Assembly: GCF_001179845.1 (NCBI RefSeq)
Contig: NZ_CVSB01000006.1
Span: 1-64,000, forward strand
Origin: Candidatus Pelagibacter communis
GTDB taxonomy: Bacteria; Pseudomonadota; Alphaproteobacteria; Pelagibacterales; Pelagibacteraceae
Reading direction: 5' to 3'
Length of the DNA stretch: 64,000 nucleotides
Within the stretch, counting starts at the first letter, position 1; every line of letters starts with the position of its first letter. Under the pieces are notes generated by a model. The model was not told the origin of the DNA. It made no database searches and was given only the letters and a program-made list of their open reading frames with translations. Positions 1-64,000 of this stretch are shown piece after piece. Position numbers and translations under genes: made by a program.

Positions 1-341
1 TCTTTGTTAATTAAAATTCTGTCAGAAAATTCTTTAGATCCAGAAGTTAAAAATTTTTTATCTCTTTCTTGAACTAAAGTTTTAACCACAAGTTCGTCAT
101 GAACATTCGCAATCACCGTTGAAAAGTTTTTTGGTTTTAAACTTTTATCGACAACTAATAAATCACCATCATTAATTCCAACATCGACCATTGATTTTCC
201 TTGAACTCTGATGATGAAAGTTGCTGGAACATTTCTTATTAAATGCATGTTCAGATCAATATCTTCTTCGATATAATCAGTAGCAGGGGAAGGAAAGCCA
301 GCGCCTGCTTTATGTAGATAATAAGGGATTGTTAGTTTCAT
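1..341 (-). CDS. umuD: UmuD-like S24 peptidase, SOS mutagenesis protein (3' end outside window)
   Basis: This is the first 113 codons of a LexA/UmuD-type self-cleaving serine protease; the rest lies left of base 1. Known role of the family: after RecA-stimulated self-cleavage it becomes a subunit of a translesion polymerase. Visible motifs from the ATG at 341 are the cleavage pair A14-G15 before FPSPATDYIEE, catalytic Ser50 in QGKSM and catalytic Lys87 in LVVKTL. A second in-frame ATG at 371 would add ten residues and give Ser60 and Lys97, the E. coli UmuD numbering. I prefer 341 because a sigma70-type promoter and a LexA-type box sit directly before it, and the 371 start would put both in the coding part. 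Neither start has a clear Shine-Dalgarno. A umuC gene would be expected further left but is not seen. Confidence 0.85.
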   Translation of the reverse strand, partial: MKLTIPYYLHKAGAGFPSPATDYIEEDIDLNMHLIRNVPATFIIRVQGKSMVDVGINDGDLLVVDKSLKPKNFSTVIANVHDELVVKTLVQERDKKFLTSGSKEFSDRILINK

Positions 342-356
342 GTTCTTGTTTTGTTC
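342..356 (-). promoter_or_regulatory. LexA-type SOS box of umuD
   Basis: On the minus strand the sequence is GAACAAAACAAGAAC, a perfect GAAC-N7-GAAC direct repeat, the known alphaproteobacterial LexA box. It ends one base before the preferred umuD ATG and starts 3 bp after the -10 hexamer. A bound repressor would cover the transcription start. The same layout is seen at recA. Confidence 0.75.
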
Positions 357-359
357 TAC

Positions 360-388
360 TTTATAGACCATTTATACAATACACTCAA
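360..388 (-). promoter_or_regulatory. umuD promoter
   Basis: Read on the minus strand: -35 TTGAGT (388-383), a 17-bp spacer, and -10 TATAAA (365-360). The predicted start of transcription falls inside the LexA box, leaving a leader of roughly 10-15 bases before the ATG at 341. Confidence 0.6.
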
Positions 389-454
389 GAGGTTGTATTT
401 TGAGTCTGTAACTGAATCAAAAGTGAATCAAAACGTGAACATCGAAAACAACAT

Positions 455-483
455 TTGGTGGACATGTGGATAACTTTTACAAT
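455..483 (+). promoter_or_regulatory. Promoter of the small-protein/VOC/GFA/kinase/TolC unit
   Basis: TTGGTG (455-460), 17-bp spacer, TACAAT (478-483), about 33 bases before the ATG at 517. It is the only well-spaced candidate in the gap between the divergent umuD and the five-gene unit. The call rests on hexamer match and spacing only. Confidence 0.4.
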
Positions 484-516
484 AAGTAGTCTTAAAGTGA
501 TTTATAAAGGAAAATT

Positions 517-711
517 ATGATTTGTATTAAAGCAGATATTCCAGAAGAGTTAAACGAAATAGATGATGAATTAAAAGCAGTTTACCATAGCAAAGATACT
601 GTTTGTTTTTTCATATTAAAAACAAGAGAATTAAGAAATAAGTTTATAGAAGAAACCAAGGGAATGAACAAAAGTGAAAGAGAAAAAGTTTACGAGGTAT
701 ATAATAAATAA
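517..711 (+). CDS. Small conserved-looking hypothetical protein (64 aa)
   Basis: I do not recognise a family. The product is a short, charged, probably soluble protein with no signal peptide or membrane segment and a predicted helical C-terminal half rich in Lys and Glu. The start is supported by AAAGGA at 506-511, 5 bases before the ATG. It is the first gene of a tight unit followed 13 bases later by a VOC protein. The good ribosome site, normal AT-rich codon use and lack of internal stops argue for a real gene; function is unknown. Confidence 0.6.
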   Translation: MICIKADIPEELNEIDDELKAVYHSKDTVCFFILKTRELRNKFIEETKGMNKSEREKVYEVYNK

Positions 712-724
712 GTAAAAATAAATT

Positions 725-1108
725 ATGAATATTTTAGATTTTGTGATGGTTGGTTCTAACGATTATAAAAAATCGAGTGAGTTCTACGATGCTGTTCTCG
801 AACCTTTAAAATTAAAAAAAACTGTAATAACAGAAAAATATATTGGTTACTCTCATGCAAGCGATCCTGACAAAACTTTATTCTATGTAACAAACCCAGT
901 AAATGGTGAACCAGCAACCTTCGGTAATGGAACACAAATAACTTTGTTAGCAGACTCTAAAGAAGTAGTAGAAAAATTTTATGAAATTGCAATGTCAAAA
1001 GGAGCTACTGATGAGGGAGGACCAGGAGTAAGAAGTGATGGAAATTATTATGCTTATATCCGTGACTTTGACGGAAATAAGATTGCAGCTAAAAGTAATT
1101 TAAAATAA
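725..1108 (+). CDS. VOC-superfamily (glyoxalase/dioxygenase fold) protein
   Basis: A 127-residue single-chain vicinal oxygen chelate protein. The N-terminal strand MNILDFVMVGSNDYKKSSEF followed by FYDAVLEPL is the usual first beta-alpha unit. The C-terminal AYIRDFDGNKIA matches the common 'x-RDPDGN' end of the fold. The metal ligands typical of true glyoxalase I are not clear, so a specific reaction cannot be named. It lies between the small 64-aa gene and the GFA gene with gaps of 12-13 bases, so it is probably co-transcribed. Possible roles include detoxification of small electrophiles, inferred only from the neighbouring GFA protein. Confidence 0.8.
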   Translation: MNILDFVMVGSNDYKKSSEFYDAVLEPLKLKKTVITEKYIGYSHASDPDKTLFYVTNPVNGEPATFGNGTQITLLADSKEVVEKFYEIAMSKGATDEGGPGVRSDGNYYAYIRDFDGNKIAAKSNLK

Positions 1109-1120
1109 AAAAGGAGTTAT

Positions 1121-1486
1121 ATGAAACTAAATTGTCATTGTGGCGCCGTAGAAGCAGAAATTAATTCATCAGTAAACGAATTAGCAAAAATTGTAAGATG
1201 CAATTGCTCTATTTGTAAAAGAAAAAATGCAACAATGGGGATGGTTAAAAACGAAGATTTTAAAATTACTAAAGGAGAGGATAAATTAACTTTATATAAA
1301 TATCATACTAAAGTAGCTAATCATTACTTCTGCAAAGAGTGTGGAATTTATACTCATCACAATCCTAGAAGTGCACCGACTATGACTGGATTTAATATGG
1401 GATGTGTAGACGATGTCAAAGTAGAAGATTTAAAAGAAGTAGCTTTCTTTGATGGTCTTAACCATCCAATGGATCAAGAAAAATAA
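1121..1486 (+). CDS. GFA-family (glutathione-dependent formaldehyde-activating-like) zinc protein
   Basis: A 121-residue Mss4-like fold protein of the GFA/CENP-V family. Cysteines fit the known zinc sites: C5-H-C7 in NCHCG, C27, C29 and C32 in RCNCSIC, and C71 and C74 in FCKECGIYTHH. The closing segment with FNMGCVDD is also family-typical. A strong AGGAG ribosome site precedes the ATG. Members bind zinc and sometimes glutathione, but many annotated GFA proteins have no proven formaldehyde activity, so the substrate is open. A one-carbon detoxification role would fit the formate and glycine-cleavage genes elsewhere in the window; that link is inference. Confidence 0.85.
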   Translation: MKLNCHCGAVEAEINSSVNELAKIVRCNCSICKRKNATMGMVKNEDFKITKGEDKLTLYKYHTKVANHYFCKECGIYTHHNPRSAPTMTGFNMGCVDDVKVEDLKEVAFFDGLNHPMDQEK

Positions 1487-1493
1487 AACTTCA

Positions 1494-2423
1494 ATGAAAT
1501 TATCTGAAGAGTGTTTTAAGAAAGTTAAAAAAGATTGTTTTAAATTCATTAAAACACAAGAGACATCAACTGAAAAGTTTGGCAATAAAGAGAGGATGAT
1601 TAAGAATTTTTTAATTCCAATATGTTTTTGGATTTCAAAAAAAGCAGATAAAAAAAAACCTTACTTTGTCGGTTTAGCTGGAGGACAGGGAACAGGCAAA
1701 ACAACAATAAGTTCAATAATAAGGATAATATTAGAAAAGTATTTTAAACTAAAAGTATTTAAGATTTCTATCGATGATTTTTATAAAACTAGAAAAGAAA
1801 GAATAGCTTTATCAAAAAAAGTACACCCAATGTTATTAACTAGAGGTGTACCAGGTACACATGACATTAATATGATGTTAAATTTCTTTAAAAAATCAAA
1901 AAGTAAAAAATTTAAAAAAATGAAATTACCAAGTTTTAATAAGGCAATTGATGATAGATTTCCTAAAAATAAATGGAGCAAAATCAACAAAAGACCAGAT
2001 GTAATTATTTTTGAAGGATGGTGTGTTGGAGCAAGAGCAGAAACTGAAAAGACATTAAAAAAATCTATTAACTCTATGGAAAAGGCCAATGATCATAAAC
2101 TTGTTTGGAGAAAATTTGTTAACCAGCAATTAAAAACTAAGTATAAGAAGTTATATTCTCAGTTAAATTGTATGATTTACTTAAAGGCAAAAAACTTTAG
2201 TTTGTTACAAAAGTGGAGATTAAAGCAGGAACACAAACTATGGTTAAAAACAAAGAAAAAAGGTAGTCATAAAATAATGAGCAAAGGGGATGTAATTAAT
2301 TTTATGCAAACTTATCAAAGAATTACTCAGAACATGTTCAAAAATATGCCAAAATATGCCTCTATAATTTTAAATTTAAACAGTAACCATCAAATTAAAA
2401 CTGCTGTATATAAATCGAAATGA
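1494..2423 (+). CDS. D-glycerate 3-kinase-like P-loop kinase
   Basis: A 309-residue P-loop kinase resembling the plant-type glycerate kinase family (related to PRK and uridine kinases), which converts D-glycerate to 3-phosphoglycerate with ATP. From the ATG at 1494, Walker A is GGQGTGKT at about 63-70, SIDDFYKT follows as the kinase substrate region, RGVPGTHD comes next, and IIFEGWCVGAR is a later conserved block. An upstream in-frame ATG at 1449 would overlap the GFA gene by 38 bases; I chose 1494 because it starts just after the GFA stop and matches the family length better. The final ATGA overlaps the TolC gene. Glycerate salvage would feed serine and glycine synthesis. Confidence 0.8.
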   Translation: MKLSEECFKKVKKDCFKFIKTQETSTEKFGNKERMIKNFLIPICFWISKKADKKKPYFVGLAGGQGTGKTTISSIIRIILEKYFKLKVFKISIDDFYKTRKERIALSKKVHPMLLTRGVPGTHDINMMLNFFKKSKSKKFKKMKLPSFNKAIDDRFPKNKWSKINKRPDVIIFEGWCVGARAETEKTLKKSINSMEKANDHKLVWRKFVNQQLKTKYKKLYSQLNCMIYLKAKNFSLLQKWRLKQEHKLWLKTKKKGSHKIMSKGDVINFMQTYQRITQNMFKNMPKYASIILNLNSNHQIKTAVYKSK

Positions 2424-3712
2424 AAAAAATATTTATCATAGTTATCGCATCAATATTTTATTTTAGTAATGCTATTGCAGTTACTTTATATGATGCATTA
2501 AATCAAACTTATCAAAATAATATTCAATTAAATGCTGAAAGAGAAAATATTAAAGCATCTGAAGAAGATATTAATATTTCTAAAGCTGATTACATGCCAT
2601 CGTTAACCTTAAGCGGATCTAAAAGTATTGAAGAAACTAATAAACTTACAAACCAAAGTGGAGGAAATGCAACTATAACTGATGTAGACCCCTTAACTAC
2701 TTCCATTAAATTAGAACAAACTTTATTAGACTTTGGAAGAGATTTAACTTTGCAAAAAAATATTGTTGCTCTTGATTTAGCTAAAGCACAATTACTTAAA
2801 AAAGAACAAGATATTTTACATAAAGCTATAGATGCGTTTACTAATTTAATTTTAGCGAGAGAAAAATTAGATATTAATCAAAAAAATTTAAATCTTTTAA
2901 ATAGACAGGTAGAAAATGATAAAATCAGGAGAGATAGAGGTCAAATTACGAATACAGATCTAGCGCAATCTGAATCATCACTTGCAGGAGCTCAAGCACA
3001 ATTTGCAAAGGCTAAAAGTGATCTATTAATAAATAAACTGAATTATGAAAATATAATTGGCCAAATAAATAATCCTGAACAATTGCAAAAAAACTCAAAT
3101 GCCATAGTCAATATTCCACAAAATTTAAATGAAGCACTAAATCTTTCAAAGCAAAATAATCCAGATATTCAAATTGCTAAATTAGATTTATTAAAAGCAG
3201 AGAAAGAATTAGCTATTTCAGAGTCAGATTTAAAACCTACTGCATCATTATCTTTAGAAAGATCTTATTCAGATGATTTTACCTCTACGATAGATGAAAG
3301 AGAAAAAGATGTTTTAAAAGCAACTGTAAGCTGGCCTTTTTATTCAGGAGGAAAAAAAAGATCAACTATCTCAAAAAATTCAAATTTAACTACAAGAAAA
3401 AGATTATTGTTAGATGATGCTGTAAGAACAAATGAAACAAATGTAGCAAGTGCTTGGTCAAGTCTAGAATCTTCAGAAAGTTTTTTAAATTCAGTTAGAG
3501 TTCAAGTAAATGCAGCTGAAATAGCTAATGAAGGAATAGCAGCAGAGTATGAAAGGGGATCAAGAACAACTCTTGACGTTATTCAATCAAATGCTTTACT
3601 GCTTTCAGCTCAAATTTCTTTAGCAAGTTCTGAGAAAAACTATTTAATGGCTCAATATAATCTGCTTAAAGCAGTAGGCTTGCTAAACAGCCAATATCTA
3701 AAACTTAAGTAA
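2420..3712 (+). CDS. tolC: TolC-family outer membrane efflux protein
   Basis: A 430-residue outer membrane factor forming the exit duct of type I secretion or RND pumps. A signal peptide is visible (MKKIFIIVIASIFYFSNAIA, about 1-20), followed by the family start VTLYDALNQTYQNN. Two long amphipathic coiled-coil repeats follow, with the TolC marks RDRGQITNTDLAQSE in the first half and EYERGSRTTLDVIQ in the second. It overlaps the kinase by 4 bases, so it is translated with it. No inner-membrane pump or adaptor gene is adjacent; the RND-type protein at 58895-61291 is MMPL-like and not an obvious partner. Confidence 0.88.
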   Translation: MKKIFIIVIASIFYFSNAIAVTLYDALNQTYQNNIQLNAERENIKASEEDINISKADYMPSLTLSGSKSIEETNKLTNQSGGNATITDVDPLTTSIKLEQTLLDFGRDLTLQKNIVALDLAKAQLLKKEQDILHKAIDAFTNLILAREKLDINQKNLNLLNRQVENDKIRRDRGQITNTDLAQSESSLAGAQAQFAKAKSDLLINKLNYENIIGQINNPEQLQKNSNAIVNIPQNLNEALNLSKQNNPDIQIAKLDLLKAEKELAISESDLKPTASLSLERSYSDDFTSTIDEREKDVLKATVSWPFYSGGKKRSTISKNSNLTTRKRLLLDDAVRTNETNVASAWSSLESSESFLNSVRVQVNAAEIANEGIAAEYERGSRTTLDVIQSNALLLSAQISLASSEKNYLMAQYNLLKAVGLLNSQYLKLK

Positions 3713-3724
3713 TTATTTGATTTT

Positions 3725-3753
3725 TTGAGCCTGAAAATAAATATATTGCTAAT
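3725..3753 (+). promoter_or_regulatory. recA promoter
   Basis: TTGAGC (3725-3730), 17-bp spacer, GCTAAT (3748-3753). The -35 and spacer match the umuD promoter closely. The -10 is a four-of-six match, offset by strong context and by the LexA-type box 2 bp downstream. Confidence 0.5.
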
Positions 3754-3755
3754 GA

Positions 3756-3770
3756 GAACAAAATGTGTAC
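3756..3770 (+). promoter_or_regulatory. LexA-type SOS box of recA
   Basis: GAACAAAATGTGTAC is GAAC-N7-GTAC, one mismatch from the alphaproteobacterial GAAC-N7-GAAC box. Its first eight bases match the umuD box. It lies 2 bp after the predicted -10 and 49 bases before the recA ATG. Confidence 0.6.
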
Positions 3771-3819
3771 ATTTATTTCATGATTCGAGTGTTAAAAAAT
3801 TTAAAAAAAGAGGCAAAAA

Positions 3820-4977
3820 ATGACGAAAAATAACCTAAAAGTAGTTAAATCTACTAAAGATCAAGAAATGGACGTTAAAGAAAAGAACAAAGCGTTAGAC
3901 GCTGCGATAGCTCAAATTACAGATAATTTTGGAAAAGGCTCAGTAATGAAGCTTGGTGAAAAAAGAGCGATGGATATCGAGTCTGTTTCAACAGGTTCTT
4001 TAAGCCTTGATTTAGCTTTAGGTATAGGTGGATTACCAAAAGGAAGAATTGTTGAAGTTTATGGACCAGAGTCATCTGGAAAAACAACTTTAGCATTACA
4101 AGTTGTTGCTGAAGCTCAAAAATCTGGTGGAATTTGTGCATTCGTTGATGCAGAACACGCATTAGATCCAGTTTATGCAAAAAAATTAGGTGTAAATACT
4201 GAAGAACTTTTAATTTCACAGCCAGATACAGGTGAACAAGCGTTAGAAATAGCTGATACACTAGTAAAATCAGGCTCTATTTCAGTAATCGTTATTGACT
4301 CAGTTGCAGCTTTAACTCCAAAAGCTGAAATTGAAGGAGAGATGGGAGATCATCATGTTGGTCTTCAATCTAGATTAATGAGTCAGGCTTTAAGAAAATT
4401 AACAGGTTCAATTTCAAATACAAATACAATGATGATTTTCATTAACCAAATTAGAATGAAAATTGGAGTTATGTTTGGAAGTCCAGAGACAACATCAGGT
4501 GGTAATGCACTTAAGTTTTACTCATCTGTAAGAATGGATATTAGAAGAATTGGTGCCATCAAAGATAAAGATGAAATTATTGGTAACTCTACAAGGGTGA
4601 AGGTAGTTAAGAATAAAGTAGCACCACCATTCAAAGTTGTTGAATTTGATTTGATGTATGGAAGAGGAATTAGCAAGATGGGCGAACTAGTCGATCTTGG
4701 TTCTAAAGCAGATATAATTGAAAAATCAGGCGCATGGTATGCTTATAAAGGAGAGAAGATTGGTCAAGGTAGAGAGAATGCTAAGACTTATTTAGCTCAA
4801 AATCCTAAAGTTGCTGCAGAAATCGAAATGGCAATTAGAGAAAAAGCAGGTGTGATTTCTAAGAAAATAGAAGGAAATCCAATCGATCCTGAAAAATTGG
4901 AGAAAGAAAAGAAAGTAGCTGAAAAAGAAGAAGCTGAAAAAGCAGAAGCCACTCCTCCATCATCTAAAAAGAATTAA
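3820..4977 (+). CDS. recA: Recombinase RecA
   Basis: A 385-residue RecA, the ATP-dependent strand-exchange protein that also activates LexA and UmuD self-cleavage. Visible are [11 protein letters not shown], Walker [10 protein letters not shown] at 82-90, the [15 protein letters not shown] block, Walker [11 protein letters not shown], loop L1 region [12 protein letters not shown], and loop L2 region [20 protein letters not shown]. There is an extra N-terminal tail of about 18 lysine-rich residues relative to E. coli and an acidic/lysine C-terminal tail. The start is supported by AGAGG six bases upstream; an internal ATG at 3868 is the alternative. A strong terminator follows. Confidence 0.98.
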
Positions 4978-4995
4978 TAGGTCATCTTTATTAAT

Positions 4996-5024
4996 AAAAG
5001 GCGCTTAATTTAAGCGCCTTTTTT
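4996..5024 (+). terminator. Rho-independent terminator of recA
   Basis: The left arm AAAAGGCGCTT and right arm AAGCGCCTTTT form a GC-centred hairpin with a short AT loop. The arms are followed by a T run (5019-5024). It lies 18 bases after the recA stop and is the clearest intrinsic terminator in the window. Confidence 0.85.
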
Positions 5025-5070
5025 CCCTTCGGTATCTAGACATAGAATAAAAAAGCTGTATTTTAAAAAT

Positions 5071-7737
5071 ATGGCAGACAAAACACTCAATGAAATAAGA
5101 AATACTTTTTTGAAGTATTTTGAAAAGAACGATCACAAGATTGTGGAGTCTAGTAATTTGGTTCCGAACAATGATCCCACATTGATGTTTGCTAACTCTG
5201 GAATGGTCCAGTTTAAGAATGTTTTTACAGGATTAGAAAAAAGAGATTATGTTAGAGCCACAACGTCACAAAAATGTGTAAGGGCAGGTGGTAAGCATAA
5301 TGATTTAGAAAATGTTGGTTACACACCTCGTCACCATACATTCTTTGAAATGTTAGGAAATTTTTCTTTTGGTGATTATTTTAAAGAGCAAGCAATTCAT
5401 TATGCGTGGAACTTAATTACAAAAGATTTTGGAATAGATAAAAATAGACTTTATGTAACTGTGTTTCATGAAGACGATGAAGCCTTTAATTTTTGGAAGA
5501 AAATAGCGGGTTTTAGCGATGATAGGATTATAAGGATAGCAACCTCAGATAATTTTTGGTCAATGGGCGAGACAGGTCCATGCGGTCCATGTTCTGAAAT
5601 ATTCTTTGATCACGGCGATCATTTACCAGGAGGTTTACCTGGAACTAAAGATGAGGATGGAGATAGATTTATAGAAATTTGGAACTTGGTCTTTATGCAG
5701 TTTGAACAAGTTACCAAAGATAAAAGAATTAATCTTCCAAAACCGTCAGTTGATACTGGAATGGGATTAGAGAGAATTGCAGCTTTATTACAAGGTTCAC
5801 ATGATAACTATGAAACAGATCATTTTAAAAAAATAATTGCTTCAGCATCTGAAATTACAAAAGTTACACCAGATAAATCTAATCTTGCAAGTTTTAGAGT
5901 TATAGCTGATCACTTAAGAGCAAGTTCGTTTTTAATAGCTGAGGGAGTTTTACCTTCAAATGAAGGAAGAGGATATGTTCTTCGAAGAATTATGAGAAGA
6001 GGGATGAGACATTCTCATTTACTTGGGTCTAAGGAACCAGTTTTTTATAATTTGTTTGACACACTTAAAAATGAAATGTCAGGAAACTATCCAGAATTAG
6101 TTAGAGCTGAATCTTTAATTAAAGAAACTTTAAAAATGGAAGAAGAAAAATTCTTAGTTTTATTAGACAGAGGAATAAAAATTTTAAATGATGAAATATC
6201 TAAAATAGATAAAGTGTTGTCAGGTGAAGTAGCTTTTAAATTATATGATACTTACGGTTTTCCATTAGATCTTACTGAGGATATTTTAAGAAACAAATCA
6301 ATGTCAATTGATACTGAAAAGTTTCAATCTTTGATGAAGGAAAGTAGAGAACTTGCTAAGAAAAATTGGAAAGGTTCTGGAGATGCAGCGGTTGAAGATA
6401 TTTGGTTTGGAATAAAAGATAAATTAGAAGCAACCGAATTCTTAGGATACGAAACAAATCAAGCTGAAGGTGTCGTTTTATCTATTTTAAAAGACAATAA
6501 AGAAGTAGATCAGTTAAAAGAAAATGATGAAGGAATGATTATAGTGAATCAAACTCCTTTCTATGGTGAGTCTGGAGGTCAGGTCGGTGATACTGGTGAA
6601 ATAGTATCAAATGATTTTAAATTTGAAGTAACCGATGTCCAAAAAAAACTAGGAGATTTATTTGTTCATTATGGAAAGGTTAAGAGTGGTTCAATAAAAC
6701 TACAGGAAAGTGTAGAGTTAAAAATTGATGTGGAAAGAAGAGATAATACTCGAGCTTATCACTCAGCAACCCATCTATTACACGAGTCTTTAAGAAGAGT
6801 TCTAGGTACTCATGTAACCCAAAAAGGATCTTTGGTAGAACCAAGCAGATTAAGATTTGATTTCAGCCATATGAAGCCAATTTTGAATGAGGAAATCAAT
6901 AAAATAGAAGAATTTGTAAACAAAATGGTCTCAAAAAAATCTGAGGTTAAAACTAGATTAATGACACCTGATGAGGCAGTTGAAAATGGTGCTTTAGCAT
7001 TATTTGGTGAAAAATACGGAGATGAAGTAAGAGTTCTTTCGATGGGAGATGAGAATGGTAAGTATTTTTCTACTGAATTATGTGGTGGAACACACGTTAA
7101 AAACACTGGTGATATTGGTAAATTTAAGATTGTCAGCCAGTCTTCAATTGCTGCAGGGGTTAGAAGAATTGAGGCCTTAAGAGATAAACAATTGGAAGAA
7201 TATTTAAAAAATAAAGAGAAATTATCAAACCTATCTGCAGAAAAAGACGAGGAAACAATTAAAGATTTAAGTCAGCAAATTATAAAACTTGGAGGAAAAC
7301 CAAGTTTAGATGAAGCTGATCAAAAAACTTTAATTAAAAACCTAACTAAACAATTAGAAACTATTTCAGTAAATTCAATTTTAGAGGATAAATCTAAAAA
7401 TATTATTAAAGACGAAGAAATTAATGGAGTTAAGTTAAGACTTCAAAAAATAGATGGATTACCTCCAAAAGAATTAAGAAAACTTGTAGATAAAGGTAAA
7501 AAAGATTTAGGTGAAGGTATTGTGGTTGTGTTTGCAAATAAAGATGACAAGGTTGGATTAGCTGTTGGAGTAACAGATAAATTAACAAGCAAATTTGATG
7601 CAGTTAAATTTGTAAAAGTTGGATCTGAAATAATTGGTGGTAAAGGTGGTGGAGGAAGAAAAGACTTTGCCCAAGCTGGTGGACAAGATCAATCAAAAAT
7701 TGAAGAAGCTTTCGAAAAGCTTAAGAGTTTATTTTAA
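5071..7737 (+). CDS. alaS: Alanyl-tRNA synthetase
   Basis: An 888-residue class II synthetase charging tRNA-Ala, close to the usual length of about 875. The N-terminal catalytic domain carries the family start [16 protein letters not shown], and motif 2 lies around [18 protein letters not shown]. The editing domain zinc site is complete: H564 and H568 (HSATH) with C671 and H675 (CGGTH). The C-terminal DHHA1 domain ends in [16 protein letters not shown]. The gene stops 9 bases inside the convergent icd gene, with no terminator between them. Confidence 0.98.
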
Positions 7738-8943
7738 TTTCTTTTTTAAATTTCCATCAATTTCATCTAAAAACTGATTAGTAGTTAAGAATTTACTATT
7801 TGGACCAACAAGAATTGCCAAATCTTTTGTCATTGATCCACTTTCAACACATTCAATACAAACTTTTTCTAAAGTTTGTGCAAATTTGATAAGTTCCTCA
7901 TTAACATCTAGTTTACCTCTATGAGCTAACCCTCTAGTCCAAGCAAAAATTGATGCGATTGGGTTGGTTGAAGTTTCTTTTCCTTGTTGATGCATTCTAT
8001 AATGTCTAGTTACTGTTCCGTGTGCAGCCTCTGCTTCCATTACTTTTCCATCTGGAGTTAATAATGTACTTGTCATTAATCCTAAAGATCCATAACCTTG
8101 TGCCATAGTATCTGATTGCACATCTCCATCATAATTTTTGCAAGCCCAAATATATTTTCCACTCCATTTCATTGCACATGCAACCATGTCATCAATTAAT
8201 CTATGTTCGTAAGTTAAATTATTTTTTTCAAATTCGCTTTTATATTCTTTGTCGAAAATTTCTTGGAAAATATCTTTAAATCTTCCATCGTATTGTTTTA
8301 GAATTGTATTTTTAGTAGACATGTAAACAGGCCATTTTTTAATTAACCCATAACTGAAACAAGATCTTGCAAAGTCTTCAATAGATTTATCTAAATTGTA
8401 CATTGATAAAGCCACACCAGGACCTGTAAAATTAAATACTTCATATTTAATTTCATCTTTTCCATCTTCTGATGTCCACTTCACTTCCATTTTTCCTTTT
8501 CCAGGAACTTTAAAATCTGTTGCTCTATATTGATCACCAAATGCATGTCTTCCAATGATTACAGGATCAGTCCAAGAGGGAACAAGTTTTGGAATATTTT
8601 TACAAATAATTGGTTCTCTAAATACTGTTCCTCCAATTATATTTCTTATAGTTCCGTTTGGAGATCTCCACATTTTTTTTAAATCAAATTCTTCTACTCT
8701 CGCTTCATCAGGGGTAATTGTTGCACACTTAATTCCAACACCAATTTTTTTAATAGCATTAGCAGAGTTGATCGTAATCTGATCATCAGTATTATCTCTG
8801 CTTTTCATGCCTAAATCATAATATTCAATACCAAGATCTAAATATGGGAGGATTAATTTATTTTTGATGAACTCCCATATAATACGAGTCATTTCATCGC
8901 CATCCAGCTCAACAACTGGGTTTTTTACCTTGATTTTGCTCAT
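7729..8943 (-). CDS. icd: NADP-dependent isocitrate dehydrogenase
   Basis: A 404-residue homodimeric, eukaryote-type NADP isocitrate dehydrogenase that oxidises isocitrate to 2-oxoglutarate in the TCA cycle. Diagnostic stretches are [16 protein letters not shown] at the N-terminus, [19 protein letters not shown] for substrate binding, [16 protein letters not shown], and [13 protein letters not shown] near the coenzyme site. Length and motifs match this subfamily and not the E. coli Icd type. It is a single gene, convergent with alaS and divergent from psd across a 76-bp gap. Confidence 0.97.
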
Positions 8944-8981
8944 TAAATAAAAATTATCTTATTAATTGAATTTGATCGTTT

Positions 8982-9009
8982 TATATACATATTAATCGAA
9001 AATTAGCAA
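8982..9009 (-). promoter_or_regulatory. Candidate icd promoter
   Basis: On the minus strand: TTGCTA (9009-9004), 16-bp spacer, TATATA (8987-8982), about 40 bases before the icd ATG. The whole gap is AT-rich, so the match is only moderately informative. Confidence 0.35.
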
Positions 9010-9019
9010 ATAGAAGAAT

Positions 9020-9667
9020 ATGTTTAGTAAGATATTTCCAAAGATTCATACAGAAGGGTACAAGTTCATAGTAATAGCTGTATTCATAACTATCATTTTT
9101 TTTATTATTAACAATTTTTTAGGATTAATAGGAATTTTACTAACTGTCTGGGTTTATTATTTTTTTAGAGATCCAGAGAGAACAATTATAGGTGATGATA
9201 GTTACCTAGTAAGCCCTGCAGATGGAGAAGTGATTAAAGTTGAAGAGGTAGATGGTCCAAAAGAACTTGGACTAGAAAATAAAAAATTTAAAAAAATAAG
9301 TATTTTTATGAACGTCTTTGATTGTCATGTAAACAGAACACCGTGCTCAGGTGTTGTTGAAGATATTTTATATAAACCAGGTAAATTTTTAAATGCATCT
9401 TTAGATAAAGCAAGCGAAGACAATGAGAGAAATTATTATAAAATTAAAGATAAACATGGGAATGATATTGTAGTCGTTCAAATAGCTGGACTAGTTGCAA
9501 GAAGAATAGTTTGCGAGACAAATAAAAATCAGGAATTAAGTCAAGGCGATAGAATTGGCATGATTAGATTTGGTAGTAGAGCAGACGTTTATTATGAAAA
9601 TTATGAACCACTAGTTAAAGTTGGTCAAACAGCAATTTCAGGAGAAACACTGCTGGCTAAAAATTAA
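9020..9667 (+). CDS. psd: Phosphatidylserine decarboxylase proenzyme
   Basis: A 215-residue short-type decarboxylase that makes phosphatidylethanolamine from phosphatidylserine. Two hydrophobic segments lie at about 14-48, then YYFFRDPER and SPADGEV, which are typical of the short family. The self-cleavage site that creates the pyruvoyl group is G185-S186 in RFGSRADVY. It precedes pssA by 3 bases, so the two consecutive steps of the pathway are co-transcribed. Confidence 0.95.
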   Translation: MFSKIFPKIHTEGYKFIVIAVFITIIFFIINNFLGLIGILLTVWVYYFFRDPERTIIGDDSYLVSPADGEVIKVEEVDGPKELGLENKKFKKISIFMNVFDCHVNRTPCSGVVEDILYKPGKFLNASLDKASEDNERNYYKIKDKHGNDIVVVQIAGLVARRIVCETNKNQELSQGDRIGMIRFGSRADVYYENYEPLVKVGQTAISGETLLAKN

Positions 9668-9670
9668 TTT

Positions 9671-10474
9671 ATGGAACAGCCAAAGAATAATTTTAAATTA
9701 GTTACAGATAAAAAGAATGCAAGAATGCTTCTTCCAAACATGCTTACACTAATAGGAGTTTGCATAGGTTTAACTTCAATTAGATTTGCATTAAGTGGAG
9801 AGTTTCATTTAGCGATCATTGCAATAATATTTGCTGCTTTAATAGATGGCTTAGACGGAAGAATTGCAAGGTTGATAAAAGGAACCTCAAAGGTTGGTAA
9901 AGAACTAGACTCACTTACTGATATGATAAGCTTTGGTGTTGCGCCAGCATTTATAATGTATTTTTGGAAACTAAATACTTTTGGGAGGTTTGGATGGCTA
10001 TTATGTTTGGTATATGTGATTTGTGTAGCTTTAAGACTTGCAAGATTTAATGTTAGCTCCAATCAAGAACCTTCGTGGAGAGATAATTTCTTTGAAGGAG
10101 TTCCATCACCTGCTGGGGGCATATTAGTTTTAACACCTTTAATTATAAGTTTAAGTGGATTTGATTATGTAAAAATTAATTACGACATAATCGTTCCAGT
10201 TTTTTTTATAGTAACATCATTATTATTGATTAGTAAATTTCCAACTTACTCTTTTAAAAAAATAGTGATCCAAAGAAAAGCAACAATTTTTTTATTATTT
10301 ACAATTGTCCTATTTTTTGGACTTTTATTAATATATACATTTAATGTTATTGCTATAAGCAGCATAATTTACCTAAGTTTGATACCAATTAGTTTTTTTC
10401 ACTATCAAAAAATGAAAAAAATTCATGAAAATGACAAAATTCAAGATGAAGATGATCTTGAAGACGTACTTTAA
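9671..10474 (+). CDS. pssA: CDP-diacylglycerol--serine O-phosphatidyltransferase
   Basis: A 267-residue integral membrane enzyme making phosphatidylserine from CDP-diacylglycerol and serine, the substrate of Psd. The CDP-alcohol phosphotransferase signature is complete: D59, D62-G63, A66-R67, G76, D80 and D84 (DGLDGRIARLIKGTSKVG region). About seven to eight hydrophobic segments are visible. The end overlaps the next gene by one base (TAATG). Confidence 0.95.
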   Translation: MEQPKNNFKLVTDKKNARMLLPNMLTLIGVCIGLTSIRFALSGEFHLAIIAIIFAALIDGLDGRIARLIKGTSKVGKELDSLTDMISFGVAPAFIMYFWKLNTFGRFGWLLCLVYVICVALRLARFNVSSNQEPSWRDNFFEGVPSPAGGILVLTPLIISLSGFDYVKINYDIIVPVFFIVTSLLLISKFPTYSFKKIVIQRKATIFLLFTIVLFFGLLLIYTFNVIAISSIIYLSLIPISFFHYQKMKKIHENDKIQDEDDLEDVL

Positions 10475-11385
10475 TGAAAAAAAATGTCATTGTATCTTTA
10501 GCTGACGCAAATTATTTTCCTTTACTAAACGAACTAGTAGATTCAATAAAAAGTTTTAATGAAAGCAAGAATGTTGCAATTTGTATTTTAGATGCAGGAT
10601 TGACTGATGACCAAAAAGAAATTTTACTTAAAAAGGTTGATGAAATTAAATCTGCTGAGTGGGATATAGAAGTTCCTGGATATAAAGTTAAAGGTAAAGA
10701 GTGGTTAAAAAGCCAAGTATCTAGAGCATTTCTACCTAAATATTTTCCTGATTATGAAAAATATTTATGGATTGATTGTGATGCATGGGTAAATGATTGG
10801 GAGTGTATAGAGCTTTATTTTAAAGCTTGTGATAATGGAAAATTAGGTATTACCCAAACTATAGGACCTGGATATAAAATTACTTCAAGAGTAAATTGGT
10901 TATTTGGCAAACTTGCAATAATCAAATCACAAAATTTCAAACATGCAGTGAAATCAAATATTGGTTATGAGAAAGCTAGGAAGTTAGCTTTCGCTCCTCA
11001 CATTAACATAGGTGTATTTTCATTAGAAAATAATTCTCCAGGTTGGGCTTCATGGCAGAAGAATTTATCTCAAACGTTAAAAGCTGGAAATATTTTTGGG
11101 AGTGAAGGACTCGCAATTAATATGTCGGTATATATTGATGATTTAGAAACAGAGTTTTTACCGTTAAATTGCAATTGGATTACAAGCAACCTTTTACCAA
11201 AATATGACCAGGACAATGATACTTTTGTTGAACCATTTCTTCCAAATTATAAAATCGGAATTATGCACTTAGCTGCAGGAATTTGGAAAGATGGTAAAGA
11301 CATGAGAATTGATAAAAGCATAAAAATTGAAATTAAAACTTTAAAAGATAAAAAAATACTCAAAAGTTTAAGATATAGTAATTAA
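10474..11385 (+). CDS. Glycosyltransferase-like protein (GT8-like, DxD)
   Basis: A 303-residue soluble protein resembling family 8-type glycosyltransferases. The N-terminus (NVIVSLADANYFPLLNELV) looks like a nucleotide-sugar fold. A DxD metal-binding motif is at 101-103 in LWIDCDAWV, and INIGVFSL and a late IMHLAAG segment resemble the HxxG region of the family. The donor and acceptor sugars cannot be read from sequence. It sits after psd-pssA with a TAATG junction, so a role in envelope glycolipids or polysaccharide is possible but inferred. Confidence 0.7.
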   Translation: MKKNVIVSLADANYFPLLNELVDSIKSFNESKNVAICILDAGLTDDQKEILLKKVDEIKSAEWDIEVPGYKVKGKEWLKSQVSRAFLPKYFPDYEKYLWIDCDAWVNDWECIELYFKACDNGKLGITQTIGPGYKITSRVNWLFGKLAIIKSQNFKHAVKSNIGYEKARKLAFAPHINIGVFSLENNSPGWASWQKNLSQTLKAGNIFGSEGLAINMSVYIDDLETEFLPLNCNWITSNLLPKYDQDNDTFVEPFLPNYKIGIMHLAAGIWKDGKDMRIDKSIKIEIKTLKDKKILKSLRYSN

Positions 11386-11997
11386 TTGAAAAAAAATAAA
11401 ATCTCTAAAAACTGGGTAAATAAGCAGCGTAGAGATATCTATGTTAGACAATCTAAAGTAGATGGTTATAGGGCAAGATCTGCTTATAAATTAATGGAAA
11501 TTGATGAAAAGTTTAAAATATTTAAAGGAGGTTTGTCAGTTATTGATATTGGTGCTGCTCCCGGCTCATGGTCACAATATGCTATGAAAACAGCTAAAAG
11601 TGGCAAGTTAATATCTATAGATCTTAAAAAAATTGAACCCATAGGTAATAGTGTTCAAATTCAAGGAGATTTTACTGAAGAAAAAATTCAAGAAGAAATC
11701 AAGAAAAACATCAATGGCAAAGTTGACGTTGTAATGTCTGATATGGCTGTAGATACAACAGGAATTAAAAATATAGACTCAATTCAAACTGGAGAACTGT
11801 GTAAAGAGGCGATGTTTTTTGCAAAAGACTTAATGAAAGAAAATGCATATTTTATTTCAAAAATTTTTATGGGTGGCACATTTAACGAAATCGTCGCAGA
11901 GGGAAAAAAATATTTTAAAGAAGTTAAGGTTTTTAAACCAAAATCTAGCAGAAAAGATTCAAAAGAAAGTTTTATAATTTGTAGAAAAATTCGATAG
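11386..11997 (+). CDS. rlmE: 23S rRNA (uridine-2'-O)-methyltransferase RlmE (FtsJ/RrmJ)
   Basis: A 203-residue FtsJ-type methyltransferase that methylates U2552 in the A loop of 23S rRNA. The SAM site is IDIGAAPGSWSQ at about 53-64. The catalytic K-D-K-E set is visible as K35 (SAYKL), D119 (MSDMA), K159 (ISKIF) and the C-terminal Glu in KESFIICR. The start is TTG directly after the previous stop codon; the next in-frame ATG would remove K35, so TTG is preferred. Confidence 0.93.
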   Translation: MKKNKISKNWVNKQRRDIYVRQSKVDGYRARSAYKLMEIDEKFKIFKGGLSVIDIGAAPGSWSQYAMKTAKSGKLISIDLKKIEPIGNSVQIQGDFTEEKIQEEIKKNINGKVDVVMSDMAVDTTGIKNIDSIQTGELCKEAMFFAKDLMKENAYFISKIFMGGTFNEIVAEGKKYFKEVKVFKPKSSRKDSKESFIICRKIR

Positions 11998-12034
11998 AGA
12001 CTTTTAATTTAAAAGGAATCATATATAAAAGATC

Positions 12035-13111
12035 ATGGTTCCTATAAAAGAAGCACTTACCTTTGACGATGTTACACTAGCTCCAAAGTATTCAGAAATA
12101 TTACCTTCTGATGCAGACACAAGCGTATCTTTAACAAAGCATTTAAAACTTAAAATTCCTCTTATATCATCTGCAATGGATACTGTAACAGAAAGCAGAA
12201 TGGCAATAGCTATAGCTAAAGCTGGCGGTATTGGAGTAATTCACAGAAACCTTGATATAAAAAAACAATTATCAGAAATAAAAAAAGTAAAAAAAGAAAA
12301 ACTAATTGTTGGAGCAGCTGTAGGTGCATCAGCCAGTGAATTTTTTAGAGCTAAAGAAATTGTTAAAGAAGGTGTAGATTTGATTGTAGTAGACACAGCA
12401 CATGGCCACACAAAAAAAGTTGCTGAAATAATCAAATATATAAAAAAAATAAAAAGCAATAAAATTGCTTTATGTGCAGGAAATATTGCAACACCAGAAG
12501 CTGCAAAATTCCTAATAAAATTAGGAGTAGATATAATTAAAATTGGGATAGGGCCAGGCTCTATTTGCACTACAAGATTAGTAGCTGGAATAGGAGTTCC
12601 TCAATTGAGCGCAATTTTAGCTGTAAGAACTGTTTTAAAGAATAAAAATGTTAAAATAATTTCAGATGGGGGGATAAAATATTCTGGAGATTTGGCTAAA
12701 GCATTTGCTGCAGGAGCTGATGCTGTAATGATTGGTTCATTATTTGCAGGCACAAATGAAACCCCAGGTAAATTAATTAAAAAAAATGGACAGCTTTTCA
12801 AAAGTTTTAGAGGGATGGGTTCTGTTGGAGCTATGAACAAAGGGTCAGCTGATAGATACTTTCAAAAAAAACAAAAAGACTCCTCAAAATATGTGCCTGA
12901 GGGTGTTGAAGGTTTTGTTAAATATAAAGGAGATGTTGGGAGCATAATTTATAAATTAATTGGTGGATTGAAATCTTCCATGGGTTATCTTGGATCAAAA
13001 ACAATTATTAAATTAAGAAATAAACCGCAATTTGTGAAAATTACAAAAGCTGGATTTTATGAAAGTATGGTTCATAATGTAGATGTGGTAAAAAACGATA
13101 GCAAATATTAA
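12035..13111 (+). CDS. guaB: IMP dehydrogenase lacking the CBS (Bateman) domain
   Basis: This enzyme oxidises IMP to XMP, the committed step of GMP synthesis. The barrel is intact: [41 protein letters not shown] with catalytic C178, [11 protein letters not shown], and a flap region RYFQKKQ followed by VPEGVEG. The product is 358 residues, while the usual length is about 485. The gap is exactly where the tandem CBS domain normally sits: [20 protein letters not shown] runs straight into [10 protein letters not shown]. It is an in-frame domain absence, not a frameshift. guaA follows after one TPR gene. Confidence 0.95.
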
Positions 13112-13551
13112 TGAGCAAATTTTTAAAACTAATAGGATTAATACTTTTAACAGTTTCTTTTAACAGCACGTCTTTTAGTAAAGAAAATTTTTTTAATGAA
13201 GCTTTAGAATTATTTAAAAAAGAAAAATATGAAGATGCGCGTTTTTTATTTGAAAGAAATATTGTTTTTAATCCAAAAGATGCAAAGTCATATTTATATT
13301 TGGCAAAAATTTATAACCAAGAAGAAAATCAAAGAAAAGAAGAATACAATTTAGAAACAACACTTTTAATTGAGCCAGATAATGAGGAAGCTTTATTAAT
13401 GTTAATGAAAATTGCTTTAGAAAAATCAAATTATGAAAAAGTTAAAGATCTTTCTGATAAATTTGTGAAAGTTTGTAAAAATTTATGTGATGAAAACAAA
13501 GATATTCAAGAGTCATTAAAAAATATTGAACCTGAAAATAATGAGTCTTGA
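13111..13551 (+). CDS. Secreted TPR-repeat protein
   Basis: A 146-residue protein with an N-terminal hydrophobic signal ([17 protein letters not shown], about 7-23) followed by tetratricopeptide-like helices: [34 protein letters not shown] and [20 protein letters not shown]. It is probably periplasmic and a scaffold for protein contacts. It starts at the guaB stop (TAATG) and its end overlaps guaA by 11 bases, so it is wedged in the GMP operon, but no purine role is evident. Confidence 0.75.
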
Positions 13552-15103
13552 TCAAAATCTAAATAAAATCTTAATAATAGATTTTGGTTCTCAATTTACT
13601 CAATTAATTGCAAGAAGAGTAAGAGAATTAGGTGTGTTTTCAGAAATAGTTAGTCACAAAAAAATAAAACTAAAAGACATAAATCACAGTATTAAAGGGA
13701 TAGTATTATCTGGTGGTCCATTAAATGTTTATCAAATAAATAAGTACTCATTTGATAAAAAAATTCTAAAGCTTGATGTACCTGTTCTTGGAATATGTTT
13801 TGGGCATCAAATTTTGTCAAAACTTAATGGCGGAAGAGTAAAACAATCAAAACATAGAGAATTTGGTCTAGCTAATGTTTATAAAAAAAATAACAGTCTT
13901 TTAACAACTAATTTTTTTGGAAATGAAAAATCTAAACAAGTTTGGATGAGCCATGCTGATCAAGTTTCAAAACTTCCTAAGAATTTTAAAGTTATTGCAT
14001 CAAGCACTAATTCAAAATTTGCTATTGTTGAAAATAAAATAAAAAAATATTATGGAGTGCAATTCCATCCAGAGGTAACTCACACTGAAAACGGAAAAAA
14101 ATTAATAAGTAATTTTATTTTTTTTATTTGTAAAATTAAAAGAAATTGGTCCTCTAAAGATCAAAAAAATCAGCTTATTAAAGATGTTAGAAAACAAGTA
14201 GGAAATAATAAAGTTATTTGTGCATTGTCAGGAGGTGTAGATAGTAGTGTAGTTGCTCAATTGTTGAATAAAGCTATTGGTAAAAAACTTTATTGTATTT
14301 TTGTAAACACTGGCCTTCTAAGAAAAAATGAAGAATTACAAGTAGTTCAAACTTTTAAGAGGCGTTTAAAAATGAATTTAATTTATGTAAATGCTGAAAA
14401 GGTATTCTTAAAAAAATTAACAAATATTTCTGATCCAGAGAAAAAAAGAAAAATAATTGGTAATTTATTTATTAAAATATTTGAGAGATATGCTAAGAAA
14501 ATAAAAAATGTTAAATTTTTAGCTCAAGGAACTCTTTATCCTGATTTAATTGAGAGCAAATCTGTTACTGGAAGCCAAACTTCGAAAATAAAATCTCATC
14601 ATAATGTTGGTGGTTTACCAAAAAAAATGAATTTAAAATTAGTAGAACCACTAAAATTCTTATTTAAGGATGAGGTAAGAAAATTAGGATTAGAGCTAAA
14701 TTTAAGTAAGGAAATTATTTCAAGGCACCCATTCCCTGGACCAGGTTTAGCTATCAGAATGCCTGGTATAATAACAAATGAGAAAATAAAAATTTTAAAA
14801 GAGGCTGATTATTATTTTATCCAAGCTTTAAAAGATCATGGTCTTTATCATAAGATATGGCAGGCATACGCAGCATTACTTCCAGTAAAAACTGTAGGTG
14901 TAATGGGAGATAATCGTACATATGAATATTTATGTTTGTTAAGAGCAATTACATCTGAAGATGGAATGACAGCTGATTATTATGAATTTAAAAAGTCTTT
15001 TATGCAAACTATTTCAAATAAAATAGTAAATAGTATAAGGGGAATTAATAGAGTTGTTTATGATGTTACATCAAAGCCACCAAGCACTATTGAATTAGAG
15101 TAA
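13541..15103 (+). CDS. guaA: GMP synthase (glutamine-hydrolysing)
   Basis: A 520-residue two-domain enzyme converting XMP to GMP. The N-terminal class I glutamine amidotransferase has [15 protein letters not shown], the nucleophile Cys86 in LGICFGHQ, and a His-x-Glu in QFHPEVTHT. The C-terminal part has the ATP-pyrophosphatase P-loop SGGVDSS and the dimer/XMP region [11 protein letters not shown] ending in KPPSTIELE. An in-frame ATG at 13526 lies deeper inside the TPR gene; I use 13541 because it gives the usual short N-terminus. Confidence 0.96.
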
Positions 15104-15124
15104 TTTTTAACTATAAGTATTATT

Positions 15125-15544
15125 ATGAAATATTTACATACTATGATTAGAATTAGTGATGTTGATGCATCTCTAAGGTTTTTTTGTGAAGGTCTTGGAC
15201 TTAAAGAAACAAGAAGAAAAGATAGTGAAAAAGGAAGATACACTTTAATCTTTCTTGCTCCACCAAATGATAAAAACACTGAGATCGAATTAACATATAA
15301 CTGGGATGGTGATGATCTAGGAGAGGGATCAAGAAATTTTGGTCATCTAGCTTACAGAGTAGATAATGTTTATGAGACATGCCAAAAACTTATGGACATG
15401 GGTTATACCATAAATAGACCGCCAAGAGACGGTCATATGGCTTTTGTTAGATCACCAGATAATATTTCAATCGAATTACTCCAAGACGGATATTTAGATC
15501 CACAAGAACCTTGGGCCTCAATGGAGAATACTGGTATCTGGTAA
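15125..15544 (+). CDS. gloA: Lactoylglutathione lyase (glyoxalase I)
   Basis: A 139-residue glyoxalase I that converts the methylglyoxal-glutathione adduct to S-lactoylglutathione. All four metal ligands can be assigned by comparison with E. coli GloA: H5, E55, H74 and E117. The family blocks MIRISDVDASLRFF, ELTYNWD, and GHLAYRVDNV are present. Glutathione is made by gshA/gshB elsewhere in the window. It lies 21 bases after guaA. Confidence 0.93.
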   Translation: MKYLHTMIRISDVDASLRFFCEGLGLKETRRKDSEKGRYTLIFLAPPNDKNTEIELTYNWDGDDLGEGSRNFGHLAYRVDNVYETCQKLMDMGYTINRPPRDGHMAFVRSPDNISIELLQDGYLDPQEPWASMENTGIW

Positions 15545-15554
15545 TATTTTTCTA

Positions 15555-15956
15555 ATGTGGATTGCTAAGTTTAACAAACCATACAAAGAAAAAATCAAAA
15601 AATTAACTTTCAATTTTGCAGATATTAAGAAAGGTGAAACGATGTTAGTTTCATCTCCAAGTTCAATAGCAAAATATATTAATAAAATTCCTAAAGGTAA
15701 AAAAAAGACAGTTATTCAAATGAGAGAAGATTTAGCTAAAAAAGCTAAAGCTAACAAAACTTGTCCAGTATCTACAGGGATTTTTTTAAGAATTGCTATA
15801 GAGGCATCATTAGAGGAACAAATTAAAAAAAAAACTAAAAAACCAAAACTTCCTTTTTGGAGAATTATTGACGAAAAATCTCCTATTGCAAAGAAACTAT
15901 CTATATCTAAAAAGCTTTTGAAAGCTTATAAGAGCCAAGAATTTATAAATGAGTAA
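15555..15956 (+). CDS. MGMT/alkyltransferase-like family protein (no PCHR active site)
   Basis: A 133-residue protein that resembles a small family related to the DNA-binding domain of O6-methylguanine methyltransferases. Visible features are IPKGKKKTVIQMREDLAKKA, a conserved-looking TCPVSTGIFLRIA block, and PFWRIIDEKSPI, which sits where true alkyltransferases have PCHRVV. The reactive PCHR cysteine is therefore missing, as in ATL proteins. The C-terminus is very lysine-rich, consistent with nucleic-acid binding. The family assignment is from memory of similar sequences; repair function is inference. It overlaps panB by 8 bases. Confidence 0.55.
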   Translation: MWIAKFNKPYKEKIKKLTFNFADIKKGETMLVSSPSSIAKYINKIPKGKKKTVIQMREDLAKKAKANKTCPVSTGIFLRIAIEASLEEQIKKKTKKPKLPFWRIIDEKSPIAKKLSISKKLLKAYKSQEFINE

Positions 15957-16719
15957 AATTAAAAAATTTATTGCAAAAAAAAATAAGTCAAAAATAGTTA
16001 GTCTAACTGCCTATTCAAAAAATATTGCTTCTATATTGGATAATTATTGTGATTTAATTTTAGTAGGAGATTCTCTTGGTTCGGTTTTATACAATTATAA
16101 ATCTACAAGAGAAGTAACTTTGAGTACCATGATTGAACACTCTAAAAGTGTGAGAATGGGTATAAAAAAAAGTTTAATGATTGTTGATATGCCACATAAC
16201 ACTTATCGAACTCCTAAAGAAGCAGTAAAAAATGCAAAGCAAATAATGAAAAAAACTAAATGTGACGGTGTAAAATTAGAAGGTGGAAAAAAAATTTATG
16301 AAACAATCAAATCTTTAGTTAAAAACAAAATTCCAGTTATGGGTCATTTAGGTCTACTTCCTCAATCAGATAAAACTTTCAAATTTAAAGGAAAAAAAAA
16401 GTTAGAGAGAAACAACATTATAAGAGACTCACAATTATTAGAAAAAGCTGGAGTATTTTCAATTGTTTTAGAATGTGTTGAAACTTCTTTAGCAAAGCTT
16501 GTCACCCAAAATTTAAAGATACCAACTATTGGTATTGGAGCTTCTAAATATTGTGATGGTCAAATATTAGTTTTTGATGATTTAATCGGATTAAATCCAA
16601 TGAATTATAAGTTTGTAAAAAAATATGCAAAAATTAGAAATGATATTTCTAAAGCTGTTTCTAATTATTCAAAAGAAGTTAGAAAAATTAAATTTCCTAA
16701 TAAAAAAAATTCTTTTTAA
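15949..16719 (+). CDS. panB: 3-methyl-2-oxobutanoate hydroxymethyltransferase
   Basis: A 256-residue (beta/alpha)8 enzyme that adds a hydroxymethyl group from methylene-tetrahydrofolate to 2-oxoisovalerate, the first step of pantothenate synthesis. Visible are SLTAYSKNIAS, LVGDSLGSVLYN (metal-binding Asp), VDMPHNTYRT, DGVKLEGG, GHLGLLPQ and IGIGASKYCDGQILV. No panC or panD is adjacent. It consumes a one-carbon unit, which links it to the glycine cleavage genes. The gene ends directly against the convergent terC gene. Confidence 0.95.
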   Translation: MSKIKKFIAKKNKSKIVSLTAYSKNIASILDNYCDLILVGDSLGSVLYNYKSTREVTLSTMIEHSKSVRMGIKKSLMIVDMPHNTYRTPKEAVKNAKQIMKKTKCDGVKLEGGKKIYETIKSLVKNKIPVMGHLGLLPQSDKTFKFKGKKKLERNNIIRDSQLLEKAGVFSIVLECVETSLAKLVTQNLKIPTIGIGASKYCDGQILVFDDLIGLNPMNYKFVKKYAKIRNDISKAVSNYSKEVRKIKFPNKKNSF

Positions 16720-17331
16720 TTAAAAGTATTTTTTAAATTCTTCATTAATATTTAATATTTCAAGATCAACCAATCCACCAATTACTAATTGCAGACCAAC
16801 AATTAAGATAAATATTAAACCAACATAAGCTATCCAAATATGCCTTTGTATATAATTAGCCATATACGTTGCTAATGCACCAGTAAGAACTACTGACAAA
16901 ACAAGTCCAAATATCATAAATCCAAAATAACCTTTTGCTGCAGCTACAACACCAATAACGTTATCGAAACTAATCATGATATCTGCAAATAAAACTTTTC
17001 CGATACTACTTATGTAAGAAGGTTCTTTGCTTTTTTTTGTAGTGGGTTTTACTTTTTTAATGTCTAATAAATCTTTTCTTAAATCATTAACGATCCAAAT
17101 TAATAATAAACCACCTAAAATTTTTATAAAATAAAATTCAAATAAAAAAGTCGCAAAAATTGCAAAAAAGATTTTAAAAACAAAGGCTCCAATTACACCC
17201 CAAAGAATTATTTGTTTTCTATTTTTTGGAACAAAATTTGAAGCAATTGATCCAACAATTACAGCATTGTCTGCTGTTAATATAATCGTGATAAAAATTA
17301 TATTTGTTAAAATTATGAGTTCTTCAATCAA
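16720..17331 (-). CDS. TerC-family integral membrane protein (YjbE-like)
   Basis: A 203-residue membrane protein with about seven hydrophobic helices. The TerC marks are the first helix acidic pair in ILTADNAVIVGSIA and the second repeat ADIMISFDNVIGVVAAAKG, where conserved Asp and Asn lie in the membrane. Family members are linked to metal (manganese or calcium) export and to tellurite resistance clusters. The substrate here is not determined. The stop abuts the panB stop with no gap. Confidence 0.85.
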   Translation of the reverse strand: MIEELIILTNIIFITIILTADNAVIVGSIASNFVPKNRKQIILWGVIGAFVFKIFFAIFATFLFEFYFIKILGGLLLIWIVNDLRKDLLDIKKVKPTTKKSKEPSYISSIGKVLFADIMISFDNVIGVVAAAKGYFGFMIFGLVLSVVLTGALATYMANYIQRHIWIAYVGLIFILIVGLQLVIGGLVDLEILNINEEFKKYF

Positions 17332-17336
17332 GATTT

Positions 17337-17822
17337 TTAATATTTAGATTTCTTTGTGCCTTCTATAATTTCTTTTAATTCATTATACTCTTCACAATTA
17401 CAACTTTCTAATACTTTTAATCTTTCTTTCGCTAAATCTAATCTATTTGTAACAACGTATAATTCACCTAAATATTCATTTATACCAACGTGATTTGGAT
17501 CAATTTCTAAACCTAGAAGATAATACTTTTCTCCATTTTCGAAATCTCCAAGTTTCCTAGTTGTAAAACCAAGATAGTTTAAAGTATCTGCTTGAAGTGG
17601 TTTTTTTTTGTTTGATTTGATTAACAATGCTTGAGCTTTTTCATATCTTTTATTGGCTTTTTCTATTTTTCCTTTTTTTTCATATTTTTTAGCCGCTTTA
17701 ATTAAAGTAACAGCCTGAGTATAATCTGATTTTACTTTGCTAGTACTGTCAGTTCCTGCAGAATATGAATTTGTTGATAGTAAAACTAAAAACAAAAGTG
17801 AATAAAAAGTTTTTTTGATCAT
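17337..17822 (-). CDS. Secreted TPR-repeat protein
   Basis: A 161-residue protein with a signal peptide (FYSLLFLVLLSTNSYSAG, about 5-22) and TPR-like helices such as AKKYEKKGKIEKANKRYEKA, LNYLGFTTRKLGDFENGEKY and INEYLGELYVVTNRLDLAKE. Probably periplasmic, role unknown. It overlaps pxpA by 4 bases and precedes terC by 5 bases, so the three genes form one minus-strand unit. Confidence 0.75.
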   Translation of the reverse strand: MIKKTFYSLLFLVLLSTNSYSAGTDSTSKVKSDYTQAVTLIKAAKKYEKKGKIEKANKRYEKAQALLIKSNKKKPLQADTLNYLGFTTRKLGDFENGEKYYLLGLEIDPNHVGINEYLGELYVVTNRLDLAKERLKVLESCNCEEYNELKEIIEGTKKSKY

Positions 17823-18592
17823 ATAAATTTTTTCATTTGGTTAAGTGGTTTTAATTGCAGCCCATTTTCTATTAAATTTTCCTTAATTGATTTCGCAGTA
17901 GACAATGAACTTTCATTATCCCCATGTATGCACACAGAGTCTATTTCACAAGGTATCTGCTTTCCACTGTGACAATTAAGTGACTGATTTTTAACCATAT
18001 TTAATACATGTTTTTTAGCTTCCTCTGGATCAGTAATAAGAGCATGTGGTTTTTTTCTAGAAACTAGATTCCCATCATCCTCGTAATTTCTGTCAGCAAA
18101 TATTTCACAAGCTATACGCATGTTTAGTTTTTTGGCTGCTACTTCCATTTTAGATCCTGTAGGAACCAAATAAATTAAATCCTTACTAATCTCGTTTATG
18201 GCTTTTGCTAAAGTAGTAGCTAAGTCTATATCCTCACAAGCCATATTGTTTAAAGCACCATGTGGTTTTATATGAGTAACGTTCTCTCCATAATCTTGAG
18301 CAATTTTTTGAAGAATTTCATATTGATCAATAATCAATTGTCTTACCTCATTAGCCGGAAGATTCATTCTTTCCCTTCCAAAATTTTCAGGGTCATTAAA
18401 TGACGGATGCGCTCCAATACTAACACCATTTTTTTTTGAAATTTGAACTACTTGATTCATCGACTCATCATCACCTGCATGATAACCGCATGCGACATTT
18501 GCAGAATTAACTATTTCTAGTAAATCTGGATCATACTTATTTGAATGATGTTTTGATTTTTCACCTAAATCGCAATTTATATTAATTTCCAT
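17819..18592 (-). CDS. pxpA: 5-oxoprolinase subunit A (LamB/YcsF family)
   Basis: A subunit of the ATP-dependent PxpABC 5-oxoprolinase, which opens 5-oxoproline to glutamate. The family start INCDLGEKSKHH, the block NVACGYHAGDDESMNQVV, the segment GAHPSFNDPENFGRERM, and HIKPHGALNNMA are present. The ATG at 18592 gives the standard N-terminus; an earlier ATG at 18616 would add eight residues. Uniquely here, pxpA is divergent from pxpB and pxpC, separated by only 27 bp, instead of lying in the same operon. Confidence 0.93.
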   Translation of the reverse strand: MEININCDLGEKSKHHSNKYDPDLLEIVNSANVACGYHAGDDESMNQVVQISKKNGVSIGAHPSFNDPENFGRERMNLPANEVRQLIIDQYEILQKIAQDYGENVTHIKPHGALNNMACEDIDLATTLAKAINEISKDLIYLVPTGSKMEVAAKKLNMRIACEIFADRNYEDDGNLVSRKKPHALITDPEEAKKHVLNMVKNQSLNCHSGKQIPCEIDSVCIHGDNESSLSTAKSIKENLIENGLQLKPLNQMKKFI

Positions 18593-18619
18593 AGTCTCTA
18601 ATGTTAAGTATAACATGAC

Positions 18620-19294
18620 ATGATAAAAAATATATCAAATCTTGGTGACGCAGCTTTGTACTGTGATTTTGGTAATGAAGTAAATAAATCAATTAATTCA
18701 CAAGTAATAAAATATTTTAAAACTATTAAAAAAAAAAAATTTGAAGGGATAAATAATTTAACACCTTCTTATAATAAACTAATTATTTCTTATGATCTAA
18801 AAAAAACAAATTTTAAAGAAGTAAAAAATTATGTTGAAAATATAAATGCTCAAGACTCAAAAGATATAAATTCAAAAAAATTAGAAATACCAGTTTGTTG
18901 TCATGAAAATTTTTCAATGGACATTAAAAGATTGGAAGAAATATTAAAATTAAGTAGAGAAAAAATTTTAGAGAATTTTTTAAATAAGGAATATTTTTGT
19001 TACATGACAGGATTTATTGCAGGCATGCCTTTTCTTGGTGACTTAGATGAGAATATGAGAGCTCAACGTTTAGAGACTCCAAGAGTAAAAGTGCCAAAGG
19101 GATCTGTTGCATTAACTGAGCAATTTGCAAATATTTATACATTCGAAAGTCCAGGTGGATGGAATATTTTAGGAAACACACCTTTAGATGTCTTTGATAG
19201 TTCAAAAGAAGACAAACCAAATCTAATTAACCCAGGAGATACAGTAATTTTTAAGGAAATTACTTTAGATCAGTATAAAAATTATAATGAGTAG
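18620..19294 (+). CDS. pxpB: 5-oxoprolinase subunit B (KipI/AHS1 family)
   Basis: A 224-residue AHS1-domain protein. The N-terminal NLGDAALYCDFGNEV is the usual start, and the C-terminal GFIAGMPFLGDLDENM, PRVKVPKGSVALTEQFANIY and PGGWNILGNTPL are the cyclophilin-like AHS1 marks. With PxpC it forms the ATP-using part of 5-oxoprolinase. It overlaps pxpC by 8 bases. Confidence 0.92.
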   Translation: MIKNISNLGDAALYCDFGNEVNKSINSQVIKYFKTIKKKKFEGINNLTPSYNKLIISYDLKKTNFKEVKNYVENINAQDSKDINSKKLEIPVCCHENFSMDIKRLEEILKLSREKILENFLNKEYFCYMTGFIAGMPFLGDLDENMRAQRLETPRVKVPKGSVALTEQFANIYTFESPGGWNILGNTPLDVFDSSKEDKPNLINPGDTVIFKEITLDQYKNYNE

Positions 19295-20231
19295 TAATTA
19301 TCTAGATATAATCAGACCTGGAATTAATACTACCTTTCAAGATAAAGGCAGGGATCATCTTTATCATATTGGCATTCCATTTAGTGGTGCTATGGATAAT
19401 AGAAATTATCTTATAGCTAATAAACTTGTTAATAATAATTTAGAATCAGCAGTTATAGAGTTTGCGTATCAAGGTCCTCATATAAAATATTCAGGAGAGA
19501 AAATTAATTTTGCTGTGACTGGGGATGTAATTTTTTCCATTAAAAAAAAAGATACTGAAATTGAGGGCAAATGTTACGAAAGTTATCAAATTGAAAATGG
19601 AGATGAGATAAATGTCATATCTACAAATAAATCAGTTTATGGATATTTAGCATTAGGTGGAGAGTTCGATTTAAAATTTCAATGGAATAGTTGTTCTATA
19701 AATACGAAGGCAAACATTGGATCTAACGATGGAAAAAAATTAGATGTAGGGCAAAGAATTAATTTAAAAAAAATAAATTCAAATAAGGATATTAAAAAAA
19801 CTAATTACATTAATACCAAAATAGAAAACATAAGAGTGATCAAAGGCACTAATTTTGATTACTTTTCTGAAGAAGGTAAAAAAATATTTTATGAAAAGGA
19901 ATTCACAGTATCCAAACTTTCAGACAGAATGGGTATGAGACTAGAGGGACCTAAAATTGATAATATTGTGAATACCAACATAAAATCAGAGGGTTTGATT
20001 AAAGGTGTAATCCAAGTACCGGCAGATGGAAATCCAATTATAATGCTTTCAGATCATGGTACTATTGGCGGTTATCCAAAAATTGGAGTCGTGGCTAGTG
20101 TCGATTATGACCGATTAGTACAGATGTCTCCTGGTTCAAAAATAAAATTTAAAGATATTAATTTATCTGATGCAGAGACTCTATTTAAGTTATATGAGAT
20201 GGAAACTCAAAATTTACTATCACAAATTTAA
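19287..20231 (+). CDS. pxpC: 5-oxoprolinase subunit C (KipA/AHS2 family)
   Basis: A 314-residue AHS2-domain protein. The visible family blocks are IRPGINTTFQDKGR, GIPFSGAMDNRNYLIAN, VSKLSDRMGMRLEGP, EGLIKGVIQVPADGNPI and LSDHGTIGGYPKIGVV. It partners with PxpB. Its stop overlaps the start of an EamA transporter by one base, which may export or import a related amino acid, though this is only an inference from position. Confidence 0.92.
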   Translation: MSSNYLDIIRPGINTTFQDKGRDHLYHIGIPFSGAMDNRNYLIANKLVNNNLESAVIEFAYQGPHIKYSGEKINFAVTGDVIFSIKKKDTEIEGKCYESYQIENGDEINVISTNKSVYGYLALGGEFDLKFQWNSCSINTKANIGSNDGKKLDVGQRINLKKINSNKDIKKTNYINTKIENIRVIKGTNFDYFSEEGKKIFYEKEFTVSKLSDRMGMRLEGPKIDNIVNTNIKSEGLIKGVIQVPADGNPIIMLSDHGTIGGYPKIGVVASVDYDRLVQMSPGSKIKFKDINLSDAETLFKLYEMETQNLLSQI

Positions 20232-21103
20232 TGAATTTTTTATCAAAAATACCAGGTCCTTTTTTAGTTTTTTTAGGAGCTTGTGCATTAAGTTTTGGAG
20301 GTTTAATTGTTAAGTCTTTTGACGGATCTACACTTTGGCAAATATTATTTTGGAGATCACTTTTCTTTATTGGAGTAATTACAATTTTTTTAATCTTTAC
20401 TTACAAAGGAAAAATTTTTAGTGCTCTTTATAAATCTGGAATTCCAGGTTTATTCGGAGGTATAATTTTATCCATTGGATTTGCTAGCTATGTATTTGCT
20501 ATGTACGAAACAACAGTAGCTAATGCAAACTTTATAATACAAACTCAAGCTTTGTTTTTAGCAATTTTTGGTTACGTATTTTTAAAAGAAAAAATTTCAA
20601 AAATTACATTAACTTGCATTATTACAGCAGTAGCTGGTATCATTTTAATGTTGGGAAGTTCACTAACACCAGGTCAAATGACTGGAAACTTAGTTGCATT
20701 TATTATGCCGATATCATTTGCAATCTTAATTTTAATTGTCAGAAAATATCCAAAAGTCGACATGATACCTTTGCAATTGGTTGCTGGAATTTTTGCAACA
20801 CTAATAGGTTTGTTCATGTCACCGAGTATTTTGGTTTCAACAAATGATATTTTTTTAGGTTTTATTGCAGGATTTTTTCAAGTCGGACTTGGATTTATAC
20901 TTATAACAATTGGAGCAAGATCAACTCCTTCAGCATTTGTTGGAATCATTATGTTAACTGAAGCTGTTCTAGGACCCATGTGGGCATGGATGTTTGCAAA
21001 CGAAAACCCACCACTTACTGTACTTTTCGGGGGAGCCGTAGTTATAACAGCAGTAGTTATACAGTTTTTGTCTCCATTACTTGTTAAAAAACTAGCCAAA
21101 TAA
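20231..21103 (+). CDS. EamA-family (DMT superfamily) transporter
   Basis: A 290-residue membrane protein with about ten hydrophobic helices in two EamA repeats. Typical marks are LWQILFWRSLFFIGVI in the first half, FLKEKISKITLTCI, and ILTEAVLGPMWAW-like LTEAVLGPMWAWMFANE in the second. DMT carriers usually export amino acids or other metabolites, but direction and substrate are unknown here. It is translationally coupled to pxpC (TAATG). Two other EamA genes occur at 41996 and 53241. Confidence 0.88.
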   Translation: MNFLSKIPGPFLVFLGACALSFGGLIVKSFDGSTLWQILFWRSLFFIGVITIFLIFTYKGKIFSALYKSGIPGLFGGIILSIGFASYVFAMYETTVANANFIIQTQALFLAIFGYVFLKEKISKITLTCIITAVAGIILMLGSSLTPGQMTGNLVAFIMPISFAILILIVRKYPKVDMIPLQLVAGIFATLIGLFMSPSILVSTNDIFLGFIAGFFQVGLGFILITIGARSTPSAFVGIIMLTEAVLGPMWAWMFANENPPLTVLFGGAVVITAVVIQFLSPLLVKKLAK

Positions 21104-21105
21104 AT

Positions 21106-21135
21106 TTCACATAAACATTTTAAATGTGTTATAAA
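21106..21135 (+). promoter_or_regulatory. gcvTHP promoter
   Basis: TTCACA (21106-21111), 18-bp spacer, TATAAA (21130-21135). The predicted start of transcription coincides with the first stem of the riboswitch (about 21142). The spacer holds a small inverted repeat, ACATTT-T-AAATGT (21115-21127), which could be an operator or chance in AT-rich DNA. Confidence 0.6.
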
Positions 21136-21141
21136 TTTATA

Positions 21142-21295
21142 TACGGGAGAGACTACTTTTGTAGCGCCGAAGGAGCAACCACCCCGGAAACTCTCAGGCA
21201 AAAGGACCGTACATATTAACTCTGGAAAGAGAATTATTCTCGCCGACGGAGCAAATCTCTCAGGCACCAAGACAGAGGGGGCAAAGAAGAGTTAA
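21142..21295 (+). ncRNA. Tandem glycine riboswitch (two gcvT-type aptamers)
   Basis: Two aptamers in series. The first (21142-21211) closes with TACGG/CCGTA and holds GGGAGAGAC, GCGCCGAAGGAGCAA and CTCTCAGGCAAAAGGACC. The second (21216-21295) closes with an 8-bp stem TTAACTCT/AGAGTTAA and holds GCCGACGGAGCAA, CTCTCAGGCACCAAGACAG and GGGGGCAAAGAAG. These are the known glycine aptamer signatures. The 3' strand of the second closing stem ends one base before the gcvT ATG, so it includes any ribosome site. Glycine riboswitches ahead of gcvT are known in SAR11. Confidence 0.95.
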
Positions 21296-21296
21296 T

Positions 21297-22400
21297 ATGG
21301 AAATAAAAAAAACATCACTAAATAAACTTCATCAAAGTAACAACGCTAAGTTTGTTGAATTTGCTGGCTATGAAATGCCTATTCAGTATAGCAAAGGTAT
21401 TATTGAAGAGCACAAATTCACAAGATCGCATTCTGGAATTTTTGATGTATCACATATGGGCCAACTATTCATTTATGGAGATGAAACTTTAACAGAAGAA
21501 TTAGAAAAAATTTTTCCATTAGATTTAAAAAATCTAAAACAAAACTGCTCTAAGTATAGTTTTTTAATGAATGAGGATGCGGGAATTTATGATGATTTAA
21601 TCATCACCAAAATAGAAGAAGGGTATTTAATTATCTTAAATGCTGCATGTAAAGATAAAGATTTTGAGATTTTATCTAATTTACTAGGTTCGAAATTTAA
21701 AATGAATTTAGATAACAATAGATCTTTGATTGCAATTCAAGGACCTAAGTCTGTTGAAATTTTAAACTCAATTATAAATGGGGTTGATCAACTAAATTTT
21801 ATGACAGGAAATTGGTTCGATTCTGATAATCAAAAATTATTTGTTACAAGATCAGGTTATACAGGGGAAGATGGATTTGAAATTTCAATTTCTAACGATA
21901 AAGCTGAAAAATTCGTTGAAAATTTAATAAAAAAGGGAGCACAACTTATAGGACTTGGGGCAAGAGATACCTTGAGATTAGAGGCTGGATTATGTTTATA
22001 TGGTCATGAATTAGATATTAACAAAACACCAGTTGAGGCAAACCTTAGATGGGCAATCTCAAAATCTAGATTATCAAACGGAGGTTTTATTGGATCGAAA
22101 AAAATTATGAACCAAATGCAAGATGGAGCAAGCCAAATAAGAGTAGGGATTAAACCCGAAGGTAGATTGATTGCTAGAGAAAAAACTAAAATATTTGATG
22201 ATACAGATACACAAATCGGTGAGATAACTAGTGGCACGTTTGGACCAAGTGTAAATGGTCCTATAGCGATGGGCTATGTTAATAAAGAGTTTTCAAAAGT
22301 TGATACTAAAATTTTGCTTGAGGTAAGAGGGAAAAAACATCCAGCAAATGTTTGCGCATTACCATTTTATAAAAAAAATTATGTGAAAGGAGTAAATTAA
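21297..22400 (+). CDS. gcvT: Glycine cleavage system aminomethyltransferase (T protein)
   Basis: A 367-residue tetrahydrofolate-dependent aminomethyltransferase that moves the methylene group of glycine to folate and releases ammonia. Visible are [47 protein letters not shown], and [19 protein letters not shown]. The C-terminal barrel includes [20 protein letters not shown]. The start is fixed by the riboswitch that ends one base upstream. gcvH follows with a TAATG junction. Confidence 0.96.
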
Positions 22401-22780
22401 TGAGTGAAGTAAAATTTTCAAAAGAACATGAGTGGATTACTTTAGAGGGAGATGTAGCCACAATAGGAATTACAAAACATGCAACAGAAATGCTTGGAGA
22501 CATCGTTTTTGCAGAACTTCCTGAAAAAGGATCTAATGTTGAAAAAGATGGTACTGCAGGAGTGGTAGAATCTACGAAAGCTGCTAGTGATGTTTATACT
22601 CCAGTTAGTGGTGAAGTAGTAGATACTAATCAAGCTATTGTAGATGATCCTTCTAAAATTAATGAAGATCCAGAGGGTTCAGCATGGTTTTTTAAACTTA
22701 AAATGAAAGATCAATCCGAAATGGATAGTCTTATGAACAAAGAAGAATACGATAAATTTGCAAAGGAGAGTGCTAGCTAA
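22400..22780 (+). CDS. gcvH: Glycine cleavage system H protein
   Basis: A 126-residue lipoyl carrier protein that shuttles the aminomethyl group between P, T and L proteins. The lipoylation site is K60 in [18 protein letters not shown]. The N-terminal [19 protein letters not shown] and the C-terminal WFFKLKM are standard. It sits between gcvT and gcvP with one-base overlaps on both sides. Confidence 0.97.
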
Positions 22781-25650
22781 TGTTACATAATTCTCAAAAA
22801 GATTTTTTAAAAAGGCACATTGGACCTTCAGATGAAGATCAAAATAAAATGCTTAAGGAACTTAATTACAAATCACTTGATGATTTAATCAAAAGTACAG
22901 TTCCAGAAAAAATCCAATTGAAAGATGAATTAAATATTGGAGAATCTAATTCAGAATATGAAGCATTAAGAAAATTAAAAGCAATTTCAAAAAAAAATCA
23001 AATTTACTCTAACTTTATAGGAATGGGTTATTATGGAACTTACACACCATACGTAATTCTAAGAAATATTTTAGAAAATCCAGGTTGGTACACTTCTTAT
23101 ACACCTTATCAACCCGAGGTAGCTCAAGGAAGATTGGAAATGCTGCTTAATTTCCAACAAATGATAGTTGATTTTACAGGAATGGATATTGCAAATGCAT
23201 CTTTATTAGATGAAGGAACAGCAGCTGCAGAAGCAATGGGATTAAGTCATAGATTAAATAAAAAAGATAGTAATTTAGTTTTTGTCTCAGAAAATTGTCA
23301 CCCACAAACAATAGATGTAATCCAAACAAGAGCAGAACCAATGGGATTAAAAGTTCTTGTCGGAAATGAAGATGAAGTATTAGATCAATTAAAGGAAGAT
23401 TTAGTTTGTGGTATATTACAATATCCGGGAACTTTAGGAGATATAAAAGATCCTAGTGAAGCGATTAGTAAAATTCATAAAAAAAATGGTAAAGCAATAT
23501 TAGCTTGTGATTTATTAGCACTTGCTAAATTAAAAACACCAAGAGAATTAGGAGCAGACATTGCTGTAGGAAGTTCTCAAAGATTTGGAATTCCAATGGG
23601 TTACGGTGGACCTCATGCAGCCTTCTTTGCAACTAAAGATGAATATAAAAGATCTATGCCTGGAAGAATTGTAGGGGTCTCTGTTGATAGACATGGAAAC
23701 AAAGCTTACAGATTATCATTACAAACTAGGGAACAACATATAAGAAGAGATAAAGCTACAAGTAATATTTGTACTGCCCAAGCTTTATTAGCTATTGTTT
23801 CAGCCGCATATGCCATTTACCACGGACCAGATGGAATAAAAACTATTGCTGAGAGAGTTTCTCAATTAGCTAAAAATTTTGCAGATAAATTGAAACAATC
23901 TGGATATGAAATTTATTCAGATCATTTCTTTGACACAGTTACAATTGTAACAAAAGATAAAACGGATCAAATTTATAAAAATGCTTTAGATCAAAAGGTA
24001 AACATTAGAAGAGTAAATTCTGAAATGTTGGCAGTTTCTTTTGATGAAAAGAAAAATGTTTATAGAGTAAATCAATTGTTGAAAATTTTTAATGCAGCTG
24101 AATCAATTAAAAAAGAAGACCCAACAGTAAGTTTACCTAATTTACCAAAAAATTTATTAAGAACTTCAAAATATTTAGAACATCCTGTTTTTAATTCATA
24201 TCACTCAGAAACTGAGATGCTTAGATATTTAAAAAAGTTAGAAGATAAAGATATAGCTTTAAATAGAACTATGATTGCACTTGGTTCATGTACTATGAAA
24301 TTAAACGCTACTGCAGAAATGATACCTATTTCGTGGAGAGAATTAGCAGAGCCTCATCCATTTGTACCTATTGAGCAGATGGAAGGATATAGAGATTTAT
24401 TCACTGATCTTAAAAATTGGCTAAGATCAATTACAGGTTTTTCTGGTGTTTCGCTTCAACCAAATGCAGGCGCCCAAGGCGAATATGCAGGATTAATGGT
24501 GATTAGAAAGTATCATTTAGATAGAGGTGAAGAAAACAGGAATATATGTTTAATACCAAGCTCAGCACATGGAACTAATCCTGCTAGTGCACAAATGGTT
24601 GGAATGAAAGTTGTCGTTGTTGATTGTGATAAAGAAGGAAATGTTGATTTTGAGGATTTAAAGAAAAAAGCAGAAATGCACTCTGAAAATCTTGGAGCAT
24701 TAATGGTCACTTATCCATCTACTCACGGAGTATTTGAAGAAAAAATTACAGATATATGTGAGTTGATTCATAAACATGGTGGCCAAGTTTATATGGATGG
24801 TGCAAATTTAAACGCGCTTGTTGGTATAGCAAGACCTGGAAATTTTGGTCCAGATGTTTGTCACATAAACTTACACAAAACATTCTGTATTCCACATGGC
24901 GGTGGAGGACCAGGTATGGGGCCAATTGCATGTAAAAGACATTTACAAGTTTATTTGCCTAATCATCCAGTTGTTAAGGACTGTGGACCTGCCACAGGAA
25001 TAGGAGCAGTTTCAGCAGCACCTTGGGGAAGTTCAAGTATTTTATCAATTTCATGGATGTATATTAAAATGATGGGTTCTGAAGGTTTAAAATTAGCTAC
25101 TCAAATTGCAATACTAAATGCAAATTATATAGCTCATAGACTTAAAGATCATTACCCAATTCTATATAAAGGTTCAAACGGTAATGTAGCTCATGAATGT
25201 ATTATTGATATTCGATCTATTAAAACTGAAACAGGGATTACTGAAGAAGATATAGCTAAAAGATTAATCGATTATGGTTTTCATGCACCAACAATGTCAT
25301 GGCCGGTAGCAGGCACAATGATGATTGAACCAACTGAAAGTGAAAGCTTGTCCGAACTAGATAGATTTTGTGATACTTTGATTAGCATTAAATCAGAAAT
25401 AGATATGATCAAATCAGGAAAATTTGATAAAGTTGATAATCCAATTAAAAATGCACCTCATACAGATATTGAATTAGCTTCAGATGAATGGAGTCATAAA
25501 TATTCAAGAGAGCAAGCTGCGTATCCTGCAAAATTCTTAAAAGCAAATAAATTTTGGCCTCCAGTTGCAAGAGTTGATAACGTATACGGAGATAAAAATA
25601 TTTTTTGTACTTGTCCAAGCATGGATGAGTTTAAAGAAGATGCAGCATAA
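22780..25650 (+). CDS. gcvP: Glycine dehydrogenase (decarboxylating), P protein
   Basis: A 956-residue fused alpha-beta P protein that decarboxylates glycine with pyridoxal phosphate. N-terminal FLKRHIGPSDEDQNKML and FIGMGYYGTYTPYVI mark the first half; the second half has the PLP lysine K700 in NLHKTFCIPHGGGGPGMGP. Length agrees with one-chain P proteins. It ends the riboswitch-controlled operon; the L protein is not in the window. An FAD enzyme follows 6 bases later on the same strand, so read-through is possible. Confidence 0.97.
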   Translation: MLHNSQKDFLKRHIGPSDEDQNKMLKELNYKSLDDLIKSTVPEKIQLKDELNIGESNSEYEALRKLKAISKKNQIYSNFIGMGYYGTYTPYVILRNILENPGWYTSYTPYQPEVAQGRLEMLLNFQQMIVDFTGMDIANASLLDEGTAAAEAMGLSHRLNKKDSNLVFVSENCHPQTIDVIQTRAEPMGLKVLVGNEDEVLDQLKEDLVCGILQYPGTLGDIKDPSEAISKIHKKNGKAILACDLLALAKLKTPRELGADIAVGSSQRFGIPMGYGGPHAAFFATKDEYKRSMPGRIVGVSVDRHGNKAYRLSLQTREQHIRRDKATSNICTAQALLAIVSAAYAIYHGPDGIKTIAERVSQLAKNFADKLKQSGYEIYSDHFFDTVTIVTKDKTDQIYKNALDQKVNIRRVNSEMLAVSFDEKKNVYRVNQLLKIFNAAESIKKEDPTVSLPNLPKNLLRTSKYLEHPVFNSYHSETEMLRYLKKLEDKDIALNRTMIALGSCTMKLNATAEMIPISWRELAEPHPFVPIEQMEGYRDLFTDLKNWLRSITGFSGVSLQPNAGAQGEYAGLMVIRKYHLDRGEENRNICLIPSSAHGTNPASAQMVGMKVVVVDCDKEGNVDFEDLKKKAEMHSENLGALMVTYPSTHGVFEEKITDICELIHKHGGQVYMDGANLNALVGIARPGNFGPDVCHINLHKTFCIPHGGGGPGMGPIACKRHLQVYLPNHPVVKDCGPATGIGAVSAAPWGSSSILSISWMYIKMMGSEGLKLATQIAILNANYIAHRLKDHYPILYKGSNGNVAHECIIDIRSIKTETGITEEDIAKRLIDYGFHAPTMSWPVAGTMMIEPTESESLSELDRFCDTLISIKSEIDMIKSGKFDKVDNPIKNAPHTDIELASDEWSHKYSREQAAYPAKFLKANKFWPPVARVDNVYGDKNIFCTCPSMDEFKEDAA

Positions 25651-25656
25651 TAATTA

Positions 25657-26895
25657 ATGAAAATTGCTGTTGTTGGCTCAGGTATTTCTGGATTAAGTGC
25701 AGCTTATTATTTATCTAAAAAACATCATGTAGATCTTTTCGAGCGAGAAGATCATTTTGGTGGACACTCTCATACAATAGATATTTTTTTTCATGAAAAA
25801 AAAGTTTCTGTAGATATTGGTTTCATTGTTTTTAATTTTCAAACCTATCCAAATTTAATTAATTTTTTTGAGGAAAATGATATTCAAATTGAAAAAAGCA
25901 ATATGTCTTTTTCAGTTTCTGTAGATAATACAAACTTTGAATATTGTGGAAAAGGGTTGAGTGGAATTTTCTCAAATAAATCAAATTTGTTTAACATAGA
26001 GTTCTTAAAAATGTTTTTTGATATAATTAAATTTTACAAAAAAAGTGATCAAGTAAATGTATCAAATGATAAAATTACTTTAGGTGAATATTTAAAAATT
26101 AATAAATTATCAAAAACATTTGTTGATTATCATATAATACCAATGGTATCTGCAATTTGGTCTATGCCTCCTTATGAAGCGAGTAAGATGCCAATTAGTT
26201 TCTTTCTTAAATTTTTCCAAAATCATGGTTTGTTTAAATTGAAAAATAGACCGCAGTGGTACACAGTAACCAATAGAAGCAGAACTTATGTTAGTAAAAT
26301 ACTTTCTCAAATAAGTGGTGAACACTACAAAAATTACAAAGTAGCAAGAGTTAAAAGAAAATCATCAGGATTAGACCTATACTATGGCGGAGACAGCGAA
26401 TTTTTTGATTATGATAAAGTAGTTTTGGCAACACATGCTGATGAAGCCTTAAAGTTAATAGAAAATCCAACTGAGGATGAGATAAATATTCTATCGAATT
26501 TTAGTTACAAAGAAAATATAGCTTACATACATACAGATCAGCGGGCCATGCCAAAAAATAAAAAAGCTTGGTCTTCTTGGAATTCATCAATAGATGACAA
26601 GAATTTAGAGAAAAATTCAATAACCTACTGGTTAAATTTATTACAAAATTTAAAGTGTGATGAAAATATTTTCTTAACACTAAATCCTTACTTCAATATT
26701 GATGAGAAAAAAATATTGAGAAAAGTAAAATTTACACATCCATATTACGATCAAAAAGCATTAGATGCTCAATCAGAGCTTATTAAAATACAAAATCAAA
26801 AAGATTTACTTTTTTGTGGCAGTTATTTTGGTTACGGATTTCATGAAGATGGAATAAAATCATCTATTGAAATGCTGAAAAACCTTAATGATTAG
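25657..26895 (+). CDS. FAD-dependent amine-oxidase-fold protein of the DUF1365/CFA cluster
   Basis: A 412-residue flavoprotein. The N-terminal dinucleotide fold is AVVGSGISGLSAAYYLSK followed by the second FAD contact FEREDHFGGHSHT. Middle blocks DIGFIVFNFQTYPNL and SAIWSMPPYEASKMP and the end GSYFGYGFHEDGI are typical of the NAD/FAD-binding protein found next to DUF1365 and cyclopropane synthase genes. In Rhodobacter, related clusters act on unsaturated acyl chains in the response to singlet oxygen; an acyl-chain desaturase or oxidase role here is inference. It overlaps the DUF1365 gene by 8 bases. Confidence 0.85.
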   Translation: MKIAVVGSGISGLSAAYYLSKKHHVDLFEREDHFGGHSHTIDIFFHEKKVSVDIGFIVFNFQTYPNLINFFEENDIQIEKSNMSFSVSVDNTNFEYCGKGLSGIFSNKSNLFNIEFLKMFFDIIKFYKKSDQVNVSNDKITLGEYLKINKLSKTFVDYHIIPMVSAIWSMPPYEASKMPISFFLKFFQNHGLFKLKNRPQWYTVTNRSRTYVSKILSQISGEHYKNYKVARVKRKSSGLDLYYGGDSEFFDYDKVVLATHADEALKLIENPTEDEINILSNFSYKENIAYIHTDQRAMPKNKKAWSSWNSSIDDKNLEKNSITYWLNLLQNLKCDENIFLTLNPYFNIDEKKILRKVKFTHPYYDQKALDAQSELIKIQNQKDLLFCGSYFGYGFHEDGIKSSIEMLKNLND

Positions 26896-27652
26896 TTCTT
26901 GTATATATAATGGAAATGTAATCCATAAGAGATTTAAACCAAAAGAACATTTTTTTAAATATAAAGTATTTTCATTATTTATAGATCTATCAGAGCTAAA
27001 TGAGCTTGATGATAAATTAAAATTTTTTTCATTAAATAAATTTAATCTTATTAGTTTTTACGAGAAAGATCATGGTGATCGTGATGGGTCATCTCTTTTT
27101 GAATGGGTAAAAAAAAATCTAATTAATAACGAAATCAGTGCAGACAACATAAAAGTTAAACTTTTATGCTATCCAAGAATATTAGGTTATGTTTTTAATC
27201 CACTAAGTATTTTTTTTGTATATGATAGAAATGATAATTTAATTTCTATTTTATATGAAGTTAAGAATACATTTGGTGAGCAACACACATATGTTTTTAA
27301 AGTAAAGGGACAAAATAAATTAATTCAAAATAATTGCTCAAAGAAATTTCATGTTTCACCATTTATTGAAATGGATTGTAATTATTTTTTTAGGATATTA
27401 AATCCAGAGCATAAGTTGTCAGTTGTAATTGATCAATACGATCAAGAAGGAAAAATTCTTTTTGCATCTCAAGATGGTGAAAGATCTGATTTGACAAGTA
27501 AAAACTTAATGAATTCTTATCTTAAACACCCTTTAATGACGTTTAAAATTATCTCTGCGATACATTTTGAAGCGTTTAAATTGTGGATTAAAGGAATTAA
27601 ATTTATAAAGAAAAAATTTAAAATTAAAAATAATATAACAGTAGAAAATTAA
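26888..27652 (+). CDS. DUF1365 protein
   Basis: A 254-residue member of DUF1365. The family start SCIYNGNVIHKRFKPKEHFF, the block DHGDRDGSSLFEWVK, CYPRILGYVFNPLSIFFVY, and EVKNTFGEQHTYVF are clear. The biochemical role is not firmly established; it nearly always travels with the FAD protein before it and the fatty-acid cyclopropane synthase after it, so a step in membrane-lipid modification is likely. The junction with cfa is TAATG. Confidence 0.88.
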   Translation: MISSCIYNGNVIHKRFKPKEHFFKYKVFSLFIDLSELNELDDKLKFFSLNKFNLISFYEKDHGDRDGSSLFEWVKKNLINNEISADNIKVKLLCYPRILGYVFNPLSIFFVYDRNDNLISILYEVKNTFGEQHTYVFKVKGQNKLIQNNCSKKFHVSPFIEMDCNYFFRILNPEHKLSVVIDQYDQEGKILFASQDGERSDLTSKNLMNSYLKHPLMTFKIISAIHFEAFKLWIKGIKFIKKKFKIKNNITVEN

Positions 27653-28830
27653 TGTTTTTAAATAACGCTGCAGATAAATTAGTTTTTAAATTTCTTAATA
27701 AAATAAGTCATGGTTATCTAGAGCTTACTACATATGATGGAAAAGTTTTAAAGTTTGGAAATCCAAATGAAAAATTGCATGCAAATATTTTAATCAAAAA
27801 ACCAGATTTTAATTATAATTTAATTAGAGGCGGCAGTATTGGATTTGCTGAGAGCTACATGAGAAGTGAATTTGAAACTGACAACTTATCAAATTTAATT
27901 GAATTAACCGCTAGAAATATAGAAGTTATATATAAATTCTCAGGACTTCTTGATTTTCCATTTATCAATTTTTTAAAAAATAAAATAATCAAAAATACAA
28001 AAAGTAGAAGCAAAGAAAATATTGCTAAACATTATGATCTAGGTAATGATTTTTTTTCTCTTTGGTTAGATGACACACTTACTTACTCTAGTGCTATTTT
28101 TGATGATAAATCGAAAAATCTTTCTGACGCTCAAAATAACAAATATCAAAAATTAATTGATCTAATAAAACCAAATAATGGTGACAAAGTTTTAGAAATA
28201 GGATGTGGTTGGGGAGGTTTTGCTGAGTACTTAGGTAAAAAATACGATGTAAAACTAGACTGTATTACAATATCAAAAAAACAATTTGAATACGCAAAAG
28301 AAAGAATTTTTAATTGCGGTTTAAACGAAAAAGTAAATATTGAAATAAAAGATTACAGAGATCTTAAAGGCAAATACAATTCAATTGCCTCTATAGAGAT
28401 GATAGAGGCTGTTGGTCAAAATTATTTAGAGGGTTATTTTAAAACTATTAAAACCAACTTATCTGATGGCGGTAAAGCAGCTATTCAAGCAATTACTATC
28501 GATGATAGGTTGTTTGACAGATACAAAAACAAACAAGATTTTATTCAAAAATATATTTTTCCTGGTGGTTTTTTACCAAATAAAAATAGCATTAATCGTT
28601 ATGTTTCTGATAACGGTTTAACTATAAATTCATATATTTCTTATGCTGACCATTATGCAAATACATTGGCTATATGGAGAAATGAGTTTTTAAAAAAATG
28701 GGATTTAATAAAAAATCAAGGTTTTGACTTAACATTTAAAAGAATGTGGGAGTTTTACCTTTCTTATTGTGAAGCTGGATTTAAGTCAAAAAATATTGAT
28801 CTGATACAATTTTCAATGCAAAACAAATAA
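27652..28830 (+). CDS. cfa: Cyclopropane-fatty-acyl-phospholipid synthase family methyltransferase
   Basis: A 392-residue SAM-dependent methyltransferase acting on double bonds of membrane phospholipids. The family block NIAKHYDLGNDFFSLWLDDT lies at about 123-142, SAM motif I is LEIGCGWGGFAEYL at 181-194, and SIEMIEAVGQNYLEGYF and the late YCEAGFKSKNI are characteristic. It may form cyclopropane rings or, as known for homologues in alphaproteobacterial furan-fatty-acid clusters, methylate the chain; the neighbours favour the second idea but do not prove it. Confidence 0.88.
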   Translation: MFLNNAADKLVFKFLNKISHGYLELTTYDGKVLKFGNPNEKLHANILIKKPDFNYNLIRGGSIGFAESYMRSEFETDNLSNLIELTARNIEVIYKFSGLLDFPFINFLKNKIIKNTKSRSKENIAKHYDLGNDFFSLWLDDTLTYSSAIFDDKSKNLSDAQNNKYQKLIDLIKPNNGDKVLEIGCGWGGFAEYLGKKYDVKLDCITISKKQFEYAKERIFNCGLNEKVNIEIKDYRDLKGKYNSIASIEMIEAVGQNYLEGYFKTIKTNLSDGGKAAIQAITIDDRLFDRYKNKQDFIQKYIFPGGFLPNKNSINRYVSDNGLTINSYISYADHYANTLAIWRNEFLKKWDLIKNQGFDLTFKRMWEFYLSYCEAGFKSKNIDLIQFSMQNK

Positions 28831-28847
28831 AAATAATGGAGATATTT

Positions 28848-29396
28848 ATGCGACATATAAAAATTATTAAGTCAATTTCATTGATAATTTCATTATTCTT
28901 AATTACAAGTTGCTCAAATAATAGCGCTATGAAACCAGAAGACTTTAAAAACAAAGAACCAAGATTAATTATTGAGGAATACTTATCTGGAAATGTTAAG
29001 GCCTGGGGTGTTCTGCAAAATAGATCGGGAAAAGTTACAAGACAATTTTCTGCAGATTTAAATGGAACCTGGGATGGAAAGCAATTAATTCTTAAAGAAA
29101 AATTTAATTGGGATGATGGTGAAGTTCAAGACCGAGAATGGACAATAAACAAAATTGATGAGCATAATTACGAAGGAACAGCAGGAGATGTTGTAGGTAA
29201 AGCAATAGGATATTCTTATGGACCAGCATTTAAATTTGAATATGTTTTATTAGTTCCAGTTAAAGGTAAAGAATTAAAAATAACTTTCGATGATTGGATT
29301 TTTAAACAAGATGATAGAGTTGCAATTAATAGAGCCACAATGACTAAATTTGGTTTTAAAGTAGCTGAATTGACAGTTGTATTTGTAAAAGATTAA
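28848..29396 (+). CDS. DUF3833-family lipoprotein
   Basis: A 182-residue lipoprotein. The signal peptide ends in a lipobox LITSC with the lipidated Cys at position 22. The mature part contains VKAWGVLQNRSGKVTRQFSA and FNWDDGEVQDREWTI, typical of DUF3833. An ATG at 28836 is possible, but GGAG before the ATG at 28848 and the clean signal peptide favour the later start. It is the usual companion of the DUF1365/CFA cluster; exact role unknown. The stop abuts the convergent SDR gene. Confidence 0.82.
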   Translation: MRHIKIIKSISLIISLFLITSCSNNSAMKPEDFKNKEPRLIIEEYLSGNVKAWGVLQNRSGKVTRQFSADLNGTWDGKQLILKEKFNWDDGEVQDREWTINKIDEHNYEGTAGDVVGKAIGYSYGPAFKFEYVLLVPVKGKELKITFDDWIFKQDDRVAINRATMTKFGFKVAELTVVFVKD

Positions 29397-30155
29397 CTAT
29401 TTTTTTTGATATTTTGTTAGTTTTCCAACTAAACCAAAATAAATTTTACTCGGTAAAAAACTCAATAGTTTTAATGTAATTGTAAGTGATTTTGGAAAAT
29501 GTATTTCAAATATATTTTTGTTAACTAAACCTTCATAAATTTGATCTGCAGCATACTCAGGAGTTTTTAAAAAAGGCATTTTAAAATCATTTTTATCTGT
29601 CATTGGTGTTTTAATAAATCCAGGAGACACTAAAGAAACACGTACATTGTATCTTTTAAAATCAAAGTACAAACTTTCAGCTAAGTTATTTAATGCAGAT
29701 TTAGATGGTCCATATCCAGTTGAATTAGGTAACCCCCTATATCCTGCAATTGAAGAAACAATAGTAATTATACCTTTTTTTTTATCTCTAAAGTATTGTT
29801 CAACTGCTTTGATGCTATTCACAGTTCCAAAAAAATTTACTTTAAAGACATCTTCCATTTGTTCGACATCTATATCTTTTTCTTTTTTTGGATCCCATGT
29901 CCCAGTTGAAAAAAAACAAATATCTATATTTTCATATTTGTTTTTAATTTCGTTAAATACTTCTTTGCACTTTTCTTTATCTGTTACGTCTAAAGGAAAA
30001 CTTGAAATATTTTCATAAGAATTTGAAAGCTCATTTAGTAATTCAGCTCTTCTTGCAGATATAGCAACATTCCATCCCTTACTTGCAAATTTAATTGCTA
30101 AAGCTTTTCCAATACCAGTACTACCGCCAGTAATCCAAATAGTTTTTTTACTCAT
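29397..30155 (-). CDS. Short-chain dehydrogenase/reductase
   Basis: A 252-residue classical SDR. The cofactor loop is TGGSTGIGKAL at about 9-19 and the catalytic set is S134 or S135 with Y148 and K152 (GYGPSK). A hydrophobic C-terminal segment may tether it to the membrane. SDR genes of this sort are part of the same lipid-modification cluster in other proteobacteria, so it may reduce an acyl-chain intermediate; the substrate is inference. It is transcribed towards the DUF3833 gene and divergently from tspO. Confidence 0.85.
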   Translation of the reverse strand: MSKKTIWITGGSTGIGKALAIKFASKGWNVAISARRAELLNELSNSYENISSFPLDVTDKEKCKEVFNEIKNKYENIDICFFSTGTWDPKKEKDIDVEQMEDVFKVNFFGTVNSIKAVEQYFRDKKKGIITIVSSIAGYRGLPNSTGYGPSKSALNNLAESLYFDFKRYNVRVSLVSPGFIKTPMTDKNDFKMPFLKTPEYAADQIYEGLVNKNIFEIHFPKSLTITLKLLSFLPSKIYFGLVGKLTKYQKK

Positions 30156-30178
30156 TTTTTGTTATGTATATATCTTAC

Positions 30179-30646
30179 ATGTTTAAAAATAAATTTTTAA
30201 CATTTATATTGTTTCTTGCTATTACATTCTCTGCTTCATTAATTGGCGGTTTAGCTACTGTTACTTTTAAAGAGCCATGGTACTCATTACTAAATAAACC
30301 ATCATTTAATCCACCGGATTGGATATTCGGACCTGTTTGGACGACCTTGTATACATTGATGACAGTTGCAATATGGCTTTACTGGCACACAAAAAATAGA
30401 GATATGAATACTGTTTATATTTATTTTATCCATTTAGTATTCAATACAACTTGGAGTGTAGTTTTTTTTGTTTTTAACAATATGGTTCTAGCACTTTTGG
30501 TATTAATCATACTAATAGCATTGATAATCAATCTTATTTTAAGATTTAAACGCGTCAAGATGTTGAGTGCCTACCTAATGATTCCATATTTACTTTGGTG
30601 TAGCTTTGCACTAATTCTGAATACAAGCTTAATTATGTTAAATTAG
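30179..30646 (+). CDS. tspO: TspO/MBR-family tryptophan-rich sensory protein
   Basis: A 155-residue five-helix membrane protein. The family signature is KPSFNPPDWIFGPVWTTLYT with the following helix TVAIWLYWH, plus FNTTWSVVFF. TspO proteins bind porphyrins and in Rhodobacter modulate photosynthesis and stress responses. An ATG at 30164 would add five residues; 30179 gives a better N-terminus. It is divergent from the SDR gene with a gap of about 23 bp. Confidence 0.9.
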   Translation: MFKNKFLTFILFLAITFSASLIGGLATVTFKEPWYSLLNKPSFNPPDWIFGPVWTTLYTLMTVAIWLYWHTKNRDMNTVYIYFIHLVFNTTWSVVFFVFNNMVLALLVLIILIALIINLILRFKRVKMLSAYLMIPYLLWCSFALILNTSLIMLN

Positions 30647-30648
30647 AT

Positions 30649-31752
30649 ATGGATGATGTTGTAGTAATTGGTGGTGGAATTATAGGGGCGGCGACTGCTT
30701 ATTTTTTATCCAAAGAAGGTAGAAAAGTAAAAGTTATTGAAAGAGACCCTACTTATAAAACAGCTTCATTCCCATTATCTCTAGGTGGTTTTAGAAGACA
30801 ATTTTTCCAAAAAGAAAATATTTTATTAGGAAAATTTGCAAGAGAATTTATTTTCCAAATACCAGAATTATTAAAAACAGAAAAAAATCCCAACCCAACA
30901 GCTAGCATGGTAACCAATGGATATCTTTTAATGTTTGGTCCTGAACATGCTGAAGAACAATATAGAGCATTAGAAAATCATAAAGAATGTGATGCAGGAA
31001 CAAAAAATATTAAAGGATCAGAATTATCCAAGGTTTTCCCTTATGTGAATAGTGAAGGAATAGAGACAGCAACTTACACGGATAATCAAAGTGAAGGATG
31101 GATTGATCCATTTATGTTTCATAGCGCTCTTAAAGGTAAAGCAATAGAGCTTGGAGCAGAATTTATTAAAGGTGAAGTAAAAAGTATTTCAGAAATAAAT
31201 GCTAAAACAATTGTTTCTGCTGCTGGTTGTTGGACAAAAGAATTGTTAGAAGATATTCCTGTTGTTCCTCAAAAGCATACCGTGTTTAGAGTAAAATGCC
31301 CAACATATATAAAAGAGATGCCACTAAGTGGAGACTTAACAACGGGTGTTTATTGGAGACCTGAAGGAGGGGAATATTTAGCAGGATCACCTATTTCTGT
31401 ATTTGATGCAGATGATTTGGAACCAGCTTGGAATGATTTTGAGGAATTAGTTTGGCCAGCTCTTGCTAAGAGAATACCTGCCTTTGAAGAATTAAAGTTA
31501 ACTGGTGGATGGGCAGGTTACTACGATTGTAATAGACTAGATAATAATGCAGTTGTAGGCAAACATCCAAAATATGACAATGTATACATGGCATCTGGAT
31601 TTACAGGTCGAGGACTAATGCAAGCCCCAGGAATTGGTAGAGCTTTAGCTGAATTAATTACAACAGGATCATACCAAACAATTGATATAAGTGATTTTGC
31701 AGTCGAAAGAGTTCTTGGGAAAAGTGCTAGACCAGAACCTTATGTCTTGTAA
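30649..31752 (+). CDS. FAD-dependent oxidoreductase, DAO superfamily (FOXRED1-like)
   Basis: A 367-residue flavoprotein of the D-amino acid oxidase group. The FAD site is VVVIGGGIIGAATAYFLSKE at about 4-23. SLGGFRRQFFQKENILL resembles the FOXRED1 and sarcosine-oxidase-like subgroup, and the C-terminal YMASGFTGRGLMQAPGIGRA is the second FAD block. Substrate could be a secondary amine such as sarcosine or an N-methyl amino acid, which would fit the glycine genes in the window, but nothing in the sequence fixes it. It starts 2 bases after tspO. Confidence 0.8.
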   Translation: MDDVVVIGGGIIGAATAYFLSKEGRKVKVIERDPTYKTASFPLSLGGFRRQFFQKENILLGKFAREFIFQIPELLKTEKNPNPTASMVTNGYLLMFGPEHAEEQYRALENHKECDAGTKNIKGSELSKVFPYVNSEGIETATYTDNQSEGWIDPFMFHSALKGKAIELGAEFIKGEVKSISEINAKTIVSAAGCWTKELLEDIPVVPQKHTVFRVKCPTYIKEMPLSGDLTTGVYWRPEGGEYLAGSPISVFDADDLEPAWNDFEELVWPALAKRIPAFEELKLTGGWAGYYDCNRLDNNAVVGKHPKYDNVYMASGFTGRGLMQAPGIGRALAELITTGSYQTIDISDFAVERVLGKSARPEPYVL

Positions 31753-32433
31753 TTATTTACAATATATATCAGCCCAAAAAAATTTATCCTTTTTAATTTC
31801 TTTTTTAATTAAATTTATTATTGTTTTATAATCACTCCAATCAGAAAAAAATTTCTTTTGTTCCCCTATAGAAAAAGTAAAACTATTATATGAAAGTTTC
31901 TTTAAATGTTTTAAACATTTAATTGCATCAGAAAAAAATTCTGAAGTAATTTCAAATGAGATGATACCACTTTTTTTGCTTAAACCTTTTAATACATTCA
32001 ATTCATAGCCTTCCACATCTATTTTAATATATTGGGGATCTCCAAATTTTTTTATCAAAGCATCTAATGTAGTAATTTGAATTTGAGTTTTTTCACTCCA
32101 GGTTAAATTAGAGAATCTGCCAGATTTCCAATGTTTTGCAAAAGTTGATACAGTTGGCATTTGTTTATTTATCGATAATATTTTCTTCGTATTTTTAGAG
32201 CCTAAACCTTTTGGAATAATTTTTACAATAGAATTTTTTGAATACAATCTTTTTAGAGTCTTTACGCAAATCGGGAGCGGCTCAACCATAATAGTTCTAA
32301 TTTTTTTTTCGATAAAAGGTTTCGATTTTTCCCCTAAGTGAGCACCAATATCAAAATATAAGTCTCCTTTGTTCATAAGTTTTATAATTTCATGACTCTT
32401 ACTTCTTTTGAACTTTTTGAAAAATTTAAACAT
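31753..32433 (-). CDS. FkbM-family methyltransferase
   Basis: A 226-residue SAM-dependent methyltransferase. Motif I is YFDIGAHLGEKSKPF, followed by IMVEPLPICVKTLKRLY; the FkbM block ITTLDALIKKFGDPQYIKID and VEGYELNVLKGL are clear. Family members methylate hydroxyls of sugars or other small molecules; the target is unknown. It is convergent with the FAD enzyme with no gap and lies downstream of selO. Confidence 0.82.
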   Translation of the reverse strand: MFKFFKKFKRSKSHEIIKLMNKGDLYFDIGAHLGEKSKPFIEKKIRTIMVEPLPICVKTLKRLYSKNSIVKIIPKGLGSKNTKKILSINKQMPTVSTFAKHWKSGRFSNLTWSEKTQIQITTLDALIKKFGDPQYIKIDVEGYELNVLKGLSKKSGIISFEITSEFFSDAIKCLKHLKKLSYNSFTFSIGEQKKFFSDWSDYKTIINLIKKEIKKDKFFWADIYCK

Positions 32434-32448
32434 TATAAAATTTGAATA

Positions 32449-33891
32449 TTATGTTCCGCAAAATGTTTGATAATCTTTATTATCTGATGGAGATTGATAA
32501 TTCATAATATTATCTTGATTATTAAAAGGTTTTTTTAAAATTACCAATAATTTGTTTATTAATTCCAAATTATTATTATTTGCGGCATCTAAAGCTTCTT
32601 CAACTTTGTGATTTCTTGGAATTACAATAGGGTTATTTTTTCTCATAAGTGAAATTGATTTTTCTTTTGATCCTTTATTTATTAAAATTCTATTCTCCCA
32701 TTTTTTTACCCAATTTATAAAATTTAAATTTTTATATTTATTATCACCAGTATTAATATTCATTAAATAACAAAATGTATTTGTGTAATCAGCTTTATTT
32801 ATTTCCATCCAATTTAATAATTCATTTATCAATTTTAGATCATTTTGATTTTCTCCAAATAAACCAAGCTTATCTCTCATCATATTTAACCATTTAGTTT
32901 CATAAATATTTTGAAAATTATCTATAGTTTCCGTTGCAATTTTAACTGCTGTATCTTCATTTTTGTGTATTAATGGAATTAAACATTCAGCTAATCTTGC
33001 TAAGTTCCACTTTGTAATTGGTGGTTGGTTAGAAAAAGAATATCTACCAAATTTATCGATTGAGCTAAATACAGTTTTTGGATCATAATGATCCATAAAT
33101 GCACAAGGACCGTAATCAATGGTTTCACCTGAAATTGCCATGTTATCAGTATTCATAACCCCATGAATAAATCCAACTCGCATCCAATTGATTACTAGCT
33201 GGCATTGCTTTTCCATAACAAGATTTAACAAATCTAATGCTTTTGAATTTGATGCTTTAATTTCTGGATAATGTCTGTTTATAGTGTAGTCGACTAAAGT
33301 ATTTAAATTTTTAATGTTTTGAGTTGCAGCAATATATTGAAACGTTCCAACTCGAAGATGACTTGATGCTACTCTTGTCAATATAGCTCCATGTAATAGA
33401 TTTTCTCTGACAACTTTTTCTCCTGTTTTGACTACAGCAAGGCTTCTAGTAGTTGGAATATTTAATGAATGCATTGCTTCACTGATAATATATTCTCTAA
33501 GCATAGGTCCAAGTGCAGCTCTCCCATCACCACCTCTAGAAAAAGAAGTTCTTCCTGAACCTTTAAACTGAATGTCAAAACGGTTGTCATTGTTTACTAA
33601 ATGCTCACCTAATAAGACTGCTCTACCATCTCCTAACATTGTAAAGTGTCCAAATTGATGACCTGCATATGCTTGTGCAATAGTATTAGTTTCTTCTGGT
33701 ATGGAGTTTCCAGAAAATATTTCTGCTAATTTTTTTTTGTCTGTTTTTGAAAAATCTAAATTTAAAGTAGATGCTAGTTCCTCATTTAAAATTACTAATT
33801 CAGGATCATGAACAGGAGTTGGTTTAATATTTTCTTTAAAAGTGTTTGATAATTTTGAATAAGTATTATCAAAATGCCAACCAATGGTCAT
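32449..33891 (-). CDS. selO: Protein adenylyltransferase SelO (YdiU/UPF0061)
   Basis: A 480-residue pseudokinase-fold enzyme that transfers AMP to proteins and is linked to redox stress. Visible are AYAGHQFGHFTMLGDGRAVLL, GSGRTSFSRGGDGRAALGPM, REYIISEAMHSLNIPTTRSL, and HGVMNTDNMAISGETIDYGP. The penultimate tripeptide region ends in FCGT, with Cys at the third position from the end, where eukaryotic SelO has selenocysteine. It starts 5 bases after the formate dehydrogenase alpha stop on the same strand. Confidence 0.92.
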   Translation of the reverse strand: MTIGWHFDNTYSKLSNTFKENIKPTPVHDPELVILNEELASTLNLDFSKTDKKKLAEIFSGNSIPEETNTIAQAYAGHQFGHFTMLGDGRAVLLGEHLVNNDNRFDIQFKGSGRTSFSRGGDGRAALGPMLREYIISEAMHSLNIPTTRSLAVVKTGEKVVRENLLHGAILTRVASSHLRVGTFQYIAATQNIKNLNTLVDYTINRHYPEIKASNSKALDLLNLVMEKQCQLVINWMRVGFIHGVMNTDNMAISGETIDYGPCAFMDHYDPKTVFSSIDKFGRYSFSNQPPITKWNLARLAECLIPLIHKNEDTAVKIATETIDNFQNIYETKWLNMMRDKLGLFGENQNDLKLINELLNWMEINKADYTNTFCYLMNINTGDNKYKNLNFINWVKKWENRILINKGSKEKSISLMRKNNPIVIPRNHKVEEALDAANNNNLELINKLLVILKKPFNNQDNIMNYQSPSDNKDYQTFCGT

Positions 33892-33896
33892 TTTAA

Positions 33897-36665
33897 TTAA
33901 CTAACTTCAGCTTGATTTTCTTTTGGTTTAACTTCTGTTTTAAATTGATTAGAAATTTTTTGTACTTCAACAGAAGATACTTTGTATTCTGCACACATTG
34001 TTTCTTCATCTTTACCATGACCTGTAACCATATTAACCATATGTTCTGGGAAATGGAACGTAGTAAACACAATTCCTTCTTTAACTTTATCTGTAACTTC
34101 AACTTTAAGCGCAACCTCACCTCTACCTGAATAAAGTCTTCCGATATCACCAGTATTTAGATCTCTATGAGCTGCATCTTTAGGATGAATTAATAAAACA
34201 TCTTCATCAACAATATTTATATTTTTTGTTCTTCTGGTCATTGTTGCAGCGTTGTAATGTTGTAAAACCCTACTTGTTGTTAAAATCAAAGGATAGTCTT
34301 TTTGATTAGCTTCTATTTCTGATGATTCTTTCCAATCAAAGTTTTTTAGTCGGCCTTTACCTAATTTAAATGTTTCTGTATGTAAAATTTTTGTATCAGT
34401 TCCATCTTCTTGAACTGGCCATTGTAATCCAAATTTTCCAAGTCTCTCTCTAGTAACACCCTTAAAGAAAGGAACGATATCAGCAATTTCTGCTAGAACT
34501 TGATCTGCATCATAAGTTGGCTGATCAAATCCTAATTTCTGCATCATCTCAGTTACAATTAATCCATCAGGTTTAGTGCCTGGTAGAGGAGGTACAGCTC
34601 TGTTCACTCTTTGAATTCTTCTCTCAGTGTTAGTAAAAGTTCCATCTTTTTCTAAGAACGTTGTACCTGGCAGAACAACAGTTGCTAATTTTGCTGTTTC
34701 ACTCATAAATATTTCTTGAACAACTAAAAGTTCTAAAGAATTCATAGCTTCAATTACATGAGCACTATTAGGATCTGTTTGAACAATATCTTCTCCAATG
34801 ATCCATAAACCTTTTAATTCCTTGTTTATTGCAGCTTCAAACATTTGAGGAATTTTTAATCCGGGTTTAGTTGGGTGAGTTACTCCATATTTTTCTGTAT
34901 AGAATTCTTGATGCTTTTCATCAGCCACAGGAAAATATCCAGCACCTTGGTGTGGTTGACATCCCATATCTGCTGCACCTTGAACATTGTTTTGACCTCT
35001 TAAAGGATTAACTCCGACACCTTTTCGTCCAATGTTTCCAGTAATCATTGCTAGATCTGCAATTAACATTACAGTTTTAGATCCCTGTTCATGTTCAGTA
35101 ACTCCTAAACCATGGAACTCCATTGAATTTCTTGCAGTAGCATATGCAATTGCTGCTTCTTTAACTAATTGTTTATCTACACCAGCTACTTTTGCTAAAT
35201 GATCAACATCTTGTCTTTCAATTTCTTTTAAGAAATTATCAAAACCTTCAGTTCTATCTCTAACAAAATCTGCATTATAAAGTTTTGATTTAATAATAAA
35301 GTGCAACATCATATTTAGAACTGCAACGTTAGTTCCTGGTCTTAGTTTAATATGATAATCAGCAAGTTTTGCAAGTTCAGTTGTAACTGGATCAAGTACA
35401 ATTAATTTTTTACCTTTCATAACTTGCTGTTTTATTTTTGCACCTGTTACAGGATGAGCATTTGTTGGATTAGCTCCAATTACCAAAAATAAATCTGCAT
35501 GATAAATATCTTCTGTAGAGTTAGTTGCTGCCCCAGTCCCAAAAGTTTGTTGCATTCCCCAAGCTGTTGGAGAATGACAAATTCTTGCACAACAATCTAC
35601 ACTGTTAGTTCCCACAGCCGCTCTAATCATTTTTTGAAAAACATAATTTTCTTCATTCGTACATCTCGCAGAAGAAATTCCAGCAAAGGCATCTGGACCA
35701 TTATCTTTTGTAATTCTATTCATTTCTTTTTTAATAAAATCATAAGCTTCATCCCAAGAAGCTTCTTCAAACTTTCCATTTCTTTTAATCAAAGGTGTTT
35801 TTAATCTGTCTGGATGATCATAAAAACTAAATGCATATCTTCCTTTAATACATGTATGACCAGCATTTACCTCTGTTTGTTTTGGAGTATCTATTGCAAC
35901 AACTTTATCATCTTTTATTGATGCTTCTAAATTACATCCAACACCACAGTATGAACAAGTTGTTCTAACTTTTTTATCTACAGCTGCAGATTTAGATTGA
36001 AAAACATCTGAAATAGCATCTGTTGGACATGTATGCGCACATGCTCCACAAGATACACATGAACTATCTCCAAACATCATATCATTATCAGTTGTTATTC
36101 TAGATTCAAAACCTCTTCCGCTCATTGTTAGTACAAATGAACCTTGAATTTCATCACAAGCTCTGACACATCTTCCACAATTAATACAGTTGTCTAAGTT
36201 CATTCTCATGTAATCGTGAGAAGTATCTCTTGGTATACCTTTGTGTTGTTTAGGACTGTTGTATCTGTGATCAGCAACTCCTAAATCGTTTGCTACTGTT
36301 TGTAATTCACAATTATTATTTACCTCACAAGTATCACATTCCATTGGATGGTCTGTTAAAACTAATTCAACAATATTTTTTCTTAGACTTGTTAAAGCTT
36401 CATTTGAAGTAAAGATATGTTGGTTTTCAGCAACTGGAGTATGACAAGATGCGACCACTCTTGTTGGACCATCTTTTTCTAAAGCAACTTCTACAGAGCA
36501 AACTCTGCAAGCTCCATAAGGAGCTAGGTTTGGATCATCACATAAAGTAGGTACTTTTTTTTCACCTACATAGCTTTTTACAAATTTTAAAATAGATGTG
36601 TGTTTAGGACCAATTTCGTATGGTTTTCCATCAATATAAGCAATTTTTCTTTTTTCTGAGCTCAT
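33897..36665 (-). CDS. fdsA: NAD-dependent formate dehydrogenase, molybdopterin alpha subunit
   Basis: A 922-residue catalytic subunit oxidising formate to CO2. Cofactor sites can be read in order: plant-type 2Fe-2S (C42, C53, C56, C74), His-Cys cluster (H106, C110, C113, C119), two 4Fe-4S ferredoxin sites (C160-C170 and C203-C213), a further 4Fe-4S (C237, C240, C244, C272), and the bis-MGD domain with catalytic C359 in VDCCARICHSP. This is the cysteine form, not selenocysteine. The start codon overlaps the stop of the NuoEF-like subunit. Electrons probably pass to NAD through that partner. Confidence 0.94.
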   Translation of the reverse strand: MSSEKRKIAYIDGKPYEIGPKHTSILKFVKSYVGEKKVPTLCDDPNLAPYGACRVCSVEVALEKDGPTRVVASCHTPVAENQHIFTSNEALTSLRKNIVELVLTDHPMECDTCEVNNNCELQTVANDLGVADHRYNSPKQHKGIPRDTSHDYMRMNLDNCINCGRCVRACDEIQGSFVLTMSGRGFESRITTDNDMMFGDSSCVSCGACAHTCPTDAISDVFQSKSAAVDKKVRTTCSYCGVGCNLEASIKDDKVVAIDTPKQTEVNAGHTCIKGRYAFSFYDHPDRLKTPLIKRNGKFEEASWDEAYDFIKKEMNRITKDNGPDAFAGISSARCTNEENYVFQKMIRAAVGTNSVDCCARICHSPTAWGMQQTFGTGAATNSTEDIYHADLFLVIGANPTNAHPVTGAKIKQQVMKGKKLIVLDPVTTELAKLADYHIKLRPGTNVAVLNMMLHFIIKSKLYNADFVRDRTEGFDNFLKEIERQDVDHLAKVAGVDKQLVKEAAIAYATARNSMEFHGLGVTEHEQGSKTVMLIADLAMITGNIGRKGVGVNPLRGQNNVQGAADMGCQPHQGAGYFPVADEKHQEFYTEKYGVTHPTKPGLKIPQMFEAAINKELKGLWIIGEDIVQTDPNSAHVIEAMNSLELLVVQEIFMSETAKLATVVLPGTTFLEKDGTFTNTERRIQRVNRAVPPLPGTKPDGLIVTEMMQKLGFDQPTYDADQVLAEIADIVPFFKGVTRERLGKFGLQWPVQEDGTDTKILHTETFKLGKGRLKNFDWKESSEIEANQKDYPLILTTSRVLQHYNAATMTRRTKNINIVDEDVLLIHPKDAAHRDLNTGDIGRLYSGRGEVALKVEVTDKVKEGIVFTTFHFPEHMVNMVTGHGKDEETMCAEYKVSSVEVQKISNQFKTEVKPKENQAEVS

Positions 36666-38320
36666 TAATTATCTTTCACCATATCATTTTTCATTTCATC
36701 ACCAAAGTATTTTAGGATGTTCTGAATTGGAGTTGGGATTGCTCCACAAAGAGCACATAAACATCCTTTTTGCATGGTAACCAACAATTCTTCTAGTAAT
36801 TTCAAAGGAATTTTAGCTGTTTTCTTTTTAGCTTGATCAAACATCTCCTTACCTCTGTAAGATCCAAGTCTTCCTGGGAAACATTTCCCGCACGATTCTT
36901 CAGCTGAGAATTCAAACAAATGATGAATGTATTCAGCCATTGGAAAATCTTTTGGAATACTAACTACACTTGCGTGACCTAACATAAAACCTTTTGATGT
37001 GAACTCTTGAAAATCTAAATTTAAATTTTCTATTTCACTTAAAGGAACAACCCCACCTAATGGTCCTCCTATTTGGAAAGCTTTAACAGGTTCTTTGTAT
37101 CCACCACCAATTTCATTAAATATTTTTTTCATTGGTGTACCCATATCAATTTCATAAACACCTGGGTTGTTAAAGAAACTATCCAAACAAACTAATTTTG
37201 TTCCAGCTGATTTTTTATTTCCAACTGAAGAAAATTTTTCTGATCCATTTAATAAAATTCCAGTTGCAGCAGCCAATGTTTCAACATTATTAACCACAGT
37301 TGGTTTTTTATATAACCCTTCGGTAACAGGGAAGGGAGGTCTAACATCAACCTCTGCTCTTCTTCCTTCAATAGAAGCTATCAAAGCTGTTTCTTCTCCA
37401 CAAATATAAGCACCTTGTCCTATACAAATTCCAAGATCAAAAGAAAAATCGGTTCCTAAAATATTTTCACCTAGTAAATTTAATTTTTTAAGTTCATTGA
37501 TGCAGCCATTAATTGCTTCAATAGATTTAGGATATTCACCTCTAATGTATAAAACTCCTTCATTACTTCCTATCACATAACCACAAATTACCATTCCAAA
37601 AATAACTTTTAAAGGTTGATCCTCTAATAAGTATCTGTCTGAGAAAGCACCAGAGTCACCCTCATCTGCATTACAGATAACATATTTTTTATCTCCTTTT
37701 GCTTTACTACAGAAATCCCATTTCATTCCTGTTGGAAAACCTGCACCACCTCTTCCTGTTAAATTTGAATCTAATAATGATTTTACTATTTCTTTTTTAT
37801 CTATTTTTAAAAATTTACTTAATTGCTCTTTGAATTGATCTGTTGATGATAACTTGTCATCCATTAAAAAACTTGTTGTAGCATAACTCTTAGAGAAAAA
37901 CTTATCTTGTTTAATTTCTTCACCATTTAAAATTTGATCTATTTTTTCAATATCTTTACCAGCATAATTTTCTCCATCATAATGGAAAGCATGGTTTTCA
38001 TAACAATGACCTAAGCAGAACATTTCTCCAACTTTGTCATCACCTAGTTTTTCTTTTAATTTATCTTTTAATTTATCTTGAGTACCTGCGCACATGCATG
38101 CACTACCATTGCAAACGAACGCTTTTTTTTCTCTATGAGAAGGTCTTAAAAATTCATAAAAGGATTCTGCACCATGGAGAGTTGAAACGCCTAGGTTATG
38201 TTTTTTTGCAATTTCTTTAATATCTTGTGGATTATCACTTAAAGTATTTTCTGAGATTTGCTTAAATAGGTTGTCTTTTAAGCCTATTCTGCCTGATAAA
38301 TTACTTATATTTTTTGACAC
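36665..38320 (-). CDS. fdsB: Formate dehydrogenase NuoE-NuoF fusion subunit (FMN/NAD, Fe-S)
   Basis: A 551-residue diaphorase subunit. The N-terminal 130 residues are a NuoE/FdsG thioredoxin-like 2Fe-2S domain (C70, C75, C102, C106). The rest is NuoF-like: GRGGAGFPTGMKWDF for NAD/FMN, EGDSGAFSDRYLLEDQP, ICGEETALIASIEGRR, and the 4Fe-4S ligands in ESCGKCFPGR and CLCALC. Most soluble formate dehydrogenases encode the two parts separately as FdsG and FdsB, so this is a natural fusion. Confidence 0.92.
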   Translation of the reverse strand: MSKNISNLSGRIGLKDNLFKQISENTLSDNPQDIKEIAKKHNLGVSTLHGAESFYEFLRPSHREKKAFVCNGSACMCAGTQDKLKDKLKEKLGDDKVGEMFCLGHCYENHAFHYDGENYAGKDIEKIDQILNGEEIKQDKFFSKSYATTSFLMDDKLSSTDQFKEQLSKFLKIDKKEIVKSLLDSNLTGRGGAGFPTGMKWDFCSKAKGDKKYVICNADEGDSGAFSDRYLLEDQPLKVIFGMVICGYVIGSNEGVLYIRGEYPKSIEAINGCINELKKLNLLGENILGTDFSFDLGICIGQGAYICGEETALIASIEGRRAEVDVRPPFPVTEGLYKKPTVVNNVETLAAATGILLNGSEKFSSVGNKKSAGTKLVCLDSFFNNPGVYEIDMGTPMKKIFNEIGGGYKEPVKAFQIGGPLGGVVPLSEIENLNLDFQEFTSKGFMLGHASVVSIPKDFPMAEYIHHLFEFSAEESCGKCFPGRLGSYRGKEMFDQAKKKTAKIPLKLLEELLVTMQKGCLCALCGAIPTPIQNILKYFGDEMKNDMVKDN

Positions 38321-38338
38321 AAATACCCTTTTATTAAT

Positions 38339-39178
38339 TTAGCCCACAATAACTTTTTTGTTATTTGTGTAAATATTAAAACTGTCCCTCTTTACGAAAC
38401 CAACAAGGGTAATGTCAAATTTATTCGCTAAATCGATGGCAAGACTAGTTGGCGCACCAACGCCTATCATTATACCTATATCCGTCATTAAGACCTTTTG
38501 AACCAATTCAAAATTTAGTCTACCTGAGCATGTTATAAATTGGTTTTTCGGATCAATTTGATTGTTCTTTAATGCACAACCAATAAGTTTATCAAGAGCA
38601 TTATGTCTTCCTACATCCTCTCTGACGGCAACTAATTCTCCATTACTATTAAAAAGACCACTTGCATGAATTCCACCTGTTTTACTGAATTCTGATTGGC
38701 CTTCTCTCAATGTATCTGGCGATTTAACAATTACCTCTTTTTTGATTTTGGGTTCTGATGAATTTGTTTTATTCTTTTTAACTATTTCTAGTGCATCAAG
38801 AGAAGATTTTCCACATACACCACATGAGGAATTAGTTAAAAAGTCTCTTTTTATTTTTGCAATATTTATATTTTTAGAATTATTTAAAGTTGCTAATATT
38901 TTATTTTGAATATTGTATTGACCAACTTTATCTCCATAACTATCTATTGAGTCAATATCACTAATATTTGTTATGATTTGTTCATTATATAAAAATCCTC
39001 TTACAAGATCCTCATCATCACCTGGAGTTCTCATTGTTATAGATAAACTTTGATTGATCCATTTATCAGATTCCTTAAACTTTAATGAAATCTCCAATGG
39101 TTCTTCAATTGAAATTAAATCATCTATATTCTCAAACTTATTAGATGAATATTTTAAAACTTTGTATTTAGAATTCAT
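38339..39178 (-). CDS. fdhD: Formate dehydrogenase accessory sulfurtransferase FdhD
   Basis: A 279-residue sulfur carrier needed to insert sulfur into the molybdenum cofactor of formate dehydrogenase. The loop cysteines are in TNSSCGVCGKSSLDAL. The blocks SITMRTPGDDEDLVRGFLYN, GGIHASGLFN, VAVREDVGRHNALDKLIG and FITCSGRLNFELVQK are family-typical. It is 18 bases upstream of the fusion subunit gene on the same strand. Confidence 0.95.
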   Translation of the reverse strand: MNSKYKVLKYSSNKFENIDDLISIEEPLEISLKFKESDKWINQSLSITMRTPGDDEDLVRGFLYNEQIITNISDIDSIDSYGDKVGQYNIQNKILATLNNSKNINIAKIKRDFLTNSSCGVCGKSSLDALEIVKKNKTNSSEPKIKKEVIVKSPDTLREGQSEFSKTGGIHASGLFNSNGELVAVREDVGRHNALDKLIGCALKNNQIDPKNQFITCSGRLNFELVQKVLMTDIGIMIGVGAPTSLAIDLANKFDITLVGFVKRDSFNIYTNNKKVIVG

Positions 39179-39182
39179 TAAA

Positions 39183-39659
39183 TTATTTTAATGGATAGTT
39201 TTTTTTTAATAAATATTTGTTAATTATAATTGCTAATAGCAATATAATTATACAACCAAAAATTATTGGATTAATTAAATAATCATAAGAGGCACTTCCA
39301 ATAATAACTATAATTGGATTTCCACCAGCAGGTGGATGAACAATATTAAATAAAATCATTAAAAAAACACCTGCTCCAACAGCAGTTGCAATACTGATAT
39401 AAATAGGAAGTGGAATAAAGTTTACAAAAATAACTCCTACTAAAGCAGTTACCAAATGACCAAAAAAAACATTTTTTGGTTGTGCAAATGGGCTTTCTGG
39501 AAAACCAAAAAGTAAAACCATTGAAGAACCGAAAGAGGCTGCAATAAAATATCCGAGTGTACTTTTGTAAGTAAGGACTGTTAGCACACCAATTGTAAAT
39601 GCAGAAAAAAAACCTGCAATTAATGCTTTTTGCAATAATGGTTTTGTAATTTTAATCAT
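39183..39659 (-). CDS. HPP-family integral membrane protein
   Basis: A 158-residue membrane protein with four or five helices. The namesake motif is in NIVHPPAGGNPIIVI, and FGFPESPFAQPKNVFFGH is the other conserved block. Homologues have been linked to nitrite or other small-anion transport. Being between fdhD and an Fe-S scaffold gene, it could move formate or another small anion, but that is an inference. Gaps to both neighbours are 4 and 0 bases. Confidence 0.85.
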   Translation of the reverse strand: MIKITKPLLQKALIAGFFSAFTIGVLTVLTYKSTLGYFIAASFGSSMVLLFGFPESPFAQPKNVFFGHLVTALVGVIFVNFIPLPIYISIATAVGAGVFLMILFNIVHPPAGGNPIIVIIGSASYDYLINPIIFGCIIILLLAIIINKYLLKKNYPLK

Positions 39660-40058
39660 TTATATTTTTAATGCTTTCGCAATAGTTCTTAAAGGTAAAA
39701 GCAAACATTCTTTTCTTGAAAGATTTTTTTTATCTAAAATTTCTTTAAAGTCTTTCCAATGTTTTTCCATACCTACTTTTGCGTTCTCAAAAAGTTGCTC
39801 ACCAACTTTTATAAATTTTTTAACATCATCAACTTTTTTTTCTTTAATTTTTCTGGATAATAGACTGACTGATGCCTGACAATAAACACACGATTTACAC
39901 TGATAACCCATATCTTTTACAACATCTTCTTTGACAATTAAGCTTATTTCCATCTCATCACCACATAATGGATTTTTGTGTTTTGACTTATGAGTATAGT
40001 TTTCAACAACTTTATTATTTTCAGTATGGGCTGCTATTTCTAAAATTCTTAAATCCAT
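39660..40058 (-). CDS. IscU/SufU-like iron-sulfur cluster scaffold
   Basis: A 132-residue NifU-N-type protein. Cluster-ligand cysteines are in KNPLCGDEMEISL, CKSCVYCQASVSLLS and the C-terminal KECLLLPLRTI. The pattern fits the scaffold fold with a changed spacing: the second site has an extra Cys pair. Its place at the head of the formate dehydrogenase run suggests a dedicated supply of clusters to this Fe-S-rich enzyme. The housekeeping assembly system is not in the window. Confidence 0.82.
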   Translation of the reverse strand: MDLRILEIAAHTENNKVVENYTHKSKHKNPLCGDEMEISLIVKEDVVKDMGYQCKSCVYCQASVSLLSRKIKEKKVDDVKKFIKVGEQLFENAKVGMEKHWKDFKEILDKKNLSRKECLLLPLRTIAKALKI

Positions 40059-40070
40059 TTAATTTCTTTA

Positions 40071-40084
40071 ATTCAACATTGAAT
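40071..40084. promoter_or_regulatory. Inverted repeat between fdh and moco operons
   Basis: ATTCAA-CA-TTGAAT is a perfect 14-bp inverted repeat in the 42-bp gap between the divergent scaffold/fdh run and mobA-moeA. It could be an operator shared by both operons. The short length and AT-rich context mean chance is possible. Confidence 0.3.
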
Positions 40085-40100
40085 GTTTTATATTTTATAG

Positions 40101-40709
40101 ATGGATCATAACAATATTTTAGGCACTGTGCTAGCAGGCGGTAAGTCACAAAGGTTTGGAGAAGATAAATCCCAAGTAAAGTTAGCTGGTAAATTATTAA
40201 TTGATCACATGTTGACTGAAATTAGTGATGAATTCAAGGAGCTTTTAATAGTATCAAATAATAAAATTAATTTTCATAAATCAGAAAAAATTTCAATAAT
40301 TGAAGATTATGAAAAAGGTCTTGGTCCGTTAGGAGGAGTTTTTTCAGCAATGAAATGGATAAAAGAAAATCAAAAAGACTACAAATGGATAGCAACTTTC
40401 CCTGTTGATACACCTTTTTTTAAGAGACAAATACTAAAAGATTTTATTCAAAATATTAATTTCAATGAAAGCGATTTATTTTTCATTAAGTCAAATAACA
40501 CACGACACAATATATTTGGCTTATGGTCGATTAATTTATTAGATAAGTTAGAGAAGGATCTAAAAAATGGAGAAAGAAAAGTAGAGTTGTGGGCTAATAA
40601 TACTGGGGTAAAAATAATTAATATGGAGTTTTCAAATAATGATCCTTTCTTTAATATAAATACAAAAGAAGATTTAAAAAAAGCTGAAGAAATACTCAAA
40701 AATGATTAG
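40101..40709 (+). CDS. mobA: Molybdenum cofactor guanylyltransferase
   Basis: A 202-residue nucleotidyltransferase attaching GMP to molybdopterin to make the MGD form used by formate dehydrogenase. The signature loop is VLAGGKSQRFGEDKSQVKLAGK at about 8-29, and PVDTPFFKRQIL carries the metal Asp. It overlaps moeA by 8 bases. This is the cofactor form required by the fdsA product encoded divergently. Confidence 0.9.
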   Translation: MDHNNILGTVLAGGKSQRFGEDKSQVKLAGKLLIDHMLTEISDEFKELLIVSNNKINFHKSEKISIIEDYEKGLGPLGGVFSAMKWIKENQKDYKWIATFPVDTPFFKRQILKDFIQNINFNESDLFFIKSNNTRHNIFGLWSINLLDKLEKDLKNGERKVELWANNTGVKIINMEFSNNDPFFNINTKEDLKKAEEILKND

Positions 40710-41946
40710 TTACGAAAAATCAAAGACAATTTTAAAAAAAGCCAAAATTAAAATTAAAGATGAGTCTATAAAGAGTGTAAATTCTCTAAATAGAGTAGTT
40801 TCTACCAATATTTATTCTAACATAAATTATCCAACAGGGAATAATGCTGCATTTGATGGGTACGCAATTAATTCAAAAGATACTAATGGATTAAGAAAAA
40901 AATTGCCAAAAAAATTTAAAATTATTGGTTCAATAGCGGCAGGAATGAAACCATTTAATAAAAAGATAAAAAAATTTGATACTGCCGAAATAATGACTGG
41001 AGGAATTATACCAAAGGGTTTTGATACAATTATTCCTATAGAACAAATAATTTTTGCGCCTAATAAAAAATATATTTTAATTGACCAAAAAATAAAAAAA
41101 TTTAATCACGTTAGGTTTGTAGGTTCGGATTATAAAAAGGGGGAGGTTATAATAAAAAAAAATACAATTGTTCAACCAAACCATATTTTAGCTTTTAAAA
41201 GTTTAGGCATTAAAAATATTAAAGTAAAAAAAAGAATTAATATATTATTTTTTTCAACAGGAAACGAAATATCAGACAAAGATAATATTCCAAATTGGAT
41301 GGTAAGAAATTCCAACACACACTATATAAAAAACTTAAATCAAAATTTTTTATTTAATTTTAAAAGCGGCAGTATATTAAGAGATAATCATCAAAATATT
41401 TTTAAACAAAAAATAAATAAATTAATTAAATCTAAAGATGATATTATTATTACGTCAGGTGCTGTTTCCGCAGGTAAATTTGATTTTATACCAGATGTTG
41501 TTAAAAAATTTAAGTTATCAAACTACTTTAAAAGTGCTGCAATAAGGCCTGGAAAACCAATAATGTTTGCAAAAATCAAAGGAAAAGAAAAGGCAATATT
41601 TGGACTCCCTGGAAATCCCATTTCCTCTGCTGCATGTTTTAGATTTTTTGTAATTCCATATATTTTAAATGCTTTAGGATTAGCTGAAGAAAAATCAATC
41701 AAAGCTATTTTGACGAATGGATTTGATAAAAAAAAGAATTTCACAAGATTTGTAAAGAGCAAGTTAAGCACAACTAAAAATGGAAAAATAAATGTTGAAA
41801 TTTTAAAAGGTCAAGAGTCTTTTAGAATTAAATCATTTGTAAAATCAAATATTTGGGTTTTGTTACCAGCGGGTAAATCAAAATTTAAAAAAGGAGAGAT
41901 CGTTGATTGTTTTTTCCCCAACCTTTCAAATCAAAATTTAGTTTAG
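40702..41946 (+). CDS. moeA: Molybdopterin molybdenumtransferase
   Basis: A 414-residue MoeA that inserts molybdenum into adenylylated molybdopterin. Visible are NAAFDGYAINSKDT, the block EIMTGGIIPKGFDTIIPIEQ, FFSTGNEISD, TSGAVSAGKFDF, and KPIMFAKIKGK with GLPGNPISSAACF. It is lysine-rich like its neighbours. Other molybdopterin synthesis genes are not in the window. Confidence 0.93.
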   Translation: MISYEKSKTILKKAKIKIKDESIKSVNSLNRVVSTNIYSNINYPTGNNAAFDGYAINSKDTNGLRKKLPKKFKIIGSIAAGMKPFNKKIKKFDTAEIMTGGIIPKGFDTIIPIEQIIFAPNKKYILIDQKIKKFNHVRFVGSDYKKGEVIIKKNTIVQPNHILAFKSLGIKNIKVKKRINILFFSTGNEISDKDNIPNWMVRNSNTHYIKNLNQNFLFNFKSGSILRDNHQNIFKQKINKLIKSKDDIIITSGAVSAGKFDFIPDVVKKFKLSNYFKSAAIRPGKPIMFAKIKGKEKAIFGLPGNPISSAACFRFFVIPYILNALGLAEEKSIKAILTNGFDKKKNFTRFVKSKLSTTKNGKINVEILKGQESFRIKSFVKSNIWVLLPAGKSKFKKGEIVDCFFPNLSNQNLV

Positions 41947-41953
41947 AAACGTA

Positions 41954-41982
41954 TTTTTGTTGTAGAAAATTCTATTTACAAT
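41954..41982 (+). promoter_or_regulatory. Candidate promoter of the guanidino/glycine operon
   Basis: TTTTTG (41954-41959), 17-bp spacer, TACAAT (41977-41982), 13 bases before the EamA ATG. The spacer holds TAGAA-AA-TTCTA (41963-41974), a short inverted repeat. The -35 match is weak, so this is only a candidate. Confidence 0.3.
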
Positions 41983-41995
41983 TAGATTTCTCATT

Positions 41996-42901
41996 ATGTT
42001 AGAGTTAAGAAATCCAAGAATAGCCATTCCCGTCGTGCTTTTTGCTGGTCTGCTGTGGTCGTTTGGTCCATTAGTGGTTCGATACATGGATAATCCGCAA
42101 TTGGCACCTTGGCAGTACATTTTTGGCAGAGGTTTAACAATTTTCATCCTATTAAATCTTTATTTATTTTTCGAGGAAGGAAAAAATTTTTACAAAAACT
42201 ATTATAAAATAGGTTTATCTGGAGTAATCGGTGGATCTGGGTTGGGGATCGCTATGATTACATTTATTTATTCAATTACAAATACTAGTGCCGCAGTTAC
42301 TTTGCTTTGTTTAGCAGCAATGCCCTTTTTTACAGCATTATTGGCATTTTTATTTTTAAGAGAAAAAATTTCTCTCAATGTTTGGATATCAATAATAATT
42401 GCATCAGTTGGTATCATTATTATGGCACTTGGAAACACAGGTGAAAAATCATTAATTGGTTTTGTATTTGGTTTAGCCTCCTCAATTGGTTTCTCAGTTT
42501 TTTCTGTAACGCTTAGATGGAGAAAAGAAACGCCAAAATTCACAACGGTAGCTTTTGCAGGTTTCTTTTGTTTTGTATTTGCAACAATTATGATTTTATC
42601 AAAAGACTTGGTTTTCTTTTCATCTAGCTACAACGGAGCTTTGTTTTCTTTACATGGAACACTAGTCTGTTTTGGTTTAATTTTATATTCAATTGGATCT
42701 AAAGCGATACCAGCAGCAGAACTGACTTTATTATCTTTAACTGAAGTTGTAGGTGGAATTTTTTGGGTTTGGTTGCCATTATTTGGTATTAATGAAGTAC
42801 CATCCACAAATACTATAATCGGTGGTTTTTTTCTTTTTGTATCTATATTTTATTACAGTTTAATAATGAGATGGAACAAAAGATATATAGCATTAAATTA
42901 A
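41996..42901 (+). CDS. EamA-family (DMT superfamily) transporter, creatinase operon
   Basis: A 301-residue membrane protein with about ten helices and two EamA repeats: WSFGPLVVRYMDNPQLAPWQ opens the first, FLFLREKISLNVWISI closes it, and LLSLTEVVGGIFWVWLPLFG lies in the second. It ends one base before the creatinase start, so it is tightly linked to guanidino metabolism. I infer that its cargo may be creatine, guanidinoacetate, urea, ornithine or glycine; direction is unknown. Confidence 0.87.
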   Translation: MLELRNPRIAIPVVLFAGLLWSFGPLVVRYMDNPQLAPWQYIFGRGLTIFILLNLYLFFEEGKNFYKNYYKIGLSGVIGGSGLGIAMITFIYSITNTSAAVTLLCLAAMPFFTALLAFLFLREKISLNVWISIIIASVGIIIMALGNTGEKSLIGFVFGLASSIGFSVFSVTLRWRKETPKFTTVAFAGFFCFVFATIMILSKDLVFFSSSYNGALFSLHGTLVCFGLILYSIGSKAIPAAELTLLSLTEVVGGIFWVWLPLFGINEVPSTNTIIGGFFLFVSIFYYSLIMRWNKRYIALN

Positions 42902-42902
42902 T

Positions 42903-44120
42903 ATGGAACGACCAGATTTTTTTGAACTTAAAAACGGTGAAAAAGTAAAATTACCATTTACTGATAAAGAATATAACGATCGAGCAAGTAAACTTAGATC
43001 AGTGATGGACCAAAACGGTCTTGATATGGTTATCTTAACATCCATGCATAACATTGCATATTACACAGGTTTTATTTATTGCTCTTTTGGTAGACCATAC
43101 GGATGTGTGATCACTCAAAATAAAATCTCAACAATTTCAGCTAATATTGATGCAAGTCAACCATGGCGTAGATCTCATTGTGATAACGTTATTTATACTG
43201 ATTGGAAAAGAGATAATTTTTTAAGAGCCATTGTTTCAATTATTGGAAGAGATGAACCTCCAAAAAATATTGGAATAGAAAATGATCATGTCACTTTAGA
43301 TATGCGAGAAAAAATAGGATCTATTTTTACTTTCTCTGTGTTTAGTGATGTTTCAAAAGATCTAATGAAGCTTAGAATGATTAAATCGAACGAAGAAATT
43401 GAAATCATTAGAAATGGTGCAAGAATTGCAGATATTGGTGGTGAAGAAATAGTTAAAAATATAAGAGAAGATAATACTGAGATCGAAGTAGCAATAGCAG
43501 CAAGAGATAGAATGGAAAGAGAGATTGTTAAAAGTTATCCAGGTGCAGAGTACATGGATACTTGGGTATGGTTTCAATCGGGCATCAATACAGATGGAGC
43601 TCACAATCCAAAGACTAATAGAAAATTGGTTAAAGGAGATATTTTATCTTTAAATACTTTTCCAATGATCTCAGGATACTACACTGCACTAGAACGAACT
43701 TTATTTTTAGATCATGCTGATGATGCTTCACTTAAAGCTTGGGAAGCAAATGTTAAAGTTCATAAACGTGGATTAGAATTGATTAAACCAGGTGTTAAAT
43801 GTTCAGACATTTGTCATGAGCTAAATGAATTATTTGCTGAGCTTGGTTATCTTCAGTACCGAACTTTTGGCTACGGTCATTCATTTGGTATGCTTTCACA
43901 CTTTTATGGAAGAGAAGCAGGTTTAGAATTAAGAGAAGATATTGATACTGTTCTTGAGGAAAATATGGTCGTGTCGATGGAGCCAATGATAATGATACCA
44001 GAGGGTAATCCTGGCGCAGGTGGATATAGAGAACACGATATTTTGGTGATTGGTAAAGATGGAGCAGAGAATATTACAAAATTTCCTTTTGGTCCTGAGC
44101 ATAATATTATAAAAAACTAA
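42903..44120 (+). CDS. Creatinase (creatine amidinohydrolase), M24 fold
   Basis: A 405-residue pita-bread-fold hydrolase. Known creatinases split creatine to sarcosine and urea without metal. The match to Pseudomonas creatinase as I recall it is very close: TSMHNIAYYTGFIYCSFGRP, DTWVWFQSGINTDGAHNP, YYTALERTLFLDH, FGYGHSFGMLSHFYGREAGL and VVSMEPMIM. Catalytic and substrate residues align with a constant two-residue shift: H234, E264, R337 and E360 for H232, E262, R335 and E358; R64 is also kept. It may alternatively use guanidinoacetate. It is followed 5 bases later by an amidinotransferase. Confidence 0.88.
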   Translation: MERPDFFELKNGEKVKLPFTDKEYNDRASKLRSVMDQNGLDMVILTSMHNIAYYTGFIYCSFGRPYGCVITQNKISTISANIDASQPWRRSHCDNVIYTDWKRDNFLRAIVSIIGRDEPPKNIGIENDHVTLDMREKIGSIFTFSVFSDVSKDLMKLRMIKSNEEIEIIRNGARIADIGGEEIVKNIREDNTEIEVAIAARDRMEREIVKSYPGAEYMDTWVWFQSGINTDGAHNPKTNRKLVKGDILSLNTFPMISGYYTALERTLFLDHADDASLKAWEANVKVHKRGLELIKPGVKCSDICHELNELFAELGYLQYRTFGYGHSFGMLSHFYGREAGLELREDIDTVLEENMVVSMEPMIMIPEGNPGAGGYREHDILVIGKDGAENITKFPFGPEHNIIKN

Positions 44121-44125
44121 TCTTT

Positions 44126-45241
44126 ATGAGCGAGAATAAAACTATTGTTAATAGTTGGAACGAGTGGGATCCGTTAAAACATGTCATTGTTGGAAGAGCG
44201 GATGGCACTTGTATTCCAGCACCAGAGCCAGCATTAGACGCTAAAGTTCCTGAAGATAGTGATATGCGGGGTCAGTTTGGTCCAAGAACTAAAGACACTG
44301 TAGATAAAGCAAATGAATTATTAGATAACTTTTCAAATATGCTTCAAAAAAGAGGTATTAAAGTTGATCGACCAACACCAATTGATTTTAATCAAAAAAC
44401 TTCCACACCTGACTGGGAAGCAGAAACCATGTTTGGCTGCATGCCTCCAAGAGATGTTTTGTTGACAGTAGGAAACGAAATTTTAGAAGCTACAATGAGT
44501 TATCGTTGTCGTTGGTTTGAATATTTATGTTACCGACCACTTTTAAAAGATTATTACAATCAAGATCCTAACATGAGACACGAGTCTGCTCCAAAACCAA
44601 GATTAACGGATGCAGATTACAGAAAAGATTATTTGTCAGATAAAATTGGTGTTCAAAAAAGATTAGAGTGGACTGAGAAAAAATATTTTGTAACTACTGA
44701 GGAAGAACCATTGTTTGATGCAGCAGATGTATTGAGATTTGGAAAAGATTTAGTTGTTCAACATGGATTTACAACAAATTTAAAAGGAATTGATTGGCTT
44801 AAAAGACATTATAAAGATCATAGAGTTCATGCAGTAAATTTTCCAGGTGATCCTTATCCAATTCATATTGATGCAACTTTTACCCCAATAAAAGAGGGTT
44901 TAATTATCAATAACCCACAAAGAAGACTTCCTAAGGAACAAAGAAAATTATTTGAAGACAATGGTTGGGAAATCTTAGACAGTGCGCAACCAGCACATAA
45001 CGAACCACCACCATTATGTTATTCATCAACTTGGCTATCAATGAATGTTTTAGTTTTAGATCCTAAAACTGTATGTGTGGAAAAAAGTGAAAAATACCAA
45101 GCTGAACAATTAGATAAATTAGGAATGGAAGTTATACCAGTAGAGCTTAGAGATGCTTACGCTTTTGGTGGAGGTTTACATTGTTGTACTGCAGACGTTT
45201 ACCGAGAGGGTGAACTTAAAGATTACTTTCCAAAACAATAA
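44126..45241 (+). CDS. Glycine amidinotransferase-like enzyme (AGAT family)
   Basis: A 371-residue amidinotransferase. It resembles arginine:glycine amidinotransferase: WNEWDPLKHVIVGRADGTCI, the block MPPRDVLLTVGNEILEATMS with YRCRWFEYLCYR, EPLFDAADVLRFGKD, HIDATFTPI and GGGLHCC. The catalytic set is D198, H247, D249 and C353. Known reaction: arginine plus glycine gives guanidinoacetate plus ornithine, and it is reversible. The acceptor could instead be another amine. A guanidinoacetate methyltransferase, needed to make creatine, is not nearby, so the pair AGAT-creatinase is not a plain creatine pathway. Confidence 0.87.
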   Translation: MSENKTIVNSWNEWDPLKHVIVGRADGTCIPAPEPALDAKVPEDSDMRGQFGPRTKDTVDKANELLDNFSNMLQKRGIKVDRPTPIDFNQKTSTPDWEAETMFGCMPPRDVLLTVGNEILEATMSYRCRWFEYLCYRPLLKDYYNQDPNMRHESAPKPRLTDADYRKDYLSDKIGVQKRLEWTEKKYFVTTEEEPLFDAADVLRFGKDLVVQHGFTTNLKGIDWLKRHYKDHRVHAVNFPGDPYPIHIDATFTPIKEGLIINNPQRRLPKEQRKLFEDNGWEILDSAQPAHNEPPPLCYSSTWLSMNVLVLDPKTVCVEKSEKYQAEQLDKLGMEVIPVELRDAYAFGGGLHCCTADVYREGELKDYFPKQ

Positions 45242-45243
45242 TT

Positions 45244-46293
45244 ATGGCAAAAATTAAAATAAAAAGAGAGCGAGTTAAATTCGCTTCTGATAATGTTGCT
45301 GGTGCTTGTCCCGAGGTATTAGATGCAATTTTGAAAGCCAATGAAGGAGATAGTACTCCTTATGGTAATGATCCGATATCAACAGAATTACAAGACAAAT
45401 TTTCAGAAATATTTGAAAAAGAAGTAATTGTTTTTCCTACTGCCTCAGGTACTGCAGCTAATGCTTTAGCATTATCTACAATGACACCTTCTTATGGAAA
45501 TATTTATTGTCATAAGATGTCCCACATAAATACAGATGAATGTGGTGCACCTGAATTTTATACAGGAGGGGGAAAGTTAGTTACTTTAAATGGAGTGATG
45601 GGAAAAATAACATCAGAGGAGTTGGATCAATCGATAGGTGGAAAAGGGATTGTTCATCATACACAACCTTCATCAGTCAGTATCACTCAAGTGTGTGAAA
45701 CAGGTGAAGTTTATCAATTAGATGAAATAAAAAAAATTGGAGAAATCACCCATAAACATAATTTAAATTTACATATGGATGGAGCCAGATTTGCTAACGC
45801 ATTGGTATCTTTAGATGTAAGTCCTGCTGAAATGACATGGAAATCTGGGGTTGATGTATTGTCATTTGGAGCAACTAAAAATGGATGTCTAGCAGCTGAA
45901 GCAATTATATTTTTTAAGAAAGAATTAGTTGGAGACATTGCTTTTTTAATGAAAAGAGCGGGGCACTTATTATCAAAAATGCGTTTTGTTTCTGCACAAC
46001 TCGATGCCTATATTTCAAATGATGTTTGGTTGAGAAACGCAAAGCACGCTAATGCAATGGGTAAAAAATTAAGCGATGGTTTAAGCAAGCACAATGATAT
46101 TGAAATTGCTTATCCTACAGAAGCAAACGAAGTATTTGCAAAATTTCCAAGAGAAAAAATAGAATATCTAAATTCTGAAGGTTATAAAATGAATGAAGAA
46201 GAATTAGATGGTAAAGCGGTCAGATTAGTTGCTGCTTGGAATACTAAAGATAGTGATGTCGATGAATTGTTAAATACAATTAAAGTTAACTAG
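45244..46293 (+). CDS. ltaE: Low-specificity L-threonine aldolase
   Basis: A 349-residue PLP enzyme that splits threonine or allo-threonine to glycine and acetaldehyde. The PLP lysine is K212 in FGATKNGCLAAEA; ASDNVAGACPEVLDA, YGNDPISTEL, FPTASGTAANAL and LHMDGARFANAL are family blocks. It follows the amidinotransferase by 2 bases. Together with the two upstream enzymes it points to glycine supply. Its end overlaps the convergent 75-aa gene by 8 bases. Confidence 0.93.
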   Translation: MAKIKIKRERVKFASDNVAGACPEVLDAILKANEGDSTPYGNDPISTELQDKFSEIFEKEVIVFPTASGTAANALALSTMTPSYGNIYCHKMSHINTDECGAPEFYTGGGKLVTLNGVMGKITSEELDQSIGGKGIVHHTQPSSVSITQVCETGEVYQLDEIKKIGEITHKHNLNLHMDGARFANALVSLDVSPAEMTWKSGVDVLSFGATKNGCLAAEAIIFFKKELVGDIAFLMKRAGHLLSKMRFVSAQLDAYISNDVWLRNAKHANAMGKKLSDGLSKHNDIEIAYPTEANEVFAKFPREKIEYLNSEGYKMNEEELDGKAVRLVAAWNTKDSDVDELLNTIKVN

Positions 46294-46513
46294 GATTTTC
46301 TTTTAAAAACTCAATATACTTTATTACTTCATCAAATTTTTCATCAGGAATATCCTTGTAACTTACATTGAATTTACTTTTCACACAAATCGCAACATGA
46401 GCATAGGGGTTTCTTCCTTTAGGGTGATTTGGATGATCAGGTAATTGCCCCACCAAATAATCGCCAGCTTCCTGAATAATTTTCCACAGTTTACTTGCGT
46501 TTTCTTTGTTCAC
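46286..46513 (-). CDS. 75-aa protein, intact target gene of the cassette region (ORF6C-like?)
   Basis: A small protein starting at GTG (46513). The N-terminal third (NKENASKLWKIIQEAGDYL) is predicted to be an amphipathic helix. The rest includes HPNHPKGRNPYAHVAICVKS and FNVSYKDIPDEKFDEVIKYI, the latter faintly like the ORF6C domain of phage antirepressors; that resemblance is weak. The first 60 bp of the gene is repeated at 48811 and 49872 as truncated copies. Copy C keeps an ATG start, while this intact copy has GTG, consistent with the 5' end having been replaced. Function unknown. Confidence 0.65.
   Translation of the reverse strand: MNKENASKLWKIIQEAGDYLVGQLPDHPNHPKGRNPYAHVAICVKSKFNVSYKDIPDEKFDEVIKYIEFLKENPS
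46453..46512. repeat. 60-bp direct repeat, copy A (in intact 75-aa gene)
   Basis: It begins CCAAATAATCGCCAGC and ends TTTCTTTGTTCA on the plus strand. It differs from copies B and C at one base (C for G in CCA[C/G]AGTTT). It forms the first 20 codons of the intact gene on the minus strand. A TTTATCT core frame follows 19 bases after its end, as with copy B. Confidence 0.9.
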
Positions 46514-46530
46514 ACACTCACTTTTCTTGT

Positions 46531-46556
46531 TTTATCTCTTTTGTATCTAGTTTGTA
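46531..46556. repeat. Islet 1 left core repeat
   Basis: TTTATCT then CTTTTGTATCTAGTTTGTA. It matches 48662-48687 at 25 of 26 bases. It is followed by a TAGTTATCC and TATAAAATCCTAT tail (ending 46580), which recurs after the left core of islet 2. Confidence 0.8.
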
Positions 46557-46613
46557 TCTAGTTATCCTATAAAATCCTATAAATTGTAACCAGTATCAAT
46601 AGAGATTTTTTAA

Positions 46614-47177
46614 TTATTTAAATGTAGTCATCTTCAAATATTCTTCTAAGTTATTCTTAATCCATTTGAGACGCTTATCTTTATTTGCCTGCAAATCCGA
46701 ACGTCTCAATATTCCAACTAATCCATGAACAGATGCCCAAATATTGACTGCTTTTATCATAACATCTTTATCAGATGCATTGGGCATAAAATTTTTAACT
46801 CCTTGAATTACTCCATCAAAAGCTTCATCAAATAGAGCTTCTATATCGGGATAAAGAGATATATCTAAATCCGTATTCCCAAACATTAAATCGTAAATAT
46901 ATGGATACTTTAATCCAAATCTTATGTAATGAGCTCCGTAACCAGAAAAATTATTGGTTAAATTTTTCTTGCCCTTATTTATTATTTCAAAACCTCTTCG
47001 AACCAACTCTGCTTTAAGATCATTTTTGTTTTTTAAATGTCTATAAAAAGCAGTATTTGAAACTCTAGCTTTCTTAGCAACTTCTCGCATATTAACTTTT
47101 TCCCAAGACTCAGCGACACAAATATTCCATGCAACCTCAACGAGTTTTTCTTTTAGATTTTTTTTGTGATAGCTCAT
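46614..47177 (-). CDS. TetR/AcrR-family transcriptional regulator
   Basis: A 187-residue repressor. The N-terminal helix-turn-helix is VNMREVAKKARVSNTAFYRH followed by LKNKNDLKAEL at about 23-52. The C-terminal ligand domain is helical with WASVHGLVGILRRS. The base composition is AT-rich like the chromosome. It is divergent from the two membrane genes; two palindromic operators lie between. It probably represses them and itself. Confidence 0.88.
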   Translation of the reverse strand: MSYHKKNLKEKLVEVAWNICVAESWEKVNMREVAKKARVSNTAFYRHLKNKNDLKAELVRRGFEIINKGKKNLTNNFSGYGAHYIRFGLKYPYIYDLMFGNTDLDISLYPDIEALFDEAFDGVIQGVKNFMPNASDKDVMIKAVNIWASVHGLVGILRRSDLQANKDKRLKWIKNNLEEYLKMTTFK

Positions 47178-47185
47178 ATCAAATT

Positions 47186-47239
47186 AATGTTTACAAAGTA
47201 AACATTTTCCTATAGTAATCATGTTATCTTAGTAAACAT
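47186..47239. promoter_or_regulatory. TetR operator pair
   Basis: O1 (47186-47206) is a perfect palindrome, AATGTTTAC-AAA-GTAAACATT. O2 (47221-47239) has the same form with an imperfect left arm, ATGTTATC-TTA-GTAAACAT. The centres are 34 bp apart, about three helical turns. They fill the gap between tetR and the membrane operon, so binding could block both promoters. Confidence 0.75.
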
Positions 47240-47278
47240 AATAACAGGATTTTAAATATAATGAAAGAAGGTTGGATC

Positions 47279-47827
47279 ATGAAGAAAAATTTGTATCTTA
47301 GCGCCGTTTGGTTGATCATAACACTTTTGGCAACTGGCTTAGTCCTGTATTTCTTGCGAAATTTCCTACCCAATGATCTTGAATCTTGGTTCTCCTATAG
47401 TGGACTGATTGCGATGATTGGCTGGGTGATCTTGATTTTTGGGCCACGACGTTGGCCGTTATTATCGATCTTGCCGGCGTATGTTTTCCCAGCAGTTCTA
47501 TCGTTGGGTTACGTGATTTTGATACTGCGCCACTTCGGTCCCGCTGAAGGTGGTTACAATACACTAGCGGATGTAGCGAAATTATTATCCAACGATCATA
47601 TTTTGCTAGCAGGTTGGGTGCACTATTTGGCGTTCGACCTTTTCATTGGTGCATGGATTTCACGGCAATCAGATGATGCTGGTATTTCACGAGTAGTTCA
47701 GGCTCCGATCCTAGCCTCAACTTTCATGTTTGGCCCACTTGGGTTGCTCCTGTTCCTGATGTTATGGAAGGCCCGTAAACTGATACTAGATATCCCTCAA
47801 TCGATAACAAAAGGAGCTGGACAATGA
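47279..47827 (+). CDS. DUF4281 (ABA4-like) membrane protein
   Basis: A 182-residue membrane protein with four or five helices. The C-terminal part, LLAGWVHYLAFDLFIGAWIS followed by TFMFGPLGLLLFL, is the DUF4281 signature shared with plant ABA4. Bacterial function is unknown. The ATG at 47279 has a GAAGG site about 8 bases upstream; the ATG at 47261 would add six residues. G+C and codon use (many G and C third positions) are unlike the chromosome, so it appears to be recently acquired. It overlaps the next gene by 4 bases. Confidence 0.75.
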   Translation: MKKNLYLSAVWLIITLLATGLVLYFLRNFLPNDLESWFSYSGLIAMIGWVILIFGPRRWPLLSILPAYVFPAVLSLGYVILILRHFGPAEGGYNTLADVAKLLSNDHILLAGWVHYLAFDLFIGAWISRQSDDAGISRVVQAPILASTFMFGPLGLLLFLMLWKARKLILDIPQSITKGAGQ

Positions 47828-48630
47828 CGACACTGACACTATCACCAAAGGTTTCTGTGACTTCCCGTGTGGAGGATTTGCTCTGGCAGGGTGGTTTAAT
47901 TATCATCGCGTTCTTGCCAGTCACGTTCCTGGTTTCACTTTATGATCCACGTCAGCTGAACGAAATAAATATTTGGTCGAAACCAATGAAGTTCTATGCG
48001 TCGGTTGGACTGCACATGATAACCATCGCCTTCATTGCACGTTTTATTGATTACGATGTTCGGAGAAAATTTTCGGTTTATGTCCTGGGCTGGGTCCTGA
48101 CATTCACTGCGATTTTTGAGTTGGCCTACCTTACTATGCAGGCTGCACGCGGACGTCACTCGCACTGGAACTTCGAGACCACGTTCGAATCCTTGATGTA
48201 CGCTGCAATGGGCATTGGAGCTGTCATATTGATTCTGATTCCTGTAGTAATCGGTCTGCTGGTTTACCGCTACCCTGTTCGTGAGATGCGTCAGGGTCTA
48301 CGACTTGGTATTTTGTTAGGCATGATCCTCGGATTTTTCACAACTTTAATTGTCGCCGGTTATATGTCGCAAACATACGGCCACTGGGTCGGTGGAGTCA
48401 AAAGTGATGCCGATGGCCTGCCAATCGTCGGTTGGGTGCGTAGTGGTGGTGACCTACGTGTGCCTCACTTCTTCGCGACGCACTTGATGCAGATCATCCC
48501 TGTGATTGGATTTATCGCTGATCGTTTCTTCCAAAGACCAAGACTTATTGTTGTCATCGCATCTACTATAGGTGTAGGTATGGTCGCTTTCACATTCTTG
48601 CAGGCTTTAAGAGGTCAACCATTCATCTGA
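47824..48630 (+). CDS. Membrane protein of unknown family (268 aa), foreign composition
   Basis: I do not recognise the family. The product has about seven hydrophobic segments, for example GGLIIIAFLPVTFLVSL, VLGWVLTFTAIFELAYLT, and AAMGIGAVILILIPVVIGLL. A loop GHWVGGVKSDADGLPIVGW and HFFATHLMQIIPVIGF have possible metal-binding His. At 48421-48480 I count 36 G or C in 60 bases, far above the surrounding genome. It is translationally coupled to the DUF4281 gene (ATGA), and the two probably work together under TetR control. Confidence 0.75.
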   Translation: MTTLTLSPKVSVTSRVEDLLWQGGLIIIAFLPVTFLVSLYDPRQLNEINIWSKPMKFYASVGLHMITIAFIARFIDYDVRRKFSVYVLGWVLTFTAIFELAYLTMQAARGRHSHWNFETTFESLMYAAMGIGAVILILIPVVIGLLVYRYPVREMRQGLRLGILLGMILGFFTTLIVAGYMSQTYGHWVGGVKSDADGLPIVGWVRSGGDLRVPHFFATHLMQIIPVIGFIADRFFQRPRLIVVIASTIGVGMVAFTFLQALRGQPFI

Positions 48631-48661
48631 TCAGCAATTTGCTTTAAAAATAGTTATTTGA

Positions 48662-48810
48662 TTTATCTTTTTTGTATCTAGTTTGTAATGTAGTTTTTTT
48701 ATTAAATAGATGAGTCTTTAAGCGATTTACTTAATGTAAATTTTTGATTATCCGCATAAGTACTGTAGTTTGATGTAGCTTAATGTGGAATAATGTGTCC
48801 CTCTATTCCC
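48662..48810. repeat. 149-bp right-end module of islet 1
   Basis: Order: TTTATCT core repeat (48662-48687), TAGTT, GATGAGT at 48709, an imperfect hairpin from TTTAAGCG (48717-48724) to CGCATAA (48753-48759), then four 10-bp phased units at 48761-48800 (TACTGTAGTT, TGATGTAGCT, TAATGTGGAA, TAATGTGTCC), then 10 bases, then repeat copy B. The module at 49723-49871 has identical length and order. The phased units could be recombinase arm sites. Confidence 0.75.
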
Positions 48811-48871
48811 CCAAATAATCGCCAGCTTCCTGAATAATTTTCCAGAGTTTACTTGCGTTTTCTTTGTTCAC
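48803..48871 (-). pseudogene. Truncated 5' fragment of the 75-aa gene (copy B, 22 codons)
   Basis: Starts with GTG at 48871, keeps the first 20 codons of the 75-aa gene, then ends in TAG after Leu-Gly-Glu. It shares its exact length and stop position with the fragment in copy C, so it may be part of the module and not a random remnant. Confidence 0.65.
48811..48870. repeat. 60-bp direct repeat, copy B
   Basis: Identical to copy C over 60 bases and one base different from copy A. It ends the islet 1 unit and begins islet 2. Confidence 0.9.
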
Positions 48872-48888
48872 ACTACTTCAAAACCTGA

Positions 48889-48922
48889 TTTATCTAAATC
48901 TGCTATAGTCTGTGATATAGTT
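48889..48922. repeat. Islet 2 left core repeat
   Basis: TTTATCT frame at 48889, then the core 48901-48922 (TGCTATAGTCTG then TGATATAGTT), identical to 49735-49756. It is followed by ATCCTATAAAATCCTAT, the same tail as in islet 1. Confidence 0.8.
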
Positions 48923-48941
48923 ATCCTATAAAATCCTATCT

Positions 48942-49424
48942 TCATCTCATTTTATTTTTACTAGTTTTTTTGCACTTAAACATGCCTCGCATTTCACTAT
49001 TTTCATCAGGATTTACAGCTAACTCAATTAAACTATTATTTTTTTTTCTAACTTTAAATTTTATGATTTGATTATTTTTTCCATAAGTAAATAATTTAGT
49101 TACAAAATCTCCCTTTTTAGTAATATCTATATATAAGCCATCAAATCTCCACTTTTCATCAGGATTATCATTAACTATTTTTGATAATTTTTCCTCCCTT
49201 AAGAATTTTTTTTTTCCATTTCCAATAGAAGACCAAAAAAAATAAATTTTTTCTTTATCTAAACCCACATAGCGAATTCCATCCCAATAAACTCTTTCTA
49301 TATTACCAACAAATTTAGTACCCTTGCCGCTACATGCGTAGTAAAATTTATTGGAAAATAAACTAGCTTTAGAGGAATTGATGAACAGTACTAAAAACAA
49401 AAATATAGCAAGTATTTTTTTCAA
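48942..49424 (-). CDS. Secreted hypothetical protein (160 aa), islet 2 cargo
   Basis: No family recognised. It has a signal peptide (MKKILAIFLFLVLFINSSKA), then ASLFSNKFYYACSGKGTKFV. The mature part is basic, with two Cys (YACSG and FKCKK) that may pair. Base composition is AT-rich. It follows the 70-aa membrane gene directly with no gap, so the two are co-transcribed. A role in envelope or phage interaction is possible but not supported by sequence. Confidence 0.6.
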   Translation of the reverse strand: MKKILAIFLFLVLFINSSKASLFSNKFYYACSGKGTKFVGNIERVYWDGIRYVGLDKEKIYFFWSSIGNGKKKFLREEKLSKIVNDNPDEKWRFDGLYIDITKKGDFVTKLFTYGKNNQIIKFKVRKKNNSLIELAVNPDENSEMRGMFKCKKTSKNKMR

Positions 49425-49637
49425 TTACTTTTTTTTTGATTTTTTTTTAAAAAAAGACATCACTATTAAAATAATTCCAACTACAAACCCAATTTCACTT
49501 AATAAAGTAAAATTGCCTATACCACCAAAAAGAGCCATTGTTAATGTATTGCCTGTCTGAAGCATGATATTCAGTGGATACATTATTGATATTACAAGAA
49601 TAAAAATACCAATTGTTCTCAAGCTAAATGATTTCAT
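49425..49637 (-). CDS. Small two-helix membrane protein (70 aa), islet 2 cargo
   Basis: Two hydrophobic helices (IGIFILVISIMYPLNIML at about 9-26 and LSEIGFVVGIILIVMSFF at about 46-63) followed by a lysine tail. No family recognised. The ATG abuts the module side of the islet and its stop abuts the 160-aa gene start. Small membrane proteins of this kind can be toxins or exclusion factors, but nothing shows this here. Confidence 0.55.
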   Translation of the reverse strand: MKSFSLRTIGIFILVISIMYPLNIMLQTGNTLTMALFGGIGNFTLLSEIGFVVGIILIVMSFFKKKSKKK

Positions 49638-49722
49638 AAATTTATTTTAACATAAACAATAAGTTTCTTCATTATTTAATTACAATAAGTATAAACGGTA
49701 GTTTCTTCTAAAAGCTATTTGA

Positions 49723-49871
49723 TTTATCTCAACTTGCTATAGTCTGTGATATAGTTTTTTGTTTAAATTGATGAGTTTTTAGGCGTATTATTTTCAATTA
49801 AATTTTAATTATCCGCCTAACTAGTGTGAAGTAGTGTGAGGTCGTGTGGGGTAGGGTGTACCACTAGCACC
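49723..49871. repeat. 149-bp right-end module of islet 2
   Basis: Order: TTTATCT frame (49723), core repeat (49735-49756), GATGAGT at 49770, imperfect hairpin from TAGGCG (49780-49785) to CGCCTA (49814-49819), then four 10-bp phased units at 49822-49861 (TAGTGTGAAG, TAGTGTGAGG, TCGTGTGGGG, TAGGGTGTAC), 10 bases, then repeat copy C. Sequence has diverged from the islet 1 module, but spacing is the same to the base. Confidence 0.75.
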
Positions 49872-49932
49872 CCAAATAATCGCCAGCTTCCTGAATAATT
49901 TTCCAGAGTTTACTTGCGTTTTCTTTGTTCAT
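49864..49932 (-). pseudogene. Truncated 5' fragment of the 75-aa gene (copy C, 22 codons)
   Basis: Starts with ATG at 49932, keeps the first 20 codons of the 75-aa gene, then ends in TAG after Leu-Gly-Cys. The ATG suggests that this is the original 5' end. It has the same length and stop position as copy B. Confidence 0.65.
49872..49931. repeat. 60-bp direct repeat, copy C
   Basis: Identical to copy B. TTTATCT follows 12 bases after it, but no core or TAGTTATCC tail follows, so this looks like the undisturbed end of the array. Confidence 0.9.
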
Positions 49933-49943
49933 ACAGTCTAGTT

Positions 49944-50411
49944 TTATCTAAAAAATAAACTTTTTCTAATATCTATTATTTCTCTGATCTGTTTGTCTTT
50001 AATAGCATTCCAAGAAACGAATAAAGTACATAATTGATATAAGGCAAATATTTCATTTTTTTGATTTTGAGATAAATCACTATCTGCTTCAACATAGTTT
50101 TCAAAATAAGAAATATTATTTCTCGCACAGTTTAAATAATATTTACAAGCGTCTGTTACTGTACCAGTTGACCACCAGTTCGAGTCTCTGAAAAGATTAG
50201 ATATTTCTTGGTAGAAAGAACTTGTTTCAGAAATAGCCAAATCCTTTTGAACATTTTCTGAAAATTGATCTAATTCAAATTGAATTAAAGCCAATACCTT
50301 TTTTTCACTACTTCTCTTCACAAGCAGCTCAATGACATTTTTATATGACATTGTTTGGATTTTATTCCAATTATCAAAAAAATCGTTTGGTGCTTTATTA
50401 ATATCTACCAT
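49944..50411 (-). CDS. Hypothetical protein (155 aa)
   Basis: No family recognised. A soluble, mostly helical protein; N-terminal VDINKAPNDFFDNWNKIQTM followed by LVKRSSEKKVLALIQFELDQ, and a central WWSTGTVTDACKYYLNCARN. It lies just right of the repeat array and left of a methyltransferase gene. The reading frame is long, AT-rich in style and clean, so it is probably real. The first lines of the protein (NKI near a helix) faintly recall phasin-like proteins, but I cannot support that. Confidence 0.6.
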   Translation of the reverse strand: MVDINKAPNDFFDNWNKIQTMSYKNVIELLVKRSSEKKVLALIQFELDQFSENVQKDLAISETSSFYQEISNLFRDSNWWSTGTVTDACKYYLNCARNNISYFENYVEADSDLSQNQKNEIFALYQLCTLFVSWNAIKDKQIREIIDIRKSLFFR

Positions 50412-50457
50412 GCTAAATTACTTTAGATAATCAGGAATTAGATTTTAACATTCTAGA

Positions 50458-51117
50458 TTATAATTTTTTTTTAAAACAACAGTAAATGTTTGTTTTATTA
50501 AAACCAAAACAAGTTCTTAATGGAGGAATTATATTCATAAGATTGGCTAAAAAAAATTGGAAATAAGGATTTGGTTTTTTAATTGTCTTGTTCATAAAAC
50601 CATAAGAGTTAATTTTAATGTATTCGAACTTTCTACTAAAGAGTTTACCTAATTCCTTTTCAATTAAACTTAAATTTACCCCAACATTACCAACGTTAAA
50701 TACCATACTCCCTCCAGGTTTTAATAAATCGTAAATCATTTTTATTAAAATTAAAGTATGATCATGATTAAATTTGCTATTTATACCCATAGTTTGAGTG
50801 CAAACACACAAATTTGGTTTTTCTCGATTATATGCTTTTATAAAATTTTCAATTTTATCATTAACAGGTAATGCATCAGGAAAATTTCTAACCCCTCGAT
50901 CTAACTTTTGTTTATCAAGATCTACACAAATATATTTTTTTGTCATGAAAAATTTTTTATTCATCATTGATCCACCAGCTAAGTCAATTCCTAGCTCACC
51001 ATCGATTGATTTTAAGTCATATTTTAACCATAGAAACAAAAGAGTTTTACTAGCTGTCACACCTATTCTTATTTGACCAATTAATAACTTTAAGGTTTTA
51101 TTAGCAATATTTAACAT
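50458..51117 (-). CDS. Class I SAM-dependent methyltransferase
   Basis: A 219-residue protein. The SAM-binding segment is GELGIDLAGGSMMNKKFF with the following acidic YICVDLDKQKLDRG, and LLKPGGSMVFNVGNVG is motif III-like. The substrate is unknown; proteins of this type often methylate surface sugars or lipids. It is the last gene of the accessory stretch before cmk, with its promoter in the 153-bp gap at 51118-51270, where no RNA gene was seen. Confidence 0.7.
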   Translation of the reverse strand: MLNIANKTLKLLIGQIRIGVTASKTLLFLWLKYDLKSIDGELGIDLAGGSMMNKKFFMTKKYICVDLDKQKLDRGVRNFPDALPVNDKIENFIKAYNREKPNLCVCTQTMGINSKFNHDHTLILIKMIYDLLKPGGSMVFNVGNVGVNLSLIEKELGKLFSRKFEYIKINSYGFMNKTIKKPNPYFQFFLANLMNIIPPLRTCFGFNKTNIYCCFKKKL

Positions 51118-51270
51118 TGTTTGATTTATAAATTTTATTCTTTTTATTTTAAATGTTTATCAAAGTCATTAATAAATTTTTATATTCTTTTTTAAAACAA
51201 AAAGCTTAATATCAAATTGATAAAATTTAGGATATTAAATTTTATAATTTTATAATAAAAAACTTAAAAA

Positions 51271-51915
51271 ATGAAAAAAATAAAAAAACTTATAATTGCC
51301 TGTGATGGAGAATCGGCAAGTGGCAAAAGTACAGCTGCTAAACTTATATCTAAAAAATACAAATTACTTCTTATAAATTCAGGACTTTTATATAGGTATG
51401 CTAGTAAGCTAATAATCAAACATAAGCCTAAAAATCAAATTACTTTTGTAAAAAATAAATTTAAAAATATTTCTTATAAAAAAATCTCAAAACAAAATTT
51501 ACATTCAGAGCAAATCAGCAATCATGTAGCTGGCTTGGCTAAAATAAAAAAAATTAGAGAAATTGTTAACAAAGTACAAATTTCTATAATTAGAAAAAAT
51601 AAAAGAATATGTGTTGAAGGGAGAGATATTGCTAGTAAAATATTATTAAAAAACCCTAAGTATGATTTAGCATTTTATTTTAAATGTAGCTTAGATGTTG
51701 CAAGTTATAGAAGATGGTTGGATATTAAAAAGAAATTACCATTAAAAGAGGTAAAAAAGTCTTTAAAAAAACGTACTTTAACAGATAAAAACAGAAAGCA
51801 TAGTCCACTAATTAGAGTTAGAGACTCTATTTTAATTAGATCAGATCAGCTGACAAAAAAACAAGTTCTATCAAAAATGTCTAGCTATATAGACAAGTTA
51901 GATAATTTTAATTAA
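51271..51915 (+). CDS. cmk: Cytidylate kinase-like protein
   Basis: A 214-residue P-loop nucleoside monophosphate kinase making CDP or dCDP. Walker A is GESASGKS at 13-20. SGLLYRYASKL, RICVEGRDIASKIL and the lid region LKKRTLTDKNRKHSPLIRV match cytidylate kinases, although the sequence is divergent and lysine-rich. It overlaps the convergent MFS gene by 4 bases. It might be a second, divergent copy, since a typical cmk next to rpsA is not in view. Confidence 0.75.
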   Translation: MKKIKKLIIACDGESASGKSTAAKLISKKYKLLLINSGLLYRYASKLIIKHKPKNQITFVKNKFKNISYKKISKQNLHSEQISNHVAGLAKIKKIREIVNKVQISIIRKNKRICVEGRDIASKILLKNPKYDLAFYFKCSLDVASYRRWLDIKKKLPLKEVKKSLKKRTLTDKNRKHSPLIRVRDSILIRSDQLTKKQVLSKMSSYIDKLDNFN

Positions 51916-53210
51916 TTATTTTGTTGTTGATAATTTGGTTCCTCAATTGGTTTTGCATCAGGATCTAATTCCAATCCAGCAGGTGTTATTGTAGCTGGGA
52001 CAGGAGTAAAAGTTGAGTCTGGATTTTCCACAGTATCCCTAACTTTCATTCTGTATAAACCGAAAGTTCCAATAATTGCATGAGCTATAATTAAAAAAAC
52101 AAACAAACCATTTAAACCAAACCATTCCATAAATATAGAACACAAAATAGGACCACTAATTGCGCCTACACCAAAGATAAACTGTAAACCACCTCCAGCT
52201 GCTACAAATTTTGATTTAGGAACGAAGTCATTTGTGTGAGCTAGGTTAAGTGAAAACAAAGGAAGGCATAAACTAGAATATAGTCCAACAAAAATGAAGA
52301 ATAATATTTTTTTAAATGCAAATTCATTTAGATGATAAATATTTTGAAACGGATCATTTGAGCTTAAGATTGAGAGAAATGCTAATAAAGAACTTCCAAA
52401 AGTCGTTATTACAATTACTTTTCTTCTGTCAAATGTATCTGAAAAATAACCTATTGGTCCTTGTCCAATAACACCAGCAATTGTTGAAATAAAAAGTAAG
52501 ACTGAGGTTTCAAGCAAAGTATAATTTGCTTTAGTTGCATAAACAGCAATTAAAGAAAAGAAAGCAGCATGAATAATTCCAGTAAAGAAAGAACTTAATG
52601 TTCCTAGTGGAGAAATTTTATATAACTCTTTAATACTTATTGTTTCTATTTTTTTAAATTTTGGAGCAGGTCTTTTTGTTAGTAAAATAGGAACTAGTGC
52701 AACAGAAAGTAATATAGAAACTAAAATAAATGGCTCATAATCTTCTGGTTTGCTAACATTAAGCAACAACATACCAACGGCTAATCCAAAATAGATTACC
52801 ATCATATAAGCAGATAATAGTTGTCCTCTATTTTTATTAGTTGCTCTATCGTTTAACCAGCTTTCTGTAACCACATAACAACTTACTAAACTTATACCTG
52901 TAATGAATCTACTAATTGTCCACATAAAAGGATTTATATAAACAACAGCAACTAAAGCACTTAATGAAGCAAGTGATGCAAATGCAGCAAATACTCTTAT
53001 ATGTCCGACTTTTGAAACAAAATTAGGAGTAGTTCTCGAGCCTACAAAGTAACCTACATAGTATCCAGACATAAAGATACCGGTTGTAAAAACGCTAAAA
53101 TCTTCAATAACTGATCGAATACCCATAATTTGCATTTGCAATCCATGAGCAATCATCATTACCCCTATCCCTATAAATAGAGCCCAAGACCTTTTTACTT
53201 CTTTTTGCAT
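51912..53210 (-). CDS. Major facilitator superfamily transporter
   Basis: A 432-residue membrane protein with twelve helices. The first cytoplasmic loop has YVGSRTTPNFVSKVGHIRVF, the central loop follows KRPAPKFKKIETISI, and the second half carries GYFSDTFDRRKVIVI, the usual MFS loop. The C-terminus is a proline- and acid-rich tail. Substrate unknown. It begins 30 bases after the EamA gene on the same strand. Confidence 0.87.
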   Translation of the reverse strand: MQKEVKRSWALFIGIGVMMIAHGLQMQIMGIRSVIEDFSVFTTGIFMSGYYVGYFVGSRTTPNFVSKVGHIRVFAAFASLASLSALVAVVYINPFMWTISRFITGISLVSCYVVTESWLNDRATNKNRGQLLSAYMMVIYFGLAVGMLLLNVSKPEDYEPFILVSILLSVALVPILLTKRPAPKFKKIETISIKELYKISPLGTLSSFFTGIIHAAFFSLIAVYATKANYTLLETSVLLFISTIAGVIGQGPIGYFSDTFDRRKVIVITTFGSSLLAFLSILSSNDPFQNIYHLNEFAFKKILFFIFVGLYSSLCLPLFSLNLAHTNDFVPKSKFVAAGGGLQFIFGVGAISGPILCSIFMEWFGLNGLFVFLIIAHAIIGTFGLYRMKVRDTVENPDSTFTPVPATITPAGLELDPDAKPIEEPNYQQQNN

Positions 53211-53240
53211 TTGTAATTTCTAAGTTTAAATAATTGCTGG

Positions 53241-54116
53241 CTAATTAGTTTTGGTTTGTGTTTTTTTTATGGCCAGTAAAGAATGAATTGCTATAGTAAT
53301 AATGATAACGATACCTCCATAGATAGTCTCGTTAGAAGGCTGTTCTTTGATAACCATCCAGACCCATATTGGTCCAAGGATAGTTTCTAATAGGAAAAAT
53401 AGATTAACTTCAGCTGCAGTTATAAATCTTGGTGCTATGGTGACTAAAACAAATGGTATGGCTACACACATTACACACATTAAAGGTATATAAAAAAGAT
53501 CATTTCCCACTAATGCAAAGTCTTTAACAAAGAAAAAGGCAAATATAGCAACGCACGATTTTCCAATTACAGCAGCAGGTACTAAATCAATATTTTTAGC
53601 GTATCTCGCAATGTTAGCATTACAAGCTAATCCAAAAGAAGTGATTAAACCAAATAAATCTCCATAAAAATTGCCAAGACTTAAAGAATCGTAAAAAATA
53701 TAAACACAAGCAATAAAGGTAATTATTATAGCAACCCAAGTCTTGTTATCCGGTTTTTCTTTTAAGAAAATAGCCCCTAATATTGCTGATAACATTGGCG
53801 CAAGGGCTACCATTAATAAAGTATTTGCTACATTGGTGTTTTGTATTGAGATAATAAAAGTAATATTACAAATAGAAAAACTAATTACATAAAAAATACC
53901 TGGGTAACCAATTTTGAATAATGCTTTAAAGAAATTATTTTTATAAAATAAAAGAAGACCAACTAAAACCACCAAAAATGGTATTGCTCCTCTGTAAAAA
54001 AGCATCCCCCAAGTATCAATATTTGCTAATCTAATTAGCAAAGAGTCTGGAGTTATAAACATAACTCCTATAAAAGCCATCAATGAACCTTTTTGTTGAT
54101 TAGTTAAATTATTCAC
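53241..54116 (-). CDS. EamA-family (DMT superfamily) transporter
   Basis: A 291-residue membrane protein with about ten helices: LLIRLANIDTWGMLFYRGAI in the first repeat, AIFLKEKPDNKTWVAIIITF, and FFLLETILGPIWVWMVIKEQ in the second. Its start overlaps the gshB stop by 4 bases, so a role in export of a glutathione-related metabolite or amino acid is possible, inferred from position. Confidence 0.87.
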   Translation of the reverse strand: MNNLTNQQKGSLMAFIGVMFITPDSLLIRLANIDTWGMLFYRGAIPFLVVLVGLLLFYKNNFFKALFKIGYPGIFYVISFSICNITFIISIQNTNVANTLLMVALAPMLSAILGAIFLKEKPDNKTWVAIIITFIACVYIFYDSLSLGNFYGDLFGLITSFGLACNANIARYAKNIDLVPAAVIGKSCVAIFAFFFVKDFALVGNDLFYIPLMCVMCVAIPFVLVTIAPRFITAAEVNLFFLLETILGPIWVWMVIKEQPSNETIYGGIVIIITIAIHSLLAIKKTQTKTN

Positions 54117-55039
54117 TCTTTAAGCTCTTTCCAAAAAGTTTTAGCTAAATTTTTTCCCGACAGATCATAAAGTGTTTTAAGTCCAGTTGGAGATGTAACA
54201 TTTATATCTCCATTGAGTTTTTGATCTATAAAATCAATTCCAGCAAAAAAAATATTTTCTTTTTTTAAATCTTTTGCAATTTTCTTTGAAATCTTCATTT
54301 CTTTACTTGTTAATTTAATATTTGTTGGTTTTGCTCCTTTACTCATATTGCTTAAAATTGAACCTTTCTTTGGAACCCTTGAAATTGCACCACATACTTT
54401 TCCATTTATAATAAAAACTCTTTTGTCTCCCTTACTTATTTTAGGAAGGAATTTTTGGCACATAATATGATCATGTTTGTTTATAAATTTATTTACTAAT
54501 TTTAAATTAAACTTGGTTAGTAAATGAATATCATTTCCACTGAAACTGTAGATGGGTTTTAAAATAACTTTTTTGTTTTTTTTAAAAAATTTTTTTATTT
54601 CATCCAAATTTTGAGTAAATATAGTAGCTGGCATGTATTTTTGATATTTAGATGAATACAATTTTTCAGAAACATTCCTTACAGAGGTAGGATTGTTGAT
54701 TATTTTTACTTTAGTCTTAATTGTATCCAAAATGTATGTTGTTGAAATATACTCAAGATTAAATGGTGGATCTTGGCGAATAAGAATAAATTTACATTTA
54801 CTTAAGTCTAGATTTTGTTTTTTTGTAATTTTATAGAATTTTTTATTGTTATAATTAAATTTAATAAAAAAACCTTTAGCTGTAACTTTTGAATTAATAA
54901 CTGATAAGTCTTTTGGATCGTAATAGAAAATTTTATATTTTTTATTCTGAATTTCGTTTGCTAAAAAAACACTTGTATCCGTTAAAGGATTTAGTTTAGA
55001 AGGATGGTTTCCTTGAACAGCAACAATTTTATTTATCAT
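54113..55039 (-). CDS. gshB: Glutathione synthase
   Basis: A 308-residue ATP-grasp ligase joining gamma-glutamylcysteine and glycine. Visible are LIRQDPPFNLEYISTTYILD, INNPTSVRNVSEKLYSSKYQ, VILKPIYSFSGNDIHLL, GDKRVFIINGKVCGAISRVP, and FAGIDFIDQKLNGDINVTSP. It overlaps gshA by 11 bases and the EamA gene by 4. It is another glycine-consuming enzyme of the window. Confidence 0.93.
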   Translation of the reverse strand: MINKIVAVQGNHPSKLNPLTDTSVFLANEIQNKKYKIFYYDPKDLSVINSKVTAKGFFIKFNYNNKKFYKITKKQNLDLSKCKFILIRQDPPFNLEYISTTYILDTIKTKVKIINNPTSVRNVSEKLYSSKYQKYMPATIFTQNLDEIKKFFKKNKKVILKPIYSFSGNDIHLLTKFNLKLVNKFINKHDHIMCQKFLPKISKGDKRVFIINGKVCGAISRVPKKGSILSNMSKGAKPTNIKLTSKEMKISKKIAKDLKKENIFFAGIDFIDQKLNGDINVTSPTGLKTLYDLSGKNLAKTFWKELKE

Positions 55040-56324
55040 ACAATTCGTCTAAATTTTCGTTTTTTGAAAATTTACTAATCATATGATCTGCGTTTGTTGT
55101 CTTATTATCAATTACTTTTTGTAGATGGTTTAGGAATACAGTCTCGTTATTACCTTTTTTACTTAAAATATCTCTATTCTCTAATCCTTTTCTTGAAAGG
55201 TCTAAAAGTGTAGATGACCAATAAAGAAGATCTTTACCCATTAATTGAGTATTAAATCCCTTTTGTGGCGCCTCAAGATAGGCATTAATTATTTTATCGA
55301 TCTCCCATGTTGAAATTAGTTCATAAACTTCATCTAAATTTCCATAAAGCATACCTATATTGAAAGCTGGTCCTGAACATAAACAATCCCAACCACAGGT
55401 ATCCATCGATCTCAATTCAATATATTTCTTAACTCTGTTTTCAGTAAATATTGTACTTAAGTGAGTTGTTAAGTCTGATTCAGTTGGAAGTCTATTTCCA
55501 ATTTCTTGGATTTTTCCTTCCATAAAATCTTTAAAAGTATATTTCCTTCCTGAAATATACTGATCTTTATATTGTATAAATAATATATGAAAATTAATTA
55601 CAAAATCTGCATATTTTTCAAAACTCATGTTTTCAAAAAATAATTTAGGCAATCCACCTCTAGAAGTACTTTGCCATACTTTAGATCTATAAGATAAATA
55701 GTTACTATTTTTTTTCTCTACAATTGATGAATTAGCAAATAAAGCAATAGCAATAGGCACGATAGAATTTGCTACTCTGAACTTTTTAATAAAATCTTCT
55801 TCTGAACTATAATCTATATTTAACTGAGTGCCACATGTTCGATACATCATATCTAAACTAAGCTCACCACCAAGAGGCATATCCTTAGTCATCAATTCAT
55901 ATCGTTGTTTAGGATTATTTGGGATTTCACTTAATTTAGATATTGGATCGAATCCTGCACTAACAATTTTTATATCTAATTTTTTCGTAACTTGTTTTAA
56001 TTCAAACAAATAGTCTTGTGACTCTGCACAAGCTTCATGCATATGGTTTAATTGATCTCCTGATAATTCTATCTGATTGCCTGGTTCAAGAGTTATATTT
56101 TTTCCACCTTTATTAAGAGCAATAATATTTTTTTTTTCAAAAACTGGATTCCAGCCAAATTCAAGCAAGGCTGTAAACATTTCTTTTATTTTTGAATAAT
56201 CAATCCTTTTATTGTTCGAATTATTAAATAAAAACTTTTCATGCTCGATCCCAATTTTAAAGCTTTTGGGTTCCTTAATACCTGATTTAAAATAATTTAT
56301 AATTTTCTCTTTTGAATCAATCAT
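55029..56324 (-). CDS. gshA: Glutamate--cysteine ligase (plant/alphaproteobacterial type)
   Basis: A 431-residue ligase making gamma-glutamylcysteine. The family blocks are IGIEHEKFLF near the N-terminus, ITLEPGNQIELSGDQLNHMH, MMYRTCGTQLNIDYSSEEDF, YLSYRSKVWQSTSRGGLP, and RSMDTCGWDCLCSGPAFNIG. The length fits the plant-type GCS2 family rather than E. coli GshA. It is followed by gshB on the same strand. Confidence 0.95.
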   Translation of the reverse strand: MIDSKEKIINYFKSGIKEPKSFKIGIEHEKFLFNNSNNKRIDYSKIKEMFTALLEFGWNPVFEKKNIIALNKGGKNITLEPGNQIELSGDQLNHMHEACAESQDYLFELKQVTKKLDIKIVSAGFDPISKLSEIPNNPKQRYELMTKDMPLGGELSLDMMYRTCGTQLNIDYSSEEDFIKKFRVANSIVPIAIALFANSSIVEKKNSNYLSYRSKVWQSTSRGGLPKLFFENMSFEKYADFVINFHILFIQYKDQYISGRKYTFKDFMEGKIQEIGNRLPTESDLTTHLSTIFTENRVKKYIELRSMDTCGWDCLCSGPAFNIGMLYGNLDEVYELISTWEIDKIINAYLEAPQKGFNTQLMGKDLLYWSSTLLDLSRKGLENRDILSKKGNNETVFLNHLQKVIDNKTTNADHMISKFSKNENLDELYDK

Positions 56325-56353
56325 GCGCTGTAAGTAGTGATTTATACCTAAAT

Positions 56354-56911
56354 TTAAAGATAATAATAAGGTTCTTTTGCAAATATTTTTTTAACTAATG
56401 GCTTAAAATCATCCAAAGTCATACTTTTGTAATCAGGGTTAAAAGAGCATTGATCATATTTTTCACAAAAATCTATAGTGTCTTGATAATACTTGTGGTC
56501 TTTAAACTTATCTCTTGCATTTCTGTCACCACCTAAATGATGAGCGCTGTAGTAAGTTTGAAAAAGACCATGGTGTAGAACAATCCAATAAGTTCTTTCT
56601 GAAACATAAGGTCTTAATATAGATGCAGCATATTGAGAATGGTTCATTGGTGCTAAATCATCTCCAATATCATGTAGTAAAGTTGCAACAACCATTTCAT
56701 CACTTTCTTTATTTTTAAAAGCTCTTGTTGCTGCTTGTAAGGAGTGTTCTAGCCTGGTGATTTTATAACCTTCTAAAGTTGTAGTTTGTTTCGATAAATA
56801 ATTTAAAACTCTCTCAGCTGTTTGTCTTTCAAAGTTTTTCTCAAATTTTTCAAGAAGCTCATAGTCTTCCTTCGTTCCATTTTTCATTTCAGTAAAATTA
56901 ACTGTTTTCAT
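56354..56911 (-). CDS. HD-domain metal-dependent protein
   Basis: A 185-residue HD-fold protein. The metal set is H in ITRLEHSLQAATRA, HD in ATLLHDIGDDLAP, then NHSQYAASILRPYVSERTYW and VLHHGLFQTYYSAHHLGGDR. The extra Glu/His pattern is reminiscent of HD-type di-iron oxygenases such as PhnZ, but a simple phosphohydrolase is equally possible. It is found between purF and gshA on one strand, which does not settle its role. Confidence 0.75.
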   Translation of the reverse strand: MKTVNFTEMKNGTKEDYELLEKFEKNFERQTAERVLNYLSKQTTTLEGYKITRLEHSLQAATRAFKNKESDEMVVATLLHDIGDDLAPMNHSQYAASILRPYVSERTYWIVLHHGLFQTYYSAHHLGGDRNARDKFKDHKYYQDTIDFCEKYDQCSFNPDYKSMTLDDFKPLVKKIFAKEPYYYL

Positions 56912-56914
56912 AAC

Positions 56915-58396
56915 TTAATTGTTTGATCCTGTACTTAATAATGATAATTGAGTTATTTTATTATCCCCTAATTCATCCACTAATTTAACAGGATAATCTC
57001 CCGTGAAATAATGATCTGTTAATTGAGGATAAGCCTCGTTTCTTTTTTCAAAACCAATAGCTTTATACAATCCCTCTATTGATAAAAATCTTAAAGATTT
57101 AGCTCCAATATATTCACAAATTTCATCATTTGTTTTATTTGCTGCTAATAATTCTTTTTTTGTAGGTGTATCTACACCATAGAAATCTGGATATCTTATT
57201 TCGGGGCATGCAATTTTAACATGTACTTCTTTTGCGCCAGCATCATAAAGCATTTTAACAATTTTATATGATGTGGTTCCTCGAACAAGAGAGTCGTCAA
57301 TTAGTATAATTTTTTTATCTTTGATTGTTGTTTGATTAGCATTTAATTTTAGTTTAACACCCAAGCTTCTAATTTTTTGGCTTGGTTCAATGAAAGTTCT
57401 CCCAACATAATGATTTCTAATTAATCCATGCTCAAAATTCATTTTTAATTCTTGAGCAAAACCCATAGCTGCAGCGTTTCCAGAATCTGGAACTGGAACC
57501 ACTATATCAGCATCAGTGTCATTTTCTTTTGCAAGTTCTCTACCAATATTTTTTCTATGCTCGTAAGCTGTTTTCCCTCCTATTAGACTGTCTGGTCTTG
57601 AAAAATAAATATATTCAAATACACAAGGTCTAACTTTTTTAGCAGGGAAGGGTTTAATGCTTTTTAGTTCATTATTTTCAATTAAAACTATCTCTCCATT
57701 TTCAACTTCTCTAACATATTTAGCACCAATAATATCAAATGCACAAGTCTCTGAAGCTAAGACATAACTATTTCCAAGCTTACCGATTACTAGCGGTCTA
57801 ATTCCATAAGGATCTCTAACCCCAATTAGTGAGTTTTGCGTTAACATCACTAATGCATACCCTCCTTGGATTTGAAAAATTGCATCAATTACTTTGTCAA
57901 TTGTTTTTGGTCTTTTTGATTTAGCAATTAATTGAACAATCGTTTCAGTATCTGAAGTAGTGTAAAATATAGCTCCATCTTCAACGAGTTTATTTCTCAA
58001 AGCTATTGAATTGGTAAGATTTCCATTATGTGCAACTCCAATACCACCTGCATTGGTATCAGCAAAAAAAGGTTGTATGTTTCTTAATATGTTGTTTCCA
58101 GTTGTACTATATCTGTTATGGCCAATCGCATAATTTCCCTTAAGATTATTAAGCACTTTTTCTTTGTTGAAATTATCACCAACTAAGCCAAATCTTTTTT
58201 CAGAATAATATTTTTCTCCATCAAAAGTAACTATTCCACAACCTTCTTGACCCCTGTGTTGAAGAGCATGAAGACCAAGTGCTGTTAGAGCGGACGCATC
58301 CTTGGCATTGCTAATACCAAAAACTCCACATTCTTCCTTTAGTCTTGGATTATAGCTCTGTAATTTTTTCTTTAGAATCTTGATATGTTTTTTCAT
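56915..58396 (-). CDS. purF: Amidophosphoribosyltransferase
   Basis: A 493-residue first enzyme of purine synthesis, converting PRPP and glutamine to phosphoribosylamine. Catalytic C23 follows a short propeptide in RLKEECGVFG. The glutaminase part has LQHRGQEGCGIVTF and GHNRYSTTGNN; the PRPP-binding part has KIILIDDSLVRGTTSYKIV. The gene overlaps cvpA by 47 bases, an unusually long same-strand overlap, and the cvpA-purF order is conserved in many bacteria. Confidence 0.96.
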   Translation of the reverse strand: MKKHIKILKKKLQSYNPRLKEECGVFGISNAKDASALTALGLHALQHRGQEGCGIVTFDGEKYYSEKRFGLVGDNFNKEKVLNNLKGNYAIGHNRYSTTGNNILRNIQPFFADTNAGGIGVAHNGNLTNSIALRNKLVEDGAIFYTTSDTETIVQLIAKSKRPKTIDKVIDAIFQIQGGYALVMLTQNSLIGVRDPYGIRPLVIGKLGNSYVLASETCAFDIIGAKYVREVENGEIVLIENNELKSIKPFPAKKVRPCVFEYIYFSRPDSLIGGKTAYEHRKNIGRELAKENDTDADIVVPVPDSGNAAAMGFAQELKMNFEHGLIRNHYVGRTFIEPSQKIRSLGVKLKLNANQTTIKDKKIILIDDSLVRGTTSYKIVKMLYDAGAKEVHVKIACPEIRYPDFYGVDTPTKKELLAANKTNDEICEYIGAKSLRFLSIEGLYKAIGFEKRNEAYPQLTDHYFTGDYPVKLVDELGDNKITQLSLLSTGSNN

Positions 58397-58895
58397 TAGG
58401 AAATTCTTTTATCAGATAACTACTACCTTTTTCTAAATATGGAAAGACGTATGATTTGTCAAAATTAATTGGCCATTTATCATAATTATAAACGATATGA
58501 ACACCTGAAAAGATACATACAGAAATAATGTAAGCTCTTATGAAACCAAAAAAGAATCCAAATGTAGTATCTAAGCCACCGATTCCTGTATATCTGACTG
58601 CTTTACTGATTCCTTTATTAATTAATAAAACTAAAAAGATAACAACTACAAATATTACTATTCCTAAACCAACATCGAGCACATACTCATTATCAATTAT
58701 GTCTTTTACATATGGCTTAATTTTTGGAAAAAGAATTAATGTAATTATGTATGCCAGCAACCATTTAGCCATTGAAAGAATACTTAAAATGAAGCCTTTT
58801 TTGTAACAACTTATCAAAGAAAGGATTGTTAAAATTAAATAAATTAAATCAATTATTGATATTGCTTTATAAAAATCTTTTATGATTTCAAACAT
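58350..58895 (-). CDS. cvpA: CvpA-family membrane protein
   Basis: A 181-residue membrane protein with four hydrophobic segments. IIDLIYLILTILSLISCYKK opens the first and GGLDTTFGFFFGFIRAYIIS is the CvpA mark. In E. coli it is needed for colicin V production and lies upstream of purF, as here. It overlaps purF by 47 bases and the RND gene by one. Confidence 0.88.
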   Translation of the reverse strand: MFEIIKDFYKAISIIDLIYLILTILSLISCYKKGFILSILSMAKWLLAYIITLILFPKIKPYVKDIIDNEYVLDVGLGIVIFVVVIFLVLLINKGISKAVRYTGIGGLDTTFGFFFGFIRAYIISVCIFSGVHIVYNYDKWPINFDKSYVFPYLEKGSSYLIKEFPNEKTYQDSKEKITEL

Positions 58896-61291
58896 TAAGA
58901 TGATTTGCCAAAAGGTTTAACAATTAAAATTAATGCAGGCAAGAGAGTCAATACGGATATCATAGCTAATAACATAGCTAGTCCTGTAAACACACCAAAA
59001 TAAATTGTTGGGATAAACTTCGATAACACCAAAATTGAAAATCCAAAAACAATTGTAATTGAAGTATTTAGTATAGCAACGCCAACAGTTGAATGACAAG
59101 TTTTTAATGTTTTGTTGTAATCCTTTATTTTTTTAAACTCTTCTTTAAATCTGTAAATATAGTGAATACTGTTATCTACTGCGATACCTATTGTAATTGC
59201 TGCAATCGTTATCGTCATCATATCCAAAGGTATTCCTAACAATCCAATTATTCCTAGTATAAAAAAAGCAGCAATAAAATTTGGAACAACACCAATCAAT
59301 GAAAGTTTAAAATTTCTAAATAAGATTATGAACATTGAAAATATTCCAATCATAACCAATCCTAATGTTAAAATTTGAGATTTAAATAAACTTTGTAATA
59401 AATTATTAAATAGTATTAAAACACCTGCTAATTTATAATCTTTCTCTTCTAAACCAAATTTATCTTTTAGATCAAAATTAATTTTGTTAATTAAATCATT
59501 TCTTCTTAAATTTTCTTGCGAGTCTATAATTCTTAAACTAATTCGAGCCTCATCATCTTTAATTGAAAGATAGGGATCAATGATTTCAGTTTTAATACTA
59601 TCGGGAATTTTAGAGTAAAGCACTCCCATTTCTAAAGTGCCTAAAGGTTTATTATTATTTAATTGAGTAGCTACTTCAATAATTGATGAAAATGATAAAA
59701 CTTTGCCAATTTCAGGTAAGCTATCTAAGTAATTATGAACATTTGTAATTAGATCAATTTTATCTTTGGTAAACCAGTATTTTTCATCATTAGTATCTTC
59801 CTCTTCTCCCCAATCATCAAATTCATCATCTTCTCCAGATTTTTTTACCTTTTCTTTTTTTGGAAACTTTATAATAACTTCTAAAGGAGTGGTGCCACCT
59901 AGCTCTTCATCTATAAGCTTCATACCCTTGTAAATTTCAGTATTCTTATTAAAGTAATTTATAAAACTATTTTCTACTTCGAGCTTACTTATTCCAATAA
60001 TACTAAATATTATAACTATTCCGGTTACTAAGAGGATAGAGTTTTTATTGTTTATAGAAATTAAACTAAGCAAATTTGTGATTTTAGATTTTTGTTCTTT
60101 TTTAACTGAGATATTATTTGTTGGTGCAAAGTTTAAAAGGGTAGGCAGTAAAGTAAATGTAATGATAAATGATGTAATCAAACCAAAAGTCATCATCCAG
60201 CCAAAATCAATAATAGGTTTTATCTCACTAAAAATTAAAGATAAGAAAGCAAAAATTGTCGTTAGAACAGTATAAAGAATTGGCCAAAACATTTTTGAAG
60301 TTGTTAAGGAAATAATTTCAAAATTATTTTTTGATGGAAAATCTTTTTTAAGTTGAAGAAACCTAGTACTCATATGAATATTCATTGCCATTGTTAAAAT
60401 CAACATAAGTGCAATGAAATTTGATGAGATCACTGTAACTTTCCATCCTAGCAATCCAAGTAATCCCATCATTATTATCACAGAAAAAAGACAACTACTT
60501 ACAGGAACTATAATCCAAAGAAGATTTCTAAAAACAAACCATAAAGTAGCAATTATAAATAATAGAACTCCCAAACCAAAAACTATTATATCGCTTTTGA
60601 TAAAAGTCATCATATCATCAGCAATCATTGGTATTCCTCCAAGATAAATCTTTCCAACATCACCATAACTTTGAATAACTTGTCTAATTTCTAAAATATT
60701 CTGGTGGTTTTGTTTTTTGATTTGATCTCTAATTAGCTCAACTTCTTCTTTTGACGTATTTTCTATATCTTCTAATTTTTGAGATTGTTTAATGTTAACA
60801 ATAATTCCACTAGTTTTACCATCTTCGCTAATGACAAAATTTCGAAAAACAGGACTATTTAAAATTTCTTTAAAACCTCGATCTCTATCAACATCTTCAT
60901 CTTTTAAGGTTTTGAAGCTTTCTAGTCTTTCTTGAAGAGGAGCCTCTGAATTATTTAAAAGTGGAATATCCAATAAAGTAATTACACTATGGACCCAATT
61001 GAGGCTCTGAATTTTATATTTTAAACTTAATAAGTTATTAATTGATGAGTCAGTTGCCATTCCTTCATTTGGTGTATATGTGAGAATTAAAAATTCCTTA
61101 GATCCATATCTTTCAGAGACTTCTTTCAAATATGCTAAATCTGGGTCACCCTCTATTAATAAGGTTTCTGATGAAGCATCAAGCCTAAAATCTTTTGAAT
61201 AGTAACTAAAACTTAAAATTGCAATAATTAATAATACAAATATTGATTTGGGATTTTTAAGAATAATGTTTTGATAAAAATGAGCTCTCAT
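58895..61291 (-). CDS. RND-superfamily (MMPL-type) exporter
   Basis: A 798-residue membrane protein with twelve helices in two halves, each with one helix, a large periplasmic loop, and five more helices. SEVERAL marks are visible: VFGLGVLLFIIATLWFVFR, the block LLGLLGWKVTVISSNFIALM, and in the second half TITIAAITIGIAVDNSIHYI. An acidic low-complexity stretch (GEDDEFDDWGEEEDTNDEK) lies in the second loop. Such exporters move lipids such as hopanoids or other hydrophobic molecules. No membrane fusion partner is adjacent. Confidence 0.85.
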   Translation of the reverse strand: MRAHFYQNIILKNPKSIFVLLIIAILSFSYYSKDFRLDASSETLLIEGDPDLAYLKEVSERYGSKEFLILTYTPNEGMATDSSINNLLSLKYKIQSLNWVHSVITLLDIPLLNNSEAPLQERLESFKTLKDEDVDRDRGFKEILNSPVFRNFVISEDGKTSGIIVNIKQSQKLEDIENTSKEEVELIRDQIKKQNHQNILEIRQVIQSYGDVGKIYLGGIPMIADDMMTFIKSDIIVFGLGVLLFIIATLWFVFRNLLWIIVPVSSCLFSVIIMMGLLGLLGWKVTVISSNFIALMLILTMAMNIHMSTRFLQLKKDFPSKNNFEIISLTTSKMFWPILYTVLTTIFAFLSLIFSEIKPIIDFGWMMTFGLITSFIITFTLLPTLLNFAPTNNISVKKEQKSKITNLLSLISINNKNSILLVTGIVIIFSIIGISKLEVENSFINYFNKNTEIYKGMKLIDEELGGTTPLEVIIKFPKKEKVKKSGEDDEFDDWGEEEDTNDEKYWFTKDKIDLITNVHNYLDSLPEIGKVLSFSSIIEVATQLNNNKPLGTLEMGVLYSKIPDSIKTEIIDPYLSIKDDEARISLRIIDSQENLRRNDLINKINFDLKDKFGLEEKDYKLAGVLILFNNLLQSLFKSQILTLGLVMIGIFSMFIILFRNFKLSLIGVVPNFIAAFFILGIIGLLGIPLDMMTITIAAITIGIAVDNSIHYIYRFKEEFKKIKDYNKTLKTCHSTVGVAILNTSITIVFGFSILVLSKFIPTIYFGVFTGLAMLLAMISVLTLLPALILIVKPFGKSS

Positions 61292-61312
61292 TCAAGCTCT
61301 TTATATTTGAAT

Positions 61313-62731
61313 TTAGCTTAATTGAGTATCCTTAAATTTTGTAAATCTTTCCTCAAATTCCAGAGTTACATTACCAATAGGACCATGTCTTTGTTTTCCA
61401 ATTATAATTTGAGCTAAATGTGCAACTTCATTCATTTTTGCTTGCCACTCTGCATGCTCAACAGTTGCTTCTCTAGGTTCTTTTCTTTGTAAATAATATC
61501 CTTCTCTGTAAACAAACATTACAACATCAGCATCTTGTTCAATTGAACCAGACTCTCTTAAATCTGCTAATTGAGGCTTATGATCATCTCTCTGTTCTAC
61601 TTGTCGAGATAACTGCGAAAGCGCCACAACAGGTACAGAAAGTTCTTTGGCTATTGCTTTAAGTCCTTGAGTAATTTGTGATATTTCTTGAACTCTCCCA
61701 TCTTTGTTAAATGTAGTTCCTCTCATTAGCTGAATATAATCAACCACAATCATATCTAGACCGCTTTTTCTTTTAATTCTTCTAGCTCTATTACTCATAG
61801 CAGCAATACTTATAGCTGGTGTTTCATCTATCATTAGAGGAAGATCGGCTATATCTTTTGACGTTTCTAAAAACTTATCAAATTGTTCATCGGTAATTCT
61901 TCCTTGTCTTATGTCGTTTGAGCTAATTCTTGCTTGTTCAGAAATAATTCTTGTAGACAATTGTTCAGAGGACATTTCAAGTGAAAAAAAAGCTATCGTA
62001 GATTCTTTTCCACTATCCTGTAAGTTCTTTGCTGCATTGAATGCGATGTTAGTTGCTAATGATGTTTTACCCATTGAAGGACGTCCTGCTATAATAATCA
62101 AATCGGATTGATGTAAACCACCGAGTTTGTAATCTAAATCACGAAGCCCAGTGGGAACACCTACAATACCACCTTCGTTTTTGTAAGCCGCAGAAGCCAT
62201 ATCAATAGTTTGTTTCAATGCTTGATCAAATTTCATTATATTTGAACTACCTGAACCTTTCTCTGCTAAATCAAATAATGATTTTTCAGTTTTCTCGATG
62301 ATATTTTGTCCATTTGTTTCAAGGTCGTTTACTTTAACATCATCAACAGTTTGTTCAGAAATTTTAATTAATTCTCTTCGCACAAACATATCGTAAATAA
62401 TTTTAGAATATTCTATTGCTTGCCTAACTGATGTAGAAAATTTAGTTACCTTTACTAGGTATTCAGGAATGTTTAAATCATCTTTTTCATCTTCAAAATA
62501 ATTTTTTAGAGTAATTGGATTTGCTAAAAGTCCTTTGTAAATTAAACTTGACATAGACTCAAAAATTTTTTGATGCATGGGATCATAGAAATTAGTAGCT
62601 TCAATGATAGTACTTATTTCATCGAATATTTCGTTACTTACAAGAATAGATCCTATTACAGCTTGTTCCGCTTCAATATTATTTGGTAATTCTTTAAATT
62701 GTTCTTTGACTATACTTAAATTTTTTTCCAT
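61313..62731 (-). CDS. dnaB: Replicative DNA helicase DnaB
   Basis: A 472-residue hexameric helicase of the replisome. The N-terminal domain starts with LPNNIEAEQAVIGSILV; the RecA-like domain has Walker A AGRPSMGKTSLA, FFSLEMSSEQLSTR, VVDYIQLMRG, and the arginine-finger region ALSQLSRQVEQR with LADLRESGSIEQDADVVMF. It follows rplI across a 68-bp gap on the same strand. No intein or frameshift is seen. Confidence 0.97.
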   Translation of the reverse strand: MEKNLSIVKEQFKELPNNIEAEQAVIGSILVSNEIFDEISTIIEATNFYDPMHQKIFESMSSLIYKGLLANPITLKNYFEDEKDDLNIPEYLVKVTKFSTSVRQAIEYSKIIYDMFVRRELIKISEQTVDDVKVNDLETNGQNIIEKTEKSLFDLAEKGSGSSNIMKFDQALKQTIDMASAAYKNEGGIVGVPTGLRDLDYKLGGLHQSDLIIIAGRPSMGKTSLATNIAFNAAKNLQDSGKESTIAFFSLEMSSEQLSTRIISEQARISSNDIRQGRITDEQFDKFLETSKDIADLPLMIDETPAISIAAMSNRARRIKRKSGLDMIVVDYIQLMRGTTFNKDGRVQEISQITQGLKAIAKELSVPVVALSQLSRQVEQRDDHKPQLADLRESGSIEQDADVVMFVYREGYYLQRKEPREATVEHAEWQAKMNEVAHLAQIIIGKQRHGPIGNVTLEFEERFTKFKDTQLS

Positions 62732-62799
62732 GAAAATAAATTTACATTAAAATTGATTAAATCATATTGCAAATTGGTGTTGGGGAAAAGAATGTATAA

Positions 62800-63258
62800 T
62801 TATTGAATTGTATCAGCTGATGAAACATTTATTGTAATTTCAGCATCAACTTCTGAGTGTAAAGAAATTTTAACTTTAAATTTTCCTAAAGCTTTTATTT
62901 CTTCAACTGGTTGTATCATCGAAGGCTTTATATCAATTTTGTTTTCTTCTTGAATAACTTTTGAAATATCAGTTGGTTTAACTGAACCATATAATTCATT
63001 ATTTTCTGTACTTAGTTTTTTGACTAAATACTCTTTACCATTAATTTGCTCTGCAATTTCAGAGGCTTCTTTTTTCTTTTCGTTATCTTTTTTAGATAAC
63101 TCAGATTTAATTTTTTCAACTTCTTTTATATTTTCTTTTGATGCATAAAGAGCTTTTTTATTAGCAATTAAAAAATTTCTAGCAAAACCTCTTTTTACAT
63201 CTATTACTTCACCAATAGAGCCAACTCTTTTTACGTTTTCTAATAAAATAACTTTCAT
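62800..63258 (-). CDS. rplI: 50S ribosomal protein L9
   Basis: A 152-residue L9. MKVILLENVKRVGSIGEVID and VKRGFARNFLIANKKAL are the N-domain marks; a long helical linker rich in Lys and Glu follows, and the C-domain contains ELYGSVKPTDISKVI. It follows rpsR by one base. Order rpsF-rpsR-rplI-dnaB is the usual one. Confidence 0.97.
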   Translation of the reverse strand: MKVILLENVKRVGSIGEVIDVKRGFARNFLIANKKALYASKENIKEVEKIKSELSKKDNEKKKEASEIAEQINGKEYLVKKLSTENNELYGSVKPTDISKVIQEENKIDIKPSMIQPVEEIKALGKFKVKISLHSEVDAEITINVSSADTIQ

Positions 63259-63259
63259 A

Positions 63260-63532
63260 TTATAACAATGCTAAATTTCGAGCTCTTTTAATTGAAACGG
63301 ATAATTCCCTTTGTTTTTTTTGAGAAACGTTAGTAATTCTTGATGGTAGAATTTTTCCATTTTCAGACATGTATTTTTTTAAAAGTTTGATATTTTTATA
63401 ATCAACTACAGGGGCATCTTTTACAGATAAAGGACAAGTTTTTTTAAACTTATATTTATTTGGTTGAAAAATACTTAATTTTGCAAAGTTACTTTGTTTA
63501 CCTTTTTTATTTCCACTTTGTCTTTTTGCCAT
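63260..63532 (-). CDS. rpsR: 30S ribosomal protein S18
   Basis: A 90-residue S18. The core [20 protein letters not shown] and [20 protein letters not shown] are diagnostic. A basic extension precedes the core. It lies 2 bases after rpsF. Confidence 0.97.
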
Positions 63533-63534
63533 AA

Positions 63535-63888
63535 TTATTTTTTGTATTCCTCTTTTTTGAAATCAGATTCTTTTTTTGTAAAAAAATTTTCTTCTAGGTT
63601 AAATTTTTTAACTCTAACGGTTAGATATCTTAATAACTTTTTATCAAGAGCTTCATTTTTTTCAAGTTCATCAATAACATTCCCTTTTCCTTTAATTTTA
63701 AAGTGAATATAGCTTCCTTTTTTATTTTTTTTTATTAAATAAGATAGGTCCAAAAGACCCCAATTTTCAGTTTTAATAATTTTACCTTCATTTTTTTCTA
63801 CAATTTTAGAATATTTTTCTGTCAATTGCTTAATTTCACTTGGCGAGGTATCTTGTCTAGCTACAATAGTATGTTCGTATAAATTCAT
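63535..63888 (-). CDS. rpsF: 30S ribosomal protein S6
   Basis: A 117-residue S6. The start [20 protein letters not shown], the block [20 protein letters not shown], and the C-terminal lysine- and glutamate-rich tail fit the family. It is the first gene of the ribosomal unit and is divergent from fabD. Confidence 0.96.
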
Positions 63889-63920
63889 TTAAGTTCTTTA
63901 ATAAAAAGTGAGGATATACT

Positions 63921-63948
63921 ATTATAAAAGTTTAATTACAATAGTTAA
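63921..63948 (-). promoter_or_regulatory. rpsF operon promoter
   Basis: On the minus strand: TTAACT (63948-63943), 16-bp spacer, perfect TATAAT (63926-63921), about 32 bases before the rpsF ATG. Confidence 0.5.
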
Positions 63949-63975
63949 AAAGGCAAGAATAGTAGTTTTTTTTAT

Positions 63976-64000
63976 ATGTTTTCTGTAATTTTTCCAGGTC
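63976..64000 (+). CDS. fabD: Malonyl-CoA:ACP transacylase (first 8 codons only)
   Basis: The last 25 bases read ATG then codons for Phe-Ser-Val-Ile-Phe-Pro-Gly, which is how FabD proteins begin (…VFPGQGSQ). The rest is beyond the window. It is divergent from rpsF across 87 bp. The call rests on seven residues and the expected gene order only. Confidence 0.55.

Follow-up and report, generated by a model that had tools for sequence, protein, structure and literature searches.

Several families of integrative elements come close to the locus described here. The CIMEs of ICE families are bounded by att sites, lack recombination genes of their own and accrete in tandem at the site of their helper. 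Tycheposons and VEIMEs are marine site-specific integrative elements, some of which are satellites and others cargo carriers, and tycheposons are characterised by a tyrosine recombinase of a deep-branching clade. The ssrA islands of Dehalococcoides, which belongs to a phylum other than that of SAR11, use a serine integrase and the 3' end of the tmRNA gene. Of these islands, 16 have an integration module and 15 do not, the latter having been proposed as possible cis-mobilizable elements (PMC3146451). The PICMI satellites are small elements at fis in Vibrionaceae with their own integrase, a DUF5906 primase and sometimes defence cargo (PMC10803314), and integration of dusA-associated islands may restore the target gene (PMC4482086).

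The locus studied here, a tandem array in a SAR11 genome (genus within the Pelagibacteraceae; assembly 92% complete), lies in a window of 64 kb, i.e. the whole stretch of DNA that was analysed, and resembles each of these systems in part. Like the ssrA islands, its cassettes stand in tandem, have short copies of a single target gene at their borders and carry varied cargo, whereas the arm-repeat classes of SAR11 cassettes find no mention in the accessible sections on Dehalococcoides (PMC3146451). Like CIMEs, the 40 complete SAR11 cassettes analysed below are att-bounded, form tandem arrays and hold no homologue of three query integrases, but ten scanned proteins of one candidate helper, L142, gave no sign of an integrative conjugative element, and the cassettes possess conserved end motifs that helper-type elements lack. 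These helper-type elements recall PICMI, which are small integrase elements beside one conserved host gene, since two of them (L132 and L142) combine an integrase with a DUF5906 primase. By contrast, the window cassettes have no integrase, and the targets are the start of a 75-aa gene and a recA-alaS hairpin rather than fis (PMC10803314). Similarly, dusA-associated islands have a tyrosine integrase and integrate in the 5' part of a protein-coding gene, although the integrase, their sole universal feature, is absent from SAR11 cassettes (PMC4482086). Tycheposons are described at tRNA genes, unlike the two targets seen here; no tRNA gene was found in the 64-kb window. Finally, CALIN arrays and MITEs are also mobile units without their own enzyme but involve other recombination sites and enzymes (PMC11389934), and an attC-type fold was not found in the 40 P' modules of the cassettes.

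The "candidate new integrative system" of the original prediction, made from the DNA letters, was too strong a term, since integrase-less, att-bounded tandem islands are already known, for example from Dehalococcoides. The kind is known in principle from CIME-like islands and MITEs; what is new is the host, the two target sites, the arm classes and the end motifs absent from helpers. Literature in PMC, judged by listings, yielded no description of such cassettes in SAR11.

Two cassettes are stacked upstream of a 75-aa gene

The array consists of two cassettes of 2,358 and 1,061 bp that precede the 75-aa gene, whose first 60 bp recur at each boundary (Table 1). Much of the original prediction could be reproduced: its three same-direction 60-bp repeats were found with coordinates off by at most 1 bp, their proposed origin from the 5' end of the gene agrees with the displaced copies, both unit lengths were measured again as copy spacings, and TTTATCT with a core-repeat tail follows the gene fragment as claimed. 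The right-end module is also present, but its length is about 175 bp as a profile instead of 149 bp, and it occurs in other genomes as well. In the same vein, no Pfam family of a recombinase, transposase or replication gene was detected in the five main ORFs, as announced for both units. The locus is unique in the host assembly (321-bp query of module plus ends), and the 75-aa gene is present in 44 of 61 searched genomes. Its attachment region comes from the most recently inserted cassette. From its position, the outermost copy may be read as the original host gene start, because it lies 14 bp past the 155-aa coding region (stop included), matching empty sites in relatives.

Table 1. Positions of the array, its cassette ends and cargo, and the second target in the window
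Feature	Coordinates	Strand	Description
Second att target, recA-alaS intergenic hairpin	5003..5024	-	Same integrase family; empty in host genome
75-aa target gene	46286..46513	-	Attachment region: first 60 bp, 46454-46513
Cassette unit 1, 2,358 bp	46514..48871	-	Spans gene-start copy to next copy
Unit 1 P end	46516..46582	-	AGATAAAAC, two 11-bp repeats ACTAGATACAA, tail TATAGGATTTTATAGGATA (46563-46581); profile 47 bits
TetR-family regulator, 187 aa, unit 1 cargo	46614..47177	-	Pfam TetR_N 7.9e-07
ABA4-like protein, 188 aa, unit 1 cargo	47261..47827	+	Pfam PF14108 6.7e-29
268-aa protein, unit 1 cargo	47824..48630	+	ORF, hydrophobic by eye; no Pfam family
Unit 1 P' module	48658..48831	-	Profile 147 bits; R1 match 2.7e-29
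Displaced 60-bp gene-start copy between units 1 and 2	48812..48871	-	59/60 vs intact start
Cassette unit 2, 1,061 bp	48872..49932	-	Spacing between gene-start copies
Unit 2 P end	48873..48939	-	Arm repeats ACTATATCACAGACTATAGCA; helper-type element L142 has the identical 35-bp arm
160-aa protein, unit 2 cargo	48942..49424	-	ORF, signal-peptide-like N-terminus by eye; no Pfam family
70-aa ORF, unit 2 cargo	49425..49637	-	No Pfam family
Unit 2 P' module	49719..49892	-	Profile 158 bits; R1 match 9.1e-30
Outermost displaced gene-start copy	49873..49932	-	58/60 vs intact start
155-aa host gene, outer array flank	49944..50411	-	Directly precedes 75-aa gene at seven empty sites

Relatives display empty sites and a near-identical unit

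The right-end (P') module occurs in 67 of 399 genomes of the genus at E <= 1e-4, which is beyond chance. Empty sites and one-cassette or other-cargo versions of the locus, which the original prediction had asked to look for, were both encountered in relatives. The site is empty in seven of 97 loci, where the 155-aa coding region (stop included) ends 14 bp before the 75-aa gene (12 bp in L115), and the 14-bp spacing is retained by the outermost displaced copy in five occupied loci (the window, L078, L103, L107 and L108). In 35 of the 97 loci, we identified 40 complete cassettes of 793-6,847 bp, defined by a rule that requires gene-start copies as bounds. Their cargo is varied and includes type I and type II restriction-modification genes and HtrA-type proteases. 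None of the 40 cassettes or 97 loci holds a homologue of the three query integrases.

Unit 1 of the window is 99.745% identical across 2,357 bp to its counterpart in genome G209 (locus L073), while identity between the two loci is 86.4% for the whole 75-aa gene, 82.5% farther downstream and 66.6% in the nearest alignable upstream segment. Within the 75-aa gene, 30 of the 31 mismatches lie past the first 60 bp and the remaining one is at offset 26. This distribution supports a crossover inside offsets 6-60 of the gene start, a range that is not narrowed further because the offset-26 mismatch may be host- or cassette-derived. Tandem duplication or ordinary homologous recombination in the start region of the gene might come to mind, as this start is repeated almost unchanged in the displaced copies and short segments are often common to different cassettes. 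Such an origin has a negligible probability in our view: cargo differs between conserved ends of fixed geometry, unit 1 is near-identical between diverged flanks, and the exact empty sites and attP-bearing elements contradict it.

Cassette ends combine a fixed geometry with matching arm repeats

The P' module of unit 1 contains phased ACAxTA-like repeats, a spacer TTATGCGG..AAAGACTCATC and arm repeats ACTACATTACAAACTAGATAC. The distance from the core to the P' arm is 126-127 bp in 36 of the 40 cassettes, 116 bp in three and 128 bp in one. Arm repeats are diverse, with 19 different second-repeat sequences in the sample; they match between both ends of one cassette (mean 8.275/9 versus 5.90 after shuffling; 0 of 10,000 shuffles as high). 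In five of the 40 cassettes, the arms of one end differ from those of the other (L040, L048 of 1,697 bp, L104, L106 and L091). They may be read as fusions of neighbouring cassettes, and a second internal P'-like segment is seen in L091 only. Besides arms, cassettes are marked by two end motifs: the P tail scores 13-19/19 in 37 of 40 cassettes and the P' motif at least 14/18 in 38 of 40, as compared with scores of 9-11 in helper-type elements (8 of 8 and 5 of 5). An RNA or DNA hairpin was also considered for the P' module, since several cassettes show an imperfect inverted repeat on visual inspection; RNAalifold, however, predicted no common structure in the alignment of the 40 P' modules.

Integrase genes adjoin the same attachment site in ~9-kb elements

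Elements of ~9 kb with a tyrosine integrase were found on viral contigs in five IMG/VR records and are probably circular. In three of them (L132, L142 and L297), a gene-start attP precedes the integrase gene and arm repeats are similar to those of the cassettes; the core-to-P'-arm spacing is 127 bp in L132 and L142, the two elements measured. Four integrases (L132, L142 and two relatives at a greater distance) have R387, K414, R510, H534 and Y544 without exception, and the L142 enzyme matches a PHROG integrase (7.8e-25). The AlphaFold model of the integrase was poor (mean pLDDT of 55), brought no structural support and was not used for a fold search. As PF00589 scores of the L132 and L142 integrases (26.1 and 22.0) fall just under the cut-off of 27.1, Pfam family searches are weakly sensitive to enzymes of this type. 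The ten scanned proteins of L142 gave primase, RusA-like, weak MerR-like and integrase matches, and no relaxase or conjugative secretion family; the AlpA family, to which a PICMI regulator would belong, was not among them. Relatives of the integrase occur in only 6 of the 399 genus genomes, the closest being broken; in G183, a helper-type element with a broken integrase is integrated at the same chromosomal site. A recombinase gene with the same ends was thus not found in the host genome but exists in other records, as attP-bearing integrase elements and at the G183 locus.

Because the cassette end motifs are absent from helper-type elements, a different, so far unseen helper is conceivable. 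In that case, another integrase class or a phage would read these motifs, and the ~9-kb elements would merely have the same target. We regard this as unlikely, since the core, the arm repeats and the core-to-arm spacing are alike in cassettes and helper-type elements, the unit 2 arm is exactly that of L142, and a PF00589 match on the contig of the 75-aa gene was observed only in G010 (86 kb off) and G408 (324 kb off) among 48 genomes, a set that includes all 35 genomes with complete cassettes. In addition, a serine recombinase (PF00239) was sought in these 35 genomes and found in one, on a contig other than that of the 75-aa gene.

The host Xer recombinase would be another source of activity, in the fashion of IMEX elements, which have a dif-like core and no integrase family of their own. 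Indeed, PF00589 is matched in the host genome only by a protein of 325 aa encoded on a different contig, and among the 35 genomes where PF00589 was matched, the majority have a single protein of ~325 aa far from the site; both are presumably Xer. Integration by Xer is nevertheless highly improbable, given that element-encoded integrases adjoin the same attP and that cassette sites have long arm regions, which Xer sites are not known to require.

Discussion

We consider it very probable that both units are non-autonomous site-specific integrative cassettes, served in trans by an integrase from the ~9-kb elements, with arm repeats matching the helper class. A circular cassette would carry an attP made of a gene-start copy as core and arm repeats on both sides, without integrase. 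The matching partner of this attP would be the 5' end of the 75-aa gene, and the element-encoded tyrosine integrase would recombine the two; the inserted cassette would then restore the reading frame by its own copy and push the old gene start outward, and repeated insertion at the restored site would generate a tandem array. The enzyme would be supplied by the rarer ~9-kb, probably circular elements, which carry integrase, primase/helicase and RusA-like genes, and the arm-repeat sequence would pair each cassette with a helper class. The att architecture, the empty sites, the crossover in the 60-bp copy, the near-identical unit in diverged genomes and the negative search for integrase homologues in the cassettes come from the DNA itself. 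From these we infer that the integrase acts in trans, that arms are its binding sites and that cassettes excise; their passage from cell to cell would take place in phage particles or by another route. The original prediction of small cassettes stacking at one site through an enzyme made elsewhere is supported by the empty sites, the varied cassettes and the attP-bearing integrase elements, and this enzyme, which is not visible in the host genome, is best placed on the separate, probably circular ~9-kb elements.

SAR11 bacteria are among the most abundant in the ocean, and exchange of their flexible genes is poorly understood because their small genomes contain few obvious mobile elements. The locus offers a concrete vehicle for such exchange, whose ends, target and crossover region are defined and for which there is a candidate helper enzyme; from the arm-repeat classes, the helper that belongs to a given cassette can be predicted. 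More tentatively, and less likely than not, SAR11 could harbour a three-layer system in which cassettes of their own class parasitise ~9-kb circular integrase/primase satellites, use at least two targets (the start of the 75-aa gene and the recA-alaS hairpin), are packaged by pelagiphages and constitute a main route for the gain of restriction systems and other flexible genes. If so, cassettes would form a cis-defined class of their own, with their own end motifs and arm-repeat addresses.

Phages were also inspected. A match of pelagiphage HTVC131P to an arm region (31 bp, E 0.5) was treated as chance because its first 8,626 bp, when scanned, showed no repeat pair. No exact match to the P' motif, searched as two patterns, was found in viral contigs. 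The exact 19-mer of the cassette P tail is present in six viral contigs, which on visual comparison have ORF starts in common and were taken as one phage family; since the reversed control gave one contig, the count by independent places is 1 versus 1, and the P tail as a phage site was kept as a lead only. The best P-tail matches in pelagiphages HTVC027P and HTVC023P and in the seawater phage 023Pt_psg01, each represented by its ~25-kb terminase region, reached 14-15/19, versus 13-16 in shuffled HTVC023P. One of the six contigs is L334, whose large terminase shares 61-67% identity with those of the three phages and whose P-tail motif shortly precedes a gene of a PHROG family without known function.

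Empty and occupied sites at the start of the 75-aa gene

Three same-direction copies of the first 60 bp of the 75-aa gene (the core) had been predicted to delimit two tandem cassettes, and they are present at coordinates correct to within 1 bp; their spacing reproduces the predicted sizes of unit 1 (2,358 bp) and unit 2 (1,061 bp). The two displaced gene-start copies are 59/60 and 58/60 identical to the intact start, and a 321-bp query spanning module and ends had no match elsewhere in the assembly. Cassette ends are named with respect to gene orientation: the P end (arm repeats and P tail) lies just before the intact gene, and the P' end, with its module of phased repeats, spacer and arm repeats, just after the displaced start. 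A cassette was counted as complete when, after a gene-start copy bearing a P' module, a further gene-start copy came next.

The original prediction called for a comparison of the locus in relatives, and both empty sites (7 loci: L114, L115, L116, L117, L119, L121 and L122) and other cassettes (40 complete ones in 35 loci, 793–6,847 bp) were seen among the 97 loci read. These comprise the window, 20 loci of the same genus, 18 others (1 same-genus, 17 from a different family within the order) and a further 58 of the same genus, of which 40 were picked mainly for a match running into a cassette end and 18 mainly for a match stopping near the gene. Because loci were partly picked for having cassettes, an occupancy rate is not readable from this set. 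P and P' ends are absent from all 17 loci of the other family. At empty sites, the coding region of a 155-aa protein (stop included) ends 14 bp before the 75-aa gene in six of seven cases and 12 bp before it in L115; at five occupied loci (the window, L078, L103, L107 and L108), 14 bp separate its end from the outermost displaced copy. Given this spacing, the displaced copy is most simply read as the original host start, the intact start being supplied by the cassette. The 155-aa host gene has no Pfam family.

The 75-aa gene was present in 44 of 61 genomes by protein search, and a gene-plus-end DNA query was matched by 306 of 399 genus genomes (E ≤ 0.001), the weakest matches being perhaps due to chance. 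Among the matches listed (80 of at least 118), nearly every named record with the gene sequence belongs to Pelagibacteraceae or Pelagibacter, and most are single-cell genomes. A profile search found at least one P' module in 67 of the 399 genus genomes, and in 13 of the 57 with at least 90% completeness and at most 5% contamination. Most of the genomes compared are drafts, and many come from single cells; one module lies in the single-contig genome G408, so single-cell amplification or draft assembly cannot by itself account for the cassettes. Genome G176 has a tandem run of P' modules, three of them full and one partial.

Evidence of movement

A cassette of genome G209 (locus L073) shares 99.745% identity with unit 1 of the window across 2,357 bp. 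Outside the cassette, identity is 86.4% for the whole 75-aa gene and 82.5% for a stretch further downstream; upstream, the nearest alignable stretch reaches 66.6% over 1.9 kb. Similarly, a cassette common to loci L040 and L105 is 99.3% identical over 1,150 bp, with flanks 82–94% identical. Between the window and L073, the interval that starts beyond the displaced copy and runs to the last base of the intact 60-bp copy holds six mismatches, one of them at gene offset 26; past the intact copy, mismatches begin at offset 61, and this part accounts for 30 of the 31 gene mismatches. The displaced copy, at the outer end, differs only at offsets 0 and 5. This pattern places the crossover between offsets 6 and 60 of the gene start, and we infer that it occurs near the AGGAAGCTGG block, which is common to the attPs of the integrase elements L132, L142 and L297. 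On sequence comparison, the target, the empty site, the crossover region and a near-identical unit between diverged flanks can be considered established.

Cargo and recombinase searches

As predicted for the two units, their main ORFs have no Pfam mobility-family match. No integrase homologue was detected in the 40 cassettes or the 97 loci (tblastn, three integrase queries, E ≤ 1e-3). In a set of 48 genomes that includes all 35 with complete cassettes, PF00589 was found in 35, mostly as one ~325-aa protein, with a match on the gene's own contig only in G010 (86 kb off) and G408 (324 kb off). PF00239 occurs in one of the 35 cassette genomes, on a contig other than the gene's. The cargo scan covered 93 of 96 ORFs of at least 80 aa, the remaining three (L073) duplicating those of the window. 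Matches include DNA methylases, type I and II restriction subunits, GmrSD and HtrA-type proteases, in tables of the 25 most frequent families that a rare non-integrase mobility gene could escape. One 5' end, ATGAAAAAACTTTTAGGGATCGTGGTTCTGGG, recurs among secreted-protein-like genes and was observed at several cargo ORFs (L040, L104, L105, L102 and L097); in L104 and in the cassette common to L040 and L105, this 5' end is joined directly to the P tail, and the junction looks like a recombination point.

Candidate helper elements

Candidate helpers were sought in viral contigs, which are metagenomic predictions rather than proven virions: L132 and L133 came from a gene-start pattern scan, and L142, L297, L298 and L299 from integrase-based scans. 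Five integrase elements of 8,983–9,271 bp (L132, L142, L297, L298 and L299) carry direct terminal repeats of 29, 81, 98, 77 and 120 bp, respectively, which suggests circular molecules. In L132, L142 and L297, an attP with the 75-aa gene start is followed within ~120 bp by a tyrosine integrase gene; L298 and L299 share this layout but have a different core. P' arm repeats lie inside the first codons of the integrase gene in L132, L142, L298 and L299, so that coding and presumed binding functions overlap. R387, K414, R510, H534 and Y544, which we take to be the catalytic residues of the family, are identical in all four integrases compared. Besides the integrase (PHROG integrase, 7.8e-25), L142 codes for an AEP primase bearing a DUF5906 domain and for a RusA-like protein; its ten scanned proteins gave no capsid or conjugation match and one weak match to a terminase small-subunit family. 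Its 35-bp P arm is exactly that of unit 2 in the window.

Relatives of the integrase were found in 6 of 399 genus genomes, only G183 being close (pieces 58–72%). The G183 element occupies the same locus as the window cassettes, with similar neighbours, and its integrase is interrupted by stops. Record G424 has an element adjoining a 75-aa gene and, towards the opposite contig end, an integrase that is more distant (31%).

Architecture of the attachment sites

Most P ends contain two ACTxxxxxx repeats, 11–12 bp apart, followed by AGATAAAAC, and the P' module of the same cassette holds a similar repeat pair. Arm similarity between the two ends of a cassette is 8.275/9 versus 5.90 when shuffled (0 of 10,000 shuffles as high), kinship among cassettes being uncorrected. 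The second repeats at the P end represent 19 different sequences, leaving out L107, where the arm finder, which misplaced at least one locus, was in error. Five cassettes have unlike ends (in L040, L048 (1,697 bp), L104, L106 and L091). L091 is likely a fusion of two cassettes, since it contains a second, internal P'-like segment; the four others are possible fusions.

The core-to-P'-arm distance is 126–127 bp in 36 of 40 cassettes, 116 bp in three and 128 bp in one, and 127 bp in the integrase elements L132 and L142. In the alignment of P' modules, L040 and L105, which hold one shared cassette, each have one repeat fewer. This fixed geometry suggests that the att sites of cassettes are functional rather than scars. 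The P tail scores 13–19/19 in 37 of 40 cassettes versus 9–11 in all eight helper-type elements, and the P' motif at least 14/18 in 38 of 40 versus 9–11 in five of five such elements. Both motifs were defined from cassettes, and G098, one of the eight, shows no integrase as its contig is cut. With end motifs of their own, the cassettes look unlike recent deletion products and would form a distinct class.

The P tail TATAGGATTTTATAGGATA has exact matches in one pelagiphage-like family (L330–L335), in L334 shortly 5' of a gene without known function. As a phage-linked site it is no more than a lead, the signal being by count inseparable from chance: a control pattern of equal composition also gave one independent place. 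Att-like sites elsewhere than at the 75-aa gene (L283; L277, L278, L279 and L280) comprise a secondary-site cassette with the core GTAGGAAGTTGACTTTTATTTGGGG (L283) and attP-like relics common to G372, G173 and G409.

Coordinates of attachment sites and associated features
Feature	Locus	Position	Remark
Second att target, same integrase family, recA-alaS hairpin, empty	window	5003-5024	core match to L298/L299
155-aa host gene	window	49944-50411	
P' arm repeat in integrase gene	L132	5774	
P' arm repeat in integrase gene	L142	5137	
P' arm repeat in integrase gene	L298	8585	
P' arm repeat in integrase gene	L299	8356	
Tandem array of P' modules (G176)	L282	5643-11094	
Cassette at secondary site	L283	8740-10855	
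P tail match	L334	3933-3951	
Four tandem ORFs in cassette-type insert at recA site	L328	217-2331	

Mechanism and relation to known systems

Sequence comparison shows that cassettes and integrase elements have a common att architecture, and no integrase homologue was found in the cassettes. An L142-type integrase may act in trans on the cassettes, with the arm repeats as its putative binding sites setting the compatibility between cassette and helper. Cassettes would excise as circles and might pass from cell to cell via phage particles or another route. They work like a cis- or trans-mobilizable island. Islands without an integration module are known among the Dehalococcoides ssrA islands (16 with and 15 without; PMC3146451). 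The dusA islands insert within a coding gene at its 5' end (PMC4482086), and PICMIs are small satellites with a DUF5906 primase (PMC10803314), a domain also found in the candidate helper L142. We assign the cassettes neither to cis-mobilizable elements (CIMEs), tycheposons, PICMIs or integron cassettes, because a defining feature of each is lacking, nor, on the present evidence, to Xer-exploiting elements (IMEXs). The kind of element is already known; what would be new is the variant in a SAR11 host with these features, of which our literature searches found no description.

A second target between recA and alaS

Between recA and alaS (both named by eye from their sequences) lies a hairpin that matches the L298 and L299 core; we read it as the recA terminator. 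This core was found in 24 of 201 genomes (one mismatch allowed), with an element end beside it in two of the 24. In G098, ORFs at the site look similar on visual inspection to those of the G183 element, the contig being cut before any integrase. In G177, an end with a cassette-type P tail (15/19) adjoins four pilin-like ORFs; the 12 kb read of this insert, whose far end is off the contig, gave no integrase match. The cassette-type insert at the recA site in L328 contains four tandem ORFs with a near-identical pilin-like N-terminus and differing remainders.
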